A DNA stretch of 64,000 nt from Actinomadura sp. NAK00032 (GTDB taxonomy: Bacteria > Actinomycetota > Actinomycetes > Streptosporangiales > Streptosporangiaceae). Positions 1 to 64,000 of the stretch are shown piece by piece. The notes under the pieces were generated by a model that saw nothing but the letters and a program-made list of their open reading frames with translations, searched no databases and was not told the DNA's origin. The position numbers and the translations under genes are program-made. The stretch covers positions 5,580,001 to 5,644,000 of the forward strand of contig NZ_CP054932.1 of the NCBI RefSeq assembly GCF_013364275.1, in the 5' to 3' direction. Each line of letters begins with the position of its first letter. The first letter of the stretch is position 1.

Positions 1-24
1 GGTCGGGGCGGCTCCGGGGCCGGC

Positions 25-1656
25 TCAGCGGGTGGCGGACGTCCCGCCGATGCGGTCCCGCCGGACGACCACGCCCAGCAACTCGCGGTCGGCCGTGTCC
101 GCCGTGACTCCCTCCGAGCGCAGCCGGTGCTTCTCGACCTTGTTCGTCGGCGTGTGCGGCAGCGCGCCGACCACCCGGACATAGCGCGGCACCATGAAGT
201 GCGCCATGCGCGGGATCAGGAAGCGCAGCAGCTCGGCGGGGTCGACCGCCTCGCCGTCCACGGGCGCGACGACCGCGAGCACGTCGTCCTCGCCGTGCGG
301 GCTCGGCACCGCGACCACCGCGGCCTCCCGGACCGACGGATGCGCCAGCAGCTCGGCCTCCACCTCGGCCGAGGAGATGTTCTCGCCGCGGCGCCGGATC
401 GTGTCGCCCATCCGGTCCACGAAGAAGTACTCGCCGTCCACCGTGCGGAAGGCGTCCCCGGTGTGGAACCAGCCGTTGCGCCAGGCCCGCGCCGTCGCCT
501 CGGGCATCCCGAGGTAGCCGGAGTTCATCGCCCAGGGCTGGGCGGTGCGCAGCACCAGCTCACCGACCTCCCCGTCGGGGACCGCCCGGTCGTGCTCGTC
601 GACGACCCGGGCCTCGACACCCGGCCGCAGCCGCCCGGACGTGCCCGGCACCCCCGGATCGGGCCCGGAGATGATCGGGATCGAGACCTCCGTCATGTTG
701 AACATGGCGACGACGTCGACGCCGAAGCGCTCGGCGAACGCCGCGCTGTCCTCGATGAGCGGGATCATGAAGACGCGCCGGAGCGGGTGCGCGCGGTCCT
801 CCGGTGACGGCGGGCGCTTGCCGAGGAACGTCGCCATCACGCCGAGCAGCGTGACGTGCGTGGTCCCCGTCGCGCGGACGGCCGGCCAGAACGACTCGGT
901 GTCGAACGCGCTCACCAGGCTGATCCCGCCGCCGAACAGCAGCGCGGCGTAGGTCCCGATGGTGCCGCCCGCGTGGAAGAGCGGCAGGTTCACCATGTAG
1001 CGGTCGGCCGCCCCGAAACCCCCGAACGCGGCGCGCGCGCACGCCGCGAGCTGGACGTACGAGCACAGGACGCCCTTCGACGGCCCGGTCGTCCCGGACG
1101 TCAGGATCACCGCGTACGGGTCCCACGGCCGGGACGGCGCCTCCGGGCGGAATCCCGGGGCCGGCGCCGCCAGCGCCTCCGGGCCGAGCACTTCCAGCCC
1201 CGGCGCCTCCGGTCGGGCGTCGCGCGCTCCGAGCACCACCACGCGTTCCAGCGCGCCGGTGTCGATCTCGTCCAGTCGACTCGCCAGATCGGCGTGCACG
1301 ACCGCAGCCCGCGCTCCGGACAGCCGGATCGCGTGTTCGAGCAGCCCCCCGCGATAGGCGGTGTTGAGCGGGACGAGGGTGCAGCCCAGCAGGTTCGCGC
1401 CGAACCAGACGCGCAGCGCGTCGGGCCCGTTCGGCAGCCAGGAGACGACCATGTCACCCGGCCGCGCACCCAGGGCGTACAGCCCGGCGGCGACCCGCTC
1501 AGCCTCGGCCAGGGTCTCGGCGTACGTCCACCGCGGCCCGTCCTCGAAGACCGCGTACACCCGGTCGGGGTGCTCCGCGGCACGGCGGACGAGGAGCTCC
1601 CCGACCACGCAGCCCTCGGCCTCGGGCACCGCCGGGCCCCACCATTCATCGCTCAT
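25..1656 (-). CDS. Acyl-CoA ligase (AMP-binding, class I adenylate-forming)
   Basis: A 543-residue cytosolic enzyme expected to activate a carboxylic acid via an acyl-adenylate and pass it to coenzyme A. The phosphate-binding motif TSGTTGPSKG lies near residues 186-195, NMTE near 320, GWFHTGD near 395-401, the hinge DRMGDTIRRRGENIS near 414-428, and the catalytic Lys of the PTNK motif near 506. Length is normal for the family. It resembles the crotonobetaine/carnitine-CoA ligase branch, but the substrate cannot be read from sequence. It is the last gene of the Liv operon, 1 base after livF, which suggests that the imported compound is activated here. Confidence 0.9.
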   Translation of the reverse strand: MSDEWWGPAVPEAEGCVVGELLVRRAAEHPDRVYAVFEDGPRWTYAETLAEAERVAAGLYALGARPGDMVVSWLPNGPDALRVWFGANLLGCTLVPLNTAYRGGLLEHAIRLSGARAAVVHADLASRLDEIDTGALERVVVLGARDARPEAPGLEVLGPEALAAPAPGFRPEAPSRPWDPYAVILTSGTTGPSKGVLCSYVQLAACARAAFGGFGAADRYMVNLPLFHAGGTIGTYAALLFGGGISLVSAFDTESFWPAVRATGTTHVTLLGVMATFLGKRPPSPEDRAHPLRRVFMIPLIEDSAAFAERFGVDVVAMFNMTEVSIPIISGPDPGVPGTSGRLRPGVEARVVDEHDRAVPDGEVGELVLRTAQPWAMNSGYLGMPEATARAWRNGWFHTGDAFRTVDGEYFFVDRMGDTIRRRGENISSAEVEAELLAHPSVREAAVVAVPSPHGEDDVLAVVAPVDGEAVDPAELLRFLIPRMAHFMVPRYVRVVGALPHTPTNKVEKHRLRSEGVTADTADRELLGVVVRRDRIGGTSATR

Positions 1657-1657
1657 G

Positions 1658-2416
1658 TCACTCCTCGCTCCGCTGCCCGCCGGCCGCCGCCGCGCCCAGG
1701 TAGGCGGCCCGCAGCGCGGGGTCCGCCGCCAGCTCGGCGGCGTCCCCGGACGCCTCGACCCTGCCGTGCCGCATGACGAGCCCCCGGTCGGCGAGCGCCA
1801 GCGCCTGGCCGACGCGCTGCTCGACCAGGATCACCGTAAGGCCGTGCTCGCGGAGCCGGTCCACCACCGCGAACACCCGCTGGATGATCACGGGCGCCAG
1901 GCCGATGGACGGCTCGTCCAGCAGCAGCAGCCGGGGTTCGCGCATCAGCGCCTGGCCGATGGCGAGCATCTGCTGCTCCCCGCCGCTGAGCACCTCCGCG
2001 TAGGCGTCCATCCGCTCGCCCAGCACCGGGAACAGGTCGACGACCCGTTCCGTCCGCTCCCGCTCCACCCCGCGCCGGTTCGGGACGTTCCAGAGCCCGA
2101 GCCGCAGATGCTCGGCCACCGTGAGCCCGGTGAACAGGCGCCTCCCCTCGGGGATGTGGACGAGGCCGTGCGCCACGATCCGCTCGGGGCTCCACCCGGT
2201 GATGTCGGCGCCGGCGAACCGCACCGACCCGGACGTGGGGCGCAGCAGCCCTGAGACGGTGCTGAGCAGGGTGGTCTTCCCCGCTCCGTTGCCGCCGACC
2301 ACCGCGAAGATCTCGCCCGTCCGGACCGTGAGGTCCACCGAGCGGACGACCGGCACCGCCCCGTAGCCGGAGCTCAGCCCGGACACGCTGATCAGTTCCT
2401 CGCCCTGCGCCGTCAT
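1658..2416 (-). CDS. livF: Branched-chain amino acid-type ABC transporter ATPase LivF
   Basis: A 252-residue ATPase of the hydrophobic amino acid transporter family. It powers the LivH/LivM channel from the cytoplasmic face. Walker A is GGNGAGKTT (near residues 40-48), the signature is LSGGEQQ, and Walker B LLLLDEPSIGL follows. The C-terminal HGRVEASGDAAEL segment is typical of LivF. It overlaps the upstream LivM-LivG stop by 4 bases (ATGA), so translation is probably coupled. In this operon the substrate may be a non-amino-acid carboxylate, because a CoA ligase follows. Confidence 0.93.
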   Translation of the reverse strand: MTAQGEELISVSGLSSGYGAVPVVRSVDLTVRTGEIFAVVGGNGAGKTTLLSTVSGLLRPTSGSVRFAGADITGWSPERIVAHGLVHIPEGRRLFTGLTVAEHLRLGLWNVPNRRGVERERTERVVDLFPVLGERMDAYAEVLSGGEQQMLAIGQALMREPRLLLLDEPSIGLAPVIIQRVFAVVDRLREHGLTVILVEQRVGQALALADRGLVMRHGRVEASGDAAELAADPALRAAYLGAAAAGGQRSEE

Positions 2417-4269
2417 GCGGGTGCCCCCAAGTACAGTTCGACGACCCGCGCGTCGCCGAGGGCCTCCTGCGGCGCCCCCGACGTCACCAGCTCGCCCCGG
2501 TCCAGGACCGTCACCACGTCCGCGACGTTCGCGACGAGTTCGATGTGGTGTTCCACCAGGACGACGGTGGTGCCGGCGTCGCGGATCGCGCGGATCAGGC
2601 GTCCCAGCGCCTCCAGCTCCCGCGGGGTGAGCCCGGCCGCCGGCTCGTCCATCAGCAGCAGGCGCGGCCGCGCCATCAGGGCCCGCGCCACCTCCAGCAG
2701 CCGCTGCTCGCCGTGCGGCAGCGCGGCGGCCTCCTCGTCCGCCCGCCGGGCCAGGCCGTGGCCGGCCAGGAGCCGGTCGGCCTCCGCCACCAGCGCGGCC
2801 CGCTCGCGGCGGGCCCGCGGCAGCCGCAGGACGGTCGCCGGCCCGCCCGCCCGTTCGCGCGCGTAGGCGCCGAGCAGGACATTGTCGCGCAGGCTCGACG
2901 CCCCGAGCAGCCGCGGCGTCTGGAAGACGCGCGCGACACCGCGCCGGGCGAGCCGCTCGGCGGTGGCCCCGCTGACGTCCTCGGCGCCGAGGAGGATCCG
3001 TCCCTCATCCTGCCGCAGCAGGCGGCTGATCACATTGAGCAGGGTCGTCTTCCCCGACCCGTTCGGCCCGACGATCGCGTGCACCTTGCCGGGCTCGATG
3101 GTGAGGTCGACGCCGCGCAGGGCGTGCACGCCGCCGAAGGACTTGCGGACGCCGGACAGTTCGACGCCGAGCGGTTCGCCGCGCGGCGGCCCCACCTCCG
3201 CGGCGTCCTCCACGGCGATGTCTTCCACGGCGGCGTCCTCCACGGCGGCGTCCTCGACGGCGGTGTCCTCCACGGCATCGGCGGCGTAACCGGAGGCAGG
3301 CACGCGGCCGCTCCGGTAACGCGCCCGCAACTTGTCCCACGCCCCCGCGATGCCCTGCGGCGCGTAAACCATCAGCACGAGCAGCGCCGCGCCGTAGATG
3401 AGGCCGCGCCACTCCGCCAGGCCCGTCAGCAACTCCGGGAGCGCGAAGAACAGCAGGGTGCCGATGATCGGGCCCGCCAGGCGCGCCGCGCCGCCGATGA
3501 TGACCACCAGCAGGAAGAGGATCGAGAAGTCGAGCGTGAAGTCGTCGGGCGTGACCAGCCCGTGGTGGACGGCCAGCAGCGCCCCGCCCATCCCGGCGGT
3601 GGCGCCGCCGCAGGCGAACGCGAACAGCTTCGTCCGCGCGGGGCCGACGCCGACGCTCCGCGCCATCTCCGGCGCGTCCCGGACGGCCATCATGCCCCGG
3701 CCCAGGCGGGAGTCGACGATGTTGCGGACCATGACGAACAGTACGACGTTCACGGCGATGACCAGCCAGAGGACGTCCCGCTCCCCCAACTCCCACGACC
3801 CGATCGCAGGCCGCGGTATGCCGACCAGCCCGGACCAGCCCCCGGTCAGCCCCTCGAACTCGACCAGCAGGCTGCGCACCGCCATCGCCGCGCCGAGCGT
3901 CACCAGGGCGATGTACCAGGACGACAGCCGGAACGCGGGAAGCGCCATCAGCGTCCCGGCGGCCGTGGTGACCACCACCGCCGCGGGGGCCGCCGCCCAG
4001 AACGCCCAGCCGTGGTCGACCATGAGGGCGCCGGTCGTGTAGGCGCCGACGGCGACCAGCGCGCCCTGGCCGAGCGAGACCTGGCCGGTGTAGCCGAACA
4101 TGATGTTCAGCCCCGTCCCCACCACCACGTAGATCGCGGCCGTGGTGGCGAGGTAGGTGATCGTGGGGTCGCCGCTCACCAGCGGCAGCACGGCGGCCGC
4201 CGCCAGGAGGACGAGCCAGGGGGCGGCACGCCGCACGGTGCCGGACCGGGTCCGGAGGATTTCAGACAT
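2413..4269 (-). CDS. LivM permease fused to LivG ATPase
   Basis: A 618-residue fusion. Residues ~1-330 are a LivM-type membrane permease: many hydrophobic segments and the family motif NIMFGYTGQVSLGQGA. Residues ~375-618 are a LivG-type ATPase with Walker A GPNGSGKTT, a degenerate signature LPHGEQ and Walker B LLLMDEPAAGL. The two halves are joined by an acidic linker of five VED(T/A/I)A repeats. I chose the ATG at 4269 because it overlaps the livH stop by 8 bases and begins MSEILRTRSG; longer readings run back through livH. LivM-LivG fusions are known in actinobacteria. The repeat linker is the unusual part. Confidence 0.9.
   Translation of the reverse strand: MSEILRTRSGTVRRAAPWLVLLAAAAVLPLVSGDPTITYLATTAAIYVVVGTGLNIMFGYTGQVSLGQGALVAVGAYTTGALMVDHGWAFWAAAPAAVVVTTAAGTLMALPAFRLSSWYIALVTLGAAMAVRSLLVEFEGLTGGWSGLVGIPRPAIGSWELGERDVLWLVIAVNVVLFVMVRNIVDSRLGRGMMAVRDAPEMARSVGVGPARTKLFAFACGGATAGMGGALLAVHHGLVTPDDFTLDFSILFLLVVIIGGAARLAGPIIGTLLFFALPELLTGLAEWRGLIYGAALLVLMVYAPQGIAGAWDKLRARYRSGRVPASGYAADAVEDTAVEDAAVEDAAVEDIAVEDAAEVGPPRGEPLGVELSGVRKSFGGVHALRGVDLTIEPGKVHAIVGPNGSGKTTLLNVISRLLRQDEGRILLGAEDVSGATAERLARRGVARVFQTPRLLGASSLRDNVLLGAYARERAGGPATVLRLPRARRERAALVAEADRLLAGHGLARRADEEAAALPHGEQRLLEVARALMARPRLLLMDEPAAGLTPRELEALGRLIRAIRDAGTTVVLVEHHIELVANVADVVTVLDRGELVTSGAPQEALGDARVVELYLGAPA
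3201..3275 (-). repeat. Five 15-bp in-frame tandem repeats (VED linker)
   Basis: Five contiguous 15-bp units of the form CGGCGTCCTCCACGG (plus strand) with a few substitutions. They encode the VED(T/A/I)A linker between the permease and ATPase halves. The period is a multiple of three, so copy-number change would alter linker length without shifting frame. Confidence 0.85.
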
Positions 4270-5137
4270 GACGCTGCACCGCCAGACCGCGCAGGCCGTT
4301 GGGCCGGACCAGCAGGATGAGCAGCATCGCCGCGAACAGTACGACCGACTGCGAACCGGGCGAGGCGTAGGCGGCGCCGGCGGCCTCGACGGTGCCGAGC
4401 ACCCACCCGGCCACCAGCACACCGCGATTGTCGCCGATCCCGCCGACCGCCAGGGCGGCGAACCCCTTGATCAGCAGGCCGAGGCCCATCGTCACCGAGG
4501 CCAGCAGCAGCGGCGCCGCCAGCACTCCGGTGAGCCCCGCCAGGGCGCCGCCGAGCAGGAAGGAACGCCGGGTCAGCGCCCTCGGGTCGATGCCGCGCAG
4601 CCGGGCGCCGTCGCGGTCGGCGGCCACCGCGCGCAGCGCGGTGCCGAGCCGGGAGCGGTCCAGCAGGCCGAGCAGCAGCACCACGGCGACGGCGACCGCC
4701 ACCACCGCGACCTGGTAGCTGGAGAACCGGACCCCCGCCACGTGATTGACGTCCAGGGACAGCGGCCACGGCGGCGCGACGGTGCTCGGCTGGTCCGTCC
4801 AGAGCCGTCCGGCGGCCTCCGCGATCAGCAGCGAGAACGCCAGCGTGGTGATCACCCAGCCGGCGGCGTGGGACGACCGGCGCAGCACCGGGGTGACCGC
4901 CACCCGCTCCTCGGCCAGCGCCACGACCGCGACGACTGCCATCGCGCAGACCGCGGCGATCCCCCAGGGGAGCCCGCCGATCGGAGTGGCGGCCATCAGC
5001 ATCGCGCCGATCATGATGAGCTCGCCCTGCGCGAAGTTCACCACGTTCGTCGGCCGGTGCAGCACGTTGAAGCCCATCGCGACGAGGCCGTACAGGCTGC
5101 CGAAGACGAGCCCGGCGACCAGGATGTCGGCGATCAT
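4262..5137 (-). CDS. livH: Branched-chain amino acid-type ABC permease LivH
   Basis: A 291-residue polytopic membrane permease, the partner of LivM. It begins MIADILVAGLVFGSLYGLVAMGFN and then has the LivH hallmark NVVNFAQGELIMIGA; seven to eight hydrophobic stretches follow. The ATG at 5137 lies 7 bases after the binding-protein stop. The gene overlaps the LivM-LivG start by 8 bases, so the operon is compact. The ribosome-binding site is weak, which fits translational coupling to the gene before it. Confidence 0.92.
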   Translation of the reverse strand: MIADILVAGLVFGSLYGLVAMGFNVLHRPTNVVNFAQGELIMIGAMLMAATPIGGLPWGIAAVCAMAVVAVVALAEERVAVTPVLRRSSHAAGWVITTLAFSLLIAEAAGRLWTDQPSTVAPPWPLSLDVNHVAGVRFSSYQVAVVAVAVAVVLLLGLLDRSRLGTALRAVAADRDGARLRGIDPRALTRRSFLLGGALAGLTGVLAAPLLLASVTMGLGLLIKGFAALAVGGIGDNRGVLVAGWVLGTVEAAGAAYASPGSQSVVLFAAMLLILLVRPNGLRGLAVQRHV

Positions 5138-5144
5138 CGGACGG

Positions 5145-6383
5145 TCACACCCCGTCCGCGCGCCGGCGCAGGACCCCGCCCAGGCTCTCCGGCTCCTTCG
5201 CCGACATGAGGGTCCCGATGGTGATGTCCTCGTCGGCGATGCCGGAGTGCCGCTTCGCGGTGAACGACACCTTCGCCCGGATGCCCTGGTGGCCGCTGAC
5301 CTTGTCGAGGGCGGCCTTGAGCTTGGCCGGATCGGTGCTCTTGGTGTCCCCGACGACCTCGGCCATCAGCATCATGTAGTCGTAGTAGGGGCTGGTCACC
5401 GCCGAGTACCCGAGGCCGGCGGTGTCCGGGTGCTTGTTGATGCGCTCGACCAGCTTGCGCACCTCCGCGGACGGCTTCTCCTGGTCGGTGTAGGTGAGCC
5501 CGCGGTAGGTGGTGCCGAAGAAGCCGTCGAGCAGCGGGCGCGGGAACTCGCCGAGCGCGTCGATGTAGTTGAGGTCGTGAGACACGATCACCGGGTGGAA
5601 GTCGCTCGCCGCCATCGCCCGCAGGATCAGGACCGTCGCCTGCGGCTGGCCGGTGAACAGCCCCAGCCCGTCCACGCCGGCGCGTTCCAGGTTGCGGACG
5701 AACGGCGTCATGTCGGAGGCGTCCACCTCGAACACCTCGACCGCGACCGGCTTGGCGGAGTAGGCGTCCCGCAGCGTCCGGACGACGGCGTCCCGGATCG
5801 AGGTGCCGAACTCCGAGTTCTCCACGATGATGCCGATCTTGCGCAGCCCGCGGACCTCGTGCAGGAAGCGCGCCGCGACCCTGGCCTGCTGCGCGGTGTT
5901 GTAGACCAGCTGATAGTGGTGCGGGAAGCGGTCGCCGTCCCCGAGCAGTTCCGCGCCGCCCCACGCCGACTGGATCAGCTTCGCGCGGGAGAGCGCCGTC
6001 ACCGACGCCAGCACCTGTGAGCTCCCGGTCGGGCCGACCACGAAGGTGGGCTCGTCCCGGATCAGCCGCTGCGCCACCGCCGGCTGGCTGGCCGGGCTCC
6101 CCTTGTCGTCGTGCTCGGTGACCTGAACGGCCTCCCCGAGCAGCCCGCCGGCCGCCTTGATGTCCTCCAAGGCGAGCCTCGCGCCGACGTAGATCGGCTT
6201 GTAGGCGGCGGCGAGCCGGCCGGTCTTCGGCTCCACCCACCCGATCCGGGCGGCCTTCGCCCCGCCGCCCCCAGAACTCCCGCACGCCGCCGTTCCCAGC
6301 CCGACCACGCCGAGCGCGGCGGCGGACGCGGCGCCCGCCAGGAACCCGCGCCGGGACATCCCGTCCGTCCGGTAAGTGACCAA
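5145..6383 (-). CDS. Extracellular ligand-binding protein of the Liv-type transporter
   Basis: A 412-residue type I periplasmic-binding-fold protein (LivK-like) that captures the substrate outside the membrane. The N-terminus has a twin-arginine-like signal (MSRRGFLAGAASAAALG) followed by a lipobox ending in Cys (GTAACG), so it is probably an exported lipoprotein. A TTG at 6383 is preferred as start because GGAGG sits 5 bases upstream. The ATG eight codons in would lie about 29 bases from that site. It is the first gene of the operon. Remote Liv-type proteins bind aromatic or aliphatic acids as well as amino acids, so the ligand is unknown. Confidence 0.9.
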   Translation of the reverse strand: MVTYRTDGMSRRGFLAGAASAAALGVVGLGTAACGSSGGGGAKAARIGWVEPKTGRLAAAYKPIYVGARLALEDIKAAGGLLGEAVQVTEHDDKGSPASQPAVAQRLIRDEPTFVVGPTGSSQVLASVTALSRAKLIQSAWGGAELLGDGDRFPHHYQLVYNTAQQARVAARFLHEVRGLRKIGIIVENSEFGTSIRDAVVRTLRDAYSAKPVAVEVFEVDASDMTPFVRNLERAGVDGLGLFTGQPQATVLILRAMAASDFHPVIVSHDLNYIDALGEFPRPLLDGFFGTTYRGLTYTDQEKPSAEVRKLVERINKHPDTAGLGYSAVTSPYYDYMMLMAEVVGDTKSTDPAKLKAALDKVSGHQGIRAKVSFTAKRHSGIADEDITIGTLMSAKEPESLGGVLRRRADGV

Positions 6384-6403
6384 GGCCGCCTCCTCGATTT
6401 GGT

Positions 6404-6421
6404 GTATGAACGTTTGTATAC
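6404..6421. promoter_or_regulatory. Imperfect palindrome in the Liv operon leader
   Basis: GTATGAACGTTTGTATAC has GTAT/ATAC outer arms and an AACGTT core. It lies 20-38 bases upstream of the binding-protein start, in an A/T-rich patch of an otherwise GC-rich leader. Size and placement suit a TetR/FadR-type operator overlapping a promoter (TATACA reads as a possible -10 on the minus strand). No regulator gene is adjacent. Confidence 0.4.
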
Positions 6422-6806
6422 TTCCCCCCGATCCACGTCAAGGGACGTCTGGCAGTTCCCGAAGGCCCGCGAGCCGTGCGGAGAACCCCAGAAGCCCGGC
6501 CCGAGCGATGGGTGGGCCAGGTAGCGGGCCTTGGCGCGGAGTGGAAGGTCACCGCCGGGTCGAAGTTCGACAGGATCTCTGGGGCTGGCCCAGATCTCGT
6601 GATTCGGCAGCGGCGCCCGCCCGTGGCCTACTTGCACGACGGCGACCTCGGCGCGTCCAGCTGTCCAACTGCGTCCGCAACATCGAGCCCGGACGGTCCG
6701 CCTCGCGCGCAGAGGGGGGATCCTGCACGCCGCCGAGATCCAACGCGAGCGCGAGCTTCCCGCCGCACCGCAGCACTACGCGCAGCCGATTCGGACACCC
6801 GCAGTC
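6422..6806. other. Non-coding stretch at left edge of the accessory region
   Basis: About 385 bases without a credible gene. All frames read as arginine/serine-rich shadow translation, and no tRNA, IS end or terminator is recognised. It marks the change from the compact Liv operon to the accessory region. Confidence 0.5.
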
Positions 6807-8342
6807 ATGGTCAGATCGACCGATTCTCGTGAACTCGTTGCGGCAAACATCTTCATGGACTGGTCTAGCAAGATGCAGCGCTGGACGAAGCTCAACGATC
6901 GCCAACTGGATGTTCTGCGGCGCATCGACACCGGCACTGACCCGGTGACCCGCCGAGATCACGACCTTGCACACACCGTGTACGCGCTGCGGCGACGAGG
7001 ACTGGTGACCACGCCGATCGAAGACGGCACCTGGCGGGCCGAGATCACCGAAGCGGGCCGCCACTACCTGGAGCACGGACGCTTTCCGGAGACGACCGAA
7101 ACGCCGCCGTCATCCGTCAAGCAGCCGATCGTCACCGCGGCCGCACTCGTTCGGCAGTTGCGAGAGGAAGGCACCGTCCGCGTGCTCCAGCCAGACGAAC
7201 GCACCCGCGCCGCCTACCGGAAGGCCATACACGCGATCAAACAGGGCGCTCTGGTGCCGGAGGGGTTCGAATTGCTCCACACCGGTCGATCGAGCGGCGA
7301 CCTGATCATCCGACTCTCGGACGGAAGCCCAGAAGCTCAAACCGAATGGAACCGCATCCGGCTCGGCGCCCGAGACCTGGTCAGCGACCCCGCTGGCCTG
7401 GCAGGGATGCTCGCGACCAACCCCGAAATTCTCCAAGTCTCCGAAGGAGAACGGCAACGGGCCCTGCGGATCGTCCAGTCCCTGGCCGGCGAGGCCGAAC
7501 AGCGCGGCCATCGACTCGCTCTGTCACGGAAACGCAAGCCACGTGGTCTCTTCCTGCAACTGAACGGCGGGCACCGTTTCGATGTAGCGCTCAGCGAAGA
7601 GCACGAGGAAATGGAGCTGGTACCTGATGTGCCAGGAAAGCAGCAACGCCGCCTGTATTCCTGGCAGCGGGTAGAACCCGAGGTCATATCGAAGCCGACC
7701 GGCCGACTACGGCTCACCCTGACCGTTCACCACGGCAAGGACGTGACATGGACGGACAACAACAAATCACGCCTCGAAGCCCGCTTGCTAGACATAATCA
7801 AGAAGGCAGAGGAGGCCGCAAAGGACGCAGAGCATCGAAAGCAACAGGCCGAACGAGAACACGCGGAATTCCTCGCGGAACTAGACAGAGAGAAGGCCGA
7901 GACCGAAGCCCGCTGGCGAGCCGCGATGGCCCAGGCAACGGAACAAGTAACCGAAGAACATCGACTCCGGGTCCTCACAGTGCTCCGGGAAGGCTGGAAC
8001 TCGGCCCGGGAGATCCGCGAACTGTGCGACGCGTTGGACACCGCGAACTCAGGACACCCGAACCACGTAGAGGCGGCCCAGATCCGATCCTGGCTCGACT
8101 GGGCGCGTGCGCTCGCCGATCGGCTGGACCCGGTCAAGAACCTCCCTCGCCTGGCCGACTCCCAGTTCGAGTTCGAGCCACAACCCGACGATCTACGCCC
8201 CTACCTCGGAGACTGGAGCCCAGAGGGCCCATACCAGGAATACCGCCGCCCCCACTCAGGAACACAGCAGTCCGTCAGCGACCTCTACCGGGAGGGCTGG
8301 AGATACGGACGCCCAGGTCGCGCGCAATGGTGGCGGCGATAG
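6807..8342 (+). CDS. Orphan protein with N-terminal helix-turn-helix-like region and coiled coil
   Basis: A 511-residue soluble protein that I cannot assign to a family. Residues ~25-90 (LNDRQLDVLRRI ... ITEAGRHYLEHG) read like a small winged-helix module. The middle (~120-320) is mixed alpha/beta. Residues ~325-385 are a charged Lys/Glu/Ala coiled coil, and the C-terminus is Trp/Tyr/Pro-rich. The ATG at 6807 lacks a clear ribosome-binding site; ATG 6855 (MDWSSKMQRW) is an equally good start. Third-position G+C is visibly lower than in the Liv operon. Its end overlaps the convergent 280-residue gene by 68 bases. Confidence 0.7.
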   Translation: MVRSTDSRELVAANIFMDWSSKMQRWTKLNDRQLDVLRRIDTGTDPVTRRDHDLAHTVYALRRRGLVTTPIEDGTWRAEITEAGRHYLEHGRFPETTETPPSSVKQPIVTAAALVRQLREEGTVRVLQPDERTRAAYRKAIHAIKQGALVPEGFELLHTGRSSGDLIIRLSDGSPEAQTEWNRIRLGARDLVSDPAGLAGMLATNPEILQVSEGERQRALRIVQSLAGEAEQRGHRLALSRKRKPRGLFLQLNGGHRFDVALSEEHEEMELVPDVPGKQQRRLYSWQRVEPEVISKPTGRLRLTLTVHHGKDVTWTDNNKSRLEARLLDIIKKAEEAAKDAEHRKQQAEREHAEFLAELDREKAETEARWRAAMAQATEQVTEEHRLRVLTVLREGWNSAREIRELCDALDTANSGHPNHVEAAQIRSWLDWARALADRLDPVKNLPRLADSQFEFEPQPDDLRPYLGDWSPEGPYQEYRRPHSGTQQSVSDLYREGWRYGRPGRAQWWRR

Positions 8343-9117
8343 CGTGGTGGCCCTTTCGCCGCAGCGCGGCGACGGCGGCTTCCACCACCGCACCCAGCCG
8401 GTCGACCTCGGCTCGCAGCGCCTCCAACTCGTCGTAGCGGTCGGTGGCCTCCTCCCCGCACCACTCGTGCAGGACCCGAGCGACGGCCTCCCAGCGTTCG
8501 AGCTTCCGCGAGGTACGGAGCCTGCCGTACGTTGCATTCTCGTGCTCGTCCCGAACCTCCGCCATCCTGTGGAGAACAGCCGGCAGCACGTCATTGGGTC
8601 GCCGGAGCGCGATCCGTGCCGCGATCCGCATCGTCATGGGCCAAGCCGCGATGTAGGTGCCGTGCCTGTCCCTGAAGCCGTCCGCGCCATCGCCCAGTTC
8701 CGCCTCGTCCCACCCCAGCCATTCCGCTGCCTTGGCCGGCTCGGCTACCTCGAGAACACCCGCCCCCGGTTTGGTCGCCCGAAAGCGGAACAAGCCGGTT
8801 GCCTTGACCGCGTTGAACACGTGCTTCGCCGCCTCGAGGGCCGCGGTTCCAAGGGCATGCTCCGAATTCTTGATCGCGGCTTCCAGGCGCTCGTCATCAC
8901 GCCGCACCCTCTCCACCTCGGCCCAGGTCACGGGCAACCGGTCAGGTGAAACCCACTCCTGGACGCCGGCATCCTCACCATCGAGCAACCGGACATGCAC
9001 ACAACCCGGGCGCCGCGGATGATCCAGGTACACGATCTCCACACGCACCAACCTCCCGCCACGAGTGTCGCCGCCGTCCCGGTATGCCCAGATCTCGCCG
9101 ATCTCCATGAAGCCCAT
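8275..9117 (-). CDS. Orphan protein, 280 residues
   Basis: Not recognised. The N-terminal ~60 residues (GEIWAYRDGGDTRGGRLVRV ... VHVRLLDG) look like a small beta-rich domain. Next come a helical middle with paired Trp residues (AAEWLGWDEAELGDG) and a C-terminal helical, probably coiled-coil segment (DELEALRAEVDRLGAVVEAAV). ATG 9117 or the ATG three codons later may be used; neither has a strong ribosome-binding site. It converges on and overlaps the 511-residue gene. The pair may belong to one mobile cassette, but nothing in the sequence gives a function. Confidence 0.65.
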   Translation of the reverse strand: MGFMEIGEIWAYRDGGDTRGGRLVRVEIVYLDHPRRPGCVHVRLLDGEDAGVQEWVSPDRLPVTWAEVERVRRDDERLEAAIKNSEHALGTAALEAAKHVFNAVKATGLFRFRATKPGAGVLEVAEPAKAAEWLGWDEAELGDGADGFRDRHGTYIAAWPMTMRIAARIALRRPNDVLPAVLHRMAEVRDEHENATYGRLRTSRKLERWEAVARVLHEWCGEEATDRYDELEALRAEVDRLGAVVEAAVAALRRKGHHAIAATIARDLGVRISSPPGRGR

Positions 9118-9309
9118 TGAAGACGCGCCACACCATCGGGCGGCGACTCCAACACGATTTCGTTATGGGCACTTTGGTGAGCCCGGCACGTGAACACCGT
9201 GGCCCCAGCCGTAGCACGGCTTCCGGACCGACCATCTAGCGCTGGCCGGCATCAGCCTCGAACCGACCCGCACCCGCTCAAGCCGCCGAGCCGAAGGAGA
9301 AACTTGACC

Positions 9310-9438
9310 ATGTCTCTTTTCGGCATTCCCGCAAGCGACGGTACTGTTGAGCCCGCACGCAGGCGTCCGTATCTGCGTGCGGGCTCACATCAATCCGACC
9401 GTTCAGCTACAGACTATGCACCAACCGGAATGCGGTAG
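9310..9438 (+). CDS. Possible 42-residue small ORF containing a perfect hairpin
   Basis: ATG 9310 follows AAGGAGA by about 9 bases, a better ribosome-binding site than most of its neighbours have. It reads MSLFGIPASDGTVEPARRR and stops at 9438. The middle of the frame is occupied by a perfect 15-bp inverted repeat (9348-9387), so it may be a truncated gene start or a leader. No family is recognised. It could easily be non-coding. Confidence 0.25.
   Translation: MSLFGIPASDGTVEPARRRPYLRAGSHQSDRSATDYAPTGMR
9348..9387. repeat. Perfect 15-bp inverted repeat (hairpin)
   Basis: TGAGCCCGCACGCAG at 9348-9362 and its exact complement at 9373-9387 enclose a 10-base loop. There is no T-run, so it is not a classical intrinsic terminator. 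It could be a transcript hairpin, a transposon-derived site or a recombination site. Confidence 0.8.
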
Positions 9439-9622
9439 GGCGCACCGAGCGGTGAATGGGCGGGCCATGTGCTGTCGGGGCGTGTCGCCCCACCGACACG
9501 AACACCCATGACTGTCACACGTTCGGTGGCCGTCCATGCTTGCTCGTTTTCTGCCGGCGGTTCCGAACCGGACTGGCGCGGAGCGGGATGTGCCAGCACG
9601 GAAATGGCGCCGAATGTGGACA

Positions 9623-9719
9623 GAGCGGTATAGCCTGACACTGAGAGCACGGATCTGATACGAGAGGCTCCGGACTTTTAATCCGTAGATTGCGGGTTCG
9701 AGCCCCACGCGACCCGCCA
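9623..9719 (+). pseudogene. tRNA-Lys(UUU)-like remnant
   Basis: The 3' half is clear. The anticodon loop is CTTTTAA (anticodon TTT, 9777-minus-100, i.e. 9677-9679) on a 4-bp stem. The T arm GCGGGTTCGAGC with one mismatch follows at 9692-9708, then the acceptor strand GCGACCC, discriminator G and encoded CCA at 9717-9719. The 5' half is degraded: a D-arm-like stretch (9631-9648) is separated from the anticodon arm by ~19 extra bases, and no GGGTCGC acceptor partner is present. Such 3' tRNA pieces are typical attachment-site scars of tRNA-integrating elements. Confidence 0.6.
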
Positions 9720-10560
9720 CCCCCGACCAGGGCAAACGCGAGACTGCCAGGCTTGCCCACCGCCCGACTTGTCCCAGTTTGTCCGCGTGGCGGCTCGGCG
9801 GCTCGGCGGCTCGATCCGGGCCCGCGCCCACCCAAGCCGGTCATGTCGCCCACAGCTCCAGCGGTCAGAGCCACCAGAGCAGTCGGCAACGCGCTTCCGC
9901 GGGCGTGCATCCGCAGGCTCGCGACCTCGCCCGCGCGGCATCGTTGAGCTTGCTGACGGTCCGATCGACGCCGACCGCGTCGCTGTCCTCGGCGGGCGGC
10001 AGCGGTGTCGGCGGTCCGCGGCCTTGCGTGCTCCGCAGGTGGCCAGCGCGCTCAAGTCGGCGGTGAAGGGAGCGCTTGCTACGCGGCCGCCGACCGGCGC
10101 CTGCCACTTTCAGCAGCCGGCCCTGCGCCCCGCTGGAGCCTTCCCTCGGCGGGGCTTGGGATCACAAGGCATCATCGGGAGTTCACTTGCGGTCACATGT
10201 CCGGTTTTCCCTTGCCGGTAACTCCCGGATGGAACCGGAGTCCTTGGGCGTTCCTCTGAGCCTCGCACCACGCCGTCGGCATCGCACGCCAGCGGCGGGG
10301 ACGGGTCATGCGGACACGTGCCCGTGACTGCGCGACTATGCCCCCACGAGGCACCGGCGGGCCGGCTCCCCCTTGGGCAGTGCGTAGATCCAGCGGCAGA
10401 TCGCCTCGTGAGCCACCCTCACCTACTGGTCACCGGGGATGGTCTCGGCGACCTTCCGGCCACCTGCAGGGGTGACCAGCCATGCTTGGGCAGCTCCATG
10501 ACGGCCGGTGGTCCTGGATGCGCTATACCGTGGACCAGAAGCTGGCGTTCGTGTGCGCGC
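9720..10560. other. Gene-poor accessory sequence
   Basis: About 840 bases with several overlapping short frames on both strands. None has convincing composition, a ribosome-binding site or recognisable motifs. It probably consists of decayed mobile DNA. No IS end could be paired. Confidence 0.45.
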
Positions 10561-11463
10561 TCATGAGGCGGCCCTACCCGCGGTCAGTGGGAACTGGGCG
10601 CCGGTGAGTCGTTCGGAGACCTCCCAGAGTCGTGCGGCGGTCTCAGAGTCATTCGCCAGGGCGCCGGGTTCGGCGAGTCCGGCCGGGCCCCGCACACCGC
10701 CAAAGCGGCTCGGGCCGGTGAAGCTGCCAGCGGGGACATCGCCGGTCGCTGCCAGCAGGGTTGGGAGCGCGCCTCCTTGCGGCCCGTGCGCGAGGATCGG
10801 TGTGCTGATCGCCATGAGGGCGTCGAAGAGCCGGTTGCCGCTGGCGATCCGGAACCCGGTCGATGCCCATCCGGGGTGCGCGGCGGTGGCGATCACCGGT
10901 GAACCGACGCTGGTGAGCCGACGCTGCAGTTCGGCCGTGAACAGTAGGTTGGCCAGCTTGGACTGGCCGTAGGCGCCGAAGGGTCGGTAGGGGCGACGCT
11001 CCCACTGCAGGTCGTCGAAGTCGATCTGCGCCGAGCGGTGGGCGCTGGACGAGATCGTCACGACGCGGCCCGTGATGCGGTCCAGCAGGAGGTTCGTCAG
11101 CGCGAAGTGGCCGAGGTGGTTGACACCGAATTGGCTTTCGAAGCCGTCTCGCGTCTCCTGGCGGGTGGCCGTCATCGCGCCGGCGTTGTTCACCAGAACG
11201 TCGACCGGTTCGTGCACGCCTTCGGCGAAGTCGCGGATCGAGGCGATGGAGGCCAGGTCGAGGGTACGGACCTCGGCTGACCCTCCCATGTCGCGGGCCG
11301 CCAGGCGACCCTTTTCGTGGTCGCGGACGGCGAGGATCACGCGTGCGCCCCTGTTGGCGAGCGCTGCGGCCGCGGCCTGTCCGATGCCGCTGGCGGCGCC
11401 GGTGACCACGATGGTCCGGCCGGTCTGGTCGGGGATCTGTGCGGGAGATGAGAGAGTGGGCAT
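10561..11463 (-). CDS. Short-chain dehydrogenase/reductase
   Basis: A 300-residue classical-type SDR of the retinol-dehydrogenase/WW-oxidoreductase-like group, an NAD(P)-dependent oxidoreductase of unknown substrate. Near the N-terminus is the nucleotide motif TGAASGIG, then the structural NNAG, the catalytic Ser in TISSSAH and the catalytic YGQSK (YxxxK). ATG 11463 (MPTLSSPAQ) is chosen; longer readings run antisense through the TetR gene. It is divergent from that TetR gene with a 60-base shared control region, so the regulator probably controls it. Confidence 0.9.
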   Translation of the reverse strand: MPTLSSPAQIPDQTGRTIVVTGAASGIGQAAAAALANRGARVILAVRDHEKGRLAARDMGGSAEVRTLDLASIASIRDFAEGVHEPVDVLVNNAGAMTATRQETRDGFESQFGVNHLGHFALTNLLLDRITGRVVTISSSAHRSAQIDFDDLQWERRPYRPFGAYGQSKLANLLFTAELQRRLTSVGSPVIATAAHPGWASTGFRIASGNRLFDALMAISTPILAHGPQGGALPTLLAATGDVPAGSFTGPSRFGGVRGPAGLAEPGALANDSETAARLWEVSERLTGAQFPLTAGRAAS

Positions 11464-11481
11464 GGCGCCAATGTATCCACT

Positions 11482-11516
11482 GACTACTATGTTGTCAATG
11501 GAAACTTTTTGTAGTC
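11482..11516. promoter_or_regulatory. Inverted repeat between SDR and TetR genes
   Basis: GACTAC at 11482-11487 and GTAGTC at 11511-11516 form 6-bp arms around a 23-base A/T-richer spacer in the divergent promoter region. It is a plausible operator for the adjacent TetR-family protein. The second arm ends 8 bases before the regulator start. Confidence 0.45.
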
Positions 11517-11523
11517 TGACGCC

Positions 11524-12129
11524 ATGACCTCGCCTCGTCCGTATCATCACGGCAACCTGCGTCAGGCGGTGCTGGATCGCGCTGCGGTGAAGCTCCGCGA
11601 GAAGGGGGCGGCAGAGCTTTCCCTTCGGGAGCTCACCGGCGAGATCGGAGTGAGTCATGCCGCCCCGCGCCGGTACTTCCCGGATCGCCAGGCGCTGCTC
11701 GATGCGCTCGCGGCCGAGGGGTTCGCACGGCTGGGTGCGCGACTTCGAGAGGCTGCCTCTGCTGCGGACGCCCCTGCGGGGCAGATCCGTTCGATCGCGA
11801 ATGCCTACATCGGCTTCACCGCCGCTGAGCCTAATCTGGTCGAGTTGATGTTCTCGCACAAGCACGGTGCGGCAGGGGTGGCCATCGCTCACAGCGCTGT
11901 CGAGGCCTTCGCGCCCATCCTCGAGGTGTTCCAGCATGCCCAGGCCGAGGACGGCTCCGGCGCAGAGCGGGCGAGTGTGATCTTCCTCGCCACGTTCCAG
12001 GGCTTGGCGGGCTTGATCAGCTGCGGCGTCGTTCGCCCGGACCAGGTCAAGGACCTCATCGCCGATGCCGTCGCCCGGTTCACCGGCCCGCACGCTGAAC
12101 GTTCGGACGAAAGCGAGCGGTCCGCCTGA
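11524..12129 (+). CDS. TetR/AcrR family transcriptional regulator
   Basis: A 201-residue repressor. The N-terminal DNA-binding domain is HHGNLRQAVLDRAAVKLREK ... LSLRELTGEIGVSHAAPRRYFPDRQALLDALA, a typical TetR helix-turn-helix in the first ~60 residues. The ligand-binding half resembles the WHG-type C-terminal domain (AYIGFTAAEPNLVELMFSH). It is divergent from the SDR gene and probably controls both genes through the inverted repeat in the 60-base gap. The inducer is unknown. Confidence 0.88.
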   Translation: MTSPRPYHHGNLRQAVLDRAAVKLREKGAAELSLRELTGEIGVSHAAPRRYFPDRQALLDALAAEGFARLGARLREAASAADAPAGQIRSIANAYIGFTAAEPNLVELMFSHKHGAAGVAIAHSAVEAFAPILEVFQHAQAEDGSGAERASVIFLATFQGLAGLISCGVVRPDQVKDLIADAVARFTGPHAERSDESERSA

Positions 12130-12313
12130 CGGCCACGAGCCGCAGCGCTGACGGAGGGGGCTGAGCCGAGAAGCCGGGGCGGGTCAGGATCAGCATGCCG
12201 ACTCGCGCGCCATGGTGCGCCGCACCCACGCCGCGAACAGGAGCACTTGGGTAAGCGGTGTTCCGTTCACTATGACGGACGACCGCACGGGCTGGAACTC
12301 GGGCTCCGCTTAG

Positions 12314-12949
12314 TCCCAGGATGAGATGACCGCCCTGGTCGCCGCGGCGGCCGACCGCGGCGTCCCGGCCACACAGCACCGCTACGGCGACGAGGGCACC
12401 AAGCGGGCCGTCCGGGCGGGCGTCCGCAGCATCGAGCACGCCAACCTCGCCTCGTCCGAGACGGTGAAGATGATCGAGGACGCGGGCATCTTCGTGGCGC
12501 CGCCCCAGTAAACGATCATTGATGACGCCCGGAACGCCTACAACCAGAGACACTGGACGGGCGAACCTGCCTTCAAGCCCCGCACGTTCCAGACGTGCCA
12601 GCAGGCGCTGCTCAACAGCGTCGAGAATCTCGCCGGCAGCGATATCAAGGTCGCCTTCGGCACCGACGCCGGCATGTTCCCCCACGGCGACAACTGGCGG
12701 GAGTTCCCGATGATGGTCTCCAACGGCATCACCCCCGCCCGCGCGCTGGAGGCGGTCACCACCGTCGCCGTCGACCTGCTGGGCCTGGACGACCTCGGTG
12801 TCGTCGCCGAAGGCAAGACCGCCGACATCATCGCCATGCCCGGCGCCCCCTTCACCGACATCCAGGTCACCGGGCGGGTCGACTTCGTCATGAAGGAAGG
12901 CCAGGTCCACAAGCGTCCCGAACACGCAGCGGCCGACTCCGAGGGCTGA
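12314..12949 (+). pseudogene. Amidohydrolase (imidazolonepropionase-like) 3' remnant
   Basis: One frame carries the C-terminal part of a metal-dependent amidohydrolase: SQDEMTALVAAAADRGVPAT, GVRSIEHANLASSE, AFGTDAGMFPHGDNWREF (catalytic Asp region) and GLDDLGVVAEGKTADIIAM. The frame is interrupted by a TAA at 12509-12511, where reading continues at once in the same frame. It is closed upstream by a TAG at 12311-12313, and the N-terminal half is missing. It is therefore a decayed gene rather than two small genes. Confidence 0.8.
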
Positions 12950-13059
12950 GGGAGGAAGGCCGCGCGGTGTGGCGGTGGCGTCAGGAAGCGGATGGCCCGG
13001 TGGTGTCGTCCTGTGCCATCGGTACGGGCCTACGCGTGGGCGTGGGCGCCACGTCACCG

Positions 13060-14062
13060 GAGGCCCAGCGGAACCCCACCGCGCGGTGCCGTCCGGAGGC
13101 CCTGGTGACCGGGCACATCCCGGCGAGCGCGGCCACCGAGTCGGGCCCGGCATAGGCGGCTCGGCAATCACCCCCACTCGGCCAGGATCTGAGCGGCGTT
13201 GATCCGCCCAGATCGAGGCAGCGAGGTGAAGATCTCGCCGTCGGGGTGCTCGACCAGGCGGGCAGCGACGGACTTGTCGAGGTCCTTCAAGGCAGCGTTG
13301 ACGGCCTTGAGTACCGAGACCAGCGCGAGCACCGCGTCGCGCAGCGCCGGCGTCAACGTCTCGTCCACCGTCCCCGCCGGTGCGGTTCGCAGCCGCACCA
13401 CCAGCTCGGCGGGCGACCGACGACCGGAGTAGGAGTGCTTGGCGCAAAACGCGGCCATACGTGCTTCCCCCAGGCGGGCGGCCGAAGCCGCGGTGGGATA
13501 GCGGGTGAGGAACTCCAGGCTAATCGGGGACTCCAGGTCGGCGAACAGCGCTTTTGGCGCCAGGCCAGTGGGCCTCCAGCAGGGCCGACAACTGGTTGAT
13601 CGCCGTCACGCGCATCCCCACCACGTCTTCGCGGGTGCGCACCACGGTCCGCACCGCCTTGGTCTGGCTGGAGTAGGGCGTGACGACCTGCAGCCGATGT
13701 TGCCGCAGCCGCAGGTACTCGGCAATCACCGCGGCGCCCCCGGCGTCGGACTTGGCGCCCGAAAGCACCTCTCCCTCCCGCCAGGTCTTGATCGCGTTCG
13801 GGCTGACCGGCACGACCGCATGCCCGGCCTCCAACAGCAGGTCGACCAGGCGGCCGTTGGGCCGTTCGATCGCGACCGGCACCAGCTCGGGGTCACCGAA
13901 CTTGGCCAGCCGACGCACCAGCTGGGCGATGCCGTCCGCCGAGTGCCTAACGGTGAACTCCGACACGACCTTCCCGGCCTCGTTCATCACGCATACCGCG
14001 TGTTCGGCCGCCGCCCAATCGATCCTGACAAAGAACAACGCCTCACCCAGCGCGAGCGACAA
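13060..14062 (-). pseudogene. IS110-family transposase, frameshifted and 3'-truncated
   Basis: The N-terminal DEDD-type part reads from 14062 (TTG) through FFVRIDWAAAEHAV, PVAIERPNGRLVDLLLEAGH and VSPNAIKTWREGEVLSGAKSD. An extra A in a run of four at about 13551-13554 breaks the frame. With one A removed it continues KALFADLESPISLEFLTRYP into the Transposase_20 region. An extra G in a GGGGG run near 13171-13175 breaks it again. With one G removed it reads AEWGDCRAAYAGPDSVAALAG up to FRWAS, where similarity ends. The last ~90 residues are missing. Confidence 0.85.
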
Positions 14063-14405
14063 CCCGGCTCCCCTGGTGGAGGTGACATCGACGGCATCGA
14101 CTCGGCGACGAGGCCGGCTCCCGGGTGGTCACTAAGCGGGGCTATGCGGCGCATCTTCCTGTTGCCGATCCGCGGCCCCGGATAGGGCCGAGGGCGGCAG
14201 TGTGTATGTGGCCGTTATCCGGCGACCACTCCAGGCCGTCACCTCGGCCCCCGCCGAGTCTCTCCGCCAGACAGCAGAGGTGCCTGGCGACAGCCATGGT
14301 GCCCTGGTGACCACTCCGCTGGACGTGACCCGAGCATGGTGCACCTTCTGGCAGTACACGGCACAATGAAACCTGACTCGGCTCGTCGATCGCAGGAGAC
14401 AATGG
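14063..14405. other. Non-coding stretch between IS110 remnant and 643-residue gene
   Basis: About 340 bases. It should contain the promoter of the 643-residue gene. Apart from the ribosome-binding site AGGAG 8 bases before GTG 14406, nothing specific is recognised. Confidence 0.45.
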
Positions 14406-16337
14406 GTGGCACAAGCGGGTTCGAAATCCGGACTTCCGGATAACTTTCTATATGCGATAGCCAAAGCCGGAAGTCCTGATTCTCCGGCGGTCCGCATGGT
14501 GGTCGAGCGGGTTCGCGCCATGGACGCGAGCTTGCAACGCGACGACCTGCTGCTGGTCCTCCTATGCGAAACGCTCACCGAAGTGGCGCCCGAGTGGATG
14601 CTAAGGACGGCAACGGAAACCGACCTGGGGCGGGAGGTCGGGACTCATCGCTCTGATTCGATGAAGTTGGCTGCGGCGGCGCTCTCTCATCCATCCTGCA
14701 GCGATGCATTGCGCGAGGAATTCCTGGCCCGCTGCACCGCTCCTCAGCTTGCAACTCTCGGACGTGCGGACAGTACCGACGCGATGGTACAAGCCATCGT
14801 TACGGAAATCCAGAGGCGCGGACCGCACGGACAACCGATGACCCGGGAACTATCGGAGAAGCCAGGCACAGCTCAACTCATTCTGCGTGAGCCGGGACTG
14901 CACGATGACGTCTTTGCTGCGGCGGTCGCGCTCTTGCCCCGGCGTCCCGAAGTTGGCGAGGATACTGGGGGCGACGCCGAGTGGGAGGCGTTCGAGCAGG
15001 GTATGCAGGCGTGGCAGGAGATGTGGGGACGGTTGGTCACCGTCCATGTTCATCGACACCGCGAACTCGTTGACCGAACACGGGACACGCCGACCCAGTC
15101 CATCATTCGTAACCATCTCCTGGGAACCATTCCCTGGAACGTGGACCAGGCTCTTCTCGAGGAACTCGCCGCAGAAGATCTGGCGCGTTTCGAGCGCAGC
15201 GTGTTGATCACTCGGCTATGTCGGACCGCGCGGGACGGCGCGTCCGCCGAAGAAGCGCGTGCCCTGTTCGCCGACAAGCTTGGCGCTCTGACCGCAGATG
15301 ACCGGCATCATGTGGAGGAATACCTCACCGACACCGATTTTCTGCTGGAGTTCGGGTGCCGGTCCGCGGTTTCGTGGACGCGGCGTGCAGCGGACCACAC
15401 CTGGCGTTACCTGCTCAATCCCGCGGAGGCGACGAACCGCTATGGCGATCCGAGAACCTGGCGTGCATCGGAAGACTCACTAGCCGAGCTCGGTCGCCGC
15501 TTTGCCGCAGCAGCGGTACGGGCCTTGGAGCTCTGGGAGGCGCCGGACTCAAGGAGGTATCGAGAACGCGAGGACATCCGTTGGGTACATGCCATGCTGC
15601 TTCACCTCCCTCACCTCACGGACGAGGTGAGGGCCAAGGTGCGGCTCGTGCTCCAGGGTGGTCGGCAGGTTCCCGAAGACCGGTGGAGGGCGGGACGCAT
15701 CCTCGGGTGGAACGACGAGCGACGACTGTCCGAACTGCACGCGGCGATCGAGCGGATCATCGCGGACCCAACGGTGGCCAGCCGGGAAAAGGCACTGGGC
15801 GATCCTCGCCGAGTGAGCGCCCGGGACCTCGCGGCGACGACCGACGACGTCCTGCAGGACTATCTCAGTCGGCACACCGATGACGTGCTCGTAGAGAAGG
15901 CGTTGCTCTCCTTTGCTCACCGTCCACGCTCACAGCTTGCCTTTGCCGACGTGCTCCACCGGCACCCGGCACCACAGACCGCGATCTTGCAGATCACGAT
16001 GGATCTGCGGAGCCGGCTCGGTGGGGGCCCCAACCTTCGCGAGGCGTGGACCCGTACGGTCTTGGCCCTCCCCGACTGCTCCGACGAGTTGGTTCGTGCC
16101 CTGCCCGCGTGGACCGTCCTCTCGATCGGGGGAGGCAGCGGGTACTCGCCTCCTCTCGAGGCCGTCACCTCGGTCGTCATGACCGCACTAGGTGAGGACG
16201 AAGCGGCCTGGGCGCGGTTCGCCGCGAACCCGTCCTCTCATGCAGGACCGAATGCCTGGCTACAGCTCGGCGAGATCCTCGACGCATCACGATCCGGCAC
16301 ACCGTGGCCGAACCCTCGGGCGCCCAGGCGGCCCTGA
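14406..16337 (+). CDS. Orphan large helical protein, 643 residues
   Basis: Not assigned to a family. It reads as one intact frame from GTG 14406, with AGGAG 8 bases upstream. Composition is mostly alternating amphipathic helices rich in Leu/Ala/Glu/Arg (ALLEELAAEDLARFERSVLITRLCR, and later VLQDYLSRHTDDVLVEKALLSFAHRP). This suggests a HEAT- or TPR-like alpha solenoid. There are no membrane segments, signal peptide, Walker or nuclease motifs. Third-position G+C is lower than in the flanking chromosome. The IS110/IS3 nest lies directly downstream. A scaffold or sensor role would be guesswork. Confidence 0.7.
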   Translation: MAQAGSKSGLPDNFLYAIAKAGSPDSPAVRMVVERVRAMDASLQRDDLLLVLLCETLTEVAPEWMLRTATETDLGREVGTHRSDSMKLAAAALSHPSCSDALREEFLARCTAPQLATLGRADSTDAMVQAIVTEIQRRGPHGQPMTRELSEKPGTAQLILREPGLHDDVFAAAVALLPRRPEVGEDTGGDAEWEAFEQGMQAWQEMWGRLVTVHVHRHRELVDRTRDTPTQSIIRNHLLGTIPWNVDQALLEELAAEDLARFERSVLITRLCRTARDGASAEEARALFADKLGALTADDRHHVEEYLTDTDFLLEFGCRSAVSWTRRAADHTWRYLLNPAEATNRYGDPRTWRASEDSLAELGRRFAAAAVRALELWEAPDSRRYREREDIRWVHAMLLHLPHLTDEVRAKVRLVLQGGRQVPEDRWRAGRILGWNDERRLSELHAAIERIIADPTVASREKALGDPRRVSARDLAATTDDVLQDYLSRHTDDVLVEKALLSFAHRPRSQLAFADVLHRHPAPQTAILQITMDLRSRLGGGPNLREAWTRTVLALPDCSDELVRALPAWTVLSIGGGSGYSPPLEAVTSVVMTALGEDEAAWARFAANPSSHAGPNAWLQLGEILDASRSGTPWPNPRAPRRP

Positions 16338-16533
16338 GGACTGGACACCTCCACCTACGAAACGTGTCCGTGCAAGGTGAGGCATAGGGGTAGCGGACTC
16401 CGGCGCAAAACTCGACCAGTCGCAGGGACGGGCCGCCCACGACCAGATCGCCGCAGGATGATGGGCAGTTGCGATCTGCCTGGCCCGCCGCCGCGGTAGG
16501 TGTCAAGTCAAACGGGACAGGGGCCAGTGATCG

Positions 16534-17574
16534 TTAGGCGGCCTGTTTCTCCTGGTCAGAGCTGCTCGGGTCGGTGGGGTCTTCGTCGGGTCGGTTGATC
16601 TGCGCGACTGTGGGGATCTTGGGCAGCGTGGGCGGCTGGGTGAACCGTCGCGGGTTGGCCGCGCGGAACGCTGCGATCGTGGCGGCTCGGTTGTGCTGGA
16701 TCGCCTGTGCGGTGCCGATATGCATGGTGAACGGCGTGTGGAGCCCGATCCCGGCGTGGTAATGCCGGTGATTGTAGTAGTCGAAGAAATGGTGGCAGAA
16801 CGTCTCGGCCTCGTCGAGCGAGGTGAACCTGGCAGGGAACACCGGGCAGTACTTCAAGGTTTTGAACTGCGCCTCGCTGTAGGGGTTGTCGTTGCTCACC
16901 TTCGGGCGGGAGTGGGACTTGATGATGTCCAGGTCTGCCAGTAGTGCCGTCACCGGCTTGGAGGTCATCGAGGTCCCGTTGTCGGAATGGATGGTGCCGG
17001 GCACGATCCCGCCGTTGGCGGCGAACGAGTTCTGCATGAACTGCTCGGCCAGCTCACCTGACTCGCGCAGGTGGATCTCCCAGTGCACGACGTAGCGGGA
17101 GAAGATGTCGAGCATCACATACAGGTCATAGAACTGGCGTGGCCCCGGACCTGGCAGTTTCGTGATATCCCAACTCCATATCTGGTTGGGGGCGTGCGCG
17201 GCCAGATACGGTTTGGTGCGCGCCTGGTGCCGGGCGTGGGCGCGCCGCTCCCGGACCTGGTCACGCCTGCGTAGTTCCCGGTACATCGTCGACACCGACG
17301 CCAGGTACACCCCCTCGTCCAGCAGCGCAGCCCACACCTGTCGGGGTGCCTTGTCGGCGAACCGGTCGCTGTTGAGCATCTCGACCAGTTCGGCCCGTTC
17401 GCTCTCGCTCAGCGCGTTCGGCGGCGCCGGCCGCTCCGCCGGCTCACTGTTTCCCGGCGCCGGGTTCCGCCGTCGGTAGAAACTGCTGCGCGGCACACCC
17501 GACAATGCGCACGCGAAGCGAATCGGCAGATGCTCGACCAGCAGGGAAAGGGTTTCGTGGCGGCAGCGGGTCAC
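16534..17574 (-). CDS. IS3-family transposase OrfB (integrase core), copy 1
   Basis: A 346-residue DDE recombinase subunit. An N-terminal HTH_21-like region precedes the catalytic core: first Asp in IWSWDITKLPGPG, second Asp in TIHSDNGTSM, and Glu in NPYSEAQFKTLKY. It starts with a GTG whose GTGA overlaps the OrfA stop by 4 bases and lies in the -1 frame relative to OrfA. That is the usual IS3 arrangement for a frameshifted OrfAB fusion. The frame is intact, so the element may be active. Confidence 0.95.
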   Translation of the reverse strand: MTRCRHETLSLLVEHLPIRFACALSGVPRSSFYRRRNPAPGNSEPAERPAPPNALSESERAELVEMLNSDRFADKAPRQVWAALLDEGVYLASVSTMYRELRRRDQVRERRAHARHQARTKPYLAAHAPNQIWSWDITKLPGPGPRQFYDLYVMLDIFSRYVVHWEIHLRESGELAEQFMQNSFAANGGIVPGTIHSDNGTSMTSKPVTALLADLDIIKSHSRPKVSNDNPYSEAQFKTLKYCPVFPARFTSLDEAETFCHHFFDYYNHRHYHAGIGLHTPFTMHIGTAQAIQHNRAATIAAFRAANPRRFTQPPTLPKIPTVAQINRPDEDPTDPSSSDQEKQAA

Positions 17575-17996
17575 GAATTCTCGGTGTCCGCGCTCTCGGA
17601 CATTGTTTCCAAGAGCGCGATACCTTTTCCCATGATGTCCAGGGCGGCCTCGGTCTGCTTGAGTTTTCTGGCCATGGCGGCGTTCTGCCGCTCCAGCCGC
17701 GCCTTCTCCTTGCGCAACTGCTCCAACTCGGCCTGCTCCGGCGTCTTCTCCTTCTTGGCGGCCGGGCGGCTCGTTCCCGCAGCGGTCAGTTCACCGGCGT
17801 CGCGCTGCCGGCGCCACAGTTGAACGCTGGACTCATAAAGTCCCTCACGGCGCAGCAGTGCGCCCTTGTCGCCATGCTCGGCCGCGTCGTACTCCTCGAC
17901 CATCCGCAACTTGTAGGCGGCACTGAAGGTCCGCCGCTTGGGCCGGCCGGTCCGCGGCCCGTCACCGGAAGGAAGATCGTGGCTGGTCATCGTCAC
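17571..17996 (-). CDS. IS3-family transposase OrfA, copy 1
   Basis: A 141-residue protein with an N-terminal HTH domain (RRTFSAAYKLRMVEEYDAAE ... REGLYESSVQLWRRQRD) and a C-terminal leucine-rich coiled coil (ELEQLRKEKARLERQNAAMARKLKQTEAALD). It binds the element ends and supplies the N-terminus of the OrfAB fusion. A GTG at 17996 or the ATG two codons later is the start. Confidence 0.93.
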   Translation of the reverse strand: MTMTSHDLPSGDGPRTGRPKRRTFSAAYKLRMVEEYDAAEHGDKGALLRREGLYESSVQLWRRQRDAGELTAAGTSRPAAKKEKTPEQAELEQLRKEKARLERQNAAMARKLKQTEAALDIMGKGIALLETMSESADTENS

Positions 17997-18195
17997 TCTG
18001 CTCAGTACCCGTTCTCGCCCTGTCTACATCAGCTAGGGAACTTCATCCCCTCGTGTCCCATCTGAGCCTGACACAGAGGGCCGCAGCGACGTCATCTACG
18101 CCATGCTCCGCGACAAGCAGCCCTACCAACCCACCCGCAAACCCAACGCCCGAGCAGCTTGACGAATCCCATAGACATCCGATCTTCCTAATGTG

Positions 18196-19285
18196 TCAAG
18201 CGACGGCGGCCAGGTGGGTGCGGAAGGCGGTGGCTTCGTCATAGAGCCGGCCGGTCTGCAGGCAGTGATGGAGGCAGCCGATCATGCGGTTGAAGGTGTT
18301 GCGGAGTGCGCTGGAGTGTCGGTCTCCGACGGCTCGACGGTGGTCATAGTGAGCGCGTGGGCCGGGTGCCCGGAGGGAGGCGAACGCCCAGACATAGCCG
18401 GCGGCGGCCAGCCGCTGGTTCTTGACCTTGCGATGGTGAACTACCGTGCTGCGTCCAGAGGCGCGGGTGACGGGCGCTGATCCGGCATAGGCCTTGAGGG
18501 CGCGGGCGTCGGCGAAGCGGGCCCGGTCGTCGCTGAGCTCGGCCAGCACGCGGGCGCCGGTCAGGTCGGCCAGCCCGGGGAAGCTGACGATGATTTCGGC
18601 GCCGGGGTGCTGGTGGAATGCCTGGCTGGTGGCTTCGGCGAGGTCGTCGGCGGCCTGGCAGGCAGCGTCGAGCTGCAGCAGCAGGGCCTGGGTCTGGTGG
18701 CCGAGCGCGGCCTCGACCATGGGGAGCTGGTGCAGATGCTCCTGGCGGAGGACGGCTTGGAGTTGCTCGGCACGGTTGTCTAGGTTGCGTTGGCGGCCGG
18801 CGCGGCGCAGCGCCACCCGCAGCTGGGTTCTGGTGAGCTTGGCGGCCCGGGTGGGGGTTGGGGGCCGCTGTGAGGACGGCGCGGGCTTCGGCGGAGGTCA
18901 GGCCAACATTCTTGACCTGGAAGGCTTGGAGCGCGGCCGGGAAGAACTCGCGGAGTAGTGAACGGAGCTCGTTGGCCAGCTGCTGGCGGTTCCAGACCGC
19001 GTCCTGCTGGGCACGGGCCAGCACCGCGATGGACTGCACGAGTTCGGAGTCCTCTGGCAGTGGCCGGTGATGAGCGGCGTCGACGCGCAAGATGCTGGCC
19101 AGGGTGAATGCGTCAGCATGATCGCTCTTGGACCTGGCGACCCCAATCCGCCGCAGGGCCCGCATTCTCAGGTGAGGACTCAAGGCCCCGGTCAACCGAG
19201 CGGTGGTCCCTACGGTCGGCTCAGAACACGATCTTGCCGACCCCGCCGATCCGGTGGGTGGCGATCGAGAGGCGCCGGGCCGCAC
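18196..19285 (-). pseudogene. IS110-family transposase, frameshifted and N-terminally truncated
   Basis: From about 19150 downward the frame reads RIGVARSKSDHADAFTLASI and NELRSLLREFFPAALQAF, the second half of the DEDD domain. An extra C in the run GCCCCC (about 18858-18862) shifts the frame. With one C removed it continues AAPTPTRAAKLTRTQLRVAL into the intact Transposase_20 domain (SFPGLADLTGARVLAELSDD, ADARALKAYAGSAPVTRASG) and the natural TGA at 18196. The first ~90 residues with the leading catalytic Asp are missing. It is not able to function as it stands. Confidence 0.85.
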
Positions 19286-19467
19286 TGCCTATGGGGAGGA
19301 CTTCACGTCCAGGGACACCCGAGACGTCTCCCGGCACCCTTCGATCACCACCCACCCATCGCTCATCCCGACCGCGCACCGCCTGCGAGGGGAGAGGTCA
19401 AGCCTCGGGGTCCACATAGGCATCGATCGAGAAAGAGCTGCAGGACCGCAGCCCCTCGGGAGTCATT

Positions 19468-19612
19468 AGGGTCCACACTGTTGTCCACGGCCATCGCGTT
19501 TCTTCTCCTTCGGTCTTGGTCGATTCGAAGGATCACGCGATGGCCGTCTCACGTCACGACGCCACGCCCTCTGACCAGGTCAAACTCATACACCACCCCC
19601 GTGGACGCAACC
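19468..19612 (-). mobile_element. IS256-family end fragment (145 bp)
   Basis: The minus strand carries the 5' terminus of the element seen complete at 26265-27682: inverted repeat GGTTGCGTCCACGG, leader, ribosome-binding site, ATG and the first codons (MAVDNSVDP). Similarity stops abruptly at 19468. It differs from the complete copy at a few positions (for example GGGGG versus GGAGG in the inverted repeat), so it came from a sister copy. Its outer end faces the complete copy across 6.65 kb. Confidence 0.85.
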
Positions 19613-19921
19613 TGCGTCAGCATGAGCGCCGATCTGGCAGGGACCGCGTGAGCCAGCCAGCTTGTGCCTGGCTTCTTCCCAACCCGAGCATGAAAGATGA
19701 TCTTGCCTGGCGTGGAATTCGAGGTCGTGCCCCGGGCGCTGTGGCTGGCGAGGGGGTCTCGGTCGGCAGGCCCGGCTTCCAGAACGCCGGGCTGGCGCGC
19801 TGCCCGTCCTGCTGCGCGAAACCCCAGTTGGGTACGCCGGCGACGATCGCGAGGTCTGCTCCCCGCACGACGCGCTTGGGATACGGCGGCGCACGGAGCA
19901 CGCCATCGGTAGGTTCGCGCC
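19613..19921. other. Non-coding stretch between IS256 fragment and nuclease-like gene
   Basis: About 310 bases with no credible gene. Frames on both strands are shadow-like, and no IS end, tRNA or terminator is seen. Confidence 0.4.
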
Positions 19922-20386
19922 ATGACACGATGGAAGAACGCGAACCCCACGAATCTGGGCGCTGCGGCCGCTGCGGAGTTCGCGCTGTCGGGCTACCAGG
20001 TATTCCGGCCACTGGTCGACGATCGTGGCGTCGACCTGCTTATCGACCGAGGCGACGGCCAGCACCTACTTGTCCAAGTCAAGTCCAGCCGCCTGAACTA
20101 CGTGTTCATGCGCAAGAAGGTCTTCCCCCTGGACGACTTCCGCGCGCTGGCTCTGCTGGTGTACCCACCCGACAGCGAGCAACCAGAGCTCTTTGTCATC
20201 CCCGCAGCCGCGTGGCGTACCCCTGCCCCACCCCTGGTATCCCGCGACTACGACAAGCCGGGGCTCAAATCCCCGCCGGAGTGGGGTGTGAACTTCTCCA
20301 GGACGTGGCGGTCGCAACTCGCCCCCTGGCGAATGAAGCCCGGCGATCTCTTGCCCACGGCCTTCGAGTCGACGTCGCCCAGCTGA
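19922..20386 (+). CDS. Small PD-(D/E)XK nuclease-like protein
   Basis: A 154-residue protein. The N-terminal half has the arrangement of a PD-(D/E)XK core: a helix with a Glu (AAAAEFALSGYQVFRP, E19), then GVDLLI (D38), then HLLVQVKSS (Q52 and K54). This matches the D-x(n)-(E/Q)-x-K pattern of small Holliday-resolvase/DUF4365-like proteins. The C-terminal half is unfamiliar. ATG 19922 has no clear ribosome-binding site. Such proteins occur as orphan nucleases in defence and mobile loci. Here it lies 0.6 kb from the NACHT gene, on the same strand, but separated from it by a transposase fragment. Confidence 0.6.
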   Translation: MTRWKNANPTNLGAAAAAEFALSGYQVFRPLVDDRGVDLLIDRGDGQHLLVQVKSSRLNYVFMRKKVFPLDDFRALALLVYPPDSEQPELFVIPAAAWRTPAPPLVSRDYDKPGLKSPPEWGVNFSRTWRSQLAPWRMKPGDLLPTAFESTSPS

Positions 20387-20519
20387 GACTGCCCGGAGAT
20401 TCCTCCGTCCATACAACGTCGATCAGCCCCGGCCTTCTCGGAGCTGTTGTCACCATAGGTGGCTTTGCGGGCTGGCCACTGGCCCCGCGTTGTCCCTGCC
20501 GGAAATCGCGTCGGGCAGG

Positions 20520-20843
20520 TCAAGCGGCATGTTCGTACTCGTTGAGGATTCCGCCCAGCCGTTGTCTTCTTCGGATGTTCAGGTGGGCGATCTCGCCGGG
20601 TTCGATGATCGGTGGAGGCAGCGGCTTCAACGGGCGTGCGATGGCGATGACCTGATGAGGCCGATGCTCGTTGTAGAACTCGAACTCGTGGAGGGCCTGA
20701 AGCCGGTGCCGCTGGTTCCAGATCAACGTGCCCATGAGTTCACGGCGGCAGGTCTGCACCCACCGCTCCATCACTGCGTTCACCCACAGCATCTGTACCC
20801 CGGTCCGCAACCTCACAGGGTAGATCCCGCTACTTGATGTCAA
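20520..20843 (-). pseudogene. Integrase-core transposase C-terminal fragment
   Basis: The frame ends like actinobacterial rve-domain transposases: NAVMERWVQTCRRELMG (the catalytic Glu in MERW), TLIWNQRHRLQALHEFEFYN, NEHRPHQ and a terminal IRRRQRLGGILNEYEHAA. Everything before the third catalytic residue is missing. It is an inactive 3' remnant whose parent element is not otherwise present in the window. Confidence 0.75.
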
Positions 20844-20952
20844 GCCCCATGAGGTCGGCCTGTCTGAAGCCGGAAACCAGTGCTCCCCAGAGGCCGTCTA
20901 ATCCAGAACCAGGTGCGGAGATTGTCCGTGCCGCTGACAGGTGGAGCGACTA

Positions 20953-21154
20953 ATGTCGAAGCGGCTGTCTTACGCCGATGCGGTGAAGCTTCTTGGTGGC
21001 ACCGACAGCAGGATCGTGGCTGCGCTGGACCGGCTCACTGGCGGTCTTCTTCTGGCATTGACCGGCGGCGGTTCGGCATTCGCGCTCAGTCTCTTCGATG
21101 CCAAGGGGGAACTGGCGCGGCTCAGCGGTGAACTGGTCGCCGGGCTCGGCGACC
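20953..21154 (+). pseudogene. NACHT NTPase gene, 5' segment (split by IS3-family copy 2)
   Basis: ATG 20953, with GGAG about 8 bases upstream, reads MSKRLSYADAVKLLGGTDSR, then IVAALDRLTGG ... ALSLFDAKGELARLSGELVAGLGD. This is the helical N-terminal domain seen in actinobacterial NACHT proteins. The frame is 67 codons plus one base when the element begins at 21155. That base (C) joins GG at 22745-22746 to form Arg and restores GLGDRMRGLGRFDRTQRL. In its present state the ORF runs 38 bases into the element and stops. Confidence 0.85.
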
Positions 21155-21238
21155 CCCTCTGTGTCAGGCTCAGATGGGACACGAGGGGATGAAGTTCCCT
21201 AGCTGATGTAGACAGGGCGAGAACGGGTACTGAGCAGA

Positions 21239-21664
21239 GTGACGATGACCAGCCACGATCTTCCTTCCGGTGACGGGCCGCGGACCGGCCGGCCCAAGCG
21301 GCGGACCTTCAGTGCCGCCTACAAGTTGCGGATGGTCGAGGAGTACGACGCGGCCGAGCATGGCGACAAGGGCGCACTGCTGCGCCGTGAGGGACTTTAT
21401 GAGTCCAGCGTTCAACTGTGGCGCCGGCAGCGCGACGCCGGTGAACTGACCGCTGCGGGAACGAGCCGCCCGGCCGCCAAGAAGGAGAAGACGCCGGAGC
21501 AGGCCGAGTTGGAGCAGTTGCGCAAGGAGAAGGCGCGGCTGGAGCGGCAGAACGCCGCCATGGCCAGAAAACTCAAGCAGACCGAGGCCGCCCTGGACAT
21601 CATGGGAAAAGGTATCGCGCTCTTGGAAACAATGTCCGAGAGCGCGGACACCGAGAATTCGTGA
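21239..21664 (+). CDS. IS3-family transposase OrfA, copy 2
   Basis: A 141-residue protein identical to OrfA of copy 1, with an N-terminal helix-turn-helix and C-terminal leucine-zipper-like coiled coil. It begins 84 bases inside the element and is overlapped by OrfB by 4 bases (GTGA). Confidence 0.93.
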   Translation: MTMTSHDLPSGDGPRTGRPKRRTFSAAYKLRMVEEYDAAEHGDKGALLRREGLYESSVQLWRRQRDAGELTAAGTSRPAAKKEKTPEQAELEQLRKEKARLERQNAAMARKLKQTEAALDIMGKGIALLETMSESADTENS

Positions 21665-22701
21665 CCCGCTGCCGCCACGAAACCCTTTCCCTGCTGGTCG
21701 AGCATCTGCCGATTCGCTTCGCGTGCGCATTGTCGGGTGTGCCGCGCAGCAGTTTCTACCGACGGCGGAACCCGGCGCCGGGAAACAGTGAGCCGGCGGA
21801 GCGGCCGGCGCCGCCGAACGCGCTGAGCGAGAGCGAACGGGCCGAACTGGTCGAGATGCTCAACAGCGACCGGTTCGCCGACAAGGCACCCCGACAGGTG
21901 TGGGCTGCGCTGCTGGACGAGGGGGTGTACCTGGCGTCGGTGTCGACGATGTACCGGGAACTACGCAGGCGTGACCAGGTCCGGGAGCGGCGCGCCCACG
22001 CCCGGCACCAGGCGCGCACCAAACCGTATCTGGCCGCGCACGCCCCCAACCAGATATGGAGTTGGGATATCACGAAACTGCCAGGTCCGGGGCCACGCCA
22101 GTTCTATGACCTGTATGTGATGCTCGACATCTTCTCCCGCTACGTCGTGCACTGGGAGATCCACCTGCGCGAGTCAGGTGAGCTGGCCGAGCAGTTCATG
22201 CAGAACTCGTTCGCCGCCAACGGCGGGATCGTGCCCGGCACCATCCATTCCGACAACGGGACCTCGATGACCTCCAAGCCGGTGACGGCACTACTGGCAG
22301 ACCTGGACATCATCAAGTCCCACTCCCGCCCGAAGGTGAGCAACGACAACCCCTACAGCGAGGCGCAGTTCAAAACCTTGAAGTACTGCCCGGTGTTCCC
22401 TGCCAGGTTCACCTCGCTCGACGAGGCCGAGACGTTCTGCCACCATTTCTTCGACTACTACAATCACCGGCATTACCACGCCGGGATCGGGCTCCACACG
22501 CCGTTCACCATGCATATCGGCACCGCACAGGCGATCCAGCACAACCGAGCCGCCACGATCGCAGCGTTCCGCGCGGCCAACCCGCGACGGTTCACCCAGC
22601 CGCCCACGCTGCCCAAGATCCCCACAGTCGCGCAGATCAACCGACCCGACGAAGACCCCACCGACCCGAGCAGCTCTGACCAGGAGAAACAGGCCGCCTA
22701 A
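21661..22701 (+). CDS. IS3-family transposase OrfB (integrase core), copy 2
   Basis: A 346-residue protein identical to OrfB of copy 1, with all three DDE catalytic residues present (WDITK, HSDNG, SEAQFK). It lies in the -1 frame relative to OrfA and ends 39 bases before the element's right end. Both copies are intact, so transposase should be available for further movement. Confidence 0.95.
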   Translation: MTRCRHETLSLLVEHLPIRFACALSGVPRSSFYRRRNPAPGNSEPAERPAPPNALSESERAELVEMLNSDRFADKAPRQVWAALLDEGVYLASVSTMYRELRRRDQVRERRAHARHQARTKPYLAAHAPNQIWSWDITKLPGPGPRQFYDLYVMLDIFSRYVVHWEIHLRESGELAEQFMQNSFAANGGIVPGTIHSDNGTSMTSKPVTALLADLDIIKSHSRPKVSNDNPYSEAQFKTLKYCPVFPARFTSLDEAETFCHHFFDYYNHRHYHAGIGLHTPFTMHIGTAQAIQHNRAATIAAFRAANPRRFTQPPTLPKIPTVAQINRPDEDPTDPSSSDQEKQAA

Positions 22702-22744
22702 CGATCACTGGCCCCTGTCCCGTTTGACTTGACACCTACCGACC

Positions 22745-25560
22745 GGATGCGCGGGCTCGGCCGCTTCGACCGTACCCAACGGCTCACCGCAGCCCACCAA
22801 ATCATCGTGCTGACCGGGTACTTCGAGGCGCTGAGCGGCGTCGAGCCGCCCATCGACCTGCGCGAGCTGAGGTTGGTACAGCTCGCCACTGGTCAGGATG
22901 TCTCGGGCGAACGTCTTCGCGCGCTCGCGAGCATTCTCAACGACAGCGACGTGCCGGAGGTCTCGGACCCCAAGCTGGAGGAGTTCTACGCGAGCCTGAG
23001 CGAGCGACTGATCGGCTACTTGGAGGCTCGGGGACCGCTTGGCGTCGGCGTGCGGGAGACTCTGCAGCAACGCATCCCGGTCGCGGCAGTACGGCAGTAT
23101 GAGCAGCATCTACGTCAACTCGCGGGCCAGTTCCCCGAGGTGGCGTTCTGGGCCGGTCGACACGACAACCGGACGACCCAGATGGGCCTGGCCGGCCTGC
23201 AGGAAACCCTTGATCACATCGCGTCCGGACGAGCGCCAGACGAGCGTCGCCAAGCCCTCGCCCGGCGGTACCGCCGGATTCTCGATCGTCCGGTCCTCGC
23301 CGCCGGAGACGTCCCCGAAGGGCTCGCATTGCCTTCGCTCGCTGAGGCGTACGTCAATCCGGCGTACCGCAGCTACTCTGTCGGTCCGTCCGACCGCATC
23401 GATGATGAGAGCTTCTGGAACCCGATCCCGGTCGGGGAGGACCTGCAGAGTTTCCTGATCTCGTATCTCACCTCGCTGCGCGTGGCCGAGGGCCCGCTGA
23501 TCGTGCTCGGACAGCCGGGATCGGGCAAATCACTTCTCACCCAGGTCCTCGCGGCCCGCCTACCTGTGACCGACTTCCTCGCGGTGCGGGTCGTGCTGCG
23601 AGAGGTTCCCGCCGACACCGACCTTCAATCGCAAATCGAGTTCGCGATCAGGGACGCCACCGGCGACCATCTGACCTGGCCGGCGCTTGCCCGCGCCAGC
23701 AGCGGCGCCATGCCCGTCCTGTTACTGGACGGTTTCGACGAGTTACTTCAGGCCACGGGTGTGGGGCAAACCGACTATCTGGAACAGATCGCGCGGTTCC
23801 AGGAGCGTGAGGCCGACCAGGGACGACCAGTCGCGGTGATCATCACCAGCCGAACAGCGGTGGCGGACCGCGCGCGCATCCCCCGTAGCGGTGCGGTTGC
23901 AGTGCGGCTAGAGCCCTTCGACGAGGCGCGGGTCGACCGCTGGCTGACTGTCTGGAACGCTGTCAACACCCCGCATCTCGCCGCGCGCGGCCTGCGTCCC
24001 CTACCTCTCGACGCCGTGTTGAAACAACCTGCCTGCGCCGAACAGCCACTGTTGCTGCTGATGCTGGCTCTCTACGACGCGGCTGACAACGCGCTCCAGC
24101 GGCACAGCGAAGCACTCGATGAGGCCGATCTGTACGAACGGATCATCATGGCCTTCGCCGAGCGTGAGGTTCGGAAGTCTCATCCAGAACTGAACCCAGC
24201 AGAGCTGGGCGCTGCCGTCGAAGAGGAACTGCTGTGCCTCTCCGTAGCGGCCTTCGCCATGTTCAATAGAGGCCGACAATGGGCCAGCGAGGAAGAACTG
24301 ACGGCCGATCTCGCTGCTCTCCTCGAGATGTCTGCTCCACATGCCGCTGGCTTCGCAAAAGCATCCTCTCCGGCACAGACGGTCATCAGCCGGTTCTTCT
24401 TCATTCACCAAGCCCAAGCCGTCCGTGCCGACCTTAGACTCACCACCTGCGAGTTCTTACACGCGACGTTCGGTGAGTTCCTCATAGCCCGACTGATCGC
24501 GCGGGAACTTGCCGACCTGGCCGCCGTCCTCTCCGTGTCCACTTCGCGCACCAGGCGGCCAGCCGACGACGGTTTCCTGCGTGCTCTGCTGTCGTTCGCG
24601 CCGCTGACCCTACGCGGGAAGGTGGTCGAGTTCCTCACCGGTCTCATCACCGCTCACAGCCCACAATTGTGCGAGTTGCTGCTGGACGGCTTTCGCACGG
24701 CGCACGACGCCCAGCGCGACTGGGGACAAGAGAACTACGAACCCGTTCGCCTCGGCGCACCGGCCCGCTGCGCCGCGCTCTCGGCTAACCTGCTGCTTCT
24801 GCTACTTCTTCCAGGAAGCCGGCTCACAGCCCGCGCACTCTTCCCGGACGCCACCTTCCCAGTGGAAGACTGGCGCCGCCACACCCTGCTCTGGCGGACC
24901 CAGTTCAAGACCGAAGGATGGCGGAACCTAGTCGCCACGCTACGGCTGGACCGAATCTGGAACGGCGATGAGAGAGACATCTTGATCTCCTCCTGCCCCG
25001 GTGGCTGGGACCCGCCCCCGCTCGACGGACGTTGGCTGTCCAACACCCCACCTGGCGCGACCTATATCGGCTGGCGAAGGATGAGCACCCGCGAGTTGCG
25101 CAGGGAAAGCTACTTCGCCTGCGACCTGGGACAGGATTACGCCTGGCACGGTATCGAGCCACTGATCATCAATCTCGACCGGGATCCCGACGACGCAGTG
25201 AACGAGGGGCTCACCGAGTTCGGCGTCCTCTCCACAAACTCCATCGCGCTATCGGTTGCGCACACGATGATTCATATGTGGCTCAAGTCAGGTGAAGGCG
25301 CTAACCCTGATGAGCTCCAACGGGCATATCGTGAGTGTGTAGAGGCGATCGAGCGAGGACGTCAGCAGGAAGCAACACGCAGCAGAAACACCCATTATTC
25401 GCGAGTGCTGCGGCAACTTGCCGCCGATGCCGACCGTCTCCCCAAAAGCTTCCGCGCTGAACTGCTGGAGATCTTTCGTCGCAGCGGACTCCTTGACGTT
25501 TCCAGCCCCCACATTGAGGCCTGGGCGGCACATGCTTTCGGCGACCTCGATCAAGACTGA
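22745..25560 (+). pseudogene. NACHT NTPase gene, 3' segment
   Basis: The main body of a STAND/NACHT protein. Numbers refer to the restored ~1005-residue product. It has helical N-terminal sequence to ~290, Walker A GQPGSGKS near 323-330, Walker B LLLDGFDELL near 393-402 and a sensor strand VAVIITSRTAV near 430. The winged-helix-like region contains CEFLHATFGEFLIARLI, and a long C-terminal sensor follows. Bacterial NACHT proteins act as NLR-like anti-phage sensors. In its present state this ORF is open from a TTG at 22729 inside the element end (or ATG 22747), so an N-terminally shortened protein lacking ~68 residues could be made. The frame itself is intact to the TGA. Confidence 0.88.
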
Positions 25561-26264
25561 AAAACCAGGTGCCGTTTTCCGCGGCTGGCGACCTCGCCAG
25601 CGCCCTGACCCAGTGGATGGTCAACGCCCGCATTGGTGTTCGCTCCTTGTTTGCTCGCATGTCACGGAACGCGTCGGCCGCAGGCGACATAGAGCGGCAT
25701 TGCAGACCACTCACAACCGCGCACAATGGGACGGAGTGATAGAGTTCGCCCCTTGGAGCAATGGACCGATAGCGCCGACTTCGGACTTCTAATCCGATGA
25801 CCCAGAACTCCAAGATCAGCCTGACATAGCCCCCCAGACTGGCCTAAAGCGCAACGCCGATGCACGATGCGCTGGAGTAGCTTCTGAAGTTGGATCGCTT
25901 CTTGTGGGTCAGCAAGTGATGGGCGGTTAAGCACGCACGTTCCAAAAAGCGCACTTCGTGTCTGAGCCTCGGAGTATGGAGTGTTGTGAGCGTCGCCCGT
26001 TCCGAGACCAGGTGGGCGGCGCAGTGCTCCTTGAGTCCCCCGTCCAGCGTCCAGAGCGGCAGACTTGGCAGAATCGCCTCTATGCTCCAGCAACTTGGTC
26101 GCCCATGGGTGCAGGGATGCTGTCTAGCGGTTCACTCCTCGACGCGATCCAACGACTGGCACCTCATCGAGTCCAGGGCTCGGTGAGGTGATGTCCGCAG
26201 GAGCTCCCGGGTTGAGGGGAGCTGCAGGGAAGCCAATTGGGGAGCCACCGTGGTCAGACTCCTC
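25561..26264. other. Gene-poor stretch between NACHT gene and IS256-family copy
   Basis: About 700 bases. It holds a tRNA-Arg-like 5' remnant (listed separately) and no frame with convincing coding character. No IS end other than the one at 26265 is seen. Confidence 0.5.
25748..25800 (+). pseudogene. tRNA-Arg(UCU)-like 5' remnant
   Basis: GCCCCTT at 25748-25754 resembles a tRNA 5' acceptor strand. AGCAATGGACCGATAGC resembles a D arm, and TCGGA-CTTCTAA-TCCGA at 25781-25797 is a perfect 5-bp anticodon arm with anticodon TCT. The sequence then departs: no T arm (GTTCGA) and no complementary acceptor strand follow. The 3' half has therefore been replaced, the opposite of the 3' remnant at 9.7 kb. 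Confidence 0.5.
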
Positions 26265-27682
26265 GGTTGCGTCCACGGAGGTGGTGTATGAGTTTGACCT
26301 GGTCAGAGGGCGTGGCGTCGTGACGTGAGACGGCCATCGCGTGATCCTTCGAATCGACCAAGATCAGAAGGAGAGGAACGCGATGGCCGTGGACAACAGT
26401 GTGGACCCTGCGGGGTGGCTGGCCGAGCAGATCGGGGTGTGTGAGCCCGATGTGTTGCGGTCGATGGTCAAGACGATGGCCGAGGCCCTCATGTCGGCGG
26501 AGGCGGACGCGGTCTGCGGCGCCGACTACGGGACCCGCTCAGAGGACCGGGTGAACCGCCGCAACGGCTACCGGGTCCGGGACTGGGACACCCGCGCCGG
26601 CACCGTGGAGTTGGCGATCCCGAAGCTGCGGTCGGGGTCCTACTTCCCCGAGTGGCTGCTGGAGCGGCGTCGCCGGGCCGAGCAGGCCCTGGTCTCGGTG
26701 GTGGCCACCTCCTATCTCCTGGGGGTGTCGACGCGCAGGGTGGACAAGCTGGTGGAGCAAATGGGCATCAAGGGCATCTCCAAAAGCCAGGTGTCGGAGA
26801 TGTCCAAGGTGCTGGACGCGCAGGTGGCGGCGTTCCGGAACCGGCCGTTGGAGAGCGGCCCGTATGCGTTCGTGTGGGTGGACGCCCTGACTCAGAAGGT
26901 CCGTGAGGGCGGCCGGATCGTGAACGTGCATGTGCTGGTGGCCACCGGGGTCAACGCCGACGGGCACCGCGAGATCCTCGGGGTCGAGGTCACTTCGGCC
27001 GAGGACGGAGCCGGCTGGCTCGCCTTCCTGCGCGGGCTCGTCGCGCGCGGCCTGTCGGGCGTCCAGATGGTGATCTCCGATGCGCATCGGGGCCTGGTCG
27101 AGGCGATCGGGTCGACGCTGCCGGGCGCGGGCTGGCAGCGGTGCCGGACGCATTACCTGCGCAACCTGCTGACCAGGGTGCCCAAGTCGGCGCAGCCGTG
27201 GGTGGCGACGCTGGTGCGGACCATCTTCGACCAGCCCGCCGCCGAGGAGGTCCATGCCCAGCACGCACGGGTCGTCGCCTCGCTGGAGGCCAAGCACCCC
27301 GACGCGGCCGAGCACCTGGACCAGGCCAGACCCGATCTGCTGGCCTTCACCGGCTTCCCGCGCCAGCTCTGGCGGCAGATCTGGTCCAACAACCCGCAGG
27401 AGCGCCTGAACAAGGAGATCCGCAGGCGCACCGACGTGGTCGGGATCTTCCCCGACCGGGCCGCGATCGTCCGCCTGGTCGGCGCGGTGCTGATGGAGCA
27501 GACCGACGAATGGACCGAGGCCCGCCGCTACATGGGCCCGGAATGCCTCGCCAAAGCCCGGCTGCGCGTCATCGACGGCACCACACCCGACCCCGCTACC
27601 GAGCAGCAGGAACTCACCGCTTAACCTGCAGAAACAGGATCACGCGAAGATCAACTCTTACACCACTCCAGTGGACGTCACC
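26265..27682 (+). mobile_element. IS256-family insertion sequence, complete (1418 bp)
   Basis: The left end GGTTGCGTCCACGGAGGTGG and the complement of the right end, GGTGACGTCCACTGGAGTGG, form imperfect terminal inverted repeats around one intact transposase gene. Flanking octamers (GACTCCTC left, GGTGGGAG right) differ, so no target duplication is visible. Either rearrangement followed insertion or my ends are off by a few bases. Truncated related sequence occurs inverted at 19468-19612. Confidence 0.88.
26383..27624 (+). CDS. IS256-family (mutator-type) transposase
   Basis: A 413-residue DDE transposase of normal length. Catalytic residues are seen in AFVWVDALTQKV (Asp), QMVISDAHRGLVEA (Asp) and NPQERLNKEIRRRTDVVGIF (Glu). 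The N-terminal half has the zinc-less DNA-binding region with the family phrase RNGYRVRDWDTRAGTVELAIPKLR. ATG 26383 is preferred because AAGGAGAGG lies just upstream; an earlier GTG (26341) would lie in the leader. The frame is intact. Confidence 0.95.
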   Translation: MAVDNSVDPAGWLAEQIGVCEPDVLRSMVKTMAEALMSAEADAVCGADYGTRSEDRVNRRNGYRVRDWDTRAGTVELAIPKLRSGSYFPEWLLERRRRAEQALVSVVATSYLLGVSTRRVDKLVEQMGIKGISKSQVSEMSKVLDAQVAAFRNRPLESGPYAFVWVDALTQKVREGGRIVNVHVLVATGVNADGHREILGVEVTSAEDGAGWLAFLRGLVARGLSGVQMVISDAHRGLVEAIGSTLPGAGWQRCRTHYLRNLLTRVPKSAQPWVATLVRTIFDQPAAEEVHAQHARVVASLEAKHPDAAEHLDQARPDLLAFTGFPRQLWRQIWSNNPQERLNKEIRRRTDVVGIFPDRAAIVRLVGAVLMEQTDEWTEARRYMGPECLAKARLRVIDGTTPDPATEQQELTA

Positions 27683-27728
27683 GGTGGGAGGGAGATGATC
27701 TCCCAAAATCCTCCCAGTTGATCACTGA

Positions 27729-27756
27729 GGCCCTGCCGCTGAGATGCGGGAGGGCC
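27729..27756 (-). terminator. Hairpin downstream of tRNA-Val(CAC)
   Basis: GGCCCT-G-CCGC and its near complement GCGG-G-AGGGCC around a 6-base loop, 15 bases past the tRNA 3' end. It has no T-run. It is placed where a tRNA terminator or processing stem is expected. Confidence 0.5.
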
Positions 27757-27770
27757 TGTGTCGTAAGGGG

Positions 27771-27842
27771 TGGGCGATACTGGGTTCGAACCAGTGACCT
27801 CTTCGGTGTGAACGAAGCGCTCTCCCACTGAGCTAATCGCCC
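27771..27842 (-). tRNA. tRNA-Val(CAC)
   Basis: Minus strand GGGCGAT ... ATCGCCC acceptor, D arm AGCTCAGTGGGAGAGC, anticodon stem CTTCG/CGAAG with loop TTCACAC (anticodon CAC), T arm CTGGTTCGAACCCAG, discriminator A, and no encoded CCA. 72 nt. Its 3' end faces the accessory region. The stop codon of the upstream membrane-protein gene lies inside its first ten bases. Confidence 0.96.
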
Positions 27843-28867
27843 CGGTGTTCCGACGTCGGAAACTCTAGCGCATCTTGGGGGGTGGTCGCGCGTTGAGTGC
27901 GGTGGTGCCAGATGAGGTAGATGGCCGTGCAGGTCAGGGTCCAGGCCGCCAGGGTGATGAAGGGCTGGGCGCGCTGGTGGTCGTGGAAGTAGATGGCGGT
28001 GTGCTGGGCGTCGACGGAGGCGCCGGGCGGGAGCCAGCGGCCGATGGTGCCGAGGGGGGACGGGAGGAGCGGCCAGGAGACGGCGCCGCCGGAGGACGGG
28101 TTGCCGATCAGGACCATGAGGCCCCAGGTGGGGATCATGGCCCAGCGGCCGATGAGGGCGTTGAACATCGTGAAGACCATGCCGCTGGTCAGCATGGTGA
28201 GGGCGGAGATGCTCCAGGACTCCCGGAAGGGGAGGTGGAGGACGCCCAGGCCGTGGTCGACGACGGTGCAGATCGCGAGGCCGCCGAGGGCGGCGTAGGC
28301 GGCGGTGAAGGCGATGCGGGCGGCGGGGGTCAGGGCCGCGGCGTGCACGTTGAACTGGATGGCGCCGACGAAACCGATGATCACGGCGGCCAGGGAGATG
28401 TAGAAGATGGCGAGGCCCTGCGGGTCGGTGGGCTGCAGGGGCTTGATGTCGCGGACGGTCACGGGGACGCCGGCGGCCTGGCCGGCGGCGGGGGCCGCCT
28501 GGGTGAGGATGCGGGCGACGGAGGCGCCGGAGGCGGCGGCGGTGTCCAGGGCCGCTTGGGGGCCGTTCAGGACGATGATCGCGAAGGCGCGCTGCTCTTC
28601 GATGGCGGCTGCGGCCTCGGAGTAGGACGGGTACTTCTGGACCGCGAGGGAGGCGTCCAGGTGGCCGTCGAGGGTCTGGAGGAAGGCGGTGGACTGGCCT
28701 TGGCCCACTACGGCCACGGGGATGTGGCGGGGGGCCGGGTTGGCCATGGCGTAGCAGTAGGAGCCGGCGAACAGGCCCGCGGCGACGGTGAGGATCAGCA
28801 GGAGGACGGCGGCGGGGAGGTACGGGGACGCACGGAAGTCCGCCCAGCGGTCGCGGATCGAGTGCAC
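27833..28867 (-). CDS. Membrane protein, YhgE/Pip- or DUF3533-like
   Basis: A 344-residue membrane protein. It has one N-terminal transmembrane segment (LPAAVLLLILTVAAGLFAG), then a ~130-residue extracytoplasmic domain (HIPVAVVGQGQ ... VTVRDIKPL), then five or six transmembrane segments. This is the layout of ABC-2-like YhgE/DUF3533 proteins, which may act in export or cell-envelope stress; the function is not established. GTG 28867 is the likely start. The end, HRGD-stop, uses a TAG that is bases 8-10 of the tRNA-Val gene, so gene and tRNA overlap by 10 bases. Confidence 0.8.
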   Translation of the reverse strand: MHSIRDRWADFRASPYLPAAVLLLILTVAAGLFAGSYCYAMANPAPRHIPVAVVGQGQSTAFLQTLDGHLDASLAVQKYPSYSEAAAAIEEQRAFAIIVLNGPQAALDTAAASGASVARILTQAAPAAGQAAGVPVTVRDIKPLQPTDPQGLAIFYISLAAVIIGFVGAIQFNVHAAALTPAARIAFTAAYAALGGLAICTVVDHGLGVLHLPFRESWSISALTMLTSGMVFTMFNALIGRWAMIPTWGLMVLIGNPSSGGAVSWPLLPSPLGTIGRWLPPGASVDAQHTAIYFHDHQRAQPFITLAAWTLTCTAIYLIWHHRTQRATTPQDALEFPTSEHRGD

Positions 28868-28893
28868 ATGGTCACGCTATGTGAGCGCCCGGG

Positions 28894-29301
28894 TCAGGTC
28901 CAGAACGTGGGGTCCTCGATCTTCCAGGGCAGGGTGAGGCCGTAGACGCCGAGGTAGGCGGCCACGGCGGCGGCGAGGACGACGGCGGTCAGGGTGCCGA
29001 GGATGGTGTTGCGGCGGCGCTTGCGGGGGTCGAGGGCCTTCTCCTTGGCGCGGTCCGCGGCGGTCTTGGCGCGGTGGAGGGCGCGCTGGGCCCAGGCGAA
29101 CTCGGTGGCGAGGATCGCGAGTCCGACGATGATGCCGAGGAGGCCGGGGCCCGGGGTGATCATCATGACCAGGCCGCCGACGAGGACGGTCGTGCCGACG
29201 GCGAAGACGCCGGCGCGCCAGGCGGTGTTCAGCAGCGGGTTGCGCCGGACCCGTTCGCGGAAGCGGTGGAGCCGGCCGTCCTTTTCATCATTGCTTGCCA
29301 C
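28894..29301 (-). CDS. PGPGW/TIGR02611-type small membrane protein
   Basis: A 135-residue protein. A charged N-terminus (LHRFRERVRRNPLLNTAWR) is followed by paired hydrophobic segments around the diagnostic MITPGPGLLGIIVGLAILATEF. A basic amphipathic stretch and a third transmembrane helix (TAVVLAAAVAAYLGVYG) come next. The family is common in actinobacteria with unknown function. The GTG start at 29301 has AAGG upstream. It precedes the DUF3533-like gene by 26 bases and is probably co-transcribed with it. Confidence 0.85.
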   Translation of the reverse strand: MASNDEKDGRLHRFRERVRRNPLLNTAWRAGVFAVGTTVLVGGLVMMITPGPGLLGIIVGLAILATEFAWAQRALHRAKTAADRAKEKALDPRKRRRNTILGTLTAVVLAAAVAAYLGVYGLTLPWKIEDPTFWT

Positions 29302-29574
29302 GGATTTACCTTAAGCGAGGTGTGGCCGCCGCGGGGACTCCACAGAACGTCCAGATCGTCCCGGATTGTGGGCTGACGCCCCACCGCAAGATCCGCTTTT
29401 GCGCAGGTCAGACGCAGGTTTTGCTACGGTGAGATGGATCACAATCGGGTGGGGCGCCGGAATGTTCGGCCGAGATCAGGCAGTTAGGCGTCATAGATCG
29501 CGGGGATGTCCGTCAGAGGGAGAACCACCGGAGCACCCCGCGAGCCAGCGGGACCGACGTAAGAGGGAATGGCC

Positions 29575-29988
29575 ATGAACAGCAGTACCACCGTCTCAGC
29601 ACAGCTGGGCCTTCGTCTCGTCGTCCCCGACCGCACGACCGTCCCCCTGCTCGCCGGGCTCGAGTACGCGGCCGACGACCCGTACGCGATCCGGATGGCC
29701 TTCTACGTGGGCGACGACGAGCCGGTGGAGTGGATCTTCGCCAGGGAGCTCCTCACGGTCGGCATCGTGCGCAGGGTCGGGGACGGGGACGTCGAGGTCT
29801 GGCCCGCCGACGACGACGGCTCGCTCAACATCGCGCTGTCGTCCCCGTTCGGGGACGCGCTGTTCGAGGTGCCGCTGTCGCCGCTCGCCGACTTCCTGCA
29901 CCGGACGTACCAGGCCGTCCCGGCGGGCGAGGAGAGCGAGTTCATCGACATCGACGCCGAGCTGGAGAACCTCCTCTGGCCGTCCTAA
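29575..29988 (+). CDS. SsgA-like sporulation/cell division protein (SsgB-like)
   Basis: A 137-residue member of the SsgA-like family, which in sporulating actinomycetes helps place FtsZ for septation. Family features are [53 protein letters not shown] and the conserved acidic C-terminus [15 protein letters not shown] 29575 is preferred over the ATG two codons earlier because AGAGGG then sits 7 bases away. The N-terminus also matches SsgB-type starts. It ends 4 bases into the convergent transhydrogenase gene. The 270-base upstream region should contain its developmental promoter, which I could not define. Confidence 0.9.
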
Positions 29989-31388
29989 CCGGACAGGCGG
30001 GCGATGTGGCGCATCTTGTTCATCGCGTCCAGGGCGGCGACCTTGTACGACTCGGCGAGCGTGGGGTAGTTGAACACCGCGTTGACCAGGTAGTCGACGG
30101 TGCCGCCGCAGCCCATGACCGTCTGGCCGATGTGGACGAGCTCGGTGGCCCCCGTGCCGAACACGTGGACGCCGAGCAGGCGCCGGTCCTCCGGTGAGAC
30201 GAGCAGTTTCAGCATTCCGTAGGAGTCCCCGATGATCTGGCCGCGGGCCAGCTCGCGGTAGCGGGAGACGCCCACCTCGAAGGGGATCTTGGCCTCGGTC
30301 AGGGCGTCCTCGGTGCGGCCGACGAAGCTGATCTCGGGGATGGTGTAGATCCCGATGGGCTGCGTCTCGTTGATGTCCGAGACGGGCTCGCCGCACGCGT
30401 GGTGGGCGGCGAGGCGGCCCTGCTCCATCGAGGTGGCGGCGAGGGACGGGAAGCCGATCACGTCCCCGACCGCGTAGATGTGCGGGACCTCGGTGCGGTA
30501 GTCGCCGTCGACCTTGATCCGGCCGCGCCGGTCGGCGGCGAGGCCGGCCGCCTCCAGGCACAGGTCGCCGGTCATGCCCTGCCGCCCGGCCGAGTACATG
30601 ACGGTGTCGGCGGGGATGCGCTTGCCGCTCTCCAGGACGGTGATCGCCCCGTTCGGCATCCGCTCGACGGAGGCGACCGACTCGCGGAACCGGAACGTGA
30701 CGGCCAGGTCGCGCAGGTGGTACTTGAGCGCCTCGACGATCTCCAGGTCGCAGAAGTCCAGCATCCGCTCGCGCCGCTCGACGACGGTGACCTTGGTGCC
30801 GAGCGCGGCGAACATCGAGGCGTACTCGATGCCGATGACGCCGGCCCCGACGACGACCATGGTCTCCGGGATGCGGTCCATGTTGATGATGCCGTCGGAG
30901 TCGATGATCGTCCGGTCGTCGAAGTCGACGGTGTCGGGGCGGGCCGGCCGGGTGCCGGTGGCGATCACGACGCGGTCGGCGGTGACCTTCCGCTCGCGGT
31001 CGCCGGCGCCGGCGACGCCGATCGTGTGCGGCTCCAGGAAGCGGGCCATGCCGGGCAGCACGGCGACGCGGTTGCGGGCGAGCTGGCTGCGGACGACGTC
31101 GGTCTCGCGGCCGATGACGTGCTGCGTCCGCATCCCGAGGTCGGCGACGGTGATCTCGTCCTTGACCCGGTAGCTCTGGCCGTACAGCTCGCGCTGGTTC
31201 AGGCCGGTCAGGTACAGGACGGCCTCGCGCATCGTCTTGGACGGGATCGTCCCAGTGTTGATGCAGACGCCGCCGATCATGTCGCGGCGGTCCACGATGC
31301 CGACCCTGCGGCCGAGCTTGGCGGCGGCGATGGCCGCGCGCTGCCCGCCGGGCCCGGATCCGAGCACGAGCAGATCGAAGTCGTTCAC
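29985..31388 (-). CDS. sthA: Soluble pyridine nucleotide transhydrogenase
   Basis: A 467-residue FAD flavoprotein that transfers hydride between NADPH and NAD+ in the cytosol. The FAD motif is [12 protein letters not shown], and the NAD(P) motif is [20 protein letters not shown]. The disulfide region is [14 protein letters not shown], with Thr replacing the second Cys as is usual in Sth and unlike dihydrolipoamide dehydrogenase. FAD motif 2 is [22 protein letters not shown], and the dimer domain carries VHIGQTVM. Length is typical. It is convergent with the SsgB-like gene, and the stop codons overlap. Confidence 0.93.
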
Positions 31389-31458
31389 GTCCCCCAGTGT
31401 GGGGGCACGCCCGCGCCCCGATAAAGGGTTTGCGGCGACAGATCGTCATCCGTCCGGT

Positions 31459-32067
31459 TCAGGACGGGGGCTCATCGCCGGTCAGGGCCGCGGCCAGCGC
31501 GTCCAGGCCCGCCTTGACGCGGTCCAGCGGCATGCCGCGGGTGCGCCGCTGGTAGAGGAACAGGGTGGCGGCGAGGGGGGCGAGGAGCGCGTCGGCGAGG
31601 TAGGCGGTGTCGGAGCCGGGGCGGATCCGGCCGAGGAGCATGCCGAGGTGCATGTGGTAGAGCCCGTAGGAGCCGTCGCGGAAGCGGGCGTCGGGCGGGT
31701 CGGCCTCGGCCATCAGCAGCAGGTCGGCCTGCGCCTCGGTGCGGTCGGCGAGGGCGTGCAGGAACGCGCGCAGGCGGTCGCGCGGGGACGCTCCGGGGCC
31801 GAGGGGCGGCGGGCCTTGCAGGAAGGCGGCCTGGAACGCGCGCTCGCGGTCGTCGATCACCGCGTAGACGAGCCGGGCGCGGTCGCCGAACCGGCGGTAG
31901 ACGGTGCCGACGCCGACGCCGGCGGCCCTGGCGACCTCGTCCATGGTGACCGCCTCGGGGCCGCGGGCCGCGAGCACCTCGGCCGCGGCGCGCAGGATGC
32001 GGCGGCGGTTGCGGGCGGCGTCGGCGCGCTCGGCGGGCGGTCGGCCCAGCACCGGCAGTTCCCGCAT
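31459..32067 (-). CDS. TetR-family regulator of the SMR transporter
   Basis: A 202-residue repressor. The helix-turn-helix is RRRILRAAAEVLAARG ... VTMDEVARAAGVGVGTVYRRFGDRARLVYAV, and the C-terminus is of the TetR_C type with LLLMAEADPPDARFRDG. ATG 32067 is chosen; longer frames run into the divergent promoter. It is divergent from the SMR gene with a 120-base intergenic region holding an 18-bp-armed inverted repeat, very probably its operator. Confidence 0.9.
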   Translation of the reverse strand: MRELPVLGRPPAERADAARNRRRILRAAAEVLAARGPEAVTMDEVARAAGVGVGTVYRRFGDRARLVYAVIDDRERAFQAAFLQGPPPLGPGASPRDRLRAFLHALADRTEAQADLLLMAEADPPDARFRDGSYGLYHMHLGMLLGRIRPGSDTAYLADALLAPLAATLFLYQRRTRGMPLDRVKAGLDALAAALTGDEPPS

Positions 32068-32124
32068 GTCGGCCTCCGTCCCGGGGAGATCCTGCTCCGG
32101 CAGGTTACCGGAGCGGGCACATTG

Positions 32125-32172
32125 TATCCGGAAGATTCTCCGGTTAATCTCAAGCGGAGATCTTTCCGGATA
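32125..32172. promoter_or_regulatory. Long inverted repeat operator between TetR and SMR genes
   Basis: TATCCGGAAGATTCTCCG (32125-32142) and CGGAGATCTTTCCGGATA (32155-32172) match at 15 of 18 paired positions around a 12-base spacer. Each arm also contains a partial inner palindrome, so two repressor dimers may bind. The right arm ends 15 bases before the SMR start. Confidence 0.8.
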
Positions 32173-32187
32173 TATGGGGGGTGTGTC

Positions 32188-32508
32188 GTGGCCTGGGTCT
32201 TCCTGGTGATCGCGTCGCTGATGGAGCTGGTGTGGGCGACGGCGCTGAAGGAGTCGGACGGCCTGACGAAGCCGTGGCCGACCGCCATCGGCCTGGTGGT
32301 GGCGCTGCTGAGCGTCGTCATCCTGTCGCTGTCGCTGCGCACCCTGCCCGTGGGCACCGCCTACGCGGTCTTCACCGGGCTCGGCGCGCTCGGCGTGGCG
32401 CTGGTGGGCGTCTTCGCGTTCGGCGAGAGCGCCTCGCCGGCGCGCCTGGGGTTCCTGGGCCTCATCGTCGTCGGCGTGGTCGGCCTCCAGTTCGCCGAGA
32501 ACTCTTAG
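32188..32508 (+). CDS. Small multidrug resistance (SMR) transporter
   Basis: A 106-residue inner-membrane protein with four transmembrane helices. The conserved ion/drug-coupling Glu is in helix 1 (ASLMELVWATALKESDG), with the family phrases RTLPVGTAYAVFTGLGALGVAL and GFLGLIVVGVVGLQF. It exports cationic compounds or guanidinium in exchange for protons; the GVWA-less helix 1 leaves the EmrE-type and Gdx-type choice open. GTG 32188 fits the expected N-terminus MAWVFLVIASLMELVWA. Control by the divergent TetR protein is likely. Confidence 0.93.
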   Translation: MAWVFLVIASLMELVWATALKESDGLTKPWPTAIGLVVALLSVVILSLSLRTLPVGTAYAVFTGLGALGVALVGVFAFGESASPARLGFLGLIVVGVVGLQFAENS

Positions 32509-32536
32509 CCCGGTGGGGATGGGGCACAGTGGAGGC

Positions 32537-33472
32537 ATGGCACGGGAGATGCTCGGGATCGACATCGGCGGGTCGGGGATCAAGGGAGCGCCGGTCGATC
32601 CGTCCGGCGCGTTCACGCGGGAGCGGTTCCGGATCGAGACGCCGCGGCCCGCCAGGCCGAAGCCGGTCGCGAAGGTCATCGCCGAGATCGTCGACCACTT
32701 CGGCTGGGACGGCCCGGTGGGCGTCACCTATCCCGGCGTCGTGATCGACGGTGTGGCGATGTCGGCGGCGAACGTGTCCAAGCACTGGCTCGGGGTGGAC
32801 GCCGCCGCCCTGTTCGCGGACGCCACCGGGTGCGAGATCACGCTGCTCAACGACGCGGACGCGGCCGGGGTGGCGGAGATGCGGCTCGGCGCGGGGCGCG
32901 GCCGGCGCGGCACCATCGTCCTGCTCACGCTCGGGACGGGCATCGGCAGCGCGCTGTTCACCGACGGCGTCCTCGTCCCGAACACCGAGTTCGGGCACAT
33001 CCAGATCGACGGGCGGGACGCCGAGCTCCGCGCGTCCGCGCGGGCGCGCACCGAGGAGGGCCTCAGCTGGCCGAAGTGGGCCGGGCGGCTCAGCGTGTAC
33101 CTGCGGCACCTGGAGGCGCTGATCTCGCCGTCGCTGATCATCGTCGGCGGCGGGGTGAGCCGGAAGGCCGAGCACTTCCTGCCGCTGGTCGAGGGGGTGC
33201 GGGCGGAGATCGTCCCGGCCCGGCTGGTGAACAACGCGGGGATCGTGGGCGCGGCGATGGCGGCGGCCGCCGCGCATCCGGCGGAGACCGCCGAGCCCGT
33301 GCCGCACGCGGTCCGGGCGGCCGGGGCGACCGGCGGGCCGCAGCGCGAGCCCGGCACCGCCGAAGCCGCCCGCCGAGCCCGCCCGCCGAGCCCGCCCGCC
33401 GAGCCCGCCCGCCGAGCCCGCCCGCTGAGCCCGCCCGCTGAGCCCGCCCGCCGCCCCGGCCGGACCGGCTAG
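32537..33472 (+). CDS. ppgK: Polyphosphate glucokinase (ROK family)
   Basis: A 311-residue cytosolic enzyme that phosphorylates glucose with polyphosphate or ATP, typical of actinobacteria. It has the phosphate-1 motif LGIDIGGSGIKGAPVD, catalytic LLNDADAAG, LTLGTGIGSALFTDG and ROK-like EFGHIQIDG. ATG 32537 gives the usual short N-terminus. GGAGG is only 1 base upstream of it, so ATG 32513 or 32549 are alternatives. The last ~50 residues are low-complexity PSPPAEPARRAR repeats from a 13-bp DNA repeat and are not part of the family fold. The stop overlaps the convergent GH38 stop by 4 bases. Confidence 0.93.
   Translation: MAREMLGIDIGGSGIKGAPVDPSGAFTRERFRIETPRPARPKPVAKVIAEIVDHFGWDGPVGVTYPGVVIDGVAMSAANVSKHWLGVDAAALFADATGCEITLLNDADAAGVAEMRLGAGRGRRGTIVLLTLGTGIGSALFTDGVLVPNTEFGHIQIDGRDAELRASARARTEEGLSWPKWAGRLSVYLRHLEALISPSLIIVGGGVSRKAEHFLPLVEGVRAEIVPARLVNNAGIVGAAMAAAAAHPAETAEPVPHAVRAAGATGGPQREPGTAEAARRARPPSPPAEPARRARPLSPPAEPARRPGRTG
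33375..33452. repeat. Six tandem 13-bp repeats at the 3' end of ppgK
   Basis: GAGCCCGCCCGCC (or ...GCT) occurs at 33375, 33388, 33401, 33414, 33427 and 33440 with exact 13-base spacing. Because 13 is not a multiple of three, the protein repeat is 13 residues (three DNA units), and gain or loss of one unit would shift the frame of the ppgK C-terminus. Confidence 0.92.
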
Positions 33473-36198
33473 CCCGTGCGGAGGCGCACGGTCGCGATCT
33501 CCCAGGGGCGCAGCGACAGGGCGGCCGTCCCGTCGTGCACGTCGAGCGGGATGCCGGGACGGCCGCGCAGGTCGACGCGGACCGCCTCGGTGAACTCCCC
33601 GCGCAGGACGGCCGTGGCGGGCTCGGCGCACTGGGCGACGACCCGGGTCTCGGTCCAGCCGTCGCGGGCGCGCAGCGAGGTCGTCACGACCCCGTCGCCG
33701 GTGACCGCGACGCCCTCGCGGGACGGCGGGAGGGCCGCGGAGGCGGGCCCGTAGCCGGCGGCGGCGAGCAGGTCGTGCCGGTACTCCTCGGCGGCCCGCA
33801 GCACGTCGCTCCCCGGCGGGCCCCCGCCGTACGGCAGGACCGCCATCTCGGCCGTCCGCTCGCCGCGGCACTGCGCGCCGGGGGTGGCCAGCTGCGGCCC
33901 GGCGGGCTGGTCCCGGTAGGCGTTGCGGTCCCGGGACAGGTGGCCGACCGCGCGCAGCAGGGTGAGGGCCATCTCCCGTCCGCCGCCGGTGACCTCGTAC
34001 TCGGTGGCGTGCTTCAGCAGGACGGCGAGGCCGCCCGCGGCGACGAACCCGGACGCCGGGAACGTCGGGACGGGCCGCTCCCCGAACCCGCCCTCCGCCG
34101 CCGGCCCGCGCTCGGTGATCGCGAACTGGCCCTCGGCGTAGGACGCGTCCGCCTGGCGCGGCAGCGACACGTGCAGCCGGACGCGGTGGTCCTCGCAGCG
34201 GTTGTCGAAGGTGACGCGCAGCCGCAGGAACGGCTCACCGGCGCGCAGCTCGGCGCGGGTGGTGACGGTGACGTCCTCCTCGGCCGCGGACCGCTCGCCG
34301 GCCTCCAGGTCGCCGCGGCAGGGCCACCGGTAGGTCCGGACGATGTCGGCCGCGGCGACGAGCGGCCCGTCCAGCGCGGGGCGCACGTCCACCGACACGG
34401 GGTCGCCGACGATGCGGTCGGCGGCGGGCGGCGCGTAGTTGTAGGAGTCGCCGTGGTCGCCGCCGTCCACGATCCGCCCGACGCCCTCGACGACGTCGCC
34501 GGACGGGGTGCGCAGCCCGAGCGTCCCGTCGGCGCGCACCTCGGCGCGCAGCAGCCCGTTGTCCAGGAAGTCCGGCCCGGCCGTCACCGGGCCGTCCGCC
34601 GCCCGCGCGGCCGGATCCGGCCCCACCGCCGCCAGCCCCAGCGGCGGCACCTGGACCAGCGCGGCGACGGTGCGCCGCGGGTCGGCCAGGATCCGCACGC
34701 GCCACTCCCCCTCCGCGCCGCGCAGGGCCTCCCGCACGTCGCCGATGTCGAACGGGACCCCGGCGCGGGCCGTGACGCGGAAGGTGAGCACGCGCTCGTC
34801 CCGCGACACCGACCAGTCGCGGATCTCCTGCCCGAACAGCACCCGCCCGTACACCCGCTCCAGCAGGACGGGGAGCTCGGCGGCCGGGTGGACGGCGTCG
34901 TCCAGCACGGTCGGCGCGACGGCGAGCGTCTGCACCGGCACCGGCCGGCCGTCGCCCGTGACGAGGCCCGGCTCCCCTTCGGACGGGATGTCGAGGGTGA
35001 CCAGGCCGGTGCGGGGCGCCGGGGTCGGGTTGAACACCAGGTGCGAGCCGAGCGGGACCGACGCCGCCCGCTCGGCGGTGACGAGGTCGCAGACGGCGCG
35101 GCCGAGCTGCTCCGCCTCGGCCATGTGCGCGGCGACCTGCTCGGCGGTCTCGTCGCAGCCGCAGCCGGTCACCGAGTCGTGGCAGCTCGCCTCGATGAGC
35201 CGCCGCCACGCCAGGTCCAGGAACCGCTGCGCGTCGCCCGCGTACCAGAGCGCGGTCAGCGGCTCGGCGTACCGCTCGACGAGCCGTTCGGCGCGGCCCA
35301 GCAGCTCCTTGAGCCGGATCCGGGCGGACAGGACGCCCGGCAGGATGTTGGCGCGGGCGTGCGAGCGCAGCTCCCCGCGCACGTGCGGCAGCCCGTCGAT
35401 GGACGGCGTCCGCTCCGCGAAGTAGCCGGCGAGGGTGTCCAGCCGCATGCCGAGGCCGGCGCCCGCGATCCGGTCGGCGAGGTCGGCGGCGGGCGCGGTG
35501 TGGTCGGCGCCGTACATCGCCAGCAGCGGGCCGCCGTGCCGGTTCCAGCGGCCCATCGCCTCCGCGAACCCGGCGACCCGGCCGGGCAGCAGCGACGCGC
35601 CGTCCCCGGCGCTCCCGGTGTCGCCGAACTCCTCGAACATCGACGCGGCGTTGCCGTAGCCGCCCTCGGGGAGGTACTGGGTGCGGATCGCCGTCCCGTC
35701 CGGGGCCTCCCAGGCGAACGCGCAGGTCCGGACCCGGTCGGGGACGCCGCGCCACACGCACGCGTGCTCGATCCCCGCGAGCCGCAGGATCTGCGGCATC
35801 TGCGCGCAGTGCCCGAACTGGTCGGGCAGGTAGCCGACCATCATCGCGGCGCCCAGCTCCTGCGCGCGGCGCATGCCGAGCTCCAGGTTCCGGACGATGT
35901 TCTCCCCCGAGCACAGGAACTCGTCGTGGAGGATCTGCCAGGGCCCGACGGCGAGCCGGCCCTCCCGGACGAGGGCGGCGAGCCGCTCCCGCCGCTCGGG
36001 GCGGATCTCCAGGTAGTCGTCGACCGCCGCCATCTGCCCGTCCAGCGTGAAGCGCCAGCGGGGATCGGCCTCCATCCGGTCGATGACGGCGTCCAGCAGC
36101 GACACCAGCCGCAGCCGGAAGCGCTGGAACGGCAGGTACCACTCCCGGTCCCAGTGGGTGTGCGGCACGACGACGATCTCCGAACCCTCTACCCGCAC
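33469..36198 (-). CDS. Glycoside hydrolase family 38 alpha-mannosidase
   Basis: A 909-residue enzyme expected to hydrolyse alpha-mannosides. The N-terminal catalytic domain has VVPHTHWDREWYLPFQRF (Zn-binding His and Asp), WQILHDEFLCSGENIVRNL and YLPDQFGHCAQMPQIL (nucleophile region). The three-helix and beta-sandwich domains follow, with late phrases such as RTYRWPCRGDLEAGER and LRVTFDNRCEDHRVRLHV. There is no signal peptide, so it probably acts inside the cell on imported sugar. GTG 36198 overlaps the CehA-like stop by 10 bases and begins VRVEGSEIVVVPHTHWD. It is the last gene of the sugar ABC operon. Confidence 0.92.
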   Translation of the reverse strand: MRVEGSEIVVVPHTHWDREWYLPFQRFRLRLVSLLDAVIDRMEADPRWRFTLDGQMAAVDDYLEIRPERRERLAALVREGRLAVGPWQILHDEFLCSGENIVRNLELGMRRAQELGAAMMVGYLPDQFGHCAQMPQILRLAGIEHACVWRGVPDRVRTCAFAWEAPDGTAIRTQYLPEGGYGNAASMFEEFGDTGSAGDGASLLPGRVAGFAEAMGRWNRHGGPLLAMYGADHTAPAADLADRIAGAGLGMRLDTLAGYFAERTPSIDGLPHVRGELRSHARANILPGVLSARIRLKELLGRAERLVERYAEPLTALWYAGDAQRFLDLAWRRLIEASCHDSVTGCGCDETAEQVAAHMAEAEQLGRAVCDLVTAERAASVPLGSHLVFNPTPAPRTGLVTLDIPSEGEPGLVTGDGRPVPVQTLAVAPTVLDDAVHPAAELPVLLERVYGRVLFGQEIRDWSVSRDERVLTFRVTARAGVPFDIGDVREALRGAEGEWRVRILADPRRTVAALVQVPPLGLAAVGPDPAARAADGPVTAGPDFLDNGLLRAEVRADGTLGLRTPSGDVVEGVGRIVDGGDHGDSYNYAPPAADRIVGDPVSVDVRPALDGPLVAAADIVRTYRWPCRGDLEAGERSAAEEDVTVTTRAELRAGEPFLRLRVTFDNRCEDHRVRLHVSLPRQADASYAEGQFAITERGPAAEGGFGERPVPTFPASGFVAAGGLAVLLKHATEYEVTGGGREMALTLLRAVGHLSRDRNAYRDQPAGPQLATPGAQCRGERTAEMAVLPYGGGPPGSDVLRAAEEYRHDLLAAAGYGPASAALPPSREGVAVTGDGVVTTSLRARDGWTETRVVAQCAEPATAVLRGEFTEAVRVDLRGRPGIPLDVHDGTAALSLRPWEIATVRLRTG

Positions 36199-37387
36199 AG
36201 TGCGATCACCTCGTTCTCGTGGCTCTCCAGGCGGTGCATGCCCGGGTGCCCGGCCGGTATCCGGACGAATTCGGCGCGGACGGCGGTCCGCCCGCCGTCG
36301 GGCCGGACGAGGACGGCGCCGTCCGCGCCGGCGGCGATCAGCTCGTCCTCGACGCGCAGCAGGACGGGCGCGTCCCGCGCGGCGGACACGGCGGTCCGCC
36401 CCGCCCTCAGCGCGCCGAGGACGTCGCCGTCCTCCCCCGCCAGGACCCAGGTGACGGGCTCGCCGAGGGTCTTGTGCTGCGCCGGGTCGTGGAAGTCGCT
36501 GCCGCCGAGCGGCACGACGCCGCCGGGCCGCCACAGGTCGGCCCAGGCGAGCGGGGCGCCCCAGCGCCGGTCCCACCAGGACGAGTGCCAGATCTCGGCG
36601 AACGGCGGGCGGTCCGGCGCGGGGAGCGGGCGGCGCCAGGCGCAGTCGCCGCTCAGCGGATGGTTGACCGACATCAGCCCGCCGCGCGCGGCGGCGTGCG
36701 CGGCCCAGTCGGCGCTGGGCCGCCGGAAGTCGACCCAGCCGGTGTCGCCGAACACGTTCGCGTGCCCGAGGTCGGTGGTGACCTCCTGGCCGGGCAGGAG
36801 CAGCACACCCGCGCGCGCCCCGGCGGCGGCTAGTTCGGCGTGGTGGCTGACGGTGTTGTGATCGGTCACCGCCAGGTAGTCGAGGCCCTGGGACGCGGCC
36901 AGGCACGCCAGCTCGTCGACGGTCAGCGTGCCGTCGCTGTGGACGGTGTGGGAGTGCAGGTCACCGGCGAGCCATCGCATCCCGTCCGGTGCAGGGAGGT
37001 TCCTGCGCGGTGGACGTTCCGGCCGGGGAGGCGGGGTCGCCTCCGGTCGCGGTGGGGCCGTGTTCGATGGGGTCACGGTGACCTCGTAGGGGACACCGTC
37101 CGGCGGTATGCGGTGGAGCCCGAGCCAGACATGCCATGTGCCCGCTTCAAGCTCCCCTGGCAGGTACCCGGGCGTGGCCCAGTCCGGACCGAGGGTGAAC
37201 CTGTCGCGCGCTCCACCGGACCAGCCTCGGAACCCGTCCGGCCCGTGGCAGCCCAGGTCGATGACACCGCCCTCATGGGACAGTTCCACGGTGACCGACG
37301 CCGTGCCCGGCGGGACGTCGAAGGGCAGTTCGCGGAGCCCTTGCTCCAGGCGGTCCTCCAGGGTCCAGCGCCCCCGGTGCACTGTGG

Positions 37388-37391
<4 letters not shown>
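36189..37391 (-). CDS. CehA/McbA-family PHP-type metallohydrolase
   Basis: A 400-residue protein. Residues ~1-105 are beta-rich and may bind carbohydrate or protein. The PHP domain follows, with metal ligands in WLAGDLHSHTVHSDGTLTVDEL, LAVTDHNTVSHHAEL, NHPLSGDC and LGGSDFHDPAQ. CehA/McbA proteins include carbaryl hydrolases, but most are uncharacterised and often lie in sugar operons. ATG 37391 overlaps the preceding ATPase stop by 4 bases. Between a sugar importer and an alpha-mannosidase it may remove a phosphate or ester group from the imported glycan; this is inference only. Confidence 0.85.
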
Positions 37392-38496
<1,105 letters not shown>

Positions 38497-38497
<1 letters not shown>

Positions 38498-39324
38498 CAG
38501 CGCTTGATCCCTCCGTGGAAGCGGAAGCCGTACCGGCGGCTCACGAACAGGTACATGAGGACGACCGGCAGGGAGTACAGCAGCGAGAACGTCGAGATCA
38601 GGGCGAGGTCGGGCTGGCCGCCCTCCGTGTAGAAGGTGTACATGATCACCGAGGCGGGCGCCTTGTCCGGGTTCCGCAGCAGCAGGAACGGCATCAGGAA
38701 GTCGCCCCACACCTGCGCCACCGTCCACACCGCGACCGTGGCGAGGCCGGGCCGGATCACCGGGACGACCACGTGCCGCAGGATCTGCAGCGGCGACGCC
38801 CCGAACACCCGCGCGGCCTCCTCGTAGGACGCCGGCGTCGCGTCGGTGAAGTCCTTCAGCAGGAAGATCGCCGCGGGCAGCAGCCCGCCGGTCAGCACGA
38901 GCACGACCCCGAGCCGCGAGTCGATCAGGTGCAGGTTGAAGGCCAGCAGGAACACCGGCACCATCGCCGCCGTCCCGGTGATGATGGACGACAGCAGGAG
39001 CAGGACGTACAGCAGCGCGTCCCGTCCGGGCACCCGGACCCGGCTCAGCGCGTACGCCGCCAGCGCCGCCGCCGTCACCACGAGCGCGGCCGTCCCGGCG
39101 GCGAGCAGCACCGAGTTGCGCAGCGACGCCAGCGCGTACGGGTTGTCCATCAGGACCTTGAAGTTGTGCAGCGTGAACTCGGGCGGGGACGCCGCGATGC
39201 CCGGGTTCGCGTCGAACGGCGCGAACGCCAGCCAGAGCAGCGGCAGCGCGAAGAACCCGAGGACGGCCGACACGAACGTGGCCAGGCCGATCCGGCGCAG
39301 CGCCTCCCGGACCGCCGCGTTCAC
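38497..39324 (-). CDS. Sugar ABC transporter permease (MalG-type)
   Basis: A 275-residue membrane protein with six predicted helices. The coupling-helix EAA motif reads YEEAARVFGASPLQILRHVVVPVIRPGL. It starts at GTG 39324, which overlaps the stop of the other permease by 4 bases (GTGA). It pairs with the MalF-type permease to form the channel of the importer. Confidence 0.92.
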
Positions 39325-40292
39325 GCCGCCGCCTCGCCCGCGTTCCCGGGGGCCCGCCGGCTCCGCAGGACGCGCAGGTAGACCAGCGCGATCACCAGGT
39401 TGATCAGGATCATCAGCAGCGAGATGGCGGCGCCGAAGCCGAGCCGGCCGTCGCCGAGCGCCGTCCGGTACACGTACACCGACATGATCTCCGAGCGGCC
39501 GTCCGGGCCGCCGGCGGTGATCAGGAACGGGGTGAAGTCGTTGAAGGTCCACAGGCTGACCAGCAGCAGGCTCGTCAGCACGTGCCCGCGGATGCGCGGG
39601 AGCACCGCGTCCCGCAGCGTCTGCCAGGTGGACGCGCCGGCGAGCCGGGCCGTCTCCAGGTGGGACGGTGGAACGTTCCCCAGCGCGGCGCCGTAGAGCA
39701 TCATCGAGAACGCGGTGCCGCGCCAGACGTTGAACACCACGACGCAGGCCATCGGGTGGTCGAGCAGCCAGGCCGTGCCGGGCGTGCCGAGCAGCGCGTT
39801 CAGGGTGCCGCCGTCGCGGTCGAGCAGCGCGATCCACAGGAACGCGATCACCGACGACGGCAGGATCCACGCGAGCAGGACGAGGCCCTCGACGAGCCGC
39901 CGCACCGGGCCGGACCGGTCGCGCATGACCCACGCGATCGCGAACCCCAGGAGCGTCTGCCCGACGACCGCCGATCCGACCACGAACTGCAGCGTCAGCC
40001 ACAGCGACCGGTGGAACTCCCCGTCGCCGAGCACGTCGCGGTAGTTGTCCGCGCCGACGAACCGGGGGTCGCTCGCCGCGATGCCGGTGAGCCGGTAGTC
40101 GGTCGTGCCGAGGTAGAGCGTCCAGAGCGCCGGGAACACCAGGAACACCGCGACGAGGATGAGCGCCGGCGCGGTGAAGGCGGCCGCACGGGCCCGGCCG
40201 AGCCCGGCCGCGTCCTCCCCGAAGGACGCGGCCCGCGGGGACGCTGCCCGCGGGGGCGCGGCCTCAGCGCGGGGTGACGTTGGCGGCGCCAC
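39321..40292 (-). CDS. Sugar ABC transporter permease (MalF-type)
   Basis: A 323-residue permease. A Pro/Ala-rich cytoplasmic N-terminus (~35 residues) is followed by six to seven helices. The EAA motif is LETARLAGASTWQTLRDAVLPRIRGHVL. GTG 40292 overlaps the binding-protein 3' end by 29 bases. A later start is possible because the first 30 residues are low-complexity. Confidence 0.9.
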   Translation of the reverse strand: MAPPTSPRAEAAPPRAASPRAASFGEDAAGLGRARAAAFTAPALILVAVFLVFPALWTLYLGTTDYRLTGIAASDPRFVGADNYRDVLGDGEFHRSLWLTLQFVVGSAVVGQTLLGFAIAWVMRDRSGPVRRLVEGLVLLAWILPSSVIAFLWIALLDRDGGTLNALLGTPGTAWLLDHPMACVVVFNVWRGTAFSMMLYGAALGNVPPSHLETARLAGASTWQTLRDAVLPRIRGHVLTSLLLVSLWTFNDFTPFLITAGGPDGRSEIMSVYVYRTALGDGRLGFGAAISLLMILINLVIALVYLRVLRSRRAPGNAGEAAA

Positions 40293-41676
40293 CGACGGCC
40301 CCTTCGAGCTTCTTCGTGTACTCGGCGGCGGCCTGCCGCGGCGACTTGCCCGACACGACGGCGGCCGTGGCCTCCTGCAACGCCGTCGACACCTGCGGGT
40401 ACACGGCGAGTCCCGGACGGTAGGACGTGACGGGCAGCACCTTCTCCGACACGAACGTCAGGAACGGGTCGCCCGCGAGGATCTCCTTGTTGACGTCCGT
40501 CCGGGACGTCAGCTCGGGCGTCCCGGCCGTCCGCGCCTTGACCATCTCCGGGGAGTTCATGAAGGCCAGCAGCTCGAACGCCTGCTGCGGGTACTTCGTG
40601 TTCGGGTTGAGGACGGTGACCGAGCCGCCCGACATGCTGACGAAGTCCTGCCCGCGGACGCCCCTGCCCGGCGCGGCGGCCGGGATCAGCGCGTAGCCGA
40701 CGTCCCGGTCGCGGCTCGGCATCTTCGCCACGCCCGTCCTCGGGTTGATGACGTCGCGCCAGAAGTAGTCGCCCTCCGCCAGGATGCCGATCTTGCCCGC
40801 GGCGAACTCCTCGAACGACTTGTCGCGCCCCTTCGCCTCCTGCTGGAGCTTGGGGTCGCCGAGGCCCTCACCGCCGTAGATCTGCGCGTACAGGCCGAGG
40901 ACCTGCTGGACGGCGGGGCCGCCGCCCGTCCACTTGCCGTCCGCGTAGATCTCGGCGCCCGCACCGGCCAGCAGCGGCAGGAAACCCTGCATCGTGGTGG
41001 CCTCGCCCATCGCGGTGCCCGCGTTCAGCTGGACGGGGGTCACGCCGGGGAGCTTCTTCAGCGCGCGCGCCGCCGCGATGATGTCCGGCCAGGTCTTGGG
41101 CTGCCAGTCGGCCGGAAGGCCCGCCCGCGCGAACAGCTTCTTGTTGAAGAACAGGACGCGGCCGTCGGTCGCGGGCGGGACGCCGTAGCGCTTCCCCTCG
41201 AACGTCGCCAGCTTCTGGACCGAGCCGGGGATCTTCGTCCAGCCGTCCCAGGCGTCGGCGGGGGCGCCCACCACGTCCGTGAGCGGCTTGATGTAGCCGG
41301 CCTGGGCGAACTCGCCGACCCAGATGCCGTCGACGTCCATGATGTCGGCACCGGAGCGGGACTTCAGGTCCAGCGCCAGCTTCGTCTTGTACGCCTCGTC
41401 GTCCACGCCCTGGCCGCGGAACGTCACCTTCGCGGTGACGCCCTCGGCCTTCTGCGCCGCGACGAACGCCGGGATCACCTTCGTGGTGATCCACTCGGCC
41501 TCTTCGGTGTTCTTGCCGCCCTCGATGGCGTTCCGGGTGATCGTCAGGGAGAAGCTCTTGGCGCCCTTGCCCCGGTCGGGATCCGTCGAGGATCCGCCGC
41601 CGCCGCACCCGGCGAGCAGCGCGCCCGCCATGGCGAGCGCGGCCGCCGCGCCGATCCGCCTCCTGGAGAAGTCCAC
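40264..41676 (-). CDS. Sugar-binding lipoprotein of the ABC importer
   Basis: A 470-residue family 1 extracellular solute-binding protein. The signal peptide MDFSRRRIGAAAALAMAGAL ends in the lipobox LLAGC, so it is a membrane-anchored lipoprotein. The mature part has family features RVLFFNKKLFARAGLPADWQPKTWPDI and SVTVLNPNTKYPQQAFELLAFMNSPEM. GTG 41676 is preceded by AGGAGG at 5 bases, the strongest ribosome-binding site in the operon, which marks it as the first gene. Ligand inferred from context: mannose-containing oligosaccharide. Confidence 0.92.
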   Translation of the reverse strand: MDFSRRRIGAAAALAMAGALLAGCGGGGSSTDPDRGKGAKSFSLTITRNAIEGGKNTEEAEWITTKVIPAFVAAQKAEGVTAKVTFRGQGVDDEAYKTKLALDLKSRSGADIMDVDGIWVGEFAQAGYIKPLTDVVGAPADAWDGWTKIPGSVQKLATFEGKRYGVPPATDGRVLFFNKKLFARAGLPADWQPKTWPDIIAAARALKKLPGVTPVQLNAGTAMGEATTMQGFLPLLAGAGAEIYADGKWTGGGPAVQQVLGLYAQIYGGEGLGDPKLQQEAKGRDKSFEEFAAGKIGILAEGDYFWRDVINPRTGVAKMPSRDRDVGYALIPAAAPGRGVRGQDFVSMSGGSVTVLNPNTKYPQQAFELLAFMNSPEMVKARTAGTPELTSRTDVNKEILAGDPFLTFVSEKVLPVTSYRPGLAVYPQVSTALQEATAAVVSGKSPRQAAAEYTKKLEGAVGGAANVTPR

Positions 41677-41754
41677 GGTGACCTCCTACAAGCGTCACCT
41701 CGAACGTGAACGAAGAATCCGATCACGTAAAGACCCCGGCGGCCACTTCTTCGA

Positions 41755-42591
41755 TCAAGGGTCCATGAGCTCGGCGGAGCGGGCCGCGAACGCCTCCATC
41801 GCCTTGGCGGTGATCGGGCCGGGCGCCGCCGGCAGGACCGTGCCGTCCACCGCCCGGATCGGCTGGACGTCGCGGGTCGTGGACGTCAGGAACGCCTCGT
41901 CGGCCCGGTACAGGTCGTCGAGCGCGAGGTCCTCCTCCTCGCCGCCGCACCACTCCAGCGTCAGCGCCCGCGTCACCCCGGCCAGGCAGCCCGACGACAG
42001 CGGCGGCGTCACGAGCCGGCCCCCGAGGACGACGAAGATGTTGCTGCCCGTCCCCTCGCACAGGTTCCCGGCCGTGTTGCCGAAGACGGCCTCGCCGCCG
42101 CCGCGCTCCTTCGCGTACGCCAGCGCCAGCGCGTTCTCGGCGTAGGACGTGGTCTTCAGCCCGGACAGCGCGCCCCGCTCGTTGCGCGGCCACGGCACGA
42201 CCGTCACGTCCGCCGTCGGGGGGAACGGGTCCTGCGGGCCCGCGATGATCGACACGGTCGGGCCCGCGTCGCCGCGCGCCGAGCCGAGCGGCCCCGGGCC
42301 GCTGGTGTAGGTGATGCGGACGCGGGCCAGCGGCCACTTCGGCGCGGCGGCCAGCACCTCCAGGGTGCCCTGGGCGAGGGCGTCGTGGTCGGGCTCGGGC
42401 AGCCCGAGCCCGGCCGCCGACCGGGCCAGCCGGCGCAGGTGCCGGGTCAGCGCGAACGGCACCCCGTTCGCCGCCTTCACCGTCTCGAAGATCCCGTCGC
42501 CGACGAGCATGCCGTGGTCGAGGACCGACACCACCGCCCGCTCGGGATCGACCAGTTCCCCGTTCAGCCAGATCCTGGCCTGCGCCGTCAC
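41755..42591 (-). CDS. Class IV PLP-dependent aminotransferase/aminodeoxychorismate lyase-like
   Basis: A 278-residue enzyme of the BCAT/D-amino acid transaminase/PabC fold. The PLP Lys is in SGLKTTSYAENALALAYAKE. The N-terminal phrase VSVLDHGMLVGDGIFETVKA and the cofactor-phosphate region GNLCEGTGSNIFVV match aminodeoxychorismate lyase (folate) more than BCAT, but the distinction is not secure. GTG 42591 has GGGAGG 8 bases upstream. No folate genes are adjacent. Confidence 0.85.
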   Translation of the reverse strand: MTAQARIWLNGELVDPERAVVSVLDHGMLVGDGIFETVKAANGVPFALTRHLRRLARSAAGLGLPEPDHDALAQGTLEVLAAAPKWPLARVRITYTSGPGPLGSARGDAGPTVSIIAGPQDPFPPTADVTVVPWPRNERGALSGLKTTSYAENALALAYAKERGGGEAVFGNTAGNLCEGTGSNIFVVLGGRLVTPPLSSGCLAGVTRALTLEWCGGEEEDLALDDLYRADEAFLTSTTRDVQPIRAVDGTVLPAAPGPITAKAMEAFAARSAELMDP

Positions 42592-42758
42592 CGGAGCCAC
42601 CTCCCAAAAGCCGGGCCGCCGCGGCCCGGACTCGCGCCTTCGCACGGCCGTCCCCGGCCGATGGCCCCACAGTACGGCGCCCGGGGCCGCGGGTTCGAGT
42701 TCTTCGCGCCGGCCACCGCACATGCGGCCCGCCGAAACGGGAGGAACCGCCCAGACGG

Positions 42759-43463
42759 TCAGGGCAGCACGCAACCGAACGAATCCGCGAGCCCCCGGCG
42801 GCCCGCCGCCGTCACTGAGAGGACCCGCCGGGTCGTCCCCCGCTCGAACCAGGCCAGCTCGATCATCCGCTCCGTCAGCGCCGCGCCCAGCGCCCCGTTC
42901 AGATGCGGCCGCCGCTCCGTCCAGTCGAGGCACTGCCAGGCGAACCTCCGCCGCGCCCGCCGCAGCGCCGCGACGTCCAGGCCCAGCGCACCGAGCCGCT
43001 CCTCGCCCTTCTCCGTCACCTCGAACCCGTCCGCGCCGTCGTCCTCGATCAGGCCGCCGTCCAGCAGCGCCGCGAACAGCGCCACCCCGGCCTCCCCCGC
43101 GAGGTGGTCGTAGCACGTGCGCGCCTCGTGCAGCCGCCGCGCGTCCCGCGACTGCCGCAGGCTCCGCACCTGCACCGGCGGGCTGATCCGCGACAGCGCC
43201 TCGATCACCTGCGCCACCTCGCTCCCCCGCAGCCGGTAGTACCGGTGCCGGCCCTGCCGCACCACCGTGACGAAACCGCCGTCCAGCAGCTTCCCGAGAT
43301 GCGCGCTCGCCGTCGGCGCGCTCACCCCCGCCGCCCGCGCCAACTCCCCCGCCGCCAGCGGGCGGCCGTCCAGCAGCACCGTCAGCATCACCGCCCGCGC
43401 CCGGTCCGCCAGCAGCGCCGCGACCGGCGCGAAGTCCACGCTCACGACATGTTCCGACCCCAT
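42759..43463 (-). CDS. ArsR-family transcriptional regulator
   Basis: A 234-residue protein. Residues ~10-90 form a winged helix: LADRARAVMLTVLLDGRPLAAGELARAAGVSAPTASAHLGKLLDGGFVTVVRQGRHRYYRL. The rest is a conserved actinobacterial extension (SRDARRLHEARTCYDHLAGE ... RRPHLNGALGAAL) without a classical metal-binding CxC. It probably represses an unidentified target. ATG 43463 is chosen; the tRNA-Gly gene starts 125 bases away on the other strand. Confidence 0.88.
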   Translation of the reverse strand: MGSEHVVSVDFAPVAALLADRARAVMLTVLLDGRPLAAGELARAAGVSAPTASAHLGKLLDGGFVTVVRQGRHRYYRLRGSEVAQVIEALSRISPPVQVRSLRQSRDARRLHEARTCYDHLAGEAGVALFAALLDGGLIEDDGADGFEVTEKGEERLGALGLDVAALRRARRRFAWQCLDWTERRPHLNGALGAALTERMIELAWFERGTTRRVLSVTAAGRRGLADSFGCVLP

Positions 43464-43588
43464 GCCACCGACCCTAGGCGACCCGTCCTTCGACGCCCGT
43501 CGAAGCGTCCCGCGCACCCGCCGCCGAAACCCGGTTTGGGGAACGGCCTCCGACGCGCTAAAGTCTTCCTCGTCGCCGCAGGGCGCAC

Positions 43589-43660
43589 GCGGAAGTGGCT
43601 CAGGGGTAGAGCATCACCTTGCCAAGGTGAGGGTCGCGGGTTCAAATCCCGTCTTCCGCT
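43589..43660 (+). tRNA. tRNA-Gly(GCC)
   Basis: GCGGAAG/CTTCCGC acceptor, D arm GGCTCAGGGGTAGAGC, anticodon stem TCACC/GGTGA with loop TTGCCAA (GCC), T arm CGCGGGTTCAAATCCCG, discriminator T, no CCA. 72 nt. Confidence 0.96.
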
Positions 43661-43700
43661 CTGAGGGGCCTTTCGGCTATGACCCAGAAGGTCTCATTCT

Positions 43701-43771
43701 GGTGGAGTGGCCGAGAGGCGAGGCAACGGCCTGCAAAGCCGTGTACACGGGTTCAAATCCCGTCTCCACCT
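43701..43771 (+). tRNA. tRNA-Cys(GCA)
   Basis: GGTGGAG/CTCCACC acceptor, D arm GGCCGAGAGGCGAGGC, anticodon loop CTGCAAA (GCA), T arm ACGGGTTCAAATCCCGT, discriminator T. 71 nt, 40 bases after tRNA-Gly. Confidence 0.96.
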
Positions 43772-43805
43772 CAACGCCGTACCTCCCCCCGGAGGCCGCG
43801 GAAAC

Positions 43806-43877
43806 GGGCGATTAGCTCAGTGGGAGAGCGCTACCTTGACACGGTAGAGGCCACTGGTTCAATCCCAGTATCGCCCA
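43806..43877 (+). tRNA. tRNA-Val(GAC)
   Basis: GGGCGAT/ATCGCCC acceptor, D arm AGCTCAGTGGGAGAGC, anticodon stem CTACC/GGTAG with loop TTGACAC (GAC), T arm CTGGTTCAATCCCAG, discriminator A. 72 nt. Third gene of the Gly-Cys-Val array. Its D arm and acceptor match tRNA-Val(CAC) at 27771-27842. Confidence 0.96.
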
Positions 43878-43973
43878 CTTCGGAGTGGGAGTGGTGTGCT
43901 CGAAGCCTTTGGCTTCTTCGCCGCCACTCCTTCGTCATGTTGACCCGGGGGGCGACCCCCGGACCCCCGATGT

Positions 43974-44425
43974 GGGGGGCTCCGCCCCCCACGCCCCCCT
44001 CCCGGCTCAGGTTCGCGCTTATGTGCTGCCGACGCGAGGTTCTGTTTTTTTGGGGCTCCGCCCCTTGCCCCCTCCTGGCTCGGCTTCTGCTTGGGGCTCC
44101 GCCCCCCTCCCGGCTCAGGTTCGCGCTTATGTGCTGTCGGCGCGGGGTTCTGTTTTTTGGGGCTCCGCCCCTTGCCCCCTCCTGGCTCGGCTTCTGCTTG
44201 GGGCTCCGCCCCCCTCCCGGCTCAGGTTCGCGCTTACGTGCTGCCGGCGCGAGGTCCTGTTTTTGGGGGCTCCGCCCCTTGCCCCCTCCTGGCTCGGCTT
44301 CTGTTTGGGGCTCCGCCCCCCTCCCGGCTCAGGTTCGCGCTTACGTGCTGCCGGCGCGGGGTTCTGTTTTTGGGGCTCCGCCCCTTGCCCCCTCCTGGCT
44401 CGGCTTCTGCTTGGGGCTCCGCCCC
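43974..44425 (+). repeat. ~107-bp tandem repeat array with nine GGGGCTCCGCCCC hairpins
   Basis: The landmark CCCGGCTCAGGTTCGCGCTT recurs at 44001, 44109, 44216 and 44323 (spacing 108, 107, 107). Each unit holds a T-run (TTCTGTTTTT), two copies of the perfect stem GGGGC-TCC-GCCCC and CCCCTCCTGGCTCGGCTTCT. The stem appears at 43976, 44052, 44093, 44159, 44200, 44266, 44307, 44372 and 44413. The array begins about 100 bases after the tRNA array and fills most of the gap to the Excalibur gene. Long translations across it are artefacts. Confidence 0.93.
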
Positions 44426-44489
44426 TTGCCTCCTCCGGCTTTGGTCGGTACTTCGTGGGCGGTCGGCGGCTGCTCGTCGCCGTGGTGGG

Positions 44490-45047
44490 TCAGGTGTCGC
44501 AGGCGATGCCGTCGCCGTCGCGGTCCAGGTCGTAGATGTCGGAGCCGGTCACGCGGACCGGGCCCTGGACGTAGGCGGGGCCGTTGCCGCTGCCGCCTGC
44601 GCAGTCGACGTCACTGGCGATCGGGACGCAGGCGCCGCTGTAGTTCGGGTCGCATGAGCGGGCGCGCTTGGTGCCCACGGCGATGATCCGGGTCACCGGA
44701 GGCCTGGTGACCTTCTGGCCGAGCAGTTTGCGGGACGTCTCCGCGCCGGCGGTGTACGTGACCTCGTAGGTCAGCTTCTTGATGCCGGTGGCGCCCTTTC
44801 TGCGCACGCGGGTCTTACCCGCGGCAAGGGTCGGGTCGTCCACCTTCCTCGTCTTGTACGGGATCTTGCGGGTGGTGGTGACCTTGCGCTTCTCTACCGG
44901 CGGGGTGGTGGGCGGAGTCGTGGTCGCCGGTGCCGTGGTCGCGGGGGTGCCAGACGCCGCCGCCTCGATGGGGGCGGCGGCGTTCGAGTCGCAGGCGCTC
45001 AGCAGCAGAAGGCCTCCGGCCGCCAGGCCGGCGATCATGCGTTTCAT
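44490..45047 (-). CDS. Lipoprotein with G5-like region and Excalibur calcium-binding domain
   Basis: A 185-residue secreted protein. The signal peptide MKRMIAGLAAGGLLLLSAC carries a lipobox Cys. A Thr/Pro-rich spacer precedes a G5-like segment (VTTTRKIPYKTRKVDDPTLA ... YEVTYTAGAETSRKLL). The C-terminal Excalibur domain (RSCDPNYSGACVP ... DLDRDGDGIACD) has the EF-hand-like DxDxDG loop. It is probably attached to the membrane facing the wall and binds Ca2+. Its role is unknown. It is transcribed towards the repeat array. Confidence 0.9.
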   Translation of the reverse strand: MKRMIAGLAAGGLLLLSACDSNAAAPIEAAASGTPATTAPATTTPPTTPPVEKRKVTTTRKIPYKTRKVDDPTLAAGKTRVRRKGATGIKKLTYEVTYTAGAETSRKLLGQKVTRPPVTRIIAVGTKRARSCDPNYSGACVPIASDVDCAGGSGNGPAYVQGPVRVTGSDIYDLDRDGDGIACDT

Positions 45048-45122
45048 GAATTCCCCCTTTGTTGGAGGAAATCGTGCTGCGTTGCTGTTTGCCGGTCAAT
45101 GTGGGAATTGGGCCGTTTGCGG

Positions 45123-45998
45123 TCAGGGTCCGGTCAGCAGGTCGCGGTGCCGCTCCATCAGGTCGGCGATCGGGCGGGGCGGGCGGCCGGTGAGGCGTTC
45201 GACGGTGTCGGTGAGGGGCTCGCCGTAGCCGGCGCGGAGCGCGGTGCCGAAGGAGACGATCATGCCGCGGACGTCGTCGGGGAGGCCGGCCTCGCGCAGG
45301 CCCGCGTCGAAGCTCTCGTCGTCCACGCTCTGGTAGGCGACGGGGCGGCCGGAGACCTTGGCCGCCAGGGCGGTGAGGTCGGCGAAGCTGAGCAGTTCGG
45401 GGCCGGTGACGTCGTAGGTCCTGCCCTCGTGGCCGCTGGAGGCCAGCACGGCGGCGGCGACGGCGGCGCAGTCGTCGCGGTGGACGAAGGCGCCGCGGGC
45501 GTGGTCGGTGTTGTCCACCAGGACGCCGCGCGCGATCGCGGGCGGGAGGATCTGGGTGACGGGGGTCTCCGCGTAGAGGCCGTTGCGCAGATAGGTGACG
45601 TCGAGCCCGGACTCGTCGAGGAGTTCGTGGGTGCGCAGGTGGTCGGGGACCACCGTGGACGGGCAGTCCGGATCGACCATGATGTACGACGTGTAGACAA
45701 TGTGCCGGATACCTGCATTTTTGGCCGCGTTTATGGCGTTCTTGTGCTGGGTGACCCGATGCCCCAGTTCATGCAGGCTGATGAGGAGGAGCCGGTCGCC
45801 GCCCTCGAATGCGGCGGGCAGCGACTCCGGGCGGTCGTAGTCGCCGTACCGGACGGTCACGCCGCGGTCCGCGAACTCGGCGAGCGCGGCCGTATCGCGG
45901 GTCACCAAGACCAGGTCACCGGGCGGCACCTTTTCCAGCGCGTATTTCGCGGTCGCACGGGCGAGCTGCCCCGATGCACTGCCGATGACGATCCTCAT
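45123..45998 (-). CDS. NmrA-like/atypical SDR NAD(P)-binding protein
   Basis: A 291-residue protein with an N-terminal Rossmann motif MRIVIGSASGQLARATAKYA (a QorB/NmrA-like variation of GxxGxxG). It continues DRLLLISLHELGHRVTQHKN, GIRHIVYTSYIMVDP and FVHRDDCAAVAAAVL, the usual order for quinone-reductase-2-like or NmrA regulators. ATG 45998 has GAGG 6 bases upstream; a GTG one codon earlier is possible. The substrate is unknown. It is divergent from the methyltransferase gene at 46101. Confidence 0.85.
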   Translation of the reverse strand: MRIVIGSASGQLARATAKYALEKVPPGDLVLVTRDTAALAEFADRGVTVRYGDYDRPESLPAAFEGGDRLLLISLHELGHRVTQHKNAINAAKNAGIRHIVYTSYIMVDPDCPSTVVPDHLRTHELLDESGLDVTYLRNGLYAETPVTQILPPAIARGVLVDNTDHARGAFVHRDDCAAVAAAVLASSGHEGRTYDVTGPELLSFADLTALAAKVSGRPVAYQSVDDESFDAGLREAGLPDDVRGMIVSFGTALRAGYGEPLTDTVERLTGRPPRPIADLMERHRDLLTGP

Positions 45999-46100
45999 CA
46001 CGTTCCTCGATCGGTCGATTACGGAAAGCGAATTGCCCGGCGGGCGGCGCGGTGGACTAAACTATGGCACTCGCCTCCGCACCGGCGCCAGGAGTGGAAC

Positions 46101-46925
46101 ATGTCAGGTTCGCGGCCGCTCGTCGACGCGGCCCATCCGTCGTCCGCCCGGGTCTATGACTACCTGCTGGGCGGAAAGGACAACTTCGCCGCCGACCGGA
46201 TCGCCGCAGGGAAGATCGAGGAGGCTTTTCCCGCCATTCGCGTCGGGGCCCGGGAGAATCGCCGCTTTCTGCTGCGGGCCGTCCGGCACATCGTCGGCGA
46301 ACTCGGAATCCGGCAGTTCCTCGACATCGGCACCGGGATTCCGACCTCGCCGAACGTGCACGAGGTCGCGCAGCGGATCACGCCGTCGGCGCGCATCGCC
46401 TATGTCGACAACGACCCCGTCGTGCTGGCGCACGCGCGGGCGCTGATGACCTCCGATCCGCGCGGGGCGGTCGGCTATCTGGACGCCGACATCCGGCGGC
46501 CGGCGGAGATCACCGGCAGCCGGCTGGTCCGCGACGTGCTGGACTTCACCGAGCCGATCGCGCTGATCATGAGCGCGATCCTGCACTTCGTCCCGGACGA
46601 GCAGGGGCCGGAGGAGATCGTCCGGACCTTCGTGGCGGCCCTGCCGCCGGGCAGCTGCGTGCTCGCCAGCCATGTGACGCCCGAGCACGAGCCCCGGCTG
46701 GCGCCGGCCTCCGCCGGGTACCGCGACGACGGCGTCCGCACGCAGGCGCGGACGGCCGCCGAGTTCGAGCGGCTGGTCTTCACCGGCCTCGAACTCGTGG
46801 AACCGGGCGTGGTCCTGGTGTCCCAGTGGCATCGCGACGCGGGCGACCCGCCGGCGCCCGGCGCCGCGGCGGTGTCCGCGTACGGGGGGCTCGCCGTGCT
46901 GGGGCCGGCCGCGCGCGTCAAGTGA
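46101..46925 (+). CDS. S-adenosyl methyltransferase (Methyltransf_19/DUF574 type)
   Basis: A 274-residue protein of the large actinobacterial family beginning with SARVYDYLLGGKDNFAADR. SAM-binding elements are FLDIGTGIPTSPNVHEVAQ, IAYVDNDPVVLAHARAL and GYLDADIRRP. ATG 46101 is preceded by AGGAG at 5-6 bases. The substrate of the family is not established. A paralogue lies at 60342-61157. Its 3' end overlaps the convergent protease gene by 8 bases. Confidence 0.9.
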   Translation: MSGSRPLVDAAHPSSARVYDYLLGGKDNFAADRIAAGKIEEAFPAIRVGARENRRFLLRAVRHIVGELGIRQFLDIGTGIPTSPNVHEVAQRITPSARIAYVDNDPVVLAHARALMTSDPRGAVGYLDADIRRPAEITGSRLVRDVLDFTEPIALIMSAILHFVPDEQGPEEIVRTFVAALPPGSCVLASHVTPEHEPRLAPASAGYRDDGVRTQARTAAEFERLVFTGLELVEPGVVLVSQWHRDAGDPPAPGAAAVSAYGGLAVLGPAARVK

Positions 46926-48030
46926 CGTCGGCTCCGAAGACCTGGAGGGCCTCGGTCACCGGCTGGAAGAACGTGACGCCACCGCTCCGGCAGTCGCCGG
47001 AGCCGCCGGAGGTGAGGCCGAGCGCGGTGTCGCCGGCGAAGAGCGGCCCGCCGCTGTCGCCGGGCTCGGCGCAGACGCTGGTCTGGATCATGCCGGTGAC
47101 GGTGCCCTCCGCGAAGTTCACCGTGGCGCCGGTGGCGAGGACCCGGCCGGCGTGGACGCCGGTGGTGCTGCCGCTGCGGACGACGCGCTGGCCGACCACG
47201 GCCTCGCCCGCCTGCGTGATGTCCACCGCCTGCCCGTTGTAGAGGTTGACCGCGCCCTCGCCGGCGGCGCCCTCCTCCGCGCGGACGAGCGCGAAGTCGT
47301 TGCCGGGGAAGCTGCTCTGCACGGTCGTGCCGAGGGGCTGCCCGCCCTGCTGGTCGGATGTCCAGGTCTGGACGGCGTTGCCGCAGTGCCCGGCGGTCAG
47401 GAAGAACGGCTGCCCGCCCCGCTCGACGTTGAAGCCCAGCGAGCAGCGGGCGCCCTGGCCGAAGATCGGGTCGCCGCCGAGGGCGAGGGTGTGCAGGCGG
47501 CCGGGGAAGCGCACCATCCGGACGGCGGTGCCCATCCGCTCGGCGGTGCGCTGGACGGCGGCCATCCGGGCGCCGGTGACCGACGCGTCGGTCCAGACGG
47601 TGACCTTCGAGGTGGCGGGATCGACGGCCCAGCCGGTGCCGGGGACGTCGGCGAAGGAGCGGCGCAGGTCGGCGGTGACCTCGCGCAGCCGGGCGGGGCT
47701 GCGCCGCGTCAGCCGGGGGACGGCGCCCGCCGCGCGGACGGTGGCGGCGTCGGTCTCGTTGGTGACCGTCACGACGGGGCGTCCCGCCGAATCGATGTAG
47801 GCGCCGGTGGTGCGGTCGCCGAGCCGGTCCGCGAGCCGGGCGGCCGTGGCCGCGGCCCGGTCGGTCGTGCGGCGGCCGGCCTGGGCGTCGCCGGCGAGGC
47901 TCGCCGGCCGGTCGCCGGAGTCCGACTCGGCGTGCACCACGTACAGCGCGCCGGCCAGGAGCCCGGCGGATCCGGCGGCCGCGGCGGCCGTCGTCACCGC
48001 GGTGCGCAGCCGGCTGTTCCTCACGCTCAT
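46918..48030 (-). CDS. Secreted S1-family serine protease (streptogrisin/alpha-lytic type)
   Basis: A 370-residue pre-pro-enzyme. The signal region is RLRTAVTTAAAAAGSAGLLAGALYVVHA, then a ~150-residue propeptide (RRSPARLREVTADLRRSFAD ... VTVWTDASV) that should assist folding. The protease domain has the His in FFLTAGHCG, the Asp in PGNDFALVRAE and the Ser in AEPGDSGGPLF. Paired cysteines (RCSLG/HCG and SVCAEP/GDCRSG) fit two disulfides. Length is normal for the family. It is extracellular after cleavage. Confidence 0.93.
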   Translation of the reverse strand: MSVRNSRLRTAVTTAAAAAGSAGLLAGALYVVHAESDSGDRPASLAGDAQAGRRTTDRAAATAARLADRLGDRTTGAYIDSAGRPVVTVTNETDAATVRAAGAVPRLTRRSPARLREVTADLRRSFADVPGTGWAVDPATSKVTVWTDASVTGARMAAVQRTAERMGTAVRMVRFPGRLHTLALGGDPIFGQGARCSLGFNVERGGQPFFLTAGHCGNAVQTWTSDQQGGQPLGTTVQSSFPGNDFALVRAEEGAAGEGAVNLYNGQAVDITQAGEAVVGQRVVRSGSTTGVHAGRVLATGATVNFAEGTVTGMIQTSVCAEPGDSGGPLFAGDTALGLTSGGSGDCRSGGVTFFQPVTEALQVFGADVT

Positions 48031-48149
48031 GAACCCTCCCGGTTCCGGGGCCTCGATCTACGGGTGGGGGTACGCGGCTTCGGCGCAGGGAGTTCAATCC
48101 GTGCGGGCGGGCGCGCCGATACGCTGACCTTGGAGGAGATCAGGAGACT

Positions 48150-49823
48150 GTGCGACGAGTTGGTGATGGCGCCCGGGTGGTCGCCGCCCTGATGAGCCTC
48201 GTGGTGGCCTTGACCGTCGCGGGCGCGTGCTCCGGCGACGAGGTGACCGGCGGCGTCCAGGTGCGGGCAGGCGACGATTGGACGCTGCCGGGCTGGGTGC
48301 GGCCTTCGCCGAACTCTGGGTTCTTCTCCGAGGAGGCGGCGCCGGCCGACCATGTCGACACGCGCGCGCTGGACGTGACCTGGCGGCAGCTCCAGCCGGA
48401 CGGCCCCGGGCAGGTGTCGGCCGGCACGAGCGGTAGCGCCCAGGAGATGGACCTCGCCCCGCTCGGCGAGCAGCTCGCCGACCGCCGGCCGTTCTGGATG
48501 CGCGTCTTCGCCGGCGGGGCGGGATGGGCGCCCGGCTGGGTCGCCGACGAGTGCCGGGTGGAGCCGATCGGTCCCGACTACGACGGCCAGTACCATCTGC
48601 CGATCTGGGACGAGTGCGTGTGGGGGCGGCTGCTCGGCCTCTACCGGAAGCTGTTCGTCGACAAGGGCCTGCGCGCGGACCCCCGGCTGAAGTTCGTCTA
48701 CGTGCCGGGCGCGTTCACCTGGGCGGAGTACGACTACGACGTCGTCGCCCAGGCCGTCGAGAAGGGCCTGACGTTCGAGAAGTACCAGTCGTGGTACCGG
48801 CACGCCTGGCGCGACCTGGCCGAGGTGTTCGGGCCGTACAGCGGCAAGCTCGTGTTCACCGGCGAGGACTACCCGTGGGGTCCGTGGGGCTCGAAGACCG
48901 ACCTGTTCGCCAAGCAGGCCGTGGACGCGGGCCTGGGCATCCGCACCGGCATCACCGAAGAGTTCAACGTCCACCTGAACGAGGCGCCCTCGTACGGGAG
49001 CCGCATCCGGCCCGACGGCCACATGACGGTGGACGAGAGCGTGCCCGTCCACGACGGGAAGCACATCGTCGCCACCGAGAACGAGTGCTACAACGACTGC
49101 GGATACAGCACCGGCGATCCGTACTACGCGGTGCGGCAGTCGAACCTCAAGGCGCTCCAACTGCGGATGAACTGGGTCTACGTGGTGCCGGGGCCGTCCT
49201 ACATGAAGCAGTACCGCGACCACTGGGAGTGGGTGCGGCTGAGCATCGGCAAGACCGCGTCCACCTCACCGGACGCGTGGGCGGCGCTGCGCGACGCCGA
49301 GGACACCTACTGGCGCGACAACACCGGCCCGTTCACCGGCGAGCGTGCGTGGGCCGGCAAGCCTTGGGTGCGCAACCTGGAGCGCTGGCTCGTGCAGCGC
49401 GACGTCAAGCCGGACGGCAAGGCCCGCCGCTCCATGGCGGACGTCCACAAGAACGTCCTGTCCAAGGAGAACGGCACCGCCTACGAGGGGCTGAGCACCG
49501 ACAGGGCGCACGGGCAGACGTCGCTGTACTTCGACCTGGACGACCGGTTCCTTCACGGCGGCGATGAGCCGGTGCAGATCAAGGTGACGTACCGGGACGC
49601 GGGCAAGGGCGCCTGGTGGATCGAGCACGAGGACGGCCGTACGGCGCAGGTGCGGCGCACCGGCGACGGGGTGTGGAAGACCGCGACGTTCCGGATCCCC
49701 GAGGCCGCGTTCGCCGGCGGCATGGGCGGCGGCACCGACTTCCGGATCACCACCGGTGACGGGGACAACATTGACGTCCGGTTCGTCCGGGTGGTGCGGC
49801 AGAACCGGCCGGACCAGGACTGA
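48150..49823 (+). CDS. Large secreted lipoprotein, glycoside-hydrolase-like
   Basis: A 557-residue protein. The signal peptide ends in a lipobox-like VAGACSG. The middle reads like a TIM-barrel glycosidase (HVDTRALDVTWRQLQPDGPG, FWMRVFAGGAGWAPGWVADE, LKFVYVPGAFTWAEYDYD, GKLVFTGEDYPWG with a Glu after a strand, IVATENECYNDCGYSTG with a second Glu). A ~100-residue C-terminal beta domain (SLYFDLDDRFLHGGDEPVQIKVTYRD) looks carbohydrate-binding. GTG 48150 has CAGGAG a few bases upstream. The two Glu are candidate acid/base and nucleophile. The family is not assigned. Confidence 0.75.
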   Translation: MRRVGDGARVVAALMSLVVALTVAGACSGDEVTGGVQVRAGDDWTLPGWVRPSPNSGFFSEEAAPADHVDTRALDVTWRQLQPDGPGQVSAGTSGSAQEMDLAPLGEQLADRRPFWMRVFAGGAGWAPGWVADECRVEPIGPDYDGQYHLPIWDECVWGRLLGLYRKLFVDKGLRADPRLKFVYVPGAFTWAEYDYDVVAQAVEKGLTFEKYQSWYRHAWRDLAEVFGPYSGKLVFTGEDYPWGPWGSKTDLFAKQAVDAGLGIRTGITEEFNVHLNEAPSYGSRIRPDGHMTVDESVPVHDGKHIVATENECYNDCGYSTGDPYYAVRQSNLKALQLRMNWVYVVPGPSYMKQYRDHWEWVRLSIGKTASTSPDAWAALRDAEDTYWRDNTGPFTGERAWAGKPWVRNLERWLVQRDVKPDGKARRSMADVHKNVLSKENGTAYEGLSTDRAHGQTSLYFDLDDRFLHGGDEPVQIKVTYRDAGKGAWWIEHEDGRTAQVRRTGDGVWKTATFRIPEAAFAGGMGGGTDFRITTGDGDNIDVRFVRVVRQNRPDQD

Positions 49824-49988
49824 CGGAGCAGGGGCCGGCCTCCCGCGCGCATCCAGTGCCCGCGTGGTTTCGACACTGCGCGCGAGCCGTCTGAACCCGT
49901 CGTCTTCGCGCAGCGGCTTCCATCCCAGTTCGCGCACATCAGGCACGGTTCTCTATCTCAGATGATGGTTTCTGATTCCTTCTCTTCA

Positions 49989-50029
49989 CTTATGAGCAGA
50001 AGCAAGCATAAGCTCTCACGCTAGAGAGC
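49989..50029. promoter_or_regulatory. Operator-like repeats before the SIS/kinase/aldolase operon
   Basis: CTTATG (49989-49994) and CATAAG (50007-50012) form a perfect 6-bp inverted repeat with a 12-base spacer. GCTCTC (50012-50017) and GAGAGC (50024-50029) form a second. They lie in an A/T-rich island that also contains TTTC/TTC direct repeats (49969-49988), 70-110 bases before ATG 50098. The layout suits a DeoR/AgaR-type sugar-phosphate repressor. No such gene is in the window. Confidence 0.45.
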
Positions 50030-50097
50030 ACGCTCGGGCGAGGGCCGCGCGGCCGCTCTCCGTGTTCGCAGCAGCTCGACTCACGTCAGGAGATTTC

Positions 50098-50991
50098 ATG
50101 GCCGGCACCCGCATCATGTCCGAGATCGCCGCGCAGCCGGAGTGCTGGCGGCGGGCCGCCGGGCTGGCGGCGGAGGCCGGGGAGGCGCTGCCGGCCCGCG
50201 GGGAGCGGGTCGCGGTCGTCGGATGCGGCACCTCGCTGTACATGGCGCAGGCGTACGCCGCGCTGCGGGAGGGCGCCGGGCACGGCGAGACCGACGCGTT
50301 CGCCGCCTCGGAGATGCCGGACGGCCGCCGCTACGACCGGGTGCTGGCGCTGACCCGGTCCGGGACGACGACGGAGGTCCTGGAGCTCCTCGGCCGGCTC
50401 GCGGGCACCGTGCCCACCACCGCGATCACCGCCGACCCGGACACCCCGGTGTCGGCGAGCGCCGGCCGGGTGATCGCGCTGGAGTTCGCCGACGAGGAGT
50501 CGGTCGTCCAGACCCGGTTCGCGACCACGCAGCTGGCGCTGCTGCGCGCCCACCTGGGCGAGGACCTGGACGCCGCGATCGCCGACGCGGCGGCGGCCGT
50601 GGCCGCCCCGCCCCCGCCCGAACTGCTCGCCGCCGGGCAGATCACCTTCCTCGGCCGCGGCTGGACGGTCGGCATCGCGCGGGAGGCCGCGCTGAAGATG
50701 CGCGAGGCGGCGGGCTTCTGGACCGAGGCGTACCCGGCGATGGAGTACCGGCACGGCCCGATCAGCATCACCGGCCCCGGCCGCGCGGTCTGGATGTTCG
50801 GCGAGCTGCCGGACGGCCTCGCCGAGCAGGTCGCCGCGACCGGCGGGACGCTGCGCACGTCCGCCGCCGACCCGCTGGCCGACCTGGTCCGGGCGCAGCG
50901 GCTCGCGGTGGCGCTGGCGGAGGCGGCGGGCCTGGACCCCGAGCGCCCGCGGCACTTGACCCGCTCGGTGATCCTGGACGCCGACGGATGA
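50098..50991 (+). CDS. SIS-domain sugar-phosphate isomerase/deaminase (AgaS/GlmS-C-like)
   Basis: A 297-residue protein with two SIS domains. The first is VAVVGCGTSLYMAQAYAALRE with VLALTRSGTTTEVLELLGRL; the second is ITFLGRGWTVGIAREAALKMREAAGFWTEAYPAMEYRHGPIS, the substrate-phosphate and catalytic region. It has no glutaminase domain, so it is probably a ketose/aldose isomerase or an amino-sugar-phosphate deaminase. AGGAG lies 6 bases before ATG 50098. It is the first gene of a three-gene operon with a tagatose/fructose-phosphate kinase and a class II aldolase. Confidence 0.88.
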   Translation: MAGTRIMSEIAAQPECWRRAAGLAAEAGEALPARGERVAVVGCGTSLYMAQAYAALREGAGHGETDAFAASEMPDGRRYDRVLALTRSGTTTEVLELLGRLAGTVPTTAITADPDTPVSASAGRVIALEFADEESVVQTRFATTQLALLRAHLGEDLDAAIADAAAAVAAPPPPELLAAGQITFLGRGWTVGIAREAALKMREAAGFWTEAYPAMEYRHGPISITGPGRAVWMFGELPDGLAEQVAATGGTLRTSAADPLADLVRAQRLAVALAEAAGLDPERPRHLTRSVILDADG

Positions 50992-51911
50992 TCGTCACGG
51001 TCACGCTGAACGCGGCGCTCGACGACACCTACGAGGTGCCGGACGCGCGGTCCGGGGAGGTCAACCGGGTCGCGGCGGTGCACCGCCGCCCCGGCGGCAA
51101 GGGCGTCAACGTCGCCCGCGTCCTGCACGGCCTCGGCCACGCCGTGGTCGCGACCGGGCTGGCCGGCGGCGCGGCGGGCCGGCGGATCGAGGAGGGCCTC
51201 GCCGCGTTCGGCGTGCCCGCCGCCTTCAGCCCGGTGGCCGCGGAGTCGCGCCGGACCGTCACGGTCGTCGGCCCCGAGGTGACGATGTACTGCGAGCCGG
51301 GCCCCATGGTGACGGGCCCGGAGTGGGACGCCTTCCTCAGCCGCTACGACGCCCTCGCCGCGGACGCCGCCGTGGTCGTCCTGTCGGGGAGCCTGCCGCC
51401 GGGCGTCCCGCCGGACGCCTACGCCGAGCTGGCCCGGCGCGCTCCCGGCCCGGTGGTGCTGGACGCCGACGGGGAGGCGCTGCGGCTCGGCGTCGCGGGG
51501 CGTCCCGACGTGGTGAAGCCGAACGCCGGCGAGCTGGCCCGCGCGAGCGGCACCGGCGACACCGCCGCCGGGGTCCGGGCGCTGCGCGCGGCGGGCGCGG
51601 GCGCGGTCGTCGCGTCCCTCGGCCCGGACGGCGTCCTCGCCGATACCCCGGACGGGGTCTTGCGCGCCGCCCTCGACCGCCCGGAGCCGGGCAACCCGAC
51701 GGGCGCGGGCGACGCGCTCGTCGCCGCGCTGGCGGCGGGCCTGGCGGGCGGCCTGCCCTGGCCGGACCGGCTGCGCCGCGCCGTCGCGCTGGCCGCCTGC
51801 GCGGTCCGCTCCCCCGTCGCCGGCGAGCTCGACGCCGCCGGCCTCCCCGCGCTCCTCGCGCGCGTCACCCTCCGATCCGAGGAGAGCCATGCCGCTCGTC
51901 CCCATGAGTGA
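50988..51911 (+). CDS. PfkB-family hexose-phosphate kinase (tagatose-6-P/fructose-1-P type)
   Basis: A 307-residue cytosolic kinase. The N-terminus MIVTVTLNAALDDTYEV and the VHRRPGGKGVNVARVLHGLG signature place it with the 1-phosphofructokinase/LacC group. Catalytic NPTGAGDALVAALAAGLAGG is present, with the anion-hole GAGD. Its ATGA overlaps the isomerase stop by 4 bases. With an aldolase next, the expected product is a ketohexose bisphosphate. Confidence 0.92.
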   Translation: MIVTVTLNAALDDTYEVPDARSGEVNRVAAVHRRPGGKGVNVARVLHGLGHAVVATGLAGGAAGRRIEEGLAAFGVPAAFSPVAAESRRTVTVVGPEVTMYCEPGPMVTGPEWDAFLSRYDALAADAAVVVLSGSLPPGVPPDAYAELARRAPGPVVLDADGEALRLGVAGRPDVVKPNAGELARASGTGDTAAGVRALRAAGAGAVVASLGPDGVLADTPDGVLRAALDRPEPGNPTGAGDALVAALAAGLAGGLPWPDRLRRAVALAACAVRSPVAGELDAAGLPALLARVTLRSEESHAARPHE

Positions 51912-52743
51912 GGCCGTCCCCGCGCGGGGGCGCGGCCTCGGCGCGTTCAACGTGATCCAGCTGGAGCACGCCGAGGCGATCGTCGCCGGCGCGGAGCGGG
52001 CGGGCGCGCCCGTGGTGCTGCAGGTCAGCGAGAACTGCGCCGCCTACCACGGCGCGCTCGCGCCGATCGGGCGGGCCGTCCTCGCGGTCGGGCGGGCCGC
52101 CGCCGTGCCGGTGGTGGCGCACCTGGACCACGCGACGTCGGCGGACCTGGTCCGGGAGGCCGTCGAGCTGGGGTTCGGGTCGGTGATGTTCGACGCGTCC
52201 CGGCTGCCCCACGGCGCGAACGTCGCAGCCACCGCCGAGGTCGCGGCGCGCTGCCGCGCGGCCGGGGTCTGGGTGGAGGCGGAGCTCGGCGAGATCGGCG
52301 GCAAGGACGGCGTGCACGCCCCGCACGCCCGCACCGACCCCGGCGAGGCCGCCGGCTACGTGGCCGCGACGGGCGTGGACGCCCTCGCCGTCGCGGTCGG
52401 CACGTCGCACGCGATGCTCACCCGCGACACGGTCCTGGATCTGCCGCTGATCGCCCGGCTGGCGGCGACCGTGCCGGTCCCGCTGGTGCTGCACGGCTCG
52501 TCCGGCGTGCCCGACGGCGCGCTCACCGCCGCCGTCGAGCACGGCATGACGAAGATCAACATCGCGACGCACCTCAACAAGGTCTACACCGGCGCCGTCC
52601 GCGACCGGCTCGGCGCCGACCCGGCCCTGGTGGACCCGCGCCGCTACATCGCCGCCGGGCGGGACGCGGTCGCCGCCGAGGTCGCCCGGCTCCTCGCGGT
52701 GATCCGGGCGGCCGCCCCGGCGGCGGGGGCCGCTACCGGTTGA
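51889..52743 (+). CDS. Class II ketose-bisphosphate aldolase (GatY/KbaY/Fba-like)
   Basis: A 284-residue Zn-dependent aldolase that splits tagatose- or fructose-bisphosphate into triose phosphates. Seen in order: GLGAFNVIQLEHAEAIVAGA, VVAHLDHATSADLVREAVELG (Zn-ligand His and catalytic Asp), VEAELGEIGGKDGV, AVAVGTSHAM (Zn His), VLHGSSGVPDG (Zn His) and MTKINIATHLNKVYTGAV. ATG 51889 overlaps the kinase by 23 bases, with GAGGAG just upstream. The three-gene set completes an amino-sugar or galactitol-type route, as in aga/gat loci. Confidence 0.92.
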   Translation: MPLVPMSEAVPARGRGLGAFNVIQLEHAEAIVAGAERAGAPVVLQVSENCAAYHGALAPIGRAVLAVGRAAAVPVVAHLDHATSADLVREAVELGFGSVMFDASRLPHGANVAATAEVAARCRAAGVWVEAELGEIGGKDGVHAPHARTDPGEAAGYVAATGVDALAVAVGTSHAMLTRDTVLDLPLIARLAATVPVPLVLHGSSGVPDGALTAAVEHGMTKINIATHLNKVYTGAVRDRLGADPALVDPRRYIAAGRDAVAAEVARLLAVIRAAAPAAGAATG

Positions 52744-53332
52744 GCCGCCGGTAGGTCACGTGCGTGACCAGGTCGGTGTGGGAGACCGCGACCGGTTCGA
52801 GGGCGAGGTCGCCGACGTCCGCGAACAGGCGCTCTCCCGCGCCGAGCACGATCGGCGCGATGTGCAGCCGCAGCTCGTCGATCAGGCCCGCCTTCAGGTA
52901 CTGGTTCACGGTCTGCGCGCCGCCGGCGACCGACACGTCCGCGTCGCCGGCGGCCCGCCGCGCCCGCTCCATGGCGGCCTCGACGCCGTCGGTGACGAAG
53001 TTGAACGTGGTGCCGCCCTTCATCGGCACGGGGTCCTTCGGGTGGTGGGTCAGGACGAACACGGGCGCGTGGTAGGGCGGCTCCTCGCCCCACCAGCCGG
53101 TCCAGTCCGAGTCGCCCCAGGTGCCGCGCACCGGGCCGAACATGTTGCGGCCCATGATGAACGCGCCGGCCGCCGTGATCTTCTCGATGGCCTCGGCGTT
53201 GGCCTCGGGCTGCTCGAACATCCACCGGTGCAGCCGCTCGGCGCCGTCGCCGAGCGGCTCCTCCAGCCGCTGGTTCGGGCCGGCGACGAAGCCGTCCACG
53301 GAGATGCCGATGTCGCAGGTGACCTTTCCCAT
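52733..53332 (-). CDS. Dihydrofolate-reductase-like (RibD C-terminal family) protein
   Basis: A 199-residue protein of the RibD_C/DHFR-fold group that is frequent in actinobacteria: MGKVTCDIGISVDGFVAGPN, AFIMGRNMFGPVRGTWGD, PVFVLTHHPKD and DVSVAGGAQTVNQYLKAGLIDELRLHIAPIVLG. It is probably an NADPH-dependent reductase with unknown substrate. It is convergent with the aldolase gene; the 3' ends overlap by 11 bases. Confidence 0.88.
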   Translation of the reverse strand: MGKVTCDIGISVDGFVAGPNQRLEEPLGDGAERLHRWMFEQPEANAEAIEKITAAGAFIMGRNMFGPVRGTWGDSDWTGWWGEEPPYHAPVFVLTHHPKDPVPMKGGTTFNFVTDGVEAAMERARRAAGDADVSVAGGAQTVNQYLKAGLIDELRLHIAPIVLGAGERLFADVGDLALEPVAVSHTDLVTHVTYRRLNR

Positions 53333-53524
53333 GGCGTTGCCTCCCTGTCGGGGCGCCCCTCCGGCGCCGCTCACCAGGAGATCGGAGCCGCCCATCGGTT
53401 CTCGACATCCTCCGGGCAAAAAACTCGTCGGCTCTGGCACGATCCCGGCCGGGGAAGGTTGAACCGGCGGGCTCCGGGCGGACGTGCTGTTGGTGTCGCG
53501 TACGCGGCAGGGGGGACCGAGCCC

Positions 53525-55222
53525 TTGGAGGACGAGCTGACCACCGATAGCCGCGCGAAGCGGGTGACGGACGAGAACGCGCAGGACACCGGGCCGCAGG
53601 AGCGGGGCGGACGGGCCGGGCGGCGCCGGCGGATCGCGGCACGGGCGGTGACCGGCGCGGCCTTCCTGCTGGTGCTGGCCGCGCTGGTCGCCCCGGCGGA
53701 GTACGCCCGGCTGACCCCGGGCGCGTTCGTGCGCGTCCCGATCGAGGGCGTGCTCGGCGTCGCCCTGGTCCTCGTGGTCCCGGCGTGGGCGAGGCGCCGC
53801 GCGGCGGGGACGGCGGGGGCCGCCCTCGGCCTGGTGCTCGTGCTGAAGGTGCTCGACATCGGGTTCGACGCGGTGCTCGTCCGGCCGTTCGACCTGGTGC
53901 TGGACTGGCCGCTGCTGCGCCCGGCCGTGGAGTTCGTGGGCGAGTCGGCCGGGCCCGCGGGGGCGGTCGCGGCGGTCGTCCTGGCGGTCGTCCTGGCGGT
54001 CGGGGTGGTGGCGCTGATGTCGCTGTCGGCGCTGCGGCTCGGCGGCGTCGCCGTCCGGCACGACCGGGCGGCGGCGCGCGCGGCGGCGGTGCTGGGCGTG
54101 GTCTGGGTGGTGTGCGCCGTGCTCGGCGCGCAGCTCGTGGACGGGGTGCCGGTCGCGTCCCGGAGCGCGGCGGTGCTCGCCTACGACCACGCGCGGCAGG
54201 TGCGGGAGAGCCTGAACGACCGGGAGGAGTTCGCGAAGGCCGCCGCCGTCGACCGGTTCCGCGACACCCCCGACGACAAGCTGCTGACCGGGCTGCGCGG
54301 CAAGGACGTCGTGCTCGCGTTCGTGGAGAGCTACGGGCGCTCGGCGGTGGAGAGCCCGCAGTACGCGCCGCGGGTCGGCGCCGTCCTGGACCAGGGGTCG
54401 GAGCGGCTCCGCAAGGCCGGGTTCGGGGCCCGCAGCGGATGGCTGACCTCGTCCACGGCGGGCGGCGGGAGCTGGCTCGCGCACGCGACCCTCTTGTCCG
54501 GCCTGTGGGTCGACAACCAGCAGCGGTACCGGACGCTGGTGAACAGCGGCCGGCTGACGCTGAACAGGGCGTTCCACCGGGCGGACGCCCGGACGGTCGC
54601 GCTCATGCCGGCGATCACCCGTGCATGGCCGGAGGGGAAGTTCTTCGGCTACGACAAGGTGTACGACGACCGGAACCTCGGGTACCGCGGCCCCCGGTTC
54701 AGCTTCGCGACCATGCCGGACCAGTACACGCTGTCGACGCTGCAGCGCGCCGAGCTGGCGGGGAAGGACCGCGCGCCGGTGATGGCGGAGACGGCGCTGG
54801 TGTCGAGCCACGCGCCGTGGGCGTCGATCCCCCGGCTGGTGCCGTGGGACCAGGTCGGCGACGGTTCGGTCTTCAACGGGATGGGCAAGGGCTATGACGC
54901 GCCGTGGCCCGCCGGCGGCCGGATCCGCACCGAGTACCGCAAGTCGATCGAGTACACGCTGAACACGCTCGTGTCGTACCTGGAGACCTACGGCAACGAC
55001 AGGACGGTGCTGGTGTTCCTCGGCGACCACCAGCCCGCGCCGCTCATCACGGGCGCGGGCGCGAGCCGGGACGTGCCGGTCACGATCGTCGCGAAGGACA
55101 AGGCCGTACTGGACAGGATCTCGGGATGGAACTGGCAGGACGGGCTGCGCCCCGGCAAGGACACCCCGGTGTGGCCGATGAGCGCGTTCCGGGACCGCTT
55201 CCTCACCGCGTTCGGCGGCTGA
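53525..55222 (+). CDS. Membrane sulfatase/alkaline phosphatase-superfamily enzyme
   Basis: A ~565-residue protein. Four transmembrane helices in the first ~200 residues precede an extracellular catalytic domain of the sulfatase/LTA-synthase type: KDVVLAFVESYGRSAVESP (nucleophile region) and RTVLVFLGDHQPAP (metal-binding Asp-His). It may transfer or hydrolyse phospholipid head groups in envelope polymers. The start is uncertain: TTG 53525 (LEDELTTDS) follows a GGGGGGA stretch, and a GTG about 40 bases earlier is possible. It overlaps the GT39-type gene. Confidence 0.82.
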   Translation: MEDELTTDSRAKRVTDENAQDTGPQERGGRAGRRRRIAARAVTGAAFLLVLAALVAPAEYARLTPGAFVRVPIEGVLGVALVLVVPAWARRRAAGTAGAALGLVLVLKVLDIGFDAVLVRPFDLVLDWPLLRPAVEFVGESAGPAGAVAAVVLAVVLAVGVVALMSLSALRLGGVAVRHDRAAARAAAVLGVVWVVCAVLGAQLVDGVPVASRSAAVLAYDHARQVRESLNDREEFAKAAAVDRFRDTPDDKLLTGLRGKDVVLAFVESYGRSAVESPQYAPRVGAVLDQGSERLRKAGFGARSGWLTSSTAGGGSWLAHATLLSGLWVDNQQRYRTLVNSGRLTLNRAFHRADARTVALMPAITRAWPEGKFFGYDKVYDDRNLGYRGPRFSFATMPDQYTLSTLQRAELAGKDRAPVMAETALVSSHAPWASIPRLVPWDQVGDGSVFNGMGKGYDAPWPAGGRIRTEYRKSIEYTLNTLVSYLETYGNDRTVLVFLGDHQPAPLITGAGASRDVPVTIVAKDKAVLDRISGWNWQDGLRPGKDTPVWPMSAFRDRFLTAFGG

Positions 55223-56811
55223 CGCTCCTCGCGGTCGTCGTCGCGGCGCTGCTGGCGCAGATGGCGGCGGCGATGGTGTCCACGGCCGTCCGGCAGTCCC
55301 CGACCGTCGACGAGCCCGTGTACGTCGGCGCGGGCGTCGTCTACCTGCGCGAGCACGACCTGCGGTACAACCCGGAGCATCCGCCGCTCGGCAAGCTGCT
55401 CATCGGCGCCGGGGCGGTGCTCGGCGGCGCCCGCCTGGACCCGTCCTTCACGGGCACGCAGCAGGACGTCGGCCGGCACCTCCTGTACGAGTCGGGCAAC
55501 GACGCGCAGCGGGTGCTGCTGGCGGCGCGGCTGCCGGTCATCGCGCTGACCCTGCTGTTCGGGCTGGTCGTGTTCGCGTTCGCCCGCGACCTCGCGGGCC
55601 CGGCCGGGGGCGTGGCGGCGCTCGCGCTCTACGCGTTCTCCCCCGGCGTCATCGCGCACGGGTCGCTGGCGACCCTCGACGTCCCGGTGGCAGGCCTGCT
55701 GCTGACGTCGGCGTGGCTGGCGTGGCGGGCGCGGCGGCGGCCGAGACTCCGCGTGCCGCTCGCCGGGGCGGCGCTCGGCGCGGCCGTCGCGACCAAGATG
55801 AGCGCGCTGCCCGCCGTGCCGGTGCTGCTGGTGCTGGTCGCGCTGGCGGTCTGGTGGGCGCGGCGGTCGCGGGGCACCGGACGGCCCGTCCTCGCGGGGG
55901 TGCTGGCGGCGGGCGGCGTCGCCGCGCTGGTGGTCGCGGTCGTGTGGGCGAGCTACCTGGCCGTCGATCCGCGCCTGCGGTGGACGGCGCCCGGCGACGT
56001 CCCCGCGATCGGCGGGCTGCGGGGGCTCGCCGTCGATCTGCTCCCGTTCCCGAGGCCGTTCCGGGACGGGATGCGCGTCCAGTTCGGCTTCGAGGACCTG
56101 GCCTGGACGAGCTTCCTGTTCGGCGACACCTACCGGGGGTCGCGCTGGTACTACCTGCCCGCCGCGCTGCTGGTGAAGACCCCGCTCGGGGCGCTCGCCC
56201 TGTGGGCGGCGGGGGCGGCGGCGATGGTGCGGCTCCCCCGGCTGCGGCCCGCCGCGCCGTACGTCCTCGCGCCGCCGGCCGTGCTGCTGGCGGTGGCGAT
56301 GACCGGCGCCCGCGACCTCGGCGTCCGGTACGTGATCTTCCTGCCGTTGTTCGGGGCGGTGGCGGCGGCCGGGCTGACGGCCGTCCGGCGGCGGTGGGCC
56401 GCGGCGGTGACGGCGGCGCTGGTGCTGTACGTCGCGGTCAGCTCGCTGCGCGCCTTCCCGTACTACCTGCCCTACGCCAACGAGGCGTTCGGCGGCCCGG
56501 CCGGGACGCACCGGTACCTGCACGACTCCAACGTCGACTGGGGCCAGGACCTCGGGCGGCTCGCCGACCGCCTCCGCGACCGCTACCCCGGCGAGGCGGT
56601 GTGGCTCGCCTACAAGGGCAGCGGCGTCCCGTCCCACTACGGCATCCGCGCGTCCGACCCGCTCACCGCGCCCCCGGACCGGGTGCGCGGCCTGCTGGTC
56701 GTCTCCGACAGCTGGATCGCCAAGGACGACCCGCGGCTGGTCCCGCTCATCGCCTCCAGCGACCCGGTCGACGAGGTCGGCCACTCCATCACGATCTTCC
56801 GCCGGCCGTGA
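55171..56811 (+). CDS. GT39-type membrane glycosyltransferase
   Basis: A ~546-residue polytopic protein with about ten helices. The first loop has the dolichyl/polyprenyl-phosphate mannosyltransferase DE motif (SPTVDEPVYVGAGVVYL), followed by NPEHPPLGKLLIGAGA. Near the C-terminus is HDSNVDWGQDLGRLADRLRD. It probably moves a sugar from a polyprenyl carrier to a surface polymer or protein. GTG 55171 keeps the whole first helix and overlaps the previous gene by 52 bases. ATG 55261 would cut into that helix. It is convergent with the 970-residue gene, with a 23-base overlap. Confidence 0.82.
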   Translation: MADERVPGPLPHRVRRLTLLAVVVAALLAQMAAAMVSTAVRQSPTVDEPVYVGAGVVYLREHDLRYNPEHPPLGKLLIGAGAVLGGARLDPSFTGTQQDVGRHLLYESGNDAQRVLLAARLPVIALTLLFGLVVFAFARDLAGPAGGVAALALYAFSPGVIAHGSLATLDVPVAGLLLTSAWLAWRARRRPRLRVPLAGAALGAAVATKMSALPAVPVLLVLVALAVWWARRSRGTGRPVLAGVLAAGGVAALVVAVVWASYLAVDPRLRWTAPGDVPAIGGLRGLAVDLLPFPRPFRDGMRVQFGFEDLAWTSFLFGDTYRGSRWYYLPAALLVKTPLGALALWAAGAAAMVRLPRLRPAAPYVLAPPAVLLAVAMTGARDLGVRYVIFLPLFGAVAAAGLTAVRRRWAAAVTAALVLYVAVSSLRAFPYYLPYANEAFGGPAGTHRYLHDSNVDWGQDLGRLADRLRDRYPGEAVWLAYKGSGVPSHYGIRASDPLTAPPDRVRGLLVVSDSWIAKDDPRLVPLIASSDPVDEVGHSITIFRRP

Positions 56812-59701
56812 CCGGCCGGCGGTGGGCGTGGGCGCGCGACCACAGCGCCGGCCAGCCGCCGTGGGCGAGCCACGACGCGGGGACGCGCAGGCCGTGCGCG
56901 GCGACCTCGTCCCAGAACACCGAGGTGTCGGCGCCGAGCTCGCGGGCGGCCGGCAGGGCGCGCTGCCAGGGTCCGTCCTTGTCGTCGAGCGACGTGGCGG
57001 GGTAGCCGGGCACGGTGACGCCGCGCGGCCGCGTCACCGGAGTGCGGGCGGCCTCCATCGGGGCGCAGGCGGCCGCGACGGCGAGCGCGCAGAGCAGCGG
57101 CTCGGCCGACGGCCGCGCGAGGGCGGCGGCGATCACCGGGTCGTCGTCCGCGGCGAGCCGCCCGATCGCGCGGCGGACCCGGCGCGCCGCCAGATCGAAG
57201 GCGTGGGCGGCGGCGATGTCGGGAGCCTTGACGAGCCGGCGCAGCGCCTTCGGCAGCGGCGGCTCGCCGAGGAGCAGCCCGAGCCGGTCGAAGCGGTCGC
57301 GCAGGCCGGGGTCCAGGGCGTCGAGGGCGGAGGCCATCGGGCGGTGGCCGGTGGCCGTCCAGAGCGCGACGAGGTCGGTGGCGCCGCCGTCGAGCGCGCG
57401 GCGGACCGCGCCGGCCAGCTGGGTTCCGCCGAGGCGGCGCAGCCGGGCGGGCGCGGCGTCCGGCGCGGTCCCGGCGACGGCGGCGAGCGCGGCGGACGCC
57501 CCGGGAGGGGTGGCGCGGAACGCCCGCCGGGCGAGCGGGGCGAGGGCCGGGCCGGCCTCCTCGACCAGGCGGGGCGCGGCGCGGCGGCGCGCGGCGCGGG
57601 CGGGCGGCGGCTCCTCCGGTGGCGGGCCGGGCTCGTCCGGGACGGTGCCGGGGATCGCGGCGGCCCACTCCCCGAACGCCTGCTCCAGCTCGGCGGGCGG
57701 GTCGTCGTTGAACCGGGCCCTGATCTCGACGACCCGCCAGCCCCGCGCCGCGGGCTTCAGCGCCGCCAGTTCGGCGTTGGCGGCGAGCAGGCCGTCCCTG
57801 CCGTAGAGGCCGAGCAGCACGGTGCGGCCCGTCCTGGCCTCGTCGGCGTATTCGGCGATGCAGTTGCCCATGTAGGCGGCCCACTCGGCGAGGTCTCGGG
57901 CGCTGCGCGCCACCATGACGCGCACGCCCGCGCCGGGGACGGTGGTCCCGTCCAGCGCGGCGAGCGCCGGCGGGACGGCGAAGTCGCCCGTGAGGGCCGA
58001 GCTGATCGCGGTGGCCGACATGAGGCCCTCGGTGAACTCCGTCCAGCCGCGCGGCGCCCGGGGCGGGACGCCGCCGAGCGCGGCGAGCTGCGCGGCGCCG
58101 GAGACGGCGAGAGTCACCGAACCCAGGCCGGGCCGCAGCGGCTCGTCGTCCGGGGGCGGCGGGTCGTGGTCGTACCAGGGCGCGCCGGTGCCGGGGGTGG
58201 GCTCGGCCCGCTCGTGCCCGTGCAGCTGGGCGAGCGCGTCGATCAGGTCGGCGTACCAGAGCAGGTCGCCGACCGTCTCCACGGCGGCCGGGTCGGCAGC
58301 GGGGTCGGCGGCGAGCCGTTCGCGCAGCGGGGCGGGGCCGTTCAGCAGCGGGGTCGTCCAGGGCTGGATGCCGGACCATTCGGCGGGCGGGCGCGCCGCG
58401 CCGTACCCCGCGTCCTCGCGCCACCGCGCGAGCCCGGAGTCCGCCCACGCCCGCAGCACCTGCTTCTGCACCGCGGGCGCGTCGTCGCCGAGGCCGCACA
58501 CGTCGTTCAGCAGCGCCTCCGCGTCCTCGACGACCAGGAGCGCGTAGTCGCGGGCGTGGGACAGGCGGGGCCGGACGTAGGCGCCGAACTTCGCGTCCCG
58601 GGGCTTGTCCTTGTCGAGCCTGCGCACGAGGTCGCGCACGTGGGCGGCGGGGCGCGCGGGGAGGCCGGTGAGGCCCGGGACGCGCCGCGCCGAATGCGCC
58701 GCGACCGTGTCGGCGACCCGGCCGGCGGCGGCACGCAGGAGCGGCAGCGAGCGGTCGAGCCCGGCGCCGAGCCCGTGGTCGGCGACGGCGGCCGCGGCGC
58801 GCAGCAGGGCGGTGGCGCCGAGCGCGTCCTGGAGCAGCCGGTCGAGGCGGTCGTGCCAGTACGGCTCGCTCGGCACCCACCGCGCGGCGTCGGCGAGGGA
58901 CGGCTCGAACTGGAAGTCGTCGCGCGAGACCCGCAGCCAGAACAGCACCCGCTGGTCGTCGTGGTGGCGGCGGCGCTCGCGCAGGGCGTCCAGGCGGTCG
59001 CGGCGGGCCTGCGTCGCCAGCCTCCGCTCGCGGACGCCGCGCGCGCGCCGGTGCTCCAGCACCCGCTCCCACAGGTCCAGGACGAGGTGGAGCCGGCGCG
59101 GGCCGGGCACGTCCGCGAACACCTGCCGGAAGTACCGCGCGAGCGCCGAGGGCGGGCCGTCGGGGGCGAGGGCGGTGTCCTCGGGCGCCTCCAGGGCGAG
59201 GACCCGTTCGAGCTGCTCGGGGCCGAGGACGTCGCTGGCCGCCGACGCCAGGTGCAGCGCCGCCCAGCGCCCGTCTTCGACGGCCCGCGCGGCGGCGGCG
59301 CCGACCGGCTTCGTGACCGCCGGGCCGAACAGCGCCACCAGCAGCCCGGCGCGCGGCCCCAGCCGGTGCGCGTCGCCCATGCCGACGGCCCGCAGCGCGG
59401 CGAGGACGGCGTCGCGCTGGTCCCCGTGCGCGCCGTCCAGCCGCGCGGAGCGAAAGCCGGCGCCGAGGTCGACGCCCGCGCCCGCCGCGGCGACGCCGCC
59501 GCCGGCCACCAGGCGGGACAGCTCGCGGACGGCGCCGGCCGCGTCCGCGTCCGAGGCCTCCTCGGGGCCGAGCGCGACGGCGGCGCCCGGCGGCGCGTCC
59601 GCCTGCTCCAGCAGCCGCACCGGACCGGACGGCCGGGCGATCCAGGCATGCCGCCCCGAAGCCACCACACCGCCGGTGAGCCGGATCTTCACCCGTCCCA
59701 T
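56789..59701 (-). CDS. Large orphan protein with PcfJ-like segment
   Basis: A 970-residue, Ala/Arg/Pro-rich soluble protein. Residues ~600-680 contain WAAYMGNCIAEYADEA ... LLGLYGRDGLLAANAEL ... WRVVEIRARFNDDPPAELEQAF. This follows the PcfJ-like pattern (Cys-x(3)-Tyr, Gly-rich strand pair, then an N-terminal-facing helix). The remainder is helical and without recognised motifs. ATG 59701 starts MGRVKIRLTGGVVASGRHAWI. PcfJ was named from conjugative plasmids; the chromosomal actinobacterial proteins have no known role. Confidence 0.75.
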   Translation of the reverse strand: MGRVKIRLTGGVVASGRHAWIARPSGPVRLLEQADAPPGAAVALGPEEASDADAAGAVRELSRLVAGGGVAAAGAGVDLGAGFRSARLDGAHGDQRDAVLAALRAVGMGDAHRLGPRAGLLVALFGPAVTKPVGAAAARAVEDGRWAALHLASAASDVLGPEQLERVLALEAPEDTALAPDGPPSALARYFRQVFADVPGPRRLHLVLDLWERVLEHRRARGVRERRLATQARRDRLDALRERRRHHDDQRVLFWLRVSRDDFQFEPSLADAARWVPSEPYWHDRLDRLLQDALGATALLRAAAAVADHGLGAGLDRSLPLLRAAAGRVADTVAAHSARRVPGLTGLPARPAAHVRDLVRRLDKDKPRDAKFGAYVRPRLSHARDYALLVVEDAEALLNDVCGLGDDAPAVQKQVLRAWADSGLARWREDAGYGAARPPAEWSGIQPWTTPLLNGPAPLRERLAADPAADPAAVETVGDLLWYADLIDALAQLHGHERAEPTPGTGAPWYDHDPPPPDDEPLRPGLGSVTLAVSGAAQLAALGGVPPRAPRGWTEFTEGLMSATAISSALTGDFAVPPALAALDGTTVPGAGVRVMVARSARDLAEWAAYMGNCIAEYADEARTGRTVLLGLYGRDGLLAANAELAALKPAARGWRVVEIRARFNDDPPAELEQAFGEWAAAIPGTVPDEPGPPPEEPPPARAARRRAAPRLVEEAGPALAPLARRAFRATPPGASAALAAVAGTAPDAAPARLRRLGGTQLAGAVRRALDGGATDLVALWTATGHRPMASALDALDPGLRDRFDRLGLLLGEPPLPKALRRLVKAPDIAAAHAFDLAARRVRRAIGRLAADDDPVIAAALARPSAEPLLCALAVAAACAPMEAARTPVTRPRGVTVPGYPATSLDDKDGPWQRALPAARELGADTSVFWDEVAAHGLRVPASWLAHGGWPALWSRAHAHRRPVTAGGRS

Positions 59702-59735
59702 GATCCCGGCCGGGCGCGCCCGGGTCGACCCGGTT

Positions 59736-60284
59736 TCAGCGCGGGCCCGCGGCCGTCCCGTAGCCGTCGGCGACGAGCCGCTCGGCCATCATCGCGTAGG
59801 CGGCCGGGTCCTCGGGGGCGCTGGTGCCGAGGCCGTCCACGTACCGGTTGTACATGCAGAACGCGGCGGCGATGAGCACGGTGTCGTGGATCTCGACGTC
59901 GGTGGCGCCGGCGTCCCGCGCGGCGCCGACATGCTCCGGCCCGACCTCGTTCCCGCCGCGCTGGACGGCGGCGGCGATGCCGAGCAGGGCCCGGAGCTTG
60001 GCGGAGACGGGCGCCGCCCCGGGGTCGGCGTGGACCTGCTGGACGAGCGTCATCCCGCCGGGCAGCTGCGCGGCGGCGCACGCGCCGTGCGACGACGCGC
60101 AGAACCGGCAGCCGTTCAGCTCGGAGACGTACGCGGCGATCAGCTCCCGCTCGCCGGGCGCGAGGGGGCTCGGGCCGCGCAGCAGGGCCTCCGCGAGCGC
60201 GCTCAGCGGACCCGCTGTCTCCGGCCGGAACCGGAGCAGGGACGGCAGCCCGGGAACGTTCTCGTCCAGTTCGATATGCGCCAA
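59736..60284 (-). CDS. AhpD-like/carboxymuconolactone decarboxylase-family protein
   Basis: A 182-residue protein with the redox motif CRFCASSHGA (CxxC plus His) in a helical AhpD/CMD fold. It also has the conserved YVSELNGCRFC lead-in and IHDTVLIAAAFCMYNRYVDGLGT. It probably acts as a peroxidase or peroxidase reductant. It lies 57 bases after the methyltransferase gene on the same strand, with a 12-bp palindrome between them. Confidence 0.9.
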   Translation of the reverse strand: MAHIELDENVPGLPSLLRFRPETAGPLSALAEALLRGPSPLAPGERELIAAYVSELNGCRFCASSHGACAAAQLPGGMTLVQQVHADPGAAPVSAKLRALLGIAAAVQRGGNEVGPEHVGAARDAGATDVEIHDTVLIAAAFCMYNRYVDGLGTSAPEDPAAYAMMAERLVADGYGTAAGPR

Positions 60285-60325
60285 GGACTGCCTCCGGGGA
60301 AATGATGTCGGACAATTCCCCTGAT

Positions 60326-60337
60326 CTTCGTACGAAG
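60326..60337. promoter_or_regulatory. 12-bp perfect palindrome before the AhpD-like gene
   Basis: CTTCGTACGAAG, in the 57-base gap between the methyltransferase stop and the AhpD-like start, 42 bases from that start. It could be an operator for the AhpD-like gene. It is short enough that chance cannot be excluded. Confidence 0.35.
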
Positions 60338-60341
60338 TTCG

Positions 60342-61157
60342 TCAGGCGGCCAGTTTTCTCGCCACTCCACAAAAGGTCATGGTCTCCTGCGGCTCGCCCC
60401 ACGGATTGGGCTCGGGGCGCCACCGGGAGCACGACACGACGCCGGGCTCCACCAGCTCCAGGCCGTCGAACAGCGCCTCGATCTCCGCGGCGCTCCGGGC
60501 CCTGAGCGGGTGCGGGGTGCCGCTCGCGTTCCACGCCTTGACGGCGGTGTGCGTGACGTCCACGTCCAGGCAGGCGTGCGACAGCGCCACGAAGCTGCCC
60601 GGGGCGAGCGCGCCGACGAGCCGGTCCAGGATGGCGCGGGCCTCGCCGTCGTCGGTGACGAGGTGCAGCAGGGCGAGCATCATCAGTCCGACGGGGCGGT
60701 CGAAGTCGAGCGTCGCGGCGGCCCGCGCGAGGATGCGGCCGGGGTCGCGGACGTCGGCGTCGATGTAGTCGGTCGCCCCCTCCGGCGCGCTGGTGAGCAG
60801 GGCGCGCGCGTGCGCGAGCACGAGCGGGTCGTTGTCGACGTAGACGATGCGCGACTCCGGCGCCACCCGCTGCGCGATCTCGTGCGTGTTGTCGGCGGTC
60901 GGCAGCCCGGTGCCGATGTCGAGGAACTGCCGCACGCCCTCCTCGCCCGCCAGGTGGCGGACGCAGCGGCCGAGGAACAGCCGGTCGGTGCGGGCGGCGG
61001 CGACGATGCCGGGGACCTGCCGGGCGACCGCCTCCCCGGCCATCCGGTCGACCTCGTAGTGGTCCTTGCCGCCGAGCCAGTAGTCCCAGACCCGCGCCGA
61101 CACCGGGCGGTCCGTGCGGATCCCGTCGCCCGCGCCCTCCGTGCCAGCGGTGCTCAT
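60342..61157 (-). CDS. S-adenosyl methyltransferase (Methyltransf_19/DUF574 type), paralogue
   Basis: A 271-residue paralogue of the protein at 46101-46925: SARVWDYWLGGKDHYEVDR, FLDIGTGLPTADNTHEIAQ, IVYVDNDPLVLAHARALL, DYIDADVRDPGRIL and MMLALLHLV. The C-terminal half differs more than the N-terminal half. ATG 61157 follows GGTGAGA. It may be co-transcribed with the AhpD-like gene. Confidence 0.9.
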   Translation of the reverse strand: MSTAGTEGAGDGIRTDRPVSARVWDYWLGGKDHYEVDRMAGEAVARQVPGIVAAARTDRLFLGRCVRHLAGEEGVRQFLDIGTGLPTADNTHEIAQRVAPESRIVYVDNDPLVLAHARALLTSAPEGATDYIDADVRDPGRILARAAATLDFDRPVGLMMLALLHLVTDDGEARAILDRLVGALAPGSFVALSHACLDVDVTHTAVKAWNASGTPHPLRARSAAEIEALFDGLELVEPGVVSCSRWRPEPNPWGEPQETMTFCGVARKLAA

Positions 61158-61243
61158 CCGGTCTCACCTCCGGTCCCCGGGGCGCGTCCGCCCCGGAAGG
61201 ACAGACGGTACACGGCCGCCGTGACGGGCACGGGTGACGTCGG

Positions 61244-62797
61244 TCACGGCCGTCCGCAGGCGCGGCGCACGGCGGCGGCCACGGCGCCGGAGTCGCGGCC
61301 CGGCAGGACCGCGGCGAGGTGCCCGTCCGGGCGGACGACGTGGACCGTGTCCGGGCCCGCCCGCAGGGCCGCCCGGAGTGCCCCTTCTGTATCGATGTCG
61401 TCCAGCGCGTAGCTGTCGCACGGGATGCCGCCGGGCGCCTCCACGGCGGTGGCGCCCAGGATCACGAACCGGGTGCCGAAGAGGCGGCGCAGACGGGTGC
61501 GCTCGCCCGCGACGGTGCACGGGCCGTCGGGGCAGAGCACTCCCGGCACCGGCGGGCGGACCGCGCCCGGCTCGGATGGGAAGCCGTCCAGCGGCCCGGC
61601 CGGGGTGGTGAGCGGCGAGTCCAGGTACCAGTACGGCTCGGCGAGCCGGCCGGAGTCGATGATCGCGCGGGGGTCGGGATGGGTCCGGGCCCGCTCCAGC
61701 GAGTCCAGGCGGTGCGCCCGCTGCGCCGGCGTCTGCGGCACGAGGAACTCCATCGTCCGGGTGGTGACGCGCAGGTTCTCCAGCGCGGCGGCGCGGCGTT
61801 CGAGGTCGTAGCTGCGCAGCAGCTCCGGCGGCGCCCAGCCGTGCCGGACGAACGCGAGCTTCCAGGCGAGGTTCTCCGCGTCCTGGACGCCGGAGTTCAG
61901 CCCGCGCGCCCCGAACGGCGCGTACAGGTGGGCGGCGTCGCCCGCCAGGAACGCGCGCGCCGACGCGAACGCCTCGGCGCACCGCTCGTGGAACCGGTAC
62001 ACGGTGGCCCACACGATCTCGTACGGGACGTCCCCGGCGATCTTCCGGATGCGGGCGTCGAGCGCGCCGGAGGCCCGCTCGGCGTCCAGGTCGTGGTCGG
62101 CGGGCACCTGCCAGTCGATGCGCCACGTCCCGTCCGGGCACTGGTGGACGAGGACCTGCCGCCCCGGGTTCCACTCCGGGTCGAAGAAGAACCGCCGCTC
62201 GCTCGGGAACGGCAGCTCGGCCCGGATGTCGCAGATGAGGAACTTGTCGGCGAACGTGCGGCCGGGGAAGCCGATGCCGAGCAGCTCCCGGACCGCGCCG
62301 TGCCCGCCGTCCGCGCCGACCAGGTGCGTCCCGCGCACCGTGGCGCCGCCGGCCTCGACCTCGACGCCGCCCTCGCCTTGGCGCACGGCGCGGACCCGGT
62401 GCCCGTACCGGACCTCGACCAGCGGCTCGGCGCCGGCGAGGTCGCGCAGGTACGCCTCCACCTCGGCCTGCGAGATGTTGATCCACGGCGGGACCTCGCC
62501 GCTCCCGGCACCGGGGAAGGTGACGGCGAACAGCTCGTCGCCCCGGTGGTAGGTGCGGCCGGTCGTCCAGGTCACGCCGCGGGCGATCATCCGCTCGGCG
62601 CAGCCGGCCCGGTCGAGGACGTCCAGGACGTCCCGCTGGAAGCAGATGGCCCGCGACCCGGCCGGGTCGCGCCGCGCGGCGGCCTCCAGCACCACGGCCG
62701 GCACCCCGTGCCGGGCCAGCAGCAGCGCCGTGACCAGGCCGACCGGCCCGGCGCCGGCGACCACGACCGGTTCCGCGACGGAGCCCACGCCCGCCAT
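61244..62797 (-). CDS. FAD-dependent aromatic monooxygenase (MhpA/PgaE-like)
   Basis: A 517-residue class A flavoprotein hydroxylase. It has the FAD motif VVVAGAGPVGLVTALLLARHG, the DG motif LVGADGGHGAVRELLGI, the GD motif AFLAGDAAHLYAPFGARGLNSGVQDAENLAWKLA and a thioredoxin-like C-terminal domain. It hydroxylates phenols with NAD(P)H and O2. ATG 62797 is the start, 34 bases after the pyrophosphatase stop. The maleylacetate reductase gene begins 0.6 kb away on the other strand, which suggests aromatic ring degradation. Confidence 0.88.
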   Translation of the reverse strand: MAGVGSVAEPVVVAGAGPVGLVTALLLARHGVPAVVLEAAARRDPAGSRAICFQRDVLDVLDRAGCAERMIARGVTWTTGRTYHRGDELFAVTFPGAGSGEVPPWINISQAEVEAYLRDLAGAEPLVEVRYGHRVRAVRQGEGGVEVEAGGATVRGTHLVGADGGHGAVRELLGIGFPGRTFADKFLICDIRAELPFPSERRFFFDPEWNPGRQVLVHQCPDGTWRIDWQVPADHDLDAERASGALDARIRKIAGDVPYEIVWATVYRFHERCAEAFASARAFLAGDAAHLYAPFGARGLNSGVQDAENLAWKLAFVRHGWAPPELLRSYDLERRAAALENLRVTTRTMEFLVPQTPAQRAHRLDSLERARTHPDPRAIIDSGRLAEPYWYLDSPLTTPAGPLDGFPSEPGAVRPPVPGVLCPDGPCTVAGERTRLRRLFGTRFVILGATAVEAPGGIPCDSYALDDIDTEGALRAALRAGPDTVHVVRPDGHLAAVLPGRDSGAVAAAVRRACGRP

Positions 62798-62831
62798 GGT
62801 GCGCCGCCCCCTCCCCGCCGTAAAGGCCCGG

Positions 62832-63329
62832 TCAGGCCGTCGGGCCGCTCGTCGCCCGCGCGCGTTCGGCGGCCTCGACGATCGTCCGGTCGGCGACCTG
62901 CCGGTCCTGCCAGCCGCGCACGTCGGCGCTCTTGCCCGGCTCCAGGCTCTTGTAGATGTCGAAGAAGTGCGCGATCTCGTCGAGGATGTGCTCGTGCACG
63001 TCGCGCAGGTCGCGGATCTCCTCGTAGCGGACGTCCCGCGACGGGACGGTGAGGACCTTGGCGTCGGCCCCCTTCTCGTCGTGCATCCAGAACACGCCGA
63101 CGCTGCGGACGGTGATCTGGCAGCCGGGGAACGTGGGCTCCTCCAGCAGCACCATCGCGTCCAGCGGGTCGCCGTCCTCCGCGCAGGTGTCCGGGATGTA
63201 GCCGTAGTCGTGCGGGTACCGGGTCGCGGTGAACAGCATCCGGTCGAGGCGGATGCGGCCCAGCCGGTGGTCCATCTCGTACTTGTTGCGCGATCCCCCG
63301 GGGATCTCGACGACCATTTCGATCTCCAT
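62832..63329 (-). CDS. ppa: Inorganic pyrophosphatase (family I)
   Basis: A 165-residue Mg2+-dependent enzyme that hydrolyses pyrophosphate. It has EIPGGSRNKYEMDHRLGRIRLDRML, YPHDYGYIPDTCAEDGDPLDAMVL (the signature DxDPxD) and DEIAHFFDIYKSLEPGK. ATG 63329 matches the family N-terminus MEIEMVVEIPGGS. The length is normal. It lies between the monooxygenase and the divergent maleylacetate reductase and may share a promoter region with the latter. Confidence 0.96.
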   Translation of the reverse strand: MEIEMVVEIPGGSRNKYEMDHRLGRIRLDRMLFTATRYPHDYGYIPDTCAEDGDPLDAMVLLEEPTFPGCQITVRSVGVFWMHDEKGADAKVLTVPSRDVRYEEIRDLRDVHEHILDEIAHFFDIYKSLEPGKSADVRGWQDRQVADRTIVEAAERARATSGPTA

Positions 63330-63402
63330 GCGTACCTCCCCCGTCCCATCCCTACCCCATCCGGGGCGCCGGCGGGACGATCCGCGCCCGTAGAGTCGGG
63401 GC

Positions 63403-64000
63403 ATGGACGCGCTCCGCTTCACCTACCGGCCGCTGCCCGTGCGGGTCGTCTTCGGCGCGGGCGTGCTGGCCGGCCTGCCCGCCGAGGCGGCCGCGCTGGG
63501 CCTGTCCCGGGTGCTGGTGCTGGCGACGCCGGGGCGGCGGGGGGACGCCGAGCGCGCCGCGGCGGCCCTCGGGGACCGGCTGGCCGGCGTGCACGCCGGA
63601 GCGGTGATGCACGTCCCGGCGCAGGTGGCGGCGGAGGCGTGCCGGGCCGCCGCGGCGGCGGGCGCGGACGGCCTCGTCGCGTTCGGCGGCGGGTCGGCGG
63701 TCGGGCTGGCCAAGGCGGTCGCGAAGGAGACGGGGCTGCCGATCGTGGCCGTCCCGACGACGTACTCCGGCTCGGAGATGACGCCGGTGTGGGGCATGAC
63801 GGAGGACGGCGTCAAACGCACCGGGCGCGACGAGCGCGTCCTGGCCCGGACGGTCCTCTACGACCCGTCCCTGACGCTGGGCCTGCCGCCCGCCGTCTCG
63901 GCGGCGTCGGCGATGAACGCGATGGCGCACGCCGTCGAGGCGCTGTACTCCCCCGACGCGTCGCCGGTGGTGTCGCTGATGGCGGAGGAGGCCGTCCGGG
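63403..64000 (+). CDS. Maleylacetate reductase, 5' part (cut by window end)
   Basis: The frame starts at ATG 63403 and is open to the window edge (199 codons seen of ~350). It reads MDALRFTYRPLPVRVVFGAG, then VLVLATPGRRGDAERAAAAL, LVAFGGGSAVGLAKAVAKETG (NAD-binding), IVAVPTTYSGSEMTPVWGMTEDGVKRTG and MNAMAHAVEALYS (iron/metal-ligand region). This is the maleylacetate reductase branch of the iron-type alcohol dehydrogenases, which feeds ring-cleavage products into beta-ketoadipate. It is divergent from ppa with a 73-base gap. Confidence 0.9.
   Translation, partial: MDALRFTYRPLPVRVVFGAGVLAGLPAEAAALGLSRVLVLATPGRRGDAERAAAALGDRLAGVHAGAVMHVPAQVAAEACRAAAAAGADGLVAFGGGSAVGLAKAVAKETGLPIVAVPTTYSGSEMTPVWGMTEDGVKRTGRDERVLARTVLYDPSLTLGLPPAVSAASAMNAMAHAVEALYSPDASPVVSLMAEEAVR

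Follow-up and report, generated by a model that had tools for sequence, protein, structure and literature searches.

GC-rich actinobacteria have to end transcription with few U-tracts; how they do so is an open question, for which the genes of stable RNAs make the strongest test. A locus of Actinomadura sp. NAK00032 raises this question in a concrete form: behind three tRNA genes, one and the same short GC-rich hairpin stands nine times in succession, and what are nine copies for? The answer that we develop here is that in this group of bacteria the hairpin is normally present singly or in a few copies at the ends of tRNA genes, and that its expansion to nine most likely provides backup stops. 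Coordinates refer to the window, by which we mean the whole 64-kb stretch of DNA that was analysed (64,000 nucleotides), unless they are marked C1. The features of the locus are as follows.

43589–43661, + strand: tRNA-Gly (GCC) (ARAGORN, Rfam RF00005)
43701–43772, + strand: tRNA-Cys (GCA) (ARAGORN, Rfam RF00005)
43806–43878, + strand: tRNA-Val (GAC), third and last of the trio (ARAGORN, Rfam RF00005)
43888–43930, + strand: first hairpin 3′ of tRNA-Val, GGAGTGG...CCACTCC, then weakly T-rich TTCGTCATGTT (RNA folding)
43945–43962, + strand: module hairpin A, CCGGGGG-GCGA-CCCCCGG, conserved across tRNA loci
43964–43968, + strand: C5 run 3′ of hairpin A, part of the search pattern
43972–43992, + strand: module hairpin B containing stem 1 (GTGGGGGGCTCCGCCCCCCAC), then G and CCCCCC
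43976–44051, + strand: array, first long copy (76 bp), from stem 1 to T7
44052–44158, + strand: array, 107-bp unit 1, a 41-bp short and a 66-bp long copy, stems 2 and 3
44159–44265, + strand: array, 107-bp unit 2, stems 4 and 5
44266–44371, + strand: array, unit 3 (106 bp), stems 6 and 7
44372–44412, + strand: array, last complete short copy, stem 8
44413–44453, + strand: array, stem 9 and a decayed short copy
44490–45047, − strand: convergent gene facing the array, 185 aa (open reading frame; orthologue in the same place in locus L168 of A. meyerae, 81% identity)

The array starts 98 bp behind the end of tRNA-Val (GAC), and the convergent gene at 44490–45047, whose product has what we take to be a lipoprotein-like start and an excalibur-like C-terminus, closes the intergenic space that holds it. 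The first hairpin folds at about −26 to −28 kcal/mol and, as judged by eye, has a like shape at many of the module loci described below; from its predicted folding, it is the probable primary terminator of the tRNA trio.

The sequence-only reading of this DNA had described a tandem array of about 107 bp per unit, with a T-run plus two stems in each unit and nine identical GC stems overall, located after tRNA genes, and all of this is confirmed. When both strands of the whole window were searched, nine exact copies of GGGGCTCCGCCCC were found, all on the + strand and spanning 43976–44425, with starts at 43976, 44052, 44093, 44159, 44200, 44266, 44307, 44372 and 44413 (spacings of 76, 41, 66, 41, 66, 41, 65 and 41 bp); the remainder of the window contains no further copy on either strand, and GGGGCNNNGCCCC is likewise absent from the window outside the array. 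Tandem Repeats Finder reports 43992–44425 with a period of 107, 4.1 copies, 95% matches and a score of 789, the top of its 19 rows, and the Gly-GCC, Cys-GCA, Val-GAC trio lies at 43589–43878. The 107-bp unit is itself a dimer of a 65- to 66-bp long copy, which has the T-run at its end, and a 41-bp shortened copy, so that a T-run (T7, T6, T5 plus a G, and T5) precedes the first stem of every unit; the first long copy of the array is 76 bp and the final short copy has decayed. Since 2000 shuffles of the array's letters gave a mean of 0.0145 stems and a maximum of 1, the nine observed are far beyond chance. Folded as a whole, the array is no more stable than 100 shuffles of it (z −0.98; 19 of the 100 equal or more stable). 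Its composition is strongly skewed (A 2.7%, T 26%, pyrimidine 67%), with the lowest A content of any 450-bp stretch on either strand of the window. Homopolymer lengths vary among the units, and the short 41-bp copy is present as well. An assembly artefact is unlikely as the source of the array, because its units differ from one another and similar arrays occur in other assemblies. Elsewhere in the window, two other tandem repeats lie at 33346–33453 (13 bp × 8.2, CGAGCCCGCCCGC) and 3200–3276 (15 bp × 5.1, GCGGCGTCCTCCACG), and a tRNA-Val (CAC) on the − strand at 27769–27842 has downstream of it a frame that resembles an IS256-type transposase.

The rest of the genome ties the stem to the ends of RNA genes. 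The 9.43-Mb genome contains 16 exact copies of the 13-mer GGGGCTCCGCCCC, of which the array accounts for nine, as against four occurrences of the pattern read backwards. Four of the seven sites outside the array lie on the sense strand 89–98 nt behind an RNA gene, namely the tRNA-Val of a second trio, a tRNA-Met, a tRNA-Ala (GGC) and the tmRNA; a uniform binomial model puts the probability of four in seven sites lying no more than 150 nt past one of 50 unit ends at about 1e-12. Allowing one mismatch adds two more tRNA-Met (CAT) genes with the stem at 123–124 nt and a looser version of the module, so that a stem with at most one mismatch stands on the sense strand behind 7 of the 50 RNA transcription-unit ends (49 tRNA units plus the tmRNA), its first copy at 89–124 nt. 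No reverse-oriented stem was found within 400 nt behind these 50 ends, and stems were also absent from the 400 nt downstream of each of the five 5S genes, from the DNA upstream of 63 tRNAs (21,600 of 25,200 bases examined, with all 400 nt for 45 tRNAs and at least 200 for 18) and from 240 kb of control DNA. The fifth exact site, at 90,963, has the full module and no recognised RNA gene: at C1:90909–90984 (L005, L118), the complete module and a first hairpin follow a short + strand frame, with no recognisable RNA gene ahead. The last two exact sites, at 3,160,435 and 3,245,496, lack a complete module. The earlier statement that single stems of this type are common near actinobacterial genes holds for some other genera and fails for this genome, in which few exact stems are found away from the ends of RNA genes.

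Other G5/C5 hairpin repeats (e.g., CCAGGGGGGCGACCCCCTGGAACCCCC) are scattered between the genes of NAK00032 in both orientations, often as pairs or triplets in tandem (C1:1510272–1510628, 1863587–1864048, 3348635–3349017, 3951315–3951424 and 9178498–9178631); some adjoin tRNAs, as at tRNA-Leu (TAA) at 1863505 and, as a single repeat, behind tRNA-Glu at 2605354. In a sample of the class, GGGGCTNCGCCCC followed by CCCC was found in 43 of 197 genomes (G066, G084, G128, G170 and others), and it is strongly over-represented in one genus, where single genomes have as many as 48 forward and 67 reverse matches vs 0–1 for the reversed pattern, counts that are somewhat inflated because matches to this gapped pattern can overlap.

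The stem is part of a larger conserved element, which we refer to as the 3′ module of tRNA and tmRNA genes. Its order is the first hairpin, hairpin A (G5-[GCGA]-C5 plus flanking pairs), a C5 run, GATGT, hairpin B (GTGGGGG-CTCC-GCCCCCAC) and ACGCCCC. Scanning 84,980 species genomes for the core CCCCCGATGTGGGG...CTCCGCCCC returned 84 stretches, of which 80 loci with 81 matches were analysed; the invariance of the core and of the C5 run at these loci is by construction, and hairpin A and ACGCCCC lay outside the search pattern. The hosts are mostly Actinomadura, together with Kutzneria, Planomonospora, Actinoallomurus and one Thermomonosporaceae MAG. For most matches (68 of 81), ARAGORN calls a tRNA or tmRNA gene on the same strand that ends no more than 300 nt before the match; 64 of these 68 lie at 72–89 nt and the rest at 31, 183, 211 and 260 nt. 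The RNA genes concerned are those for Met (18), Ala (GGC) (12), Val (GAC) (12), Leu (CAG) (9), Ile (5), Asn (4) and eight others; in a ranking of codon usage by eye, Ala-GGC comes first and Val-GAC ninth among the 43 anticodons listed. The 13 matches without an RNA call were inspected by eye: four have a cut-off tRNA end at the edge of the locus (L139, L162, L163, L189), one has an uncalled tRNA-like sequence (L180), two have a tRNA-Asn-like 3′ fragment (L144, L170), one is too close to the edge to judge (L197), and in the remaining five (L147, L153, L156, L204, L206; 5 of 81 matches) no RNA gene was seen. On these 13 loci, Rfam gave only a c-di-AMP riboswitch, in L162. A tRNA-Asn fragment also occurs in NAK00032: the tRNA-Asn gene at C1:2981411–2981483 is followed by sequence that we take to be integrase-like, and about 17.5 kb away (2998939) a tRNA-Asn-like 3′ fragment precedes hairpin A and the C run (L057, L123). 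An integrated element seems to have split this tRNA-Asn gene from its module, and L144 and L170 look alike.

Hairpin A is kept as a structure and not only as a sequence, as the compensatory changes at its pair 6 demonstrate: among the 42 loci compared, this pair is C-G in 20, G-C in 8, T-A in 7, A-T in 1 and unpaired in this register in 6. The loci come from an alignment of 45 of 63 prepared references, 42 of which fitted the hairpin A expression (3 were excluded). The outer pairs 8 and 9 are paired in only 22 and 7 of the 42 loci, respectively. The commonest loop is GCGA, presumably of the GNRA type. RNAalifold returned 9 pairs and no covariation for the module, an outcome explained by the invariance of its G and C arms.

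What has been multiplied locally and in tandem to give the array is the GC-hairpin part of this module, and the number of stems varies widely from locus to locus. Among 71 module loci (65 from the named collection plus 6 from NAK00032), 39 have one stem, 16 have two, 9 have three, 2 have four, 3 have five and 1 has nine, and L160 has a changed stem. Arrays of 3–5 stems thus occur at 14 other loci (Val, Met, Ala, Leu and Ile), including a tRNA-Met of the NAK00032 genome, and where there are four or five stems, at five loci, the units share a plan: a T-rich end, GGGGCTNCGCCCC, TTG or similar, CCCCC and a species-specific body. At the orthologous trio locus of A. meyerae (L168), where the flanking proteins are 93.5% and 81% identical to those of NAK00032, there is one stem; this locus, with the same flanking genes in each case, has nine stems in NAK00032 vs one in L168/L251. 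The second Val trio of NAK00032, 74 kb away, is identical over the first 121 bp and then has one exact and two variant stems. The suggestion that this might be a variable-number locus is borne out between species, by the A. meyerae orthologue, and between paralogues, by the second Val trio, which are the levels that a comparison of one genome per species covers.

Why should a hairpin be multiplied behind a tRNA gene? We give a probability of roughly 0.55 to the reading, drawn from sequence, that the array is a set of tandem backup terminators of the I-shaped (U-less) kind, produced by local expansion of the conserved module. RNA polymerase would often run through a leaky first hairpin downstream of the tRNA; the GC hairpins that follow, short and U-less and with C-rich tails, could then act as backup sites of termination or 3′-end formation (I-shaped, pause-type or Rho-assisted), and their copies could have been multiplied by replication slippage or unequal exchange. 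Nine stems would offer successive chances to stop transcripts before the convergent gene at 44490–45047. The stability expected of such a hairpin behind a gene is present: each of the nine stems has five G-C pairs, though the bare 13-nt stem folds at only −7.9 kcal/mol, as against −20.3 kcal/mol for hairpin B. The stems are not canonical intrinsic terminators, because C rather than T stands behind them (in the first 8 nt, C 0.68 and T 0.11, over the 60 stems that have a further stem behind). A canonical terminator in each unit, formed by a hairpin before the T-run, was considered and rejected: the segments are no more stable than shuffles that keep letters only and not dinucleotides (mean z −0.34, n = 42, the unit bodies of at least 50 bp out of 60). 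A weaker T-tract after the first hairpin at module loci was also unsupported, with 2.8 vs 2.25 T in 9 nt, the opposite of expectation, in a comparison whose automatic hairpin borders are unreliable. The earlier idea of a multi-step terminator stands as the most likely function, with position, orientation and hairpin covariation pointing to it, and does not stand in its canonical form, since the stems have no U-tract. Fixed place and orientation, compensatory changes, variable copy number and strand asymmetry are properties that the 3′ module has; ending transcripts is the role that we infer for it.

Precedent for such ends exists and is mixed. Excerpts of three reports on Streptomyces 3′ ends describe many with a strong hairpin and few or no U, and discuss the U-less ones as I-shaped or Rho-related (PMC8269248, PMC12207403, PMC6742748). 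According to the excerpt of a mycobacterial study, a U-less operon hairpin reduced reporter expression in vivo; it also refers to contradictory in vitro work, where the M. bovis polymerase stopped only if a U-tract was present (PMC5335608).

A second line of evidence comes from strand asymmetry downstream of the RNA genes. Transcription exposes the non-template strand, on which cytosine deamination leads to C-to-T asymmetry; read-through of an RNA gene could in this way leave a C-to-T imprint. The T-A skew of the RNA-sense strand was taken at 65 of the 68 loci (three more than 150 nt behind the RNA were dropped, and no identical copies were among those kept). It is −0.035 to −0.087 upstream of the RNA, 0.28 in the first 50 nt behind it, 0.61–0.64 at 100–200 nt, 0.34 at 300–400 nt and 0.03 at 700–900 nt, with fewer loci contributing as distance increases. 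At window positions 43879–45047 as well as at the module loci, the excess of T over A (C-to-T) peaks at 100–250 nt and fades by about 500–700 nt. Gene calls made over whole open frames by a crude third-position GC rule give a convergent first downstream gene at 34 of 72 loci and a codirectional one at 23, and leave it uncalled at 15. At third positions of convergent genes, read on the RNA-sense strand at 200–400 nt, T is 0.14–0.15 and C is 0.28–0.29, vs about 0.03 and 0.40 in 137 control genes; third-position T is 0.05–0.06 at 500–900 nt but 0.08 at 900–1200 nt, where A is raised too. A paired near-far test of the 18 of 34 convergent genes with enough sites agrees more weakly: close to the RNA, T is raised in 12 of these 18 genes (p 0.024), C is reduced in 15 (p 0.010) and A in 17. 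The P values ignore shared ancestry. In codirectional genes (n = 9), T and A are both higher near the RNA.

The asymmetry goes with the module. Val trios are present in 62 of 65 genomes of the genus, usually twice; among the best 30 loci from those 62 genomes, after one at a contig end (L252) was dropped, the skew was 0.46 with the module (n = 13) vs 0.07 without it (n = 16), although module-less loci need not be the same chromosomal locus as module-bearing ones and widening the module rule by one pattern had moved L266 from the second group to the first (from 12/17 to 13/16). Within NAK00032, the skew averages 0.44 for 7 module units vs 0.04 for 43 other RNA units, and is small despite the module at the tmRNA (0.07) and the tRNA-Ala (0.14). 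We infer that the asymmetry is a trace of read-through transcription; another cause is possible.

If extra stems blocked transcripts strongly, one might look for a shorter asymmetry where there are more of them. That more stems shorten it was unsupported at 300–600 nt: at equal distances, loci with at least three stems vs one show skews of 0.36 vs 0.24 (300–400 nt), 0.20 vs 0.12 (400–500 nt) and 0.13 vs 0.10 (500–600 nt), which argues against strong blocking by the extra stems. A lower value appears only at 600–750 nt (0.05 with at least three stems, −0.02 with two, 0.10 with one). Measured at 160–300 nt past the last stem, the skew is 0.10 with at least three stems and 0.26 with one, a difference that distance alone may explain.

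For this reason, we regard neutral expansion as a serious rival to the backup-terminator reading, though in our judgment a rather less probable one: a single module may be functional, and copies 2 to 9 would be functionless products of slippage in a strongly transcribed, hairpin-rich stretch. Stem numbers that run from 1 to 9 across orthologues and paralogues with no obvious pattern fit such a history, as do the homopolymer variation and the shortened copy inside the array and the undiminished asymmetry at 300–600 nt. It accounts less well for the recurrence of 3–5-stem arrays at the 14 other loci named above, and for the copies at five loci that keep the stem, mostly CCCCC, and the T-rich end (T 0.67–0.76 at the last four positions of the unit) despite C-to-T pressure.

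We think it improbable that module and array would instead be processed, by analogy with rtT RNA, into a stable 3′ trailer RNA to which termination is secondary. Hairpin A, with its mostly GCGA loop and covarying outer pairs, and the similar shape of the first hairpin at many loci would suit an RNA product, and the rtT RNA offers a precedent in the excerpts consulted (PMC8250186, PMC2965389); the array bodies, however, diverge strongly among species, and no Rfam model matched trailer or array down to E 1. A known RNA family was rejected on the same Rfam scan of 43560–44500, which gave tRNA and one weak match far below its gathering score.

Still less probable, in our view, is a site that acts as DNA, whether a REP-like mobile palindrome or a nucleoid-protein, gyrase or replication-barrier site. 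The unit is palindromic with a conserved one-sided C-run, and the other G5/C5 repeats are scattered through the intergenic DNA of the genome, but the single orientation and the placement behind RNA genes speak against it. The REP-like or gyrase site that had been proposed from the sequence finds no support, and an origin by RAYT/REP was rejected: a genome-wide Y1_Tnp search gave one match, which is partial, lies beside a frame that we take to be of the TnpB type and has no G4-C4 stem in its 3.2-kb locus. In the excerpt of a REP survey, the tags are GTAG and CGTC and the list of phyla lacks Actinobacteria (PMC3733652). That the array encodes a repetitive protein, as the long + strand open frames across it might suggest, we reject as having next to no chance, since neither the period of 107 nor most of the spacings (six of eight) can be divided by three and the frames are open because A is so scarce (2.7%) that stop codons are removed.

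Returning to backup termination, we can frame a wider version of it, which we offer as a speculation with the odds clearly against it as a whole: a lineage-specific ending of tRNA and tmRNA genes, consisting of a leaky first hairpin and a U-less, two-hairpin, C-run module that probably works with a factor and can be multiplied, with read-through leaving a lasting C-to-T imprint over about 500 bp that includes the 3′ ends of convergent genes. If this were true, the type of terminator would set the local mutation spectrum. The strand asymmetry suggests that read-through might be readable from genome sequence alone, and nature supplies a series for reporter and 3′-end work, with 1 to 9 stems and with tRNA genes of the same kind that lack the module.

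Among the titles and opening abstract lines of open-access papers listed, a coverage that takes in few subscription journals, none names the module or the array, and the only listed paper with the exact 13-mer string deals with a torque teno mini virus. Several known systems are nonetheless comparable. The generic actinobacterial G4-CTNC-GC4 plus C4 repeat has the same logic of a stem and a C-run; unlike the module, it lies within 300 nt behind a tRNA in only 3 of 30 cases in the class sample, to which each of 30 genomes contributed one locus. REP elements and BIMEs are likewise small dispersed palindromes, and BIMEs can terminate transcription according to the excerpt of PMC2965389. Here, by contrast, no dedicated RAYT was found, there is one orientation, a fixed place behind RNA genes and few exact units, and a C-run stands where REPs have the GTAG or CGTC tag given in the excerpt of PMC3733652. 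For tandem repeats that follow a tRNA gene, the closest precedent is the E. coli tyrT operon with its rtT RNA. Its repeats are 178 bp long, contain a copy of the tRNA end and are associated with a Rho-dependent stop. The present units are shorter than that, no copy of the tRNA end was seen by eye in the NAK00032 array, and the Rfam scan gave no match to the rtT family. What the two share, to judge from excerpts that describe a "repeat structure" and rtT as a by-product, is tandem repeats directly behind a tRNA gene and in the direction of the same transcript (PMC8250186, PMC2965389). Also comparable are the I-shaped or "highly structured, U-lacking" ends of GC-rich actinobacteria, with which the module shares a short, very GC-rich sense hairpin behind a gene and no U-tract, and from which it differs in its near-invariant sequence, its tandem multiplication and its constant spacing from the tRNA and tmRNA genes that carry it.
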